24,624 bases of DNA from a virus. This document shows, piece by piece, positions 1 through 24,624 of the stretch (the stretch's first letter is position 1; each line of letters begins with the position of its first letter). A model generated the notes under the pieces. It made no database searches and had not been told where the DNA came from. It saw only the letters and a list, made by a program, of their open reading frames with translations. The DNA lies in the IMG/VR virus record IMGVR_UViG_3300029319_000486, positions 1 to 24,624 of that record. The stretch is one strand, 5' to 3'. Both the position numbers and the translations under genes were made by a program.

Positions 1-2111
1 CTTTGTGCAATAATTTGAGCCGCACCTGCTTGTGCTTTTGCAACTTCGTTTTCTTTTTCTGGTTGCAGTGATTCGTATTCATCATCTTTTGCAATATTAG
101 CCATTGTGTAATCTGGAGGAGTAGGTAGTTCTGATTTACTTTCCTCTTCAATCATCTGTCTATATATGTGAGCTTTGTGCTCTGCAATGTGAGATGAAAT
201 CATTGCCATTAATTTATTTGCCGCCTGCTGTCCCATTGCAGGATTACCACTTTGCGGTAAGTTAGATGGATCATTCATAAATGCTGTATGTACAGCTATA
301 TGTGATTCATGATCTTGCCAACCATATGCTTTAGTTGGTCTACCTTGCAACATAGCAAAATTTTCTGTTGCAGGATCCATTGGTTTCTCACCCATCTCTG
401 GTAGAAGAATATCCTCTACATTCGCTATGTTTAATGCTTCATACATTCTTCTATATGCTTCACGAAGATCATGGATCTGTGGAGCAGATGTTGCCATTTG
501 CAACTGTGTTTGTGCGAGAATAACTCGCTGTGCTGTGGAGAAAATATTAGGATCTGATACTGGGAATACATCTACCCTACCATCAAAATCCTTTTTAAAT
601 ACAAACCTGCTAGTGCCCTCAACTGAATAAGGATAATAGTCTGGCAAGTAGTCAGCATTGATTCTTGATAAAATCTTTAATTCTTCTTTTTGAGTATTGT
701 GAAGTCTTTTATGGATAGAAGACATCACCTTAGTACCCTGCTCCAACAACGCTATCGTTGTCCCTACCGGAGCTTGAGTATTACCATCACCAACCTGCAT
801 GTCAGTGATAGCGGCTAGTCTTCTACCTTCATCCGTCATTGCTCCCAATAATTGTGTCAAGACTTGTGACGGCTCTTTAAATGGCAGTGGTATTACTGAT
901 TTCTTAATATCATCGCCATAACCTTCAACATCTCTAAATTCACCAAATCCAATAGGAGTGTCTCCACCCTCTACTCTCATCCCTCTGGCTTTAAAGCCTG
1001 CGGGTAGATTAGCGAACTGTCCTGCATCAATTAAAGATCGCAGTATTGTTGTAGCAGATTTTTGCAAATTGCCAAGTAAATGCACATAACCTAGTCCATA
1101 AAAACCAAATCCGGGCAAAAACTTGTAGTGAACAAAGTGTTGTATTCTTTTCTTTTCTGGATCAGACTCACTGTAATTAGCACGGATGCTAAGTATCTTT
1201 GATGTGTCTTTGCATATTGTAACTATGTAAGGAAGACCAATACCTTCATCGTCTTGGAATCCTTCTAAGTCTAAGTCAACATGCATTTCCAAAAGAGTAT
1301 ACACTTTATCCTTGGAGGAAATGTCTCTTGAAAAACCTTGAACTTCTTGTATCTTATTTTCTATTTCACCTGTCTCTGGTATGGCACTTTCCATCATGTC
1401 CATATCTGCATAGAAACCAGATGCAATTTTCTTTCTTAACTCGTTTTCTGTAATTTTAATTACATGAGTATATCTTCCAGATGATCTTAAATCTGGCGTA
1501 TCATAAGATACAACAAAATCTTCTACTGGTATAAATCTAGATATTGGTCTAGCTACACCATCATCGTAATAAATCTTTTTAAAACAACTACCAACAATCG
1601 GTAGATAGAAAAGCATTTGATCTAAATCATCAAAGAACTCCTCCATCACCTCAGTGATTTGATAGTTCATAAAGTGTCTAACTCTTTCTGCTTGTTTTAT
1701 TTTATCAGAAGAAGACACACCTACTACTTTGGTCTTTACTGGCCCATTAGCAGGATATAATTCTTTAATAGCTTGAGATTGAAACTGCACTGCGGCTTCT
1801 ACCATCAACGGATGATGGGCGGCACATGCACCTTCAAAAGGTCTATGCGTATCTTCTAGTTTTAATCCTAAAAGATCTATACCTTTTTTCATTGTAGCTT
1901 CGTATTCGCTACGACTTCTTTTGTCTGACTCGTATTGATTAATCAACATGTCAGATAGCATGTCTGCTGATTCCTCATCCATGTCTTGAACAAGGTTATC
2001 GTTGACCTCTACCTCTATTGTTGTCTGGTTAATAACTTCATCTGGAGTTATTACCTCAACATTCTCCATCTTGACTGTTTGATCAAACTCTGATGTTGTT
2101 TCTCTTACCAT
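1..2111 (-). CDS. Phage portal protein (C-terminus beyond window)
   Basis: Open minus-strand frame of 703 codons from an ATG at 2111, running without a stop through position 1, so the C-terminus is missing. The portal forms the dodecameric ring at the capsid vertex through which DNA is packaged and ejected. Recognition is by resemblance to a portal family common in marine podoviruses: an acidic N-terminus, then GACAAHHPLMVEAAVQFQ near residue 100, HVDLDLEGF, HFVHYKFLPGFGFYGLGYVH, and GTTIALLEQGTKVMSS in the second half. It follows the large terminase after only three bases, with tandem in-frame stops between them, so it is cotranscribed with terL. The far C-terminal part visible here is Ala/Gln/Lys-rich and likely helical. 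The family call is from memory of sequence pattern, without a search. Confidence 0.9.
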   Translation of the reverse strand, partial: MVRETTSEFDQTVKMENVEVITPDEVINQTTIEVEVNDNLVQDMDEESADMLSDMLINQYESDKRSRSEYEATMKKGIDLLGLKLEDTHRPFEGACAAHHPLMVEAAVQFQSQAIKELYPANGPVKTKVVGVSSSDKIKQAERVRHFMNYQITEVMEEFFDDLDQMLFYLPIVGSCFKKIYYDDGVARPISRFIPVEDFVVSYDTPDLRSSGRYTHVIKITENELRKKIASGFYADMDMMESAIPETGEIENKIQEVQGFSRDISSKDKVYTLLEMHVDLDLEGFQDDEGIGLPYIVTICKDTSKILSIRANYSESDPEKKRIQHFVHYKFLPGFGFYGLGYVHLLGNLQKSATTILRSLIDAGQFANLPAGFKARGMRVEGGDTPIGFGEFRDVEGYGDDIKKSVIPLPFKEPSQVLTQLLGAMTDEGRRLAAITDMQVGDGNTQAPVGTTIALLEQGTKVMSSIHKRLHNTQKEELKILSRINADYLPDYYPYSVEGTSRFVFKKDFDGRVDVFPVSDPNIFSTAQRVILAQTQLQMATSAPQIHDLREAYRRMYEALNIANVEDILLPEMGEKPMDPATENFAMLQGRPTKAYGWQDHESHIAVHTAFMNDPSNLPQSGNPAMGQQAANKLMAMISSHIAEHKAHIYRQMIEEESKSELPTPPDYTMANIAKDDEYESLQPEKENEVAKAQAGAAQIIAQ

Positions 2112-2114
2112 TTA

Positions 2115-3587
2115 TTACCAATAACTTCCCGTTGGTTTAGATTGTTCTGTTGGTATATCCTGTGGATGTTCCACAAAAAACCCTTGTCGTAATCTAATTA
2201 ACGCTTGAGTCGTAGAATCTACTAAATCATCGTAATTAGATGACGGAAACTGTGCACATTGGTTGACTACATCCTCTGCCCACCATTTAGATGGCGGATA
2301 CCAAACTCTTCCTGCCTCAAATAGAGGCGTAACGGAGTGTGCTCTTGTTTTTTTATCTGCTCTCCTAGGATTAAAAGGCGTAATTGGTATTCCTGCCCTT
2401 TGTAATTCCTGTATTAACGACCATCCAGACGCTTTTGCCTCTATTAGTACCACATCGGGACTAAAATCGTTGTATAATTGTATAGCTTCGGACTTTAATT
2501 CTGGAAATGCCCATCGTTCTCGTCTTGCACTAAGCAATATTGCATGTTGTATATCATTTTTTTCAAATATACCCCATGTAGTAACAGCAGAATAGTCACT
2601 TGTCTGCTTTGTTGTATATGCAGTATCCCACGATTGCAAGATATAACTACATTCTGGCGGATTTTCTTCTTCCCAAGGCATCCACCATTGCCTTTTTATA
2701 ATATTACCCTCTTCCGCACTTGGCCTTTGCATGTATAGAGAGTTCCATTCTCTACTTCCTGCGGTTTTGCGGATCTCATCAAGCCTATCTTTACTATATG
2801 CTTGAGGCCAAAGGGCTTCACCCTTTGGTCTTTTCAAAATTTTTGACGCTTTTTCGTCTAATATTGCCGGTAGCTCTACTATCTCCCATGGTTCATGGGT
2901 TGTCTCTCGTAATATCCACCCTGCTAGATCATCTTCATGCCATCTTGTTTGAATTAAGATGATGGCACCACCGGGTTGTAATCGAGAATACGCAGTAGAT
3001 CTATACCAATCCGTAAGATTTGATCTCATCGCCTCCGAATCAGCATCTTCCCTACCCTTAATAGGATCATCAATTAGTAGTAAGTGTGCACCTCTACCTG
3101 TAATTGCCCCGCCTGCACCCACGGCATAGTACACACCACCACCGGTGGTATGAAATCTTCTAACAGAACTACTATCCCTTGACAAGTTACAATTTTCAAA
3201 GATGTTTTGAAAGTCCTCATCCTGTATTTGGTTGCGAACTGATCTTCCAAAATCGTCTGCTAGATCTTGTGCGTATGTGGTTGCAATAACATACTTGTCT
3301 GGATTACGGCCCAGAAACCATGCGGGAAAAAATTGTGATGTGAGTTGGCTTTTTCCATGCCTCGGTGGCATAAATATAGCTAATCTCTTTACTTCACCTC
3401 GTTCTACAGCTTCTAGCTTATCTGCTAGTAGTTGTATGTGTTGTGGTGTTTGATAGTCTGGCATTTGGAACTTTGCATATTCCAAGACAGACTCTTGAAT
3501 CTTTGTCTTTTTTTCTAGTTTGTTTAGTTGATTTACTGCCTTTTGCAGTGCTTGTAGTTTATTTATTTGTTCTGCACTGATTGGCAT
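2115..3587 (-). CDS. Terminase large subunit
   Basis: 490 residues, the usual size for TerL. This motor/nuclease pumps DNA into the prohead and cuts the concatemer. ATPase signatures are visible: Walker A PPRHGKSQ at residues 74-81, Walker B LLLIDD at 169-174, and the coupling segment QTRWHEDD near 213-220. The C-terminal RNase H-like nuclease has SWD (D321), LIEAK (E383) and NYDDLVDS (D453/D454/D457) acidic positions. The start has no clear Shine-Dalgarno (SD) sequence, but a strong promoter lies about 30-55 bp upstream and would give a leader of only about 20 nt. The gene lies between terS (217 bp upstream) and the portal (directly downstream), the standard packaging order. Confidence 0.96.
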   Translation of the reverse strand: MPISAEQINKLQALQKAVNQLNKLEKKTKIQESVLEYAKFQMPDYQTPQHIQLLADKLEAVERGEVKRLAIFMPPRHGKSQLTSQFFPAWFLGRNPDKYVIATTYAQDLADDFGRSVRNQIQDEDFQNIFENCNLSRDSSSVRRFHTTGGGVYYAVGAGGAITGRGAHLLLIDDPIKGREDADSEAMRSNLTDWYRSTAYSRLQPGGAIILIQTRWHEDDLAGWILRETTHEPWEIVELPAILDEKASKILKRPKGEALWPQAYSKDRLDEIRKTAGSREWNSLYMQRPSAEEGNIIKRQWWMPWEEENPPECSYILQSWDTAYTTKQTSDYSAVTTWGIFEKNDIQHAILLSARRERWAFPELKSEAIQLYNDFSPDVVLIEAKASGWSLIQELQRAGIPITPFNPRRADKKTRAHSVTPLFEAGRVWYPPSKWWAEDVVNQCAQFPSSNYDDLVDSTTQALIRLRQGFFVEHPQDIPTEQSKPTGSYW

Positions 3588-3804
3588 TTTTTAGACATAA
3601 TAATTCAGTATGGAATTATAGCATAATTAAAAAAAATTCGCAAGGAATCCTTTTATTTTATAGGGGGGTGGTTCTGGTATGGTGTTATAATATATCTAGA
3701 TGGCTGTATGGATGTTATATGATACATGCGTGTATGGGGGGTGGGGGTGTTTATGTGGTCATCCCACCTATCTTACACCACCAAGCCAAGCGTTCCTATC
3801 CGCC
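3588..3804. other. G-rich gap between terminase genes; candidate packaging site
   Basis: This 217-bp stretch lies between terS and terL and holds no convincing gene on either strand. The plus strand has G-runs that stand out in an AT-rich genome: GGGGGGTGG at 3663-3671 and again at 3736-3744, the second continuing as GGGGGGTGGGGGTG to 3749, followed by several further GG pairs. A C-rich part follows (3772-3805). The terL promoter lies at its left side. Many phages have cos or pac sites in or beside the terminase genes, so this is a reasonable place for one; the cut site itself cannot be seen. Confidence 0.4.
3615..3643 (-). promoter_or_regulatory. Sigma70-like promoter for terL/portal
   Basis: Read on the minus strand there is a -35 box TTGCGA (3643-3638), a spacer of exactly 17 bp, and a perfect -10 TATAAT (3620-3615) preceded by TGC, an extended -10. 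A start site near 3608 would lie about 20 nt before the terL ATG. This implies host-sigma70 transcription of terL and portal independent of terS. Confidence 0.7.
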
Positions 3805-4338
3805 CTAGTGTGTCTTCTTGCTCTCGCCATCTGCCGCATCTTCTGGCGTCATGTCCAGATCTATCATAAGCTTATTTATATATTGCTTTAGTTCGCTTTG
3901 TGATAACTGCTCTATATTAGTTAGTTCTGTGCGTTCTGATACTCCTCCTGTTAATACTTGCGTATGCTTGGAAACAGATAAAGCAAGATCGCCAAGTGAT
4001 TTTATTTGTTCTGGTTTTAGATTTAAGTCTAATGCGTTCAGCTCTTGGTTTATTCTGGTTAATAGTTTTTTATTAATCTCTTGTAATTCGCTGATCTCGT
4101 TGAAAGTCTTTTCACTTATTTCTGTGCTGTGTTTCTCTTGTAGTTTCTTTCTGGCCTTGTAGTCGGTTTCTTGTGCTATTTTGACCCAATCAAAGCGATT
4201 ACACCACCTTTTAAGGGTATCATAGCTTGGGGCGTTGTTTCCTAGTGTTTTATGTAATTTGTTGAGTGATCGCCCTTGTCCAAGCTCTAAGTATTTACTT
4301 AATGCGGTTTCTGGTAATATCATTGTTTTTTTAGTCAT
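3805..4338 (-). CDS. Terminase small subunit (putative)
   Basis: 177 residues directly upstream of terL on the same strand. Small terminases bind the packaging site and deliver DNA to the large subunit. The N-terminal 55 residues contain a helix-turn-helix-like segment (GRSLNKLHKTLG, then SYDTLKRWCNRFDWVK), the arrangement seen in many TerS proteins that begin with a terminase-type HTH ending in a W-x-R-FDW pattern. The middle (residues 55-110) is charged and predicted to be coiled coil, fitting an oligomeric TerS ring. The C-terminus is acidic. Start ATG 4338 is supported by the divergent promoter region upstream. The assignment rests on position plus the HTH pattern, since TerS sequences are poorly conserved. 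Confidence 0.75.
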   Translation of the reverse strand: MTKKTMILPETALSKYLELGQGRSLNKLHKTLGNNAPSYDTLKRWCNRFDWVKIAQETDYKARKKLQEKHSTEISEKTFNEISELQEINKKLLTRINQELNALDLNLKPEQIKSLGDLALSVSKHTQVLTGGVSERTELTNIEQLSQSELKQYINKLMIDLDMTPEDAADGESKKTH

Positions 4339-4378
4339 TACTTAGTATTTTCCTATATATAATTAATTCATTATTTAT

Positions 4379-4393
4379 TTGTAATTATTTCAA
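4379..4393. promoter_or_regulatory. Palindromic operator, copy 1
   Basis: TTGTAA-TTA-TTTCAA, a 15-bp inverted repeat with one mismatch, in the divergent gap between terS (minus) and the small gene at 4444 (plus). The same layout recurs at 5178, 6712 and 7940. The repetition in gaps only, with hexamer-N3-hexamer symmetry, suggests binding by a dimeric phage regulator. Confidence 0.6.
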
Positions 4394-4443
4394 ATCTAGT
4401 ATATTTCTTATCTCGTAAATATTAAACAAGGAGTTTATATATT

Positions 4444-4665
4444 ATGATTACAACTAAAGATCTTAATAGTATTACTGAAATCTTAGCAAGGAATAAGTAT
4501 AAAGATCATGTAGATTTATTAAATGATTTTCAAACTTATTTTAAAAAGGTAAACCCAAGATTTGATGTAAAAAAATTCGCTGATTATTATTTTAAGTGTT
4601 CTACTCCACAAGATGTAAAACAGATTGAAAAGTTATTTAATAAAAATCAATTAGAATTATTTTAA
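4444..4665 (+). CDS. Small uncharacterised early protein
   Basis: 73 residues; family not recognised. Mostly charged and predicted helical, with a central FxTYFKKVNPRFDVKKF segment. It has a strong AACAAGGAG ribosome site ahead of the ATG and is the sole gene of its unit, flanked by operator copy 1 upstream and a bidirectional terminator downstream. It is the first plus-strand gene after the divergent packaging block, so it is probably expressed early. No signal peptide or membrane segment is visible. Confidence 0.7.
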   Translation: MITTKDLNSITEILARNKYKDHVDLLNDFQTYFKKVNPRFDVKKFADYYFKCSTPQDVKQIEKLFNKNQLELF

Positions 4666-4703
4666 TCAGTAATTATACCATATATTATAAGAAAAATACA
4701 GGT

Positions 4704-4730
4704 AAAAGGGGGATTTTTCCCCCTTTTTTT
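4704..4730. terminator. Bidirectional intrinsic terminator
   Basis: AAAAGGGGG and CCCCCTTTT arms around a six-base loop, with an A-run on the left and a T-run on the right, so it works in both directions. It lies between the converging genes 4444-4665 (plus) and 4738-5130 (minus). Confidence 0.88.
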
Positions 4731-4737
4731 ATTTTAT

Positions 4738-5130
4738 TTACATACTAAATTGATCAGCACTCTTAAACTGATATTCCATATCGTCTGGATCTGGCTCGTT
4801 TAATAGTTTTTTTTCTAGAAAACTAGGTAATTGATCATGTGGTATATCTCTAACCTTTTTATTATCAAAATATAGATCTCTTTCTATTGGTAAGGGTTTT
4901 TTAACGCTTTCTAATTCTTGCAAAGAAAAATAACCCGCTTCATTTTCAAAGCCAGAAACATATCCAAAAAAAAGTTTTTGTTTTGGATCGTATTCAGTAG
5001 CATACCAACGCCAATTACCCATAGGATCAAAGTATTTAACAATGATTTCAGCGTCTAACTCTTTACTTTCTTGTGAGCCAAAAGGATATTTTAACGCCTT
5101 TTTTTCTATTTCTTTAGTCATTAATTTCAT
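4738..5130 (-). CDS. DUF2958 family protein
   Basis: 130 residues matching the pattern of DUF2958, a family of unknown function frequent on plasmids and phages. The N-terminus MKLMTKEIEKKALKYP, then IIVKYFDPMGNWRWYATEYDP, LFFGYVSGFENEAGYFSLQEL and LPIERDLYFD follow the conserved family order, and the length is normal. It is the only minus-strand gene in the early plus-strand block. It has its own divergent control region (shared with operator copy 2), a GAGG ribosome site and a terminator at its end, so it is an independent transcription unit. This resembles an added moron-like gene, but its role is unknown. Confidence 0.82.
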   Translation of the reverse strand: MKLMTKEIEKKALKYPFGSQESKELDAEIIVKYFDPMGNWRWYATEYDPKQKLFFGYVSGFENEAGYFSLQELESVKKPLPIERDLYFDNKKVRDIPHDQLPSFLEKKLLNEPDPDDMEYQFKSADQFSM

Positions 5131-5177
5131 AGTTTACCTCGCTTTTTAAATTAATGTAAATTATTTCTATATTACTA

Positions 5178-5192
5178 TTGAAAAGATTTCAA
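5178..5192. promoter_or_regulatory. Palindromic operator, copy 2
   Basis: TTGAAA-AGA-TTTCAA, a perfect 15-bp palindrome in the divergent gap between the DUF2958 gene and the gene at 5239. The left half could also serve as a -35 box, with AATAAT (5202-5207) 18 bp downstream, so a bound regulator would cover the plus-strand promoter. Confidence 0.68.
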
Positions 5193-5238
5193 ATATAATT
5201 TAATAATTATTTTAATTAATTTTAACAAGGGATTTAAA

Positions 5239-5421
5239 ATGAACAATAAAATTAATGATATGTTTAAAAAGGCGATTAATACTAAAATGATTAATGAAAT
5301 GCCTTTATCTGAACTGGAGGTAGTAGATAAGCTACTATCTGGTGAAATGTCTACTGATCAAGCTAAAAAAAGATTAGAAGAATTAAAATTACAACAAGAT
5401 AAAAAGAAAGGGAAAAAATGA
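5239..5421 (+). CDS. Small uncharacterised protein
   Basis: 60 residues, family not recognised. The middle (ELEVVDKLLSGEMSTDQAKKRLEEL) resembles the short paired-helix peptides common in phages, and the tail is strongly basic (KKKGKK). Preceded by an AACAAGGG ribosome site. The stop overlaps the start of the next gene (ATGA), so the two are probably translationally coupled. Confidence 0.65.
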   Translation: MNNKINDMFKKAINTKMINEMPLSELEVVDKLLSGEMSTDQAKKRLEELKLQQDKKKGKK

Positions 5422-5516
5422 AAGACTATATAAGTTTTATGATTGTTTTTATGTCTGGTTATTTAATGGCGTTTATGTCATTAATTTTTTATCATCTATT
5501 TGCTTTATTGGTGTAG
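5418..5516 (+). CDS. Tiny membrane protein (32 aa)
   Basis: A 33-codon ORF starting in an ATGA overlap with the upstream gene. After five polar residues (MKDYI) the rest is hydrophobic and would form one membrane helix (residues about 6-31). No family recognised. The tight spacing (2 bp before the next ATG) and the overlap at its start support translation. Its length would fit a small inner-membrane effector or exclusion peptide, but nothing in the sequence says which. Confidence 0.55.
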   Translation: MKDYISFMIVFMSGYLMAFMSLIFYHLFALLV

Positions 5517-5518
5517 TT

Positions 5519-5887
5519 ATGGGTTATACTAATTACATTAGACAAAAGCGTGATTTTACAGACAATGAATGGGAACAGCTTACAGATGAATATAATTATA
5601 TTAAGGAATTTGAAAGGATTAGTCCTTTAGATTGTCCAGATAATATTATTATGTTTAATGGTAAAAATGAAAGTTGTGAAACTTTTATGCTTTGTAAAAA
5701 TTTAGATGATTATTTCAATGATAAACACATGGGAGATGTATACAAAGATGAATATAAAAAACAAGGTTATCATTTTAATTTTTGTAAAACCCGTATGTTT
5801 GAATACGATATTGATGTTTGGTATCTCTATGTTGTGGCTTTTTCCGTAAGTAAAGGTAACATTGAAATTAGTAGAGATAGAGGGTAA
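5519..5887 (+). CDS. Conserved phage protein of the MGYTxY family
   Basis: 122 residues. The opening MGYTNYIRQKRDFTDNEW, the mid-protein IIMFNGKNESCETFML and the late FNFCKTRMFEYDIDVWYLYVVA follow a family of uncharacterised phage proteins (typically MGYTHYW... NG.g..SHETF... FCKTa.kPYD). Function unknown. Lies 2 bp after the membrane peptide in the same unit. Confidence 0.75.
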   Translation: MGYTNYIRQKRDFTDNEWEQLTDEYNYIKEFERISPLDCPDNIIMFNGKNESCETFMLCKNLDDYFNDKHMGDVYKDEYKKQGYHFNFCKTRMFEYDIDVWYLYVVAFSVSKGNIEISRDRG

Positions 5888-5891
5888 TTAA

Positions 5892-5990
5892 ATGATTATT
5901 TATCCAGATCCAAACCAAGAAGATTGGAATAAATCAAGTGATGATCTTGCCATTTGGGAAGAAATACTTGAACATGAAACAGATGTATAA
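5892..5990 (+). CDS. Tiny acidic protein (32 aa)
   Basis: A 33-codon ORF four bases after the previous stop, beginning MIIYPDPNQEDW. It is acidic and tryptophan-containing with no membrane segment. Short acidic proteins in phage early regions sometimes inhibit host enzymes, but there is no specific evidence here. It is the last gene before a terminator, which fits an operon end. Confidence 0.5.
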   Translation: MIIYPDPNQEDWNKSSDDLAIWEEILEHETDV

Positions 5991-5999
5991 AAATTTATT

Positions 6000-6022
6000 G
6001 GGGGATTTTATATCCCCTTTTA
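6000..6022 (+). terminator. Intrinsic terminator
   Basis: GGGGAT and ATCCCC arms (6001-6006 and 6012-6017) with a five-base loop, followed by TTTTATT. Ends the 5239-5990 unit; the next gene's ribosome site follows closely. Confidence 0.7.
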
Positions 6023-6040
6023 TTGTAAGGAGTAAACATT

Positions 6041-6286
6041 ATGAAAAACAAATATAAAATAGGCGATTTAGTAATTGGTAACGATACACTTGGAATAGTT
6101 AGAAATCATGTAGGAGTTGTTGAGTATATTAGTGAGTGCTACCCTACAAGACAAGACCAAAAGAACGATACAAACAAGGATATTGTTTATCATGTAAAGT
6201 TTGGTAGTTATGGAAATTTCCTATTACAATCAAAGGATTTTAGGAGTTTAGATAAAACTAAAAATATAACAAAGGATGAAGTATGA
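6041..6286 (+). CDS. Small uncharacterised beta-rich protein
   Basis: 81 residues, not recognised. The pattern KYKIGDLVIGNDTLGIVRNHVGVVEYIS... VYHVKFGSYGNFLLQSKDF alternates hydrophobic and polar residues like a small SH3- or KOW-type barrel. A good AAGGAG ribosome site precedes the ATG. The stop overlaps the next start (ATGA). Confidence 0.65.
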   Translation: MKNKYKIGDLVIGNDTLGIVRNHVGVVEYISECYPTRQDQKNDTNKDIVYHVKFGSYGNFLLQSKDFRSLDKTKNITKDEV

Positions 6287-6435
6287 AAATAGTTAATATA
6301 GAATTATTAGTTAGAGCTATAGAATTATTAGAAACATATCAAGTTGGTAGTATTCCACTAGAAAAACTTGATAACCAAACTAATAAATTAATAAAAGATT
6401 TTGAAAAAGAATATCCAGATTTGGCAAGGAAATAA
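6283..6435 (+). CDS. Small uncharacterised helical protein (50 aa)
   Basis: Starts in an ATGA overlap with the preceding gene. Begins MKIVNIELLVRAIELL and is predicted to be two amphipathic helices separated by a short turn. No family recognised. Overlap at the start and a 2-bp gap to the next ATG support it as a real operon member. Confidence 0.55.
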   Translation: MKIVNIELLVRAIELLETYQVGSIPLEKLDNQTNKLIKDFEKEYPDLARK

Positions 6436-6437
6436 AT

Positions 6438-6611
6438 ATGAGTAGTATTGTAGTATATAAATCTGGTAGTTACAGATCTTTACCAATGACAGATGTATTG
6501 TATTGGAATAGAGTAGAATTATTAAAGAAAGCTATGCTAACAGCAGAAAACTTTGAATTTAGACTAATGTATTATAAAAAATTGCAGGATTTGTTGCAAT
6601 TTGTTCCATAA
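6438..6611 (+). CDS. Small uncharacterised protein (57 aa)
   Basis: 58-codon ORF 2 bp after the previous stop, beginning MSSIVVYKSGSYRSLP. The second half (residues 20-54) looks like one long amphipathic helix. Last gene before the terminator at 6671. No family recognised. Confidence 0.55.
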   Translation: MSSIVVYKSGSYRSLPMTDVLYWNRVELLKKAMLTAENFEFRLMYYKKLQDLLQFVP

Positions 6612-6670
6612 TTTTGTATAGTTCTGACTACTTTATTTAGTCTTATAATGATTAGATTCCTTGTAAATTA

Positions 6671-6700
6671 GGGGGTTAGGAAACTAACCCTCTTTTTTTT
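6671..6700 (+). terminator. Intrinsic terminator
   Basis: Arms GGGTTAG (6673-6679) and CTAACCC (6684-6690) around a GAAA tetraloop, extended two pairs at the base (one a G-T wobble), followed by eight T. A textbook rho-independent terminator closing the 6041-6611 unit. Confidence 0.92.
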
Positions 6701-6711
6701 TGCAAAAGTTG

Positions 6712-6726
6712 TTGTAAATATTTCAA
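6712..6726. promoter_or_regulatory. Palindromic operator, copy 3
   Basis: TTGTAA-ATA-TTTCAA, same 15-bp layout and same single mismatch as copy 1, 11 bases after a terminator and just before the next unit. Its closeness to an ATG at 6729 argues that the true start of the next gene is the later ATG. Confidence 0.62.
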
Positions 6727-6746
6727 ATATGCCTATATGTAACAGT

Positions 6747-7076
6747 ATGAACAAAAAAACCGAAAAGAACGATATTGAGTTATTAGTAGATGATATGAAA
6801 AAGCGTGGCTTGTTACCTACTGAATATGACACAATTATCCATTTAGAAAATGTATTAGATTATTATTGTAAGATTGCAGATAGAGATATTTTTATCGTGC
6901 CACCTATCAAAAAAGATAAACACATACTTTTTCTAATGGAAGAAATAATGAAAACAGTTAAATTAATCTGTAAGCAGATTATTAAAGGCGAAAAAAATCC
7001 TATTGTTGATGGCATTGATTTTGCTAAATTTCATAAAACTACATACAACGAGGTAAAAAGTGAGTATGTCAATTAA
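6747..7076 (+). CDS. Uncharacterised early protein
   Basis: 109 residues from the ATG at 6747; an in-frame ATG at 6729 would add six residues but lies two bases after operator copy 3 with no room for a leader. Not recognised. The segment IELLVDDMKKRGLLPTEYDTI and the helical middle suggest an all-alpha protein with no membrane segment. Neither start has a clear ribosome site. Its end overlaps the next gene by 17 nt. Confidence 0.65.
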   Translation: MNKKTEKNDIELLVDDMKKRGLLPTEYDTIIHLENVLDYYCKIADRDIFIVPPIKKDKHILFLMEEIMKTVKLICKQIIKGEKNPIVDGIDFAKFHKTTYNEVKSEYVN

Positions 7077-7278
7077 AAAATACCTACCAAAAAGACAATA
7101 CACTTTTAGTGTTTCAGCTACACTTGAATATAATGTTGAAGCTACAAGTGAAGAAGAAGCACATAGAAAATTAATTAAACAATATGGAGCCGAAATAAGC
7201 CATGATGATGTGATTGTTACAAGAGAAGAAATAGAATTAGCAGATTGTATAAATGAGATTGATTTAGATGATAACTAA
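7060..7278 (+). CDS. Small uncharacterised protein
   Basis: 72 residues from a GTG at 7060; an AGG seven bases upstream favours this over the ATG at 7066. The core YTFSVSATLEYNVEATSEEEAHRKL has the strand-then-helix pattern of small phage proteins in which an EAxSxEEA segment follows a beta strand. The C-terminus is acidic. Overlaps both neighbours, which fits coupled translation. Confidence 0.68.
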   Translation: MSMSIKKYLPKRQYTFSVSATLEYNVEATSEEEAHRKLIKQYGAEISHDDVIVTREEIELADCINEIDLDDN

Positions 7279-7609
7279 AAAAGAATTAAAAGAAATAAAA
7301 AAAGTAGCTTTAGCTTACAGACAAGCACAAGTATTTACATCTTGGGATTGTTATGATCCAGATCCAGAAAGATGGGCATTGCATATTAAATCTGTTTTTT
7401 TACCAATAGCTTTAGGTGGTGGTAGAAAAGAACATACATTTTTTTATATGTATAGAGGTCAAAGACATGAGTTTCCAAGACCTACAATAAATGGTTATCC
7501 TAGTTTTGACAAAGTGCATTGTTGGAACAAAGAGAAAGAACAAAAGTTAATAGAGATTTTAACAGCTATGGAAAGTGAGGATAAAAAAGTATTAGATAAA
7601 TTTCAATAG
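7268..7609 (+). CDS. Uncharacterised protein
   Basis: 113 residues, overlapping the end of the previous gene by 11 nt. Contains an aromatic-rich central part (TSWDCYDPDPERWALHIK, then HTFFYMYRGQRHEFPRP) between helical ends. No family recognised and no catalytic motif evident. Last protein gene before the gene-free RNA-like region. Confidence 0.65.
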   Translation: MITKKELKEIKKVALAYRQAQVFTSWDCYDPDPERWALHIKSVFLPIALGGGRKEHTFFYMYRGQRHEFPRPTINGYPSFDKVHCWNKEKEQKLIEILTAMESEDKKVLDKFQ

Positions 7610-7619
7610 TTTATATGCT

Positions 7620-7914
7620 TGGTTGCCGACAATGAAAAGTCTATGTAGCGAAACCACATGGGAATTTCCACATGGGATACTACACAAGGACAATACAGGC
7701 TAACGGCTATAAAAATATACCTGTCTCAATGAATTAACATTGTGAGTATAAAATATGCCAAGTATATAATTTATATACTGTGAAATCAGTATGTAAAAAA
7801 GTATTACAAGAGATAGTGAAAGCAGTCTGCAAAAAAACAGGTGCTATTGAGTAATACAAATGGCTTGGGTGGTGCCAAAGATCATGAACCCACAAACTAC
7901 CCACTTGTCAACCA
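7620..7914 (+). ncRNA. Candidate structured noncoding RNA, about 295 nt
   Basis: The 380-bp stretch 7610-7989 has no plausible gene but many mutually compatible helices. A closing helix pairs 7620-7624 with 7910-7914 and 7628-7632 with 7905-7909 around a GCC bulge. Inside it lie 7644-7648/7680-7684 (with an inner CATGG hairpin), 7695-7699/7720-7724, 7727-7731/7738-7742, 7761-7768/7772-7779, and 7801-7807/7851-7857 with inner pairs 7813-7816/7844-7847. Hairpin TGGC/GCCA (7861-7864/7874-7877) has a loop GGGTGGT (7867-7873) complementary to ACTACCC (7896-7902), an H-type pseudoknot. It lies between same-strand genes, so plus orientation is assumed. Family not recognised; no tRNA-like end, so tmRNA is unlikely. 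Confidence 0.55.
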
Positions 7915-7939
7915 TTACAATCCATTACATTTTTTTATG

Positions 7940-7954
7940 TTGAAATGATTTCAA
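7940..7954. promoter_or_regulatory. Palindromic operator, copy 4
   Basis: TTGAAA-TGA-TTTCAA, a perfect 15-bp palindrome 36 bases before the ATG at 7990 and just after the structured RNA. Same layout as the copies at 4379, 5178 and 6712. Confidence 0.68.
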
Positions 7955-7989
7955 ATTAGTTTACAAGGGTATTTAACAAGGAGTAAATT

Positions 7990-8409
7990 ATGATAAATTA
8001 TAATTTTAGTACGATTAGATTTTTTAAAGAAAACGCTGATAAAAATACACCTGCATTTTCTAGAAATAATCTTGAATTAGATGATTTAGAATCTATTGTT
8101 GGTAAAGATGTATCTGTGTATTGGTGTAAAACAGGTATGAAAAGAAACACTAAAAATGAAGAAATAGAGGAATTTTGGGATATGGTTGAGGATGAATTAA
8201 TTGGAAGACCACCAAGACTTTCTGTTACAGATTTTAAAACACCTACTCAAGTTTCTGTTTACGGAAAGTTAGAACAATTTCCAAATGACAAAGAACATTT
8301 TAGAGTTTTAGTTGATGATCTAAATTATTCATATTTTAATTTTGAGGATGTTCACACTATAATTCACAGAGTAAATTATCCTCATTGTGTTTGTTTAAAT
8401 TGGAAATAA
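7990..8409 (+). CDS. Uncharacterised early protein
   Basis: 139 residues with a strong AACAAGGAG ribosome site. Begins MINYNFSTIRFFKENADK and is rich in aromatic residues and acidic patches, with DVSVYWCKTGMKRNTKNEEIEEFW in the middle and YFNFEDVHTI near the end. No family recognised. Single gene between operator copy 4 and a terminator, the same arrangement as the gene at 4444. Confidence 0.7.
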   Translation: MINYNFSTIRFFKENADKNTPAFSRNNLELDDLESIVGKDVSVYWCKTGMKRNTKNEEIEEFWDMVEDELIGRPPRLSVTDFKTPTQVSVYGKLEQFPNDKEHFRVLVDDLNYSYFNFEDVHTIIHRVNYPHCVCLNWK

Positions 8410-8415
8410 ATATTT

Positions 8416-8440
8416 AGGGGGATTTATTCCCCCTTATTTT
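8416..8440 (+). terminator. Intrinsic terminator running into the next start codon
   Basis: AGGGGG and CCCCCT arms around a seven-base ATTTATT loop, followed by TATTTTT. The T-run ends one base before the ATG at 8442, so the next ORF has no leader independent of this hairpin. Confidence 0.82.
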
Positions 8441-8441
8441 T

Positions 8442-8855
8442 ATGGTAGCTAAAGTTGATTTTCATAACTGTAATCATTGTGGTACATTATATCATCAAGA
8501 GTTGATGATTTGTCATCCAAATAAAGATGATTGGTTTTACTGCATAAGATGTTACAACAACAAAAAATATATAAAAAGAAAGGAAACATGGAAGATAAAG
8601 GAACACAAATTATATGAAACAAAAGGAAATAGAAAATTTTACATTGCGAAAAAAAACAATGAAATCGCAAGAATTTACATCGATGATGACGGAGTTGTTT
8701 GGAAAGAACAGATTGAGTATGGCAAAGTATCTAGGTATTACATGGAGACAAGTATACAATTACGAGAACGGAAAGACAGCGATACCAAATCCTGTAGCTC
8801 TATGTCTGCACCAGAAGAAAATATTAGATCGGATACCAAAGAGTTGGATAAATAA
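8442..8855 (+). CDS. Zinc-ribbon-like small protein, overlapped by HTH gene
   Basis: ORF of 137 codons. The N-terminal 40 residues have two CxxC knuckles (C10/C13 and C34/C37) separated by 20 residues, as in small zinc ribbons. The next 40 residues are very basic (YIKRKETWKIKEHK). From 8614 onward a second frame encodes a convincing HTH protein, so the C-terminal third of this ORF may be chance. No ribosome site precedes the ATG, which sits at the end of a terminator T-run. Could be a nucleic-acid-binding regulator; the true extent is uncertain. Confidence 0.45.
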   Translation: MVAKVDFHNCNHCGTLYHQELMICHPNKDDWFYCIRCYNNKKYIKRKETWKIKEHKLYETKGNRKFYIAKKNNEIARIYIDDDGVVWKEQIEYGKVSRYYMETSIQLRERKDSDTKSCSSMSAPEENIRSDTKELDK

Positions 8856-8865
8856 ATATAATTAG
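8614..8865 (+). CDS. Small helix-turn-helix regulator (Cro/CI-like)
   Basis: 83 residues; an alternative ATG at 8659 gives 68. Residues 17-67 fit an XRE-type HTH: an initial helix (EFTSMMTELFG), then NRLSMAKYLGITWRQVYNYENGKTAIPNPVALCL, where MAKYLGITWRQVYNYENG is the turn and recognition helix followed by the typical G-x-x-x-I/V-P-x-P-V-A-L tail. Such proteins bind palindromic operators as dimers and control early gene expression. The four TTG[A/T]AA-N3-TTTCAA sites just upstream are candidate targets (inference). AAGGA lies 11 bases before 8614. It overlaps the zinc-ribbon ORF in another frame. Confidence 0.72.
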   Translation: MKQKEIENFTLRKKTMKSQEFTSMMTELFGKNRLSMAKYLGITWRQVYNYENGKTAIPNPVALCLHQKKILDRIPKSWINKYN

Positions 8866-8924
8866 ATAATACAGAATATAACTACAATAGTTACAAAGAT
8901 TAACATTAAAGTTTCTTCTTCCAT
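8862..8924 (-). CDS. Tiny membrane peptide (20 aa)
   Basis: 21-codon ORF whose ATG overlaps the stop of the upstream minus gene (TAATG), the coupling signal used repeatedly in this genome. After MEEE the remaining residues are nearly all hydrophobic and could span a membrane once. Its stop overlaps the end of the convergent HTH gene by four bases. Very short, so reality is uncertain; coupling and composition are the only support. Confidence 0.35.
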   Translation of the reverse strand: MEEETLMLIFVTIVVIFCII

Positions 8925-9439
8925 TAGAAATATAATCTTGCGTTAGATCTGTATCTATTTAATTCAATAACCATTCTTTTGAATGAACGATATAACGGAT
9001 GATTAGTAATTATTTTATATTTAAAATATATTGGCGTAACATCATAAACTACAATGTTTTTAAAGAACGTGTAATCATTTAAACTTATGTTAGATAAATG
9101 ATTGTCCATCTTTTTAAAATCTCTTGCTACAGCTTGATCAAATGCAGATTCATAATCGCTTTTATTTTCTTTTATCCCATGAGTAAATGTAAGTATTTTT
9201 TCCATGTTACTTGCAACATGAACTTTACCAAAGATGTATGTATATAAAAATAAATAAGTCATGCAGGATATATGTTCATGCGTACTGATTAAATTTTTAG
9301 CTTTGTGAATATCCAATACAGATGATGACATTGTTGGATCAAAGTTTTCTCCAACTTGTTCTAGCTTTTTTGCAATAAGTTCTGGAGTGCCATAATCTTT
9401 TTGTGGCTTTGGTTTTTTTGGTCTACCTCTCTTAGCCAT
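8924..9439 (-). CDS. AT-hook-tailed uncharacterised phage protein
   Basis: 171 residues. The N-terminus MAKRGRPKKPKPQKDYGTPEL contains an RGRPKK AT-hook-like motif that could bind the minor groove of AT-rich DNA, followed by YGTPELIAKK, a phrase I associate with uncharacterised phage proteins. The rest is helical and ends in a basic patch (RSFKRMVIELNRYRSNARLYF). Overlaps the end of the DUF1376 gene by 8 nt, so both are on one transcript, suggesting a role linked to replication or DNA binding. Function unknown. Confidence 0.68.
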   Translation of the reverse strand: MAKRGRPKKPKPQKDYGTPELIAKKLEQVGENFDPTMSSSVLDIHKAKNLISTHEHISCMTYLFLYTYIFGKVHVASNMEKILTFTHGIKENKSDYESAFDQAVARDFKKMDNHLSNISLNDYTFFKNIVVYDVTPIYFKYKIITNHPLYRSFKRMVIELNRYRSNARLYF

Positions 9440-10241
9440 TACGAACTATCTTTCCATATTTATTATATTTATATTGTATATTACCAAAAGTATCTTTTTC
9501 TTCAAATACAAAAAGATCACCCTCTTGTTTAACAAATCTACCTGCAATGCTATATTTTTGTTGAAGCTCTTGTGGTGTAATTACCATTTCATTTAGCCAT
9601 CTTTTTTTACTTAACCAACCTTGTACATATTTGGGTGATTGCCAATCTGGTCTATTGTCATACTCTTCGTTATACTTTTCAGCTATTTGTCTATGATTAA
9701 GTTTTTCTTTACTTAAATCTATTTTCATAAACTGATCTTTAGCTTCTTGTTTATTCTTTTTATATTTAATTATATCCCAAAACTCTTCAAATAATATATT
9801 CTTACTATCTGTCTTGCTGTTACTCTTACTCTTACTCTTACTGTAACTAGCATTGCCATCGCTTTGCGACAGCACATCATCATTTTTGTCTGTTTTCTGC
9901 CATTTTTTCATAGCATTTTGTCTAGCTTGATACGATATTTCTTGTACTCGTTCCCATTCTTCCCGTTGTGCTTTACTAAAAAGACTATTTTTTTCTTTAT
10001 CAAATAAGAAAAATCGGTTTAAAATATATTTTGTTTTATTGTTGTCTGGGTTTTTACAAATGTTAGATATTCTTTGTGTTTGTGTGTCTATATCCTCATC
10101 TGTAAGTTTCAATTCTGCCTCATGTTTCCATGCAAAAAATAGTATTCGCATGTACTTACCAAACTCATCATCTGATAAATCTACAGTATCTGCAATTAAT
10201 TGATCAACAGCCATACCCATCTTCCAAACTTTAGTAGCCAT
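9432..10241 (-). CDS. DUF1376 (YdaU-like) putative replication protein
   Basis: 269 residues. The first 110 residues follow DUF1376: KMGMAVDQLIADTVDLSDDEFGKYMRILFFAWKHEAELKLTDEDI, then RFFLFDKEKNSLFSKAQREEWERVQEISYQARQNAMKKW. This domain is typical of phage and prophage proteins located where a replication initiator or helicase loader sits. A low-complexity Ser/Lys linker (about residues 130-147) joins it to a C-terminal domain (FEEFWDIIKYKKNKQEAKDQFMKI, RPDWQSPKYVQGWLSKKRW), the W-x-x-YPxK-like end common in replication proteins. Start ATG 10241 has an AAGGAG site. The gene is divergent from the recombination operon. Confidence 0.8.
   Translation of the reverse strand: MATKVWKMGMAVDQLIADTVDLSDDEFGKYMRILFFAWKHEAELKLTDEDIDTQTQRISNICKNPDNNKTKYILNRFFLFDKEKNSLFSKAQREEWERVQEISYQARQNAMKKWQKTDKNDDVLSQSDGNASYSKSKSKSNSKTDSKNILFEEFWDIIKYKKNKQEAKDQFMKIDLSKEKLNHRQIAEKYNEEYDNRPDWQSPKYVQGWLSKKRWLNEMVITPQELQQKYSIAGRFVKQEGDLFVFEEKDTFGNIQYKYNKYGKIVRNG
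9820..9843. repeat. Short hexamer repeat inside DUF1376 gene
   Basis: Three tandem TTACTC units followed by TTACTG, encoding the Ser/Lys linker. In lambda-like phages, iterons of the origin lie inside the initiator gene; whether this short array has such a role or is only coding slippage cannot be told. Confidence 0.5.
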
Positions 10242-10284
10242 AAAATCTCCTTGTTAATTGCAATTATTATTATTTTGTTAAATC

Positions 10285-10303
10285 GTCAACAAAAAGTTTG
10301 ACA
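10285..10303. promoter_or_regulatory. Back-to-back -35 boxes of divergent promoters
   Basis: GTCAA (10285-10289) and TTGAC (10298-10302) form an inverted repeat with an eight-base centre. On plus, TTGACA at 10298-10303 is a perfect -35, with AATGAT (10322-10327) 18 bp away as a -10. On minus, TTGACG faces the DUF1376 gene with a weak AATAAT-like -10. The pair likely drives the two divergent early operons. Confidence 0.45.
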
Positions 10304-10332
10304 ACATATCATTTTGTGTCTAATGATTATAT

Positions 10333-10362
10333 TGTTAGTTACTCGTTGTTGGGTTTCTAACA
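10333..10362 (+). promoter_or_regulatory. Leader hairpin 1
   Basis: TGTTAG (10333-10338) pairs with CTAACA (10357-10362) around an 18-base loop, at or just after the predicted start of the recombination operon mRNA. Confidence 0.35.
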
Positions 10363-10376
10363 TTGTTGTAATGACA

Positions 10377-10434
10377 GGTGTAGGTTAGGGTATTGTTTTT
10401 AAAAATTACCTTTCTGACGATCTTAGCCTACACC
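10377..10434 (+). promoter_or_regulatory. Leader hairpin 2 with 13-bp stem
   Basis: Arms 10377-10389 and 10422-10434 pair over 13 positions, 11 Watson-Crick and two G-U, with a 32-base loop that itself contains T5A5. It lies about 8 bases before the ribosome site of the gene at 10452. The G-U changes keep the RNA stem but break DNA symmetry, which favours an RNA element over a DNA operator. No T-run follows, so it is not a simple terminator. Confidence 0.5.
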
Positions 10435-10451
10435 AACTAACAAGGAATAGT

Positions 10452-10775
10452 ATGAAAAATATAGTAAATGAAACAGAAAAAGTTCACGATGAAACTTTGG
10501 AATTAATGTTAAAAGCTCAAGAACTCATGAACAAAAAAATGATGCACTACGAACAAATAAAAGCACACATAGAGAACGATGGGGATAAAATTGTTAATAG
10601 CGAAGAAAATTTTAATAATCATTTAAATTTAATTCACAAACTAATATTAGGTTATGAAGCACAAAAAAATCTAATAGATAGTTTGTTTAAAGTTTATACT
10701 GAAAGATTAGTTAATGAAAGATTAATCAAAGCTGAATTAGAAAAATTAAAGGAAGAACATGGTACAATTCAATAA
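10452..10775 (+). CDS. Coiled-coil protein of recombination operon
   Basis: 107 residues, almost entirely charged helix with heptad-like spacing of Leu/Ile (ELMLKAQELMNKK, LNLIHKLILGYEAQKNLIDSLF, ERLIKAELEKLKEEHG), so predicted coiled coil. No family recognised. It has a CAAGGA ribosome site, overlaps the exonuclease start by 17 nt and opens the operon, so a partner or regulator role for the recombinase is possible but unproven. Confidence 0.65.
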   Translation: MKNIVNETEKVHDETLELMLKAQELMNKKMMHYEQIKAHIENDGDKIVNSEENFNNHLNLIHKLILGYEAQKNLIDSLFKVYTERLVNERLIKAELEKLKEEHGTIQ

Positions 10776-11619
10776 TCCAATGGTATTTAAAAGATTTGGA
10801 GTAAATCATTTATCGCCAAACCATCTTGATGATTTTGTTACTAGAAATGGTATGTGGATTATGAAAAGAGGTTTTGGTTTTGAGGAAGATCCAAACCCTA
10901 CAATGATTAAAGGTTCAGCAGTTGGAAAAGGTTTAGCATTTAATTTTGCTAGAAATTTAAACAATGTTGATGACGCAGTAACATTTGCAGAAACTTTTTA
11001 TGACAAAGAGCTCGAACATTTAGATGACAATGACGAAAAGAAAATAGCTGTAAGAAAAACATTAAGACCTACTATCATTAAAGCTGTAGAGTATTTAAGA
11101 GATAAAGGTCAGTTTGTTGATTCTGAAAGAAAGATTGAGTTAGATACAGCAAAGATGTTTGACAATCCTTTGTATCCACCAATGACAGGATACTCTGATT
11201 TGACTTTTAAAGATAATAACGGCAATGAATTTACTGTAGAAATTAAATGTCCTACATCTAAAAAAGAATTATCATGGGGATATAAAATGCAGGGTTTGTA
11301 TTACTATCATTGTGGTAACACTAATCCTAATGTAGAAAATGAGTCAGAGATTTTGACATTAATTCCAAGAAGTAATTACGATAGAAAAACAAAAGTTAGC
11401 ACTCCTAATTGTGAGCCTATCCCACATAAATTAAAAGATATTGCACACAATTTAGATTACTTTCAAGAATTAGAATACGCTTTACGATCAATGTATAATG
11501 TATTTAAAAACAACGAAACATGGCAAGATATTGCCGACAATAATCCTATCAATCCAGATGATTGGTATTGGGATACACCTAAAAAGCTAAAATGGAGGCA
11601 AAAAATATGGGGGATCTAG
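10759..11619 (+). CDS. PD-(D/E)XK exonuclease of recombination system
   Basis: 286 residues. The catalytic signature is visible as GYSDL (D147) followed by FTVEIKCPTSK (E161, K163), the D...ExK core of RecB/lambda-exonuclease-like nucleases. An upstream helical part (RPTIIKAVEYLRDKG) and the downstream helix WGYKMQGLYYYH place the core as in phage Exo and Cas4/RecB-type enzymes. Paired with the next gene, an ERF annealing protein, it would resect double-strand ends to give 3' single strands for annealing. The N-terminal 60 residues are unusual and include HLSPNHLDDFVTRNGMWIMKR. The product ends overlapping the ERF start, so stoichiometric expression is likely. Confidence 0.82.
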   Translation: MVQFNNPMVFKRFGVNHLSPNHLDDFVTRNGMWIMKRGFGFEEDPNPTMIKGSAVGKGLAFNFARNLNNVDDAVTFAETFYDKELEHLDDNDEKKIAVRKTLRPTIIKAVEYLRDKGQFVDSERKIELDTAKMFDNPLYPPMTGYSDLTFKDNNGNEFTVEIKCPTSKKELSWGYKMQGLYYYHCGNTNPNVENESEILTLIPRSNYDRKTKVSTPNCEPIPHKLKDIAHNLDYFQELEYALRSMYNVFKNNETWQDIADNNPINPDDWYWDTPKKLKWRQKIWGI

Positions 11620-12341
11620 TACATAAAGTTGTTCCTGTTAGGGAAGAAGACATTGCAAAATCAATAGCACCAATGCCTAAAAACATTGCACTTGCTATTA
11701 ACGAGGTTTGTCGCAATGCCGTAAAACTTAACAAGACAAATAAGAATAATTATCAAGATTATAACTTCGCAAGTATAGATGATTTTCTAGAGGTATATGG
11801 TAGTACCATTGCAGAAGCAGGAATATCTATAATTATGGATGAGGTACAATCAAGAACTGAAAGTAAAGTTTTAGAAATAGTTTTTAATTTTATTATCGTT
11901 CACAAAGATGGTGATATGTGGCAACACCCTTTACGAAGATCAATTAGAGTTCAATCTAGTAGCGGATCACAGGCATATGGTATTGCACAAAGTTATTGTT
12001 TAAAACAATTCTTGCGTGGTATTTTTATGATACCTACAGGAGAAAGTAAAAATGCAAAGCCAGAGCCAGATGCTGATAGTTTAAAAACTTTTGACAATAA
12101 TACAAACAACACAAAGTTTGATAACAAAACTAAAAGCAATGGTAAAAGTAAAATTATTAACGGAAAGTTTATTGTTGATGTAATAAAACAAATAGAAGAT
12201 GATGTTAATAAAGCTACATCAAATGATGAGCTTGATGAATTGTATCTTAAACATAAGGATGCAATAACACAAATGGATGATGGTAATAAAAAAACTATTA
12301 AGAATACATTTGAAGCAGTAAGGAGCACGATACCACAATGA
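11607..12341 (+). CDS. ERF family single-strand annealing protein
   Basis: 244 residues from ATG 11607, chosen over the in-frame ATG at 11592 because GGAGG (11594-11598) lies eight bases before it. The N-terminal two thirds fit ERF: NNYQDYNFASIDDFLEVYGSTIAEAGISI, then QHPLRRSIRVQSSSGSQAYGIAQSYCLKQFLRGIFMIPTGE, where the GSxxxYxxxQSYxLKxFL segment is the family hallmark. A Lys/Asn-rich linker (residues 145-175) and a helical C-terminal domain follow. ERF proteins anneal complementary single strands in phage recombination; with the upstream exonuclease they form a two-component system. Confidence 0.88.
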   Translation: MGDLVHKVVPVREEDIAKSIAPMPKNIALAINEVCRNAVKLNKTNKNNYQDYNFASIDDFLEVYGSTIAEAGISIIMDEVQSRTESKVLEIVFNFIIVHKDGDMWQHPLRRSIRVQSSSGSQAYGIAQSYCLKQFLRGIFMIPTGESKNAKPEPDADSLKTFDNNTNNTKFDNKTKSNGKSKIINGKFIVDVIKQIEDDVNKATSNDELDELYLKHKDAITQMDDGNKKTIKNTFEAVRSTIPQ

Positions 12342-12580
12342 CAAAAATAGAATTTTATATAAATAAAAATCAGTATAAGACGGAGCAAAAACATCCTTCT
12401 TATGCAAATAAAAAAGTTGTAATACCAGAGTCTATACCCGCAGGAACTTATCAAGTTGCGGCATGGGGAGGTAAAAATCAATATGGCCCATACATTAAAT
12501 TAAAGATAGAGTCTGTTGAACAACAACCACAACAAAGTTATTCAAGTAATAATGACACTGAAGAAGATATTCCATTTTGA
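12338..12580 (+). CDS. Small putative ssDNA-binding protein with SSB-like tip
   Basis: 80 residues. Residues 1-60 alternate like a small beta domain (KKVVIPESIPAGTYQVAAWGGKNQYGPYIKLKIES). A Gln/Ser/Asn-rich linker (61-73) leads to an acidic end EEDIPF, the same form as the conserved C-terminal tip of bacterial SSB that binds partner proteins. The core is too short for a canonical OB-fold SSB and is not recognised. It overlaps the ERF stop (ATGA) and the HNH start, so it is made with the recombination proteins. The SSB-like role is an inference. Confidence 0.5.
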   Translation: MTKIEFYINKNQYKTEQKHPSYANKKVVIPESIPAGTYQVAAWGGKNQYGPYIKLKIESVEQQPQQSYSSNNDTEEDIPF

Positions 12581-13053
12581 GGAATGATGATCCAAGGTAT
12601 AGATCAAAACAACATCTACAGTGGATTGCATCAAAGCCATGTATCATTTGTGGCAGAACAGATGTGCAAGCACACCATCTTACACAATCGCAAAAACAAG
12701 CGATGTCACTTAAAGTTGGAGATCAATTCACTGTACCCTTGTGTGTTTACCACCATGATCAGTTACACAGATTATCAGAAAAAAAATTTTGGGAAAAGTA
12801 TTCAGAGGTAGATGCAGATGGACTTGCAAAAAGATTCTGGGATGAAAATAAAGGAGGATTGGGAGATATTACAATTCGATCCCAACAAAATAATAGCAAG
12901 ACAAAGAGAGTTAGGAAAAGAGCTAATAGAAAAACAAGCACTTTACGAGGAGCTAACAGACTTAAAGAAATCAAAGAAAGACGAGCAAGCCTCGGTATTT
13001 CTCAATGGGGGAAAGGGACTTGGGGAAAGCGAGATGCGAGCAAACGCAAGTAA
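12577..13053 (+). CDS. HNH endonuclease (DUF968/Ref-like)
   Basis: 158-codon ORF. Residues 1-90 fit the compact phage HNH family: HPRYRS-like start (DDPRYRSKQHLQWIA), CIICG (C22/C25), AHH (H33/H34), then DQFTVPLCVYHHDQLH (C56, H59, H60, H64) and a closing helix FWEKYSEVDADGLAKRFWDE. Homologs are usually about 90-110 residues, so the extra very basic 65 residues here may be an extension or the result of an open frame over the next gene, which overlaps by over 230 nt. The start overlaps the previous stop (TGAGG junction). Likely a recombination or branch-directed nuclease. Confidence 0.8.
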   Translation: MRNDDPRYRSKQHLQWIASKPCIICGRTDVQAHHLTQSQKQAMSLKVGDQFTVPLCVYHHDQLHRLSEKKFWEKYSEVDADGLAKRFWDENKGGLGDITIRSQQNNSKTKRVRKRANRKTSTLRGANRLKEIKERRASLGISQWGKGTWGKRDASKRK

Positions 13054-13207
13054 TGAATTTAAAAGTTTTTTAGCTAAGTTATCTAAAGCTAGAAAAGAAT
13101 ATTTGGAGGCGAAAATGATGTATGACTCATTTATTAATTGGACTAGACTACTGCAATCAAGAGGTGCTAACCTGCGTGCAGAGATGAATATGACAGGGAG
13201 TTTGTGA
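12818..13207 (+). CDS. Uncharacterised coiled-coil protein overlapping HNH gene
   Basis: 129 residues from ATG 12818, chosen because AGAGG lies nine bases upstream; ATGs at 12812 and 12842 are alternatives. Residues 10-45 look like a long amphipathic helix (IIARQRELGKELIEKQALYEELTDLKK), followed by a second helical region (EFKSFLAKLSKARKEYLEAKMMYDSFINWTRLLQSRGANLRAEM). Composition is normal for this phage, which makes it the more natural reading of 12870-13053 than the HNH tail. Function unknown. Ends with a one-base overlap (TGATG) with the next gene. Confidence 0.65.
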   Translation: MDLQKDSGMKIKEDWEILQFDPNKIIARQRELGKELIEKQALYEELTDLKKSKKDEQASVFLNGGKGLGESEMRANASNEFKSFLAKLSKARKEYLEAKMMYDSFINWTRLLQSRGANLRAEMNMTGSL

Positions 13208-13359
13208 TGATGTACAAAGGACAAGAACTTTCAGATAATCTCACACCATCACAAATTAACATGTACAAATATTATATTGATCAAGGTTTTACTGTAGATC
13301 AAATACTCGATATGTATATTGAACCTGTTTTGGTTGATGAAGAGGGAGATAACACTTAA
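13207..13359 (+). CDS. Small uncharacterised protein (50 aa)
   Basis: 51-codon ORF starting in a TGATG overlap. Sequence features: TPSQINMYKYYIDQGFTVDQILDMYIEP, which reads like a short helix-turn-helix-like peptide, and an acidic tail. No family recognised. Coupling to the upstream gene supports translation. Confidence 0.55.
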   Translation: MMYKGQELSDNLTPSQINMYKYYIDQGFTVDQILDMYIEPVLVDEEGDNT

Positions 13360-13377
13360 ATGTTAAGGGAGCACAAT

Positions 13378-13485
13378 ATGGATTTTGAAAGTGTAATAGA
13401 AACAGTAGGATTAATAATAGTCATTGCATTTATCTTTATAGCTGTTGGAGGATTCTTCATGGCAATATTAGGGGGATTTGTTTAA
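13378..13485 (+). CDS. Small membrane protein (35 aa)
   Basis: 36-codon ORF with an AAGGGAG ribosome site six bases before the ATG; an in-frame ATG at 13360 is possible. A polar start (MDFESVIETV) is followed by one hydrophobic helix with glycines (residues about 9-34). The stop overlaps the next ATG (TAATG). Family and role unknown. Confidence 0.58.
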   Translation: MDFESVIETVGLIIVIAFIFIAVGGFFMAILGGFV

Positions 13486-13790
13486 TGAAAAAAGATTATA
13501 ATAAAAAGATTAAAGACATAATTAAACTTGTTTGTGAAGAAACAGGTGTAACCTATGTTGAACTTTGTAGTAGGAGGAGGACTGCTAACTTACTTAAAGC
13601 AAGAGCAATATATGTTGCTGTGTGTTTAAAATTAACAGACTTTTCACTAGAAGAAATTGGAAAAACCATATCAAAAAATCACGGAACAATTTCTAGATAT
13701 GCTAAAAAAAATTCACATAAACATTATGACGATCATAATTATGGTGTATACATACATAAACTATGTAGAGATATTACGGGGGTAAGATGA
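13485..13790 (+). CDS. DnaA domain IV-like DNA-binding protein
   Basis: 101 residues. The segment CSRRRTANLLKARAIYVAVCLKLTDFSLEEIGKTISKNHGTISRYAKK (residues 28-75) follows the C-terminal DNA-binding domain of DnaA, where an (S)RxR...ARqiA helix, then T..SL..IG, and a DHTTV-like recognition helix (here NHGTISRYA) bind DnaA boxes. No AAA+ domain is present, so it is a stand-alone domain as seen in many phages. It may bind the phage origin or compete with host DnaA (inference). Starts in a TAATG overlap and ends in an ATGA overlap. Confidence 0.78.
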   Translation: MKKDYNKKIKDIIKLVCEETGVTYVELCSRRRTANLLKARAIYVAVCLKLTDFSLEEIGKTISKNHGTISRYAKKNSHKHYDDHNYGVYIHKLCRDITGVR

Positions 13791-14218
13791 ACAGCGTTGG
13801 ATTTTCTAAAGATGCAGTTATAGTTTTGCCTACAAGTAATGAAAATAAGGGGAAAAATATGACAAAGAAAATAGTCAAGATTATAGAAAATAAGGATGGG
13901 GATGTAAATCCTACGACAGATTTACAAGAGAAACCTGTGTATGAAATACTTTTTGATGATTCAACATCAAGAAAATTATTTAGACACAAAGTAAAAGAAT
14001 ACTTATCTATGTCTTATAAAAAAGCTGTAGGCAACTTTAATAAAGTAAGAGTGGATACACCGACAAGTCATACAGTTATTTGGAATATTGTCTTTCAAGA
14101 TTACACAATAGAAACTTTGCCACCTAAAATATTTTATCGAAGACTTGAGGAAGGGCATGAGATTAGGGATTTAGAGGAGAGTAAACCATACGAATGGAAC
14201 AAGGAAAACACAGAGTAA
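13787..14218 (+). CDS. Uncharacterised protein
   Basis: 143 residues from ATG 13787 (ATGA overlap with the previous gene). A second in-frame ATG at 13859 after a GGGG site would give 119 residues beginning MTKKIVKIIENKDGD; I cannot exclude it as the main start. Contains VYEILFDDSTSRKLFRHKVKEYL and HTVIWNIVFQDYTIETLPPKIFYRRLEEG. Not recognised; no membrane segment. Confidence 0.6.
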   Translation: MNSVGFSKDAVIVLPTSNENKGKNMTKKIVKIIENKDGDVNPTTDLQEKPVYEILFDDSTSRKLFRHKVKEYLSMSYKKAVGNFNKVRVDTPTSHTVIWNIVFQDYTIETLPPKIFYRRLEEGHEIRDLEESKPYEWNKENTE

Positions 14219-14445
14219 TTGTAAAAGTCTACGATGGTTTAGACTTGGTATTTAAAAAAGAATACAATAATAAATCATGTGAAGGTGCTCTTATGCGTCT
14301 AGAATTAGATGCAGGTATAAAAGCTAATTTTAAAAAGATAAGGAAAAGAAAACTTGCATTTGAATGTGAGCAAGTATTTTATTGGGAAGTGATCGGAGAA
14401 CACGATGCAGGTTCTTACCGAGTTGTTATGGAGAAAAGTGGTTAA
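14194..14445 (+). CDS. Small uncharacterised protein
   Basis: 83 residues, overlapping the previous gene by 25 nt, preceded by a weak purine-rich site. Beta-rich start (RVIVKVYDGLDLVFKKEY), basic middle (FKKIRKRKLAFECEQVFYWEVIG). Not recognised. Confidence 0.6.
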   Translation: MEQGKHRVIVKVYDGLDLVFKKEYNNKSCEGALMRLELDAGIKANFKKIRKRKLAFECEQVFYWEVIGEHDAGSYRVVMEKSG

Positions 14446-14701
14446 AAAGTATTTAATTAGCAAACCAATGTGGTCATCCAGAAGCATTGGTCTTGTTGTT
14501 AGCAGATTAGACAGAAACCCTGTCTTAGATGTTTCCATTACTCATAAGGATGTACATGGGAATAGGATGTATCCAGACGAATACAGAGTAACAAAAGAGT
14601 TCGCTGAGAAGTATCCTAAAAAATTATTTAGAAACATGAAAGAGCAGATGTATGTTATCCCTATAGATGATTTACCTTTGACTCCAAAGGAGGACATATG
14701 A
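14438..14701 (+). CDS. Small uncharacterised protein
   Basis: 87 residues if the GTG at 14438 is used, an 8-nt overlap with the preceding gene; an upstream in-frame ATG at 14405 would overlap 41 nt and a later ATG lies at 14468. Contains MWSSRSIGLVVSRLDRNPVLDVSITH and KEQMYVIPIDDLPLTPKED. Last gene of the plus-strand operon, 31 bp before the long terminator. Not recognised. Confidence 0.52.
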   Translation: MVKKYLISKPMWSSRSIGLVVSRLDRNPVLDVSITHKDVHGNRMYPDEYRVTKEFAEKYPKKLFRNMKEQMYVIPIDDLPLTPKEDI

Positions 14702-14732
14702 CATAGCTGAACATATCCGTTCATAATATGCT

Positions 14733-14797
14733 ACGGCAGGTCTTAGAACTCCTTAATACTAACACATATTTAACTCTAAGATCTGTCGTTTTTTTTT
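14733..14797 (+). terminator. Long-armed terminator at convergent boundary
   Basis: 15-position arms (14733-14747 and 14774-14788), 13 Watson-Crick and two G-U pairs, with a 26-base loop and nine T afterwards. The T-run is on the plus side only, so it ends the plus-strand operon before the minus-strand late genes. The remaining gap to 14942 holds no well-supported gene. Confidence 0.82.
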
Positions 14798-14942
14798 GCT
14801 CCCACCTTCCAACCCCATGCTCTCTTATCTTCTATCAGTGCTGTTAGAGCTTTCACCTGCCAAACTGATAAAATCGTTTTAAATGCTGTTTATTTAGCCA
14901 CCAGACAAAAAAAGTATTTCTGTAGTAGTGTGAGTTAAAAGT

Positions 14943-15260
14943 TTAATAACTTTGTTTTGTCGTGCAACTACAAGCTCTTTTTTTTAGAACTTGCTTATAA
15001 TTTACAGCTAAATACTCTATTTCTGATACCCATGACTTTGGAATGGCTACTTCACCACCTCCATGGTTATCATCTTTGTCAATGCACCAAGATCGCATGA
15101 TAACAACTTTCTCATCGTTGTTTACAACCATCCAACCTACTTCTTGACATGTGGCTAAATGTGCTTTTTGTATATCTTCAAAACTTTTCCAACCTGTCTC
15201 TGCGTCTCTTGCATCAAGCCAAGTTAATCGAACCATTGGGAACCTGCTTATATCTACCAT
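14943..15260 (-). CDS. Conserved uncharacterised phage protein
   Basis: 105 residues. The pattern VRLTWLDARDAETGWKSFEDI... ATCQEVGWMVVNNDEKVVIMRSWCID... GGGEVAIPKSWVSEIEYL matches a family of small phage proteins (W-D, then vGWl...d..vvl..S, then IP...) of unknown role. ATG 15260 shares bases with the previous stop (TAATG). The cysteine-containing tail (KKRACSCTTKQSY) is unusual. Last gene of the late minus-strand operon. Confidence 0.72.
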   Translation of the reverse strand: MVDISRFPMVRLTWLDARDAETGWKSFEDIQKAHLATCQEVGWMVVNNDEKVVIMRSWCIDKDDNHGGGEVAIPKSWVSEIEYLAVNYKQVLKKRACSCTTKQSY

Positions 15261-15400
15261 TACAATCTTACTAATCCTATCTTGTTTCCATAAATTAATG
15301 CAGGGCCTTTTTTCTTCACTTTCTTTTTTTTCTTTTTGCGTTGCCGTTTGGATGGCTTTCTCTTAATAGTCATTGGCAACTGTGATCTTGATATTACCAT
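15260..15400 (-). CDS. Tiny very basic protein (46 aa)
   Basis: 47-codon ORF with TAATG overlaps at both ends. It begins MVISRSQLPMTIKRKPSK, then has a run of about 16 residues that are nearly all Lys/Arg, then KGPALIYGNKIGLVRL. The charge suggests binding to DNA or RNA, perhaps with packaged DNA. No family named. The exact fit between two coupled neighbours makes it a real gene. Confidence 0.72.
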   Translation of the reverse strand: MVISRSQLPMTIKRKPSKRQRKKKKKKVKKKGPALIYGNKIGLVRL

Positions 15401-16734
15401 TAGAATCCTTTCATCTTAAAACCAGATAAACCTCTTCCATCAACAAAACCACCTTTGTTAAAAAACTGCATGGGATCACCTTGAAACAATCCGGCTGTTC
15501 CATAAGGGCCACCACCATACATAAACTGTTGTGTAGATGGATTAAAATATCCACCTGCTAACATTATTTGTTCTGGGCCACCTGTATAGTTAGGAGTAAA
15601 TCCCTCATCTTGTCTAAATTGTCTTACTAAACCATAATCTGGTGTTGTACCTGTAGAGGTTTCTTGATCTTGTTGGCTACCGCCACCTCCACCACCACCG
15701 CCTTGAGCAATACCACCACCACCAGTGTTCATTTGATTTTTTAATCTTCTAGCTTCATCAATTTGTCTGTCAAAAAACTTATCACCTGTAAAAGCCATTC
15801 CTGCTAATTCTTCTATGCCACCAGAGGTTTGAGGAAATGGATTTACTTTGTAGAAATCAGCTTGAGTACCATAATAATTTTTATCAAAGTTTTTATTACC
15901 AATATTAAATCCAACAAGTTGTTTTTCAAATTCTTCTGGAGTTGGTAAATTTTTTAAATCAAAGTTACCTTTACCCCCTTTACCTATCCCTGCTTTATCA
16001 GCAAACATGTCTGCATAACCTTGCGGGTTTGCATCAATAATTTGTTTTACATATTCTTGTTTTTTCTTAGGATCTGTTATTTGATTCATCTTATTTAAGA
16101 TAGCAGCCGCACCTGCTGATCCTAAAAATTCATGTTCATAACTTGGTTTTTCAAAAGCTGATTTAATTAAATTTATTAATGAAAAATCAAAAGGATTCAT
16201 GTCAGATAATTGTTTTAGATTTCTATCTGCAAAATCTTTTTCTTTCATTCCTAAATCTATTGCTTTTAATACATCATTAAGAGGGACTCCTGCCGCAATA
16301 AGTTGTCTATATGCTCCGTATAATTTTGCATCTACTTCACCGATACCTTTGATAAAATAATTTTTCTTTCCGTCTTTTTCTGTTACACCTGTATCTCTGT
16401 CATCAGTTTTAGTATCAGTTGTTGTGTCAGTTGTAGTTGTAGTTACGGATGTCCCACCAGAATCATCTTGACCACTAGGAATATTTGTAGCTAAAGTTTT
16501 TTCTCTGGCTTTACCTCCTAATAATCTATCAATAGCTTTATCTTCTTCTTCTGAACCGCCCATGCTTTGTCCGCCCATAGGACTACTACCAATTACTACA
16601 TTTGCTCCAAAGTTTTGATTTACTGGGTTAGGTGGGCCTACAACGGAGGGTGTACTAGGACTTCCAATAATTTTAAAATCAGATTGACTAGCGTCTGCTC
16701 CTCCACCTGCGTAATGTCCGGGTCTGTGTGGCAT
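15400..16734 (-). CDS. Gly/Thr-rich putative virion-associated protein
   Basis: 444 residues, family not recognised. The N-terminal 120 residues are Gly/Ser/Pro- and then Thr/Asp-rich (a run of T and D near residues 105-120), so disordered. A helical middle follows (YGAYRQLIAAGVPLNDVLKAIDLGMKEKDF, about residues 140-260). A glycine tract lies near residue 350. The end has repeated aromatic-glycine segments (YGGGPYGTAGLFQGDP, NKGGFVDGRGLSGFKMKGF). Low-complexity, glycine-rich proteins of this size next to virion genes are usually structural or ejected proteins (inference). AGGAG precedes the start, which is a TAATG overlap. Confidence 0.68.
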   Translation of the reverse strand: MPHRPGHYAGGGADASQSDFKIIGSPSTPSVVGPPNPVNQNFGANVVIGSSPMGGQSMGGSEEEDKAIDRLLGGKAREKTLATNIPSGQDDSGGTSVTTTTTDTTTDTKTDDRDTGVTEKDGKKNYFIKGIGEVDAKLYGAYRQLIAAGVPLNDVLKAIDLGMKEKDFADRNLKQLSDMNPFDFSLINLIKSAFEKPSYEHEFLGSAGAAAILNKMNQITDPKKKQEYVKQIIDANPQGYADMFADKAGIGKGGKGNFDLKNLPTPEEFEKQLVGFNIGNKNFDKNYYGTQADFYKVNPFPQTSGGIEELAGMAFTGDKFFDRQIDEARRLKNQMNTGGGGIAQGGGGGGGGSQQDQETSTGTTPDYGLVRQFRQDEGFTPNYTGGPEQIMLAGGYFNPSTQQFMYGGGPYGTAGLFQGDPMQFFNKGGFVDGRGLSGFKMKGF

Positions 16735-16871
16735 TATTTTCTCCTTTTCTTTTTCTTCTTTGCTTTTGTTAATGCAATAGCTACAGCTTGTTTTTGTGGG
16801 TATCCTTCTTTACGAAGTTTACTTATATTCTTGCTAATAGTTTTATTGCTTTTTCCTTTTTTTAATGGCAC
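16734..16871 (-). CDS. Small basic phage protein, PLKKGKS family
   Basis: 45 residues from a GTG at 16871 with AAGGA eight bases upstream. The sequence [16 protein letters not shown], then [22 protein letters not shown] is a pattern I recognise from many phages (MPLKKGxSxKxIsxNI...[12 protein letters not shown]). Function unknown; the basic tail suggests nucleic acid contact. Its stop overlaps the next ATG (TAATG). An ATG-only ORF finder would miss it because of the GTG start. Confidence 0.82.
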
Positions 16872-17001
16872 TCTTTTTATCCTTCATTAAATCTTTGACA
16901 ATGAAGGCCATTGTGGTTTTGTCCAATGGCCTTTTGATGTCTTTTTTTTGTTGGAGTTTCAATCTCCTGCCAGAAGAAATACGAGATGGTTCTCTCTGCA
17001 T
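16843..17001 (-). CDS. Small basic protein (52 aa)
   Basis: 53-codon ORF from ATG 17001, sharing the base of the previous stop (TAATG). Begins [20 protein letters not shown], has a hydrophobic helix [11 protein letters not shown] and ends [11 protein letters not shown]. No family recognised. It overlaps the start of the PLKKGKS gene by 29 nt. The overlap chain and composition similar to its neighbours support it. Confidence 0.6.
16904..16933. other. Ten-base-pair perfect inverted repeat
   Basis: AAGGCCATTG (16904-16913) and CAATGGCCTT (16924-16933) with a ten-base loop, inside the small basic gene. On the plus side it is followed within a few bases by TTTT and later eight T, so it could end antisense transcripts; on the minus mRNA it could slow ribosomes or protect the RNA. 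Confidence 0.6.
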
Positions 17002-17153
17002 TACTTCTTTTTAGCTTTTTTCTTAGCTCTTTTTTTCATAGTTTTCTTTTTGCCTTTTTTGGCCATTCCACCACCACGCATAGATTTAGTCATTGCCATA
17101 CCGCCTCCACGCATATTCATCATATCTTTTCCTCTTTTTTTCATTCCAACCAT
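17001..17153 (-). CDS. Met/Gly/Lys-repeat tiny basic protein (50 aa)
   Basis: 51-codon ORF from ATG 17153 with GGAGA ten bases upstream, inside the end of the previous gene. Contains two copies of MRGGGMA (residues 14-20 and 25-31) separated by MTKS, and a Lys/Arg C-terminal third. Such Met-Gly-Lys-rich small proteins are common and unexplained in marine phage genomes. Candidates are DNA-condensing or capsid-interior peptides (inference only). The stop overlaps the next ATG. Confidence 0.78.
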   Translation of the reverse strand: MVGMKKRGKDMMNMRGGGMAMTKSMRGGGMAKKGKKKTMKKRAKKKAKKK

Positions 17154-17683
17154 TTTAAATTTCTCCTATAAGATTGTCTTTTTATTACAGTGTCTTGGTA
17201 ATATTCTTTATTCCAATTTTTGTAATATCCTTTTTTATGAAGGTGACCCGATGCCTCCTCCAACTCTTTAAAAGGCTGTATGAGAACCATAAAAAATTCA
17301 TTCTCTGGTTCATACCCGCCTTCTAAAAACTCTACTTCCTCCTCACCATCATCATCTGGATGAAACGGCATAAGATAAACATCATCCATAACAAAGGTGT
17401 GATTTAAAGCTGTTATGTAATTTGACAAATCACCAACAGTAATTTCCATATCACTACAAGCTACAATAATTAATTTTTTATTTTTGTCTTTTATTGTTCT
17501 AGCTTGCTTTACAACTTCTAATAAATAATCTTTAGAATCTTTTACTTCAATAATTTCTACTTGATTTTTTAGTCTGGCTTGTTTTGCGTATGGACAAATA
17601 GGCCATTCATCAAGTTTGTCACTTTTCTTTTCTACAAAATTTATAGACCAATCTAATATATCTTCACTTATTGTTTTTGGCAT
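17141..17683 (-). CDS. Conserved uncharacterised phage protein with CPYA motif
   Basis: 180 residues. The N-terminal WPICPYAKQARLKNQVEIIEV has a CPxA signature seen in a group of marine phage proteins; it is followed by LIIVACSDMEITVGDLSNYITALN, VYLMPFHPDDDGEEEVEFLEGG and a C-terminal GYYKNWNKEYYQDTVIKRQSYR. Soluble with an acidic middle. Function unknown. Overlaps the previous gene by 20 nt and the next by 13 nt. Confidence 0.72.
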   Translation of the reverse strand: MPKTISEDILDWSINFVEKKSDKLDEWPICPYAKQARLKNQVEIIEVKDSKDYLLEVVKQARTIKDKNKKLIIVACSDMEITVGDLSNYITALNHTFVMDDVYLMPFHPDDDGEEEVEFLEGGYEPENEFFMVLIQPFKELEEASGHLHKKGYYKNWNKEYYQDTVIKRQSYRRNLKWLE

Positions 17684-17864
17684 CTATGACTTTTTGTAAA
17701 TCGTCTTCATGCACCACAATCCAGAAACCTTTTCTGTTCTTTTGGCACAATGTAATAACAGGTGTTTTGTTTTCTGCATCTGCAAGTTTCTTTGTGTCAT
17801 CCCACAAAGATATTACAGCATGTTTTTTCTTTTCAACCTTTGTTAATTTTACATTGTCCATCAA
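17664..17864 (-). CDS. Small conserved protein with WDDTK/KTPV motifs
   Basis: 66 residues. The segment HAVISLWDDTKKLADAENKTPVITLCQKNRKGFWIVVHEDDLQKVI resembles a module I associate with the C-terminal part of some phage resolvase-like nucleases, but the catalytic half would be missing, so no activity can be claimed. Overlaps both neighbours. Confidence 0.65.
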   Translation of the reverse strand: MMDNVKLTKVEKKKHAVISLWDDTKKLADAENKTPVITLCQKNRKGFWIVVHEDDLQKVIDAKNNK

Positions 17865-18100
17865 TGTACTGTAGCATTAATATTGTCTTCATCCAATGCA
17901 GAAAATGTTTTTCTTGTAGATAATGGCATTACATTCCATGTTACTATGTCACCATCTATATTATCTTCTAACAAATCTATTATAGCTTTACATTTATTGT
18001 AAGGCTCATTGTCTAAAATAACAAAGGTTATTAGTTGTAATGGTATATCTAATTCTTTAGTTCCGTAAATAATGTCTAAAGTTACAGTGTCTTTTTTCAT
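17861..18100 (-). CDS. Small uncharacterised protein
   Basis: 79 residues, overlapping the holin gene end (ATG 18100) and the next gene by four bases each. Reads as a mixed alpha/beta domain (TVTLDIIYGTKELDIPLQLITFVILDN, then KCKAIIDLLEDNIDGDIVTWNVMPL). No family recognised. Confidence 0.6.
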   Translation of the reverse strand: MKKDTVTLDIIYGTKELDIPLQLITFVILDNEPYNKCKAIIDLLEDNIDGDIVTWNVMPLSTRKTFSALDEDNINATVH

Positions 18101-18489
18101 TTTTTCTTAATCAAATTCATTGCACCTGCACCGGCCTTGATGCCAAAGCTCGCTGAGATCGCAATGTACAACAAGTTATGATAATATGTCGGTAGGTCTT
18201 GGAGAGCAATAAACCCACGATGCACATGCTCTTGTAAAGGCGTGAATACTAAAACTGCCGGAAGTAGAAGGACAATTAAACTTACCTCATCTTTCCAAGA
18301 ACCTTTCATTTGGTCTACAGCACTTTGTTCCCATGCAACTTTACCTGCAATCTGATCTTCTTTTAATTTCTGTTGAGCCTTAATGGTAGTGACGGCTAAC
18401 TCTGCTTTTGCTTTTTTAGTTTCTGCAAAAGATTTTACGCCATCCGCCACCACACCTAGTAACGGCTTTGCTAATAATTGCCAAACCAT
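18097..18489 (-). CDS. Holin, GTA/3TM-holin-like
   Basis: 130 residues. The N-terminal helix (residues 1-60) is rich in Ala, Lys and Glu (KSFAETKKAKAELAVTTIKAQQKLKEDQ), followed by SWKDEVSLIVLLLPAVLVFTPLQEHVHRGFIALQDLPTYYHNLLYIAISASFGI, matching the layout of the 3TM holin family used for gene-transfer-agent and phage release: W-K-D-E then two membrane helices (about 69-85 and 104-122) separated by GF..L..LP.WY. Holins permeabilise the inner membrane to time lysis. It lies next to the SleB hydrolase, giving a lysis cassette. Confidence 0.78.
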   Translation of the reverse strand: MVWQLLAKPLLGVVADGVKSFAETKKAKAELAVTTIKAQQKLKEDQIAGKVAWEQSAVDQMKGSWKDEVSLIVLLLPAVLVFTPLQEHVHRGFIALQDLPTYYHNLLYIAISASFGIKAGAGAMNLIKKK

Positions 18490-18596
18490 TAAAATATATT
18501 CCCTAATATAATTAATGCTAAAATAGCACCAACTGCTACTATCATTATCTTTTGTCTTTTAGAACTTTCGTTCCAAATAGCTTTAATTTTTTCCAT
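18489..18596 (-). CDS. Small membrane protein of lysis cassette (35 aa)
   Basis: 36-codon ORF from ATG 18596 (AAGGA upstream), ending in a TAATG overlap with the holin. A polar start (MEKIKAIWNESSKRQK) precedes one hydrophobic helix (residues 17-35), an N-in/C-out type. The position between hydrolase and holin suggests an antiholin, spanin-like or holin-helper peptide, not distinguishable here. Confidence 0.65.
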   Translation of the reverse strand: MEKIKAIWNESSKRQKIMIVAVGAILALIILGNIF

Positions 18597-18636
18597 TTTT
18601 CTTTCCTTCGTCTTTCGTAATAGTTCCGTAACACAT
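18583..18636 (-). CDS. Tiny ORF (17 aa) with good ribosome site
   Basis: 18-codon ORF starting MCYGTITKDEG, with AGGA six bases before the ATG. It overlaps the next gene start by 14 nt and would carry ribosomes to it, so it may be a leader peptide. Too short for any family call. Confidence 0.3.
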   Translation of the reverse strand: MCYGTITKDEGKKNGKN

Positions 18637-18644
18637 ATTGTTTC

Positions 18645-19055
18645 CTATTTTACATCGTTAAAAAAAAGATGACCACCATGGTCAAGTACAGGTTCTTTAC
18701 CTTCCGCCCACTTTGGTGGACTTTTCATAGACTTAGCATAATAATGTGTAGATCCAGATGTAGGATCTTCATACATGCCACTTACTACACCATAAGCTAT
18801 GTCTAGAAACTCAGTTAAATCCTCTAGTTTTAAATTTTTTATCTTTTCTAAGTTTGGATCGTTCTCATTCCAACAACTAAATTGCCATTTTTTTAAACAA
18901 ACATCTTTAATAGTTTTACCCATCCAACCCTGTTTATTTTTTCTGTTAAGAATTACAGAAGCTACAGCTATTCTGCCTTCCTTGTCTTCTCCTCTGGCCT
19001 CACCCCAAACAGTTTTAGCCATATACTCTATATTTTCAGTCACTTCTGTTTTCAT
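18645..19055 (-). CDS. SleB-type cell wall hydrolase (endolysin)
   Basis: 136 residues, the size of a single Hydrolase_2 (SleB) domain. The N-terminus YMAKTVWGEARGED (catalytic Glu about residue 19), then GRIAVASVILNRKNKQGW, KWQFSCWNENDP, and SGSTHYYAKSMKSPPKWAEGKEPV... HLFF all follow the family, which cleaves peptidoglycan as a lytic transglycosylase. No signal peptide is visible, so release must depend on the holin. The start at 19055 lies inside the end of the DUF3310 gene. Confidence 0.88.
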   Translation of the reverse strand: MKTEVTENIEYMAKTVWGEARGEDKEGRIAVASVILNRKNKQGWMGKTIKDVCLKKWQFSCWNENDPNLEKIKNLKLEDLTEFLDIAYGVVSGMYEDPTSGSTHYYAKSMKSPPKWAEGKEPVLDHGGHLFFNDVK

Positions 19056-19275
19056 CTTTTACTCTTTCTATCAATAGATCTAAATACCATTTAGCCTTCT
19101 CTAAAGATTGATGGCTTGGCTCTTTTGTTATGTGTTCAAATCTACAAAGATATTTAATTATGTTACCTTTGAGATAACCATAGAATTGTTTTGTTGTTAA
19201 AGAATCTTCTATAATTTTAATGACTTCTTTTTTGCCATTATTATAATGCACAGGATGATGTACAGGATCAGACAT
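19036..19275 (-). CDS. DUF3310 family protein
   Basis: 79 residues. Follows DUF3310: DPVHHPVHYNNG near the start, EVIKIIEDSLTTKQFYGYLKGNIIKYLCRFEHI, then QSLEKAKWYLDLLIE. This family is very common in phages, sometimes as part of a nucleotide kinase-like protein, and its role is unsettled. Overlaps both the phosphoesterase end (8 nt) and the hydrolase start (20 nt). Confidence 0.85.
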   Translation of the reverse strand: MSDPVHHPVHYNNGKKEVIKIIEDSLTTKQFYGYLKGNIIKYLCRFEHITKEPSHQSLEKAKWYLDLLIERVKDENRSD

Positions 19276-19975
19276 GAACTATACCATCCCATCTACCACC
19301 TTTTTTCAATACCATTGGTACTAATTGTGGTATTCCGTTTGTTATAACTGCACAACTAATTACAGGTCTTTTAACAATAACTCTGCTATATTTAAAAGCT
19401 AAGTTTTCTTTGTCTATCATGCAACCAACATTCATTGCCCACATTAATTTTTCTGGACTACTTGTATAATGTATACAGCTTTTAGTATGATAATGACCTT
19501 GCACTACATTCATAGATACAGCCGCACATACTTGTAAAACATTAGATGATTGCTGATGAACAAAATAAATCTTTTGTCCGTTACTTGCTTCTAATACAAG
19601 AGAGTCATGCCATGTCCACTTGTTAGATACACCTAACATTTCGTGATATGGTTTTAGTAACTCTACAGGTATCTTAGCAGTATTAGCTTTTCTAAATGCC
19701 ATGCTTCCATGATTAGACTCTAATAAAAACATTTTAGGAAAAAGTTTTTCTAACTCTTTCATTATCTTTTTACCTCTAGCTAATTCTTTAGAGGGTGAGT
19801 CTAATTGTGTAGATGGCTCATGATAACTAGAAGAACTAAAGTCTAGCTCATCTCCAATGTTTACAACGCAATCTGGCTTGTATTCTTTATTAACTTTCTT
19901 GATAAACTCCAACGCATCTGGGTGACAATACGGGGCGTGAAGGTCAGAGATAACAAAAATTCTTTTGTATCTCAT
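19268..19975 (-). CDS. Calcineurin-like metallophosphoesterase
   Basis: 235 residues. Metal-binding motifs in order: SDLHAP (D11, H13), NIGDELD (G41-D42), LESNHGS (N88-H89), VHQ (H140) and QGHYH (H161, H163), the five-block signature of calcineurin-like phosphoesterases with a two-metal centre. Phage members act on nucleic acid ends, nucleotides or phosphoproteins; the substrate is not predictable. A possible promoter lies just upstream at 19993-20021, and AAAGGA precedes the start. It sits before the lysis genes in the late operon. Confidence 0.85.
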   Translation of the reverse strand: MRYKRIFVISDLHAPYCHPDALEFIKKVNKEYKPDCVVNIGDELDFSSSSYHEPSTQLDSPSKELARGKKIMKELEKLFPKMFLLESNHGSMAFRKANTAKIPVELLKPYHEMLGVSNKWTWHDSLVLEASNGQKIYFVHQQSSNVLQVCAAVSMNVVQGHYHTKSCIHYTSSPEKLMWAMNVGCMIDKENLAFKYSRVIVKRPVISCAVITNGIPQLVPMVLKKGGRWDGIVHV

Positions 19976-19992
19976 ATCAATCCTTTTGTTGA

Positions 19993-20021
19993 ATATTAAG
20001 GTAACTTATTAAAACATGCAA
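19993..20021 (-). promoter_or_regulatory. Possible sigma70-like promoter
   Basis: On the minus strand, TTGCAT (20021-20016), 17-bp spacer, TAATAT (19998-19993), in the short gap before the phosphoesterase gene. The -10 matches consensus at four of six positions, so chance is possible in this AT-rich sequence. Confidence 0.33.
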
Positions 20022-20024
20022 GAA

Positions 20025-20258
20025 TTATTTAAAAAAATCTTTAAAACCCATGATTGTAAGACTGACTATTCCTGTAACCACCATCCCCCAAATAACCATT
20101 CTTATACGAAAACTAACCTTTTCATGCAAAACTCTTTGGTTTCTAAGGTAAATAAAATCTCTTTGTGCCTCATGCACATCATCTGGATTTAGGCCAAATT
20201 TTTCTAAAACTTGTTCTACTGTGTCTTCTACTACTTTTTCGACTTCATGTTTTTCCAT
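20025..20258 (-). CDS. Small single-pass membrane phage protein
   Basis: 77 residues. EQVLEKFGLNPDDVHEAQRDFIYLRNQRVLHEKV is a phrase I recognise from a widespread small phage membrane protein, followed by one transmembrane helix (residues about 52-72, MVIWGMVVTGIVSLTIMG). Sits one base after the large virion gene's stop. Function unknown; position near lysis genes is common. Confidence 0.72.
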   Translation of the reverse strand: MEKHEVEKVVEDTVEQVLEKFGLNPDDVHEAQRDFIYLRNQRVLHEKVSFRIRMVIWGMVVTGIVSLTIMGFKDFFK

Positions 20259-20259
20259 A

Positions 20260-23200
20260 TTAGTTTCCTACATATTTTGACACATCAATATTATAGAACT
20301 CTTCTAACGCTTGTATTTGTTCTACTATTTCTGGTCTTGTGTTTTTAGATGATGTTTTAAGTTCTTTATCTACTTTACCTAAGAAAGCATCTCTAATCAT
20401 TCTTCTTACACCATCTTTATTAATATCAAGACCATCTGCTATAGCCTCTTCAATAATTTTAGTAAGCTCTATTCTTAATCTTGGTAAGTCTGTGCCAAAC
20501 TTTGTAACAGCTAAATTTATATCTGTTCTAAATAATTCTAAACTATTGTTTCTGTTTTCTTTTTGTTTTCTAACATTTTCAGATATGTCTTTTAATTGTG
20601 ATATTTTAGTAGGCATAAAACCAAATGTCATTCTAAATACATCTGACATATTTACTTCATAATCTAAGCTACTGTTTCTATATGGATTTACATATTTAGG
20701 TTTTTGATTTCCATTTAATGTTTCTGTCATAGCATTTGTAAATACCTCTGGATCAGAAAATATTGTGCTAAGAGGCATGCCACCTGCTGTAGCTTCTACA
20801 CTTTTCAATACTTTAAATGCAGGAGATAAATTTACAAGATGATCAACAACAGTAGCACCTTCTTGTTTTAACGCATCAAATTGTAGGATTGTGCTTGCAA
20901 AAGGCCCATAAAAATCTCTTATCTCGTTAGGTAAAAATCTGTCACCAAAACCAACTCTGTTTACTAGGTCAACACCAAAGCCACCGCCATCTGGATGTAC
21001 GACAGCAGGAAAACCTCTTGTAATAAATTGACCTACCATGCCATTCAAATCACCTTTAGCTGATTCATTTATTGCCCACTTAGTTAATTCTTCTTCACTA
21101 TCGTAACCAAATAAACCTTTAATAACTGCATTAATTAATGCATATGCAGGATGACCAAGTGCACCTGCTAACATAAATGTTGCCGCCATAAATCTTGGTA
21201 TTTCTGCACCTCTAAGTCCAGTAATAAATACTATCTCTTGTATTAACCAGTTCTTAAATTGTAAAGGCACACGCAAAAATACATTACGAAGAACCTCTGG
21301 TTTAGCCGCATTGTCATAACTAAACTGTTGTTGTCTTACAGAGAACTGTCCTTGTTTAATTTGTTGTGCTAAATTTTTACCTTGTTTTTCAGCTTTAGTC
21401 ATACCTGCAAAAAACGATGTTGCTCTGTTGATTGTTTCTGCACTTTGAAACCACATCATAGATATTTGACCAAGTTTAGATTGTTCTTCAAATATATCTG
21501 GTGCTCTATCGCTATAAAAGTAAGATGACTTAACTTCAACCTTATCAGCTAATAATTTAGCATCCATAGCGGCTTTTACTTTAGCTTCACTAAAATCTTT
21601 TCTGTTTTTAATAATATTTTCGTAATCGTTTCTAGCTAATCTATACAAAGCAGATAAAGCTCTACGCATACCTGCGGCTGTATTTACTGCTCCTTCTTTA
21701 GAATAAGTATTTAAACCTATTTGTGATAAGTTTACTATGGCACTTGACAAGTTAAAGAAAGCACCTAATTTAAAATGTGCTGATAGGGATAGCATATCGC
21801 CTGTAACTGCACGGGATTTTCTTGTGGTTCTTCCAACAGATCTACCAATTAAAATTCCTGTTGTTCCAAGTAATACTAAAGGCACTGTGGCAACACCCGC
21901 AACACCCGCACTTATTGCCCCTATCCCTGCCGCATAATAAATCTTTTTGTTAGAAACAACTGATTTTTCAAATTGATTCAATAAACCATCAATCAAGGTT
22001 TCAAATTGTTGTGGTCTATTGTTTAAATCATTCCAATATTTTTCTAACCAATCTGCAATAGGTCTAGCTTCTGGTGAAACCTCACTAGGTTCACCCCAAC
22101 CTTTTCTTTCCATTAAATTTACATAATCATATTTTAATTCATCCATGTAAACATACTTAGCAACAGAGCCAGAAAATACTCTAAATACTTTATCTAAGTT
22201 TTTATCATAACCTGCAACTCCTCTTCTTTTAAGAGAAAACTCTGGAATAACTCTTCTACCTTTTCTTCTTATTACTTGTTGAACAGTTCCTACTAATTCT
22301 TCAGCAGTATATTTTTCAGATAAACCATTAACTACCCCATTCATAACAGATCTGTATTCTTGATCATTTAATACTGTAGGATCATTTGCATAAACACGCA
22401 TGTCATTAACAGGTTCTATAACTATCTCTGCATCTGGATTAGCTTTTACATATTCTTGTGCACCTTTGATTGCATCTTCTTTACTTCTATAAAACAAAGT
22501 ATTTTTGCTAGACTCTTGTGCACTTTGTATCTCTTCTATTTCTTTTTCAGTTCTACCTTGTGCCCTTAAACCCTCTATAACTTCTGGTGTTAATCCCGGA
22601 GTAATTAAATTTTCATAAACTTCTTGTCCGTTTTCATCTAAACCTGCGTATATTTTAAGTTTAAATGCACCAAAAAATTTATGCGGTATATAGCCAACTC
22701 TTCTTCTTACAGAACTATCTTGTAGTTTGTTTTCTTCTTGATAGAATTGTTCAAATGCTTTTAAGAATTTATTTTTAGTGCCAACAGTTTTATCAGCTAA
22801 TTGTAAAGATATTATTTGACTATCTATTTTATTTAATTCAAATAAATTAGTTTGAGGATTACCAACTCCAGTTCTTATTTTACGCATTAAATTAGATCTT
22901 TGTACCATTAATCTTTTTAAATCTGTCAGACTATCTGGTGCAACAAGTGCTTGTAATCTATTTCTAATTAATGCTTGTGCAGATCTAGTATTAGATAACA
23001 TAAATCTTCTATGATTATCTATGTATCTACCTATTGTATCAAATAGTTTTCTAAACTCTTGGTACATGTTTATTTCACTATCAGTGAATGTTACGTTAGA
23101 TACTTTGTTTATTTCTGATTGACTAAAACCTTGATCTTTTAATTCTTGTACCTCTTTAGGTGTAAGTTTAAAACCTTGTTTCAACTCTTCATTTGTAAAT

Positions 23201-24624
23201 GTTCTTTGTGCACCATCTCCTACAAATAACAAATCTGTTACCTTGCCAAAGTTAGCGTCTTTATATTTCTTTCTAATTTTTTTATATCTATCTAAAAAAG
23301 TTTTAGATCTTACTCTTATTTTAGTTTGATAATCTATTGCTTTTTCTACTAAGTTTATAATACCAGAATCTTTAAAAGCTCTTTTTGCTAAAGTATATGT
23401 AGGTAGAATATGTTTTAATACTTTTATAGAAGCAGATGGTAAAGTTTGATTGCTAATGTCATTTTTCACTTTAGGTGATAAAGTAATGTTATCTAAAGCT
23501 TCTTGATTTTTACTTATATGTGGTTCTTGTCTTTTATTTATTTTTGGATTTTGTCTTCTTTTAAATACACTCAATAACTGTGTAATTGTATTTCTTTGTC
23601 TTTTTCTTGTTTTATCTATATTTCTTTCATCTCGTTTTATAGATCTATAAACTTCCTCTGGTGGTGTTCTAAATGCACCAACACTGTCTCTAGTATTATT
23701 AGGATCTTTACGACTTTGTTCAGCAACATCTTCTTTTGCTTGTATAGCAATGTCTTGATCAGTAGTTTCAAAAGAAAAGTTTTGATCCATTATACTAGAT
23801 ATTGCATATTTAGCAGGCTGTATATTATCGCCATCTTGTATAGGTAATTTTCCTATAACTTTATCTTTGCCAAAAGGTTTAAAGTTTGGCATAAAATCTT
23901 TGTAATCTGGATTTTGTGATATAACTTGTAATAAATTTTTATCTAAAATAAATGTTACATCTTCACCTATTTTCTTTAATACAATATCACCTTTAAATGT
24001 TTTAACTTCTGCTTGACTAGGAGCAAGAACAAAGAATTGAAATACCTCATCAGCGTTTTTAAATCTTTCTGGTATATTAGATCTTGCCTTATCCATTTTA
24101 AAGTTTTTAGGCATAATGATAACTTGTTGTATTTCACCATTATCTCTTTGTAACTTAGCAAAAGATCCACCTTGCAACAAACTTGCACCTGTAACTAAAT
24201 TACCTGTTACAATAAATCTTTTTTCTTGTAGTTCTAAATTACCTTCTTTAAACATATCAAGGATTTTAGTGCCTCTATCCGTAGTTGTTGAAACTATTAA
24301 AGAATTATTTTTATCTATAGCACCATTGTTTTTAATAAATCTTGCATATGATAGTGTCATTACTTGTGCATCACCATCAGCTAAAGCTATTTTAATTTTA
24401 AAACTACCAAGGTTACTGGCAGATTTACCACCTACATGTTCTTTATCTAATATAATACCATGAGCTACAGTAGAATCTTCATCTTTACCTAATCTTATTC
24501 TAACTGAATCACCTATTTTAAATCTGTCGAATTGTGCAAAAGACATTCTTACTGCATTAATTCTATCTTTTTCTGCTTGTAATTTATCTTCTTCTAATCT
24601 TGTTTCTGCATCTACTAATGCTTG
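20260..24624 (-). CDS. Giant internal virion/polyvalent protein (start beyond window)
   Basis: At least 1454 residues: the frame stays open from the ATG at 24546 through the right edge, adding 26 charged residues (QALVDAETRLEEDKLQAEKD and onward), so the real start lies outside. Likely a virion protein carried in the capsid and ejected with the DNA, by length, position and resemblance to LPD38-like large polyvalent proteins (inference). N-terminal small beta modules (VRIRLGKDEDSTVAHGIILD) are followed by charged, basic segments (KTRKRQRNTITQLLSVFKRRQN), a long helical middle, a hydrophobic stretch around residues 868-902 (from the 24546 ATG), then NLSSAIVNLSQIGLNTY, a QQQFSYDNAAKPEVLRNVFLRVPLQFKNW segment and a helical tail. 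No lytic or protease motif is obvious. Confidence 0.72.
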   Translation of the reverse strand, partial: QALVDAETRLEEDKLQAEKDRINAVRMSFAQFDRFKIGDSVRIRLGKDEDSTVAHGIILDKEHVGGKSASNLGSFKIKIALADGDAQVMTLSYARFIKNNGAIDKNNSLIVSTTTDRGTKILDMFKEGNLELQEKRFIVTGNLVTGASLLQGGSFAKLQRDNGEIQQVIIMPKNFKMDKARSNIPERFKNADEVFQFFVLAPSQAEVKTFKGDIVLKKIGEDVTFILDKNLLQVISQNPDYKDFMPNFKPFGKDKVIGKLPIQDGDNIQPAKYAISSIMDQNFSFETTDQDIAIQAKEDVAEQSRKDPNNTRDSVGAFRTPPEEVYRSIKRDERNIDKTRKRQRNTITQLLSVFKRRQNPKINKRQEPHISKNQEALDNITLSPKVKNDISNQTLPSASIKVLKHILPTYTLAKRAFKDSGIINLVEKAIDYQTKIRVRSKTFLDRYKKIRKKYKDANFGKVTDLLFVGDGAQRTFTNEELKQGFKLTPKEVQELKDQGFSQSEINKVSNVTFTDSEINMYQEFRKLFDTIGRYIDNHRRFMLSNTRSAQALIRNRLQALVAPDSLTDLKRLMVQRSNLMRKIRTGVGNPQTNLFELNKIDSQIISLQLADKTVGTKNKFLKAFEQFYQEENKLQDSSVRRRVGYIPHKFFGAFKLKIYAGLDENGQEVYENLITPGLTPEVIEGLRAQGRTEKEIEEIQSAQESSKNTLFYRSKEDAIKGAQEYVKANPDAEIVIEPVNDMRVYANDPTVLNDQEYRSVMNGVVNGLSEKYTAEELVGTVQQVIRRKGRRVIPEFSLKRRGVAGYDKNLDKVFRVFSGSVAKYVYMDELKYDYVNLMERKGWGEPSEVSPEARPIADWLEKYWNDLNNRPQQFETLIDGLLNQFEKSVVSNKKIYYAAGIGAISAGVAGVATVPLVLLGTTGILIGRSVGRTTRKSRAVTGDMLSLSAHFKLGAFFNLSSAIVNLSQIGLNTYSKEGAVNTAAGMRRALSALYRLARNDYENIIKNRKDFSEAKVKAAMDAKLLADKVEVKSSYFYSDRAPDIFEEQSKLGQISMMWFQSAETINRATSFFAGMTKAEKQGKNLAQQIKQGQFSVRQQQFSYDNAAKPEVLRNVFLRVPLQFKNWLIQEIVFITGLRGAEIPRFMAATFMLAGALGHPAYALINAVIKGLFGYDSEEELTKWAINESAKGDLNGMVGQFITRGFPAVVHPDGGGFGVDLVNRVGFGDRFLPNEIRDFYGPFASTILQFDALKQEGATVVDHLVNLSPAFKVLKSVEATAGGMPLSTIFSDPEVFTNAMTETLNGNQKPKYVNPYRNSSLDYEVNMSDVFRMTFGFMPTKISQLKDISENVRKQKENRNNSLELFRTDINLAVTKFGTDLPRLRIELTKIIEEAIADGLDINKDGVRRMIRDAFLGKVDKELKTSSKNTRPEIVEQIQALEEFYNIDVSKYVGN

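Follow-up and report, generated by a model that had tools for sequence, protein, structure and literature searches.

The noncoding stretch at positions 7612–7902 (plus strand) of the IMG/VR virus contig IMGVR_UViG_3300029319_000486 almost certainly encodes a member of a genuine structured RNA family. The sequence analysed, of 24,624 bases, is referred to below as the window. The stretch forms a modular array of module A, a trimmed hairpin, module C and module B, with coordinates taken from the module search. Related loci share a conserved, pseudoknotted plus strand core and exchangeable parts, and most of them carry a promoter-like sequence in register with the core. The preferred explanation, to which we assign a probability of about 0.45, is that the stretch encodes an autonomous, host-facing modular phage RNA that evolves by module exchange.

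The genes of the window include those for a terminase large subunit, a portal, an Erf-like annealing protein, an HNH endonuclease and an endolysin. The array lies in a gap of 380 bp between the stop codon of the upstream gene (7609) and the next start (7990). As stated in the original prediction, this gap holds no plausible gene: no open reading frame of at least 40 aa was found on the plus strand, and the only one on the minus strand is of 56 aa (7734–7904). The array begins at about 7612, directly after the upstream stop codon, and not at 7620. The plus strand of the predicted stretch folds better than shuffled sequences (z = −2.86, 2/200), but the opposite strand folds equally well (z = −3.11), so that energy alone proves neither an RNA nor its strand; module B by itself is no better than shuffles (z = −0.39). 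Folding energy was thus rejected as proof of an RNA, and the comparison of relatives was used as the main evidence.

A second strongly folded leader was detected in the window at 10331–10446 (plus strand), directly before the gene at 10452. Its closing helix pairs TTGTTAGTT with AACTAACAA, and a hairpin pairs GGTGTAGG with CCTACACC; the leader gave z = −3.93 (0/200 shuffles, plus strand only). A possible TTGACA/TAATGA promoter would place its start at the closing helix; no relatives of this leader were found among the fetched loci. Elements of the sequence ATTTCAAAT, previously described as operator copies, recur before early genes of the window (at about 4381, 5176, 6714 and 7944) and are also present 3′ of the RNA array in contig L040 and after the L003 homologue of the window gene 7268–7609.

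A 24-base piece of the stretch matched one other contig (L005), which is 97.7% identical to the window over 130 bases, and L003 proved to contain a diverged copy. The gapped pattern obtained from these copies, ACAGG N(10-34) CCTGTC N CAATGAATT, matched 43 viral contigs, and module A was defined from the pattern matches, aligned by eye and by MAFFT. Further copies of A were reached through module B, which a separate pattern located in 52 viral contigs. Pattern and covariance searches together placed A in about 50 viral contigs plus one cultured phage. With 43 and 52 matches for two strict patterns, the family is common in viral contigs, contrary to the rarity originally supposed. The cultured phage is Pelagibacter phage HTVC115P, a phage of SAR11, which is among the most abundant bacteria of the ocean; its copy, reached only with a consensus A query, lies in an unannotated gap before gp08, and its presence makes the RNA testable in SAR11 infection. 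A BLAST search of the whole stretch against cultured phages gave only chance matches of 27 bases, and no relatives were obtained through the 139-aa gene at 7990. Five pattern matches in bacterial and archaeal contigs (one genome per species) lacked the rest of the A core and were taken as chance. The A copy of L101 derives from a deletion, with the junction apparently at an AATGAA repeat, and was left out of the analysis.

Module A (7612–7768, plus strand) is the most conserved part of the array, a second pseudoknotted domain that the original prediction had left unresolved. The covariance model matched it at 7610–7773 with 140.6 bits (E = 1.5e-27), the window sequence being part of the model. 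In pair counts made on 22 sequences, 92.4% of cells were paired and 18 of 33 pairs were double-changed, compared with 10.5 in shuffles, and none of 500 shuffles reached any of the measures; over the counts made, the values were 91–92% of cells and 17–18 pairs. When the partners were slid, pairing fell to 35–42%. Wobble cells comprised 20 G-U and 7 A-C, which indicates that the plus strand is the RNA.

The closing helix P1 of module A is formed by 7612–7622 with 7758–7768, both on the plus strand. Its pairs are double-changed in relatives at 8–9 of 11 positions, variants including TATATGCTTGG/CCAAGTATATA, AAGACTGG/CCAGTCTT and TTAGTTTGG/CCAAACTAA. The pseudoknot joins GCCG at 7625–7628 to CGGC at 7704–7707, in the loop of P3; all four pairs are double-changed, with 94–99% of cells paired, and the alignment contains the variants GCCG/CGGC, TCTG/CAGA, AAGAC/GTCTT and TTGAC/GTCAA. 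The variable subdomain P2 (7639–7691) is closed by a stem (7639–7641/7689–7691) in which 3/3 pairs covary. Its inserts are of very different lengths between phages and its tip is exchanged; one insert is common to different A backgrounds, e.g., those of L020 and L006. Hairpin P3 with the inner hairpin P5 (7695–7724; P3 7695–7699/7720–7724, P5 7708–7710/7715–7717) is followed by the conserved hairpin P4 (7725–7746; 7725–7731/7738–7746). P3 is invariant and P4 has 2/7 pairs double-changed once the A copies seeded by module B are included; the search pattern itself prescribed P3 and a portion of P4, and their invariance among its matches therefore means little. P5 is weakly supported, one of its three pairs covarying. 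The A copy of L005 (13224–13500, minus strand) is without the usual closing helix; the domain is enclosed by another possible helix, GTCGCTT/AAGCGAC, which runs together with a module designated F.

Downstream of A, the trimmed hairpin (7775–7792, plus strand) represents cassette W of L032 and L028 in reduced form, with a 6-bp stem and flanks identical to those of L032 and a replaced interior. Module C (7801–7857, plus strand) consists of an outer stem (7801–7807/7851–7857), an inner stem (7813–7817/7843–7847) and an invariant A-rich loop; the module was found in 16 sequences, and three of the five inner pairs are double-changed (ten sequences). Module B (7861–7902, plus strand) contains a hairpin (7861–7864/7874–7877) and a pseudoknot (7867–7873/7896–7902). 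The latter is exactly the H-type pseudoknot predicted at the outset, pairing GGGUGGU with ACUACCC in seven pairs including one G-U, and it is compensated in L003 (GGATAGT/ACTATCC) and in L109 and L112 (GAGTAGT/ACTACTT). The covariation check that had been proposed was carried out, and compensatory changes were found in A, in the inner stem of C and in the pseudoknot of B. The long-range closing stem TGGTTG/CAACCA (7620–7625/7909–7914), in contrast, was not upheld: its 3′ half was not seen after B in relatives, and its 5′ half overlaps the covarying P1 and touches the pseudoknot strand at 7625–7628. A structured, pseudoknotted RNA was thus correctly foreseen, but the single domain with long-range closure gives way to a string of independently exchanged modules.

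Twenty-two module signatures were picked by eye and searched, with few errors allowed, in all fetched viral sequences; the list is neither complete nor unbiased, since it was chosen after viewing these sequences, and among these modules structure was tested for A, B and C only. The same search on reversed sequences gave zero matches, and the module matches are therefore not due to chance. At least 22 recurring modules were found, clustered, nearly always on one strand and in many orders, such as A-B-X-Y, A-H-B-X, A-H-E-B, A-W-D-E and A-R-N-M, the longer A-Z-K-B-Y-X-J and Z-K-B-D-B-S-Y, and the shorter A-U-Q, A-V, F-G-B and A-C-B. In L040, whose array is preceded by a gene sharing 59% identity with the window gene 7268–7609, A is kept and followed by cassettes R-N-M, at the place occupied by C-B in the window. 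In other phages C substitutes for A, with a similar promoter ahead of it and a gene of the same family behind it, and the W cassette of L032 is shrunk in the window to the hairpin of six pairs. Module Y has an extra hairpin in its tip in L100, absent from L020, so that exchange also takes place inside modules. In L039 (2180–2500), a long noncoding stretch after A contains repeated TTTACTAGAC boxes between different hairpins.

Exactly one copy of A was present in 24/24 whole records, of up to 75 kb and several of them fragments. A promoter TTGACW/TATANN, with a spacing of 16–17 bases, precedes A in 34 of the 42 loci with upstream sequence (hand count), and its predicted start coincides with the first pair of P1 or falls within a few bases of it; many of these 34 loci are near-identical, and at least eight distinct upstream sequences show the promoter. 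No such sigma-70-like promoter was found before A in the window, L040 or HTVC115P. A ribosome site and a gene follow within 60 bases after 65 of 108 arrays, and a terminator-like hairpin stands between the array and the next gene in eight, related contigs included. Noncoding arrays of six to seven modules, ended by a strong terminator (GTCAAGGGGG..CCCCCTTGAC-T8 in L020) and followed by a primase-like gene, were observed in L020 (1–720) and L101 (480–1420, minus strand) and are candidate free-standing RNAs of 600–900 nt. In L003 (14554–15374) and L066, the strand opposite A carries X/B modules within a divergent intergenic region; one phage can therefore carry RNA modules on both arms.

The genes upstream and downstream of A differ between phages. 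In one large group the array adjoins a gene named by eye as TerS-like, in a second group genes named by eye as primase-like, and in L003 the neighbour is a gene at the position of a replication gene. A conserved protein partner was discarded, as the commonest neighbours (TerS-like, VRR-NUC-like and primase-like, by eye) change between groups, and so was a riboswitch, as the genes after A form no functionally consistent set.

Comparison with Rfam 15 at the gathering score, which covers tmRNA, RNase P, 6S, group I introns, GOLLD, ROOL, HEARO and riboswitches among its families, gave no match in the window or in thirteen module-bearing loci. What permissive Rfam searches returned was either weak and located outside the arrays or due to chance, and at E ≤ 10 the window yielded nothing but a chance match to IsrR of 11.6 bits. 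ARAGORN found no tRNA and no tmRNA in the window, and tmRNA was ruled out in the absence there of a tRNA-like domain with a tag; the earlier failure to match tmRNA, RNase P, 6S or a group I intron agrees with these results. Retron or DGR RNAs were excluded by the lack of RVT_1 matches in 30 whole records, some of them fragments, and TnpB/IscB guide RNAs by the lack of PF07282 matches in 30 records, the controls being matched in both cases.

According to the preferred explanation of an autonomous RNA, the phage would make the RNA early, from its own sigma-70-type promoter with the start at the closing helix of A; in the window, transcription would instead run on into it from the early gene upstream. 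Folding of the transcript would give a compact core with a pseudoknot (A) and, after it, modules that fold independently and often contain pseudoknots too (C and B in this case). Core A is kept and hairpin tips and whole modules are swapped between phages, in this reading by recombination. The modules may act as interchangeable contact surfaces for host molecules, such as RNA polymerase, a ribonuclease, the ribosome or a defence protein, and the rapid module turnover suggests that host-driven selection keeps changing the module set. From the sequence comparisons we infer transcription of the locus, activity of the RNA and not of the DNA, and an action of this RNA that reaches past its own transcript; module exchange would reflect contact with changing host targets. 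More tentatively, the family may represent a combinatorial RNA locus, with one array per genome, put together out of dozens of small, often pseudoknotted modules that the phages share, and shuffled anew as the small protein genes of an anti-defence island are; RNA, and not protein, would here be the fast-evolving side of the phage-host conflict.

An autonomous RNA is favoured because A is found in a single copy, terminators follow some arrays and the downstream genes are unrelated; one A copy per record is also unlike a general message stabiliser. Counting against it are the 65 of 108 arrays that run into a ribosome site and a gene, as a leader would, and the window copy, which is without the usual promoter. 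The main competing reading, which we consider a serious possibility, if short of even odds, is a cis-acting leader: a folded RNA, placed 5′-terminally or intergenically, would affect the transcript that carries it. It would either alter RNA polymerase so that the enzyme resists termination, in the manner of the put RNAs of phage HK022, or protect the message against ribonuclease attack. The position just after a promoter, characteristic of put-type elements, was found in 34 of the 42 loci, with the start at the first pairs of P1, and not for the window copy. A leader accounts for this geometry and for the ribosome sites close to most arrays just as well as an autonomous RNA. The replacement of A by C before the same gene family fits it too, as do the modules on both arms of the divergent leader region in L003, arranged like nut/put sites. 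Single copies, unrelated downstream genes and terminators that end some arrays speak against it, together with a complexity far above that of put RNAs and a conservation of the single-stranded bases of A beyond what a merely stable stem would need.

A specific form of the autonomous RNA, in which each module mimics or binds a component of host defence or a toxin as a decoy or antitoxin, is unlikely. Type III antitoxin pseudoknots bind ToxN, and the different small pseudoknots with exchangeable loops and fast module turnover would suit such a role; however, there are no tandem identical repeats, and the ToxN-family search matched none of the 30 records, nor any control genome. Still less probable is an element acting as DNA (a recombination hot spot, or a packaging or replication site) with hairpins that are merely RNA-like. 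Exchange breakpoints do fall at module edges, and a large group has the locus next to the TerS-like gene, a further group next to primase-like genes, but these neighbours are not constant, promoters point into A, and the excess of G-U over A-C cells (20 vs. 7) implies that the strand matters. The least probable origin is a degenerate or minimal ribozyme, e.g., a relic of a group I intron. The helices of A follow the P3-P7-P8 order of such introns, with what the alignment suggests are a P3-like pseudoknot, a P7-like stem and a small P8-like hairpin, a likeness of layout only; Rfam gave no match, there is no splice context, and in many A copies the segment that would correspond to the conserved P4-P6 part is reduced to a hairpin of 3 bp (e.g., CTC-TTAAAT-GAG). 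A group I intron was accordingly rejected.

Module exchange amounts to a natural set of swap experiments and, if the modules bind host factors, they would provide a ready-made collection of small folded RNAs that selection has supplied with targets. A search of the open-access literature found no described marine phage RNA of this kind. The arrays resemble the put/nut sites of HK022 and lambda-like phages in being structured RNA after an early promoter and on both arms of a divergent region. The put RNAs of HK022 measure about 70 nt and have two hairpins, and we know of no module exchange of such kind among them, whereas the arrays exchange modules and any role of theirs in antitermination is putative. 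With ToxI they share short H-type pseudoknots in arrays. ToxI arrays, however, are identical repeats beside a toxin gene, while the modules described here differ from one another and had no toxin match, in a search in which the controls were also silent.

The candidate structured RNAs of Candidatus Pelagibacter ubique are similarly marine, linked to SAR11 and found by comparative analysis, but they are host elements, several of them upstream of defined genes, and modules A, B and C are set apart from them by their descriptions (PMC2704228). The marine phages Melnitz and Mosig carry a glutamine riboswitch and a tmRNA (PMC9004378), likewise RNA-based regulation in phages of streamlined marine bacteria; these RNAs belong to known Rfam families, whereas the module arrays match none and precede varied genes.

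GOLLD and ROOL, large ornate phage RNAs with pseudoknots and an unexplained function (PMC12286853), are the closest in kind. Like them, the arrays are phage-encoded, structured and pseudoknotted, with no protein partner known, and GOLLD has a conserved and a variable part, as the arrays do. The arrays differ in matching neither RNA in Rfam, in exchanging modules in many orders and in the lack of tRNA genes in the window. GOLLD and ROOL are also marked by homo-oligomeric assembly, for which the arrays are at most candidates. To our knowledge, the exchange of whole RNA modules between phages is known from neither GOLLD nor ROOL. Absent from the Rfam catalogue, the RNA array appears to belong beside these known ornate phage RNAs.
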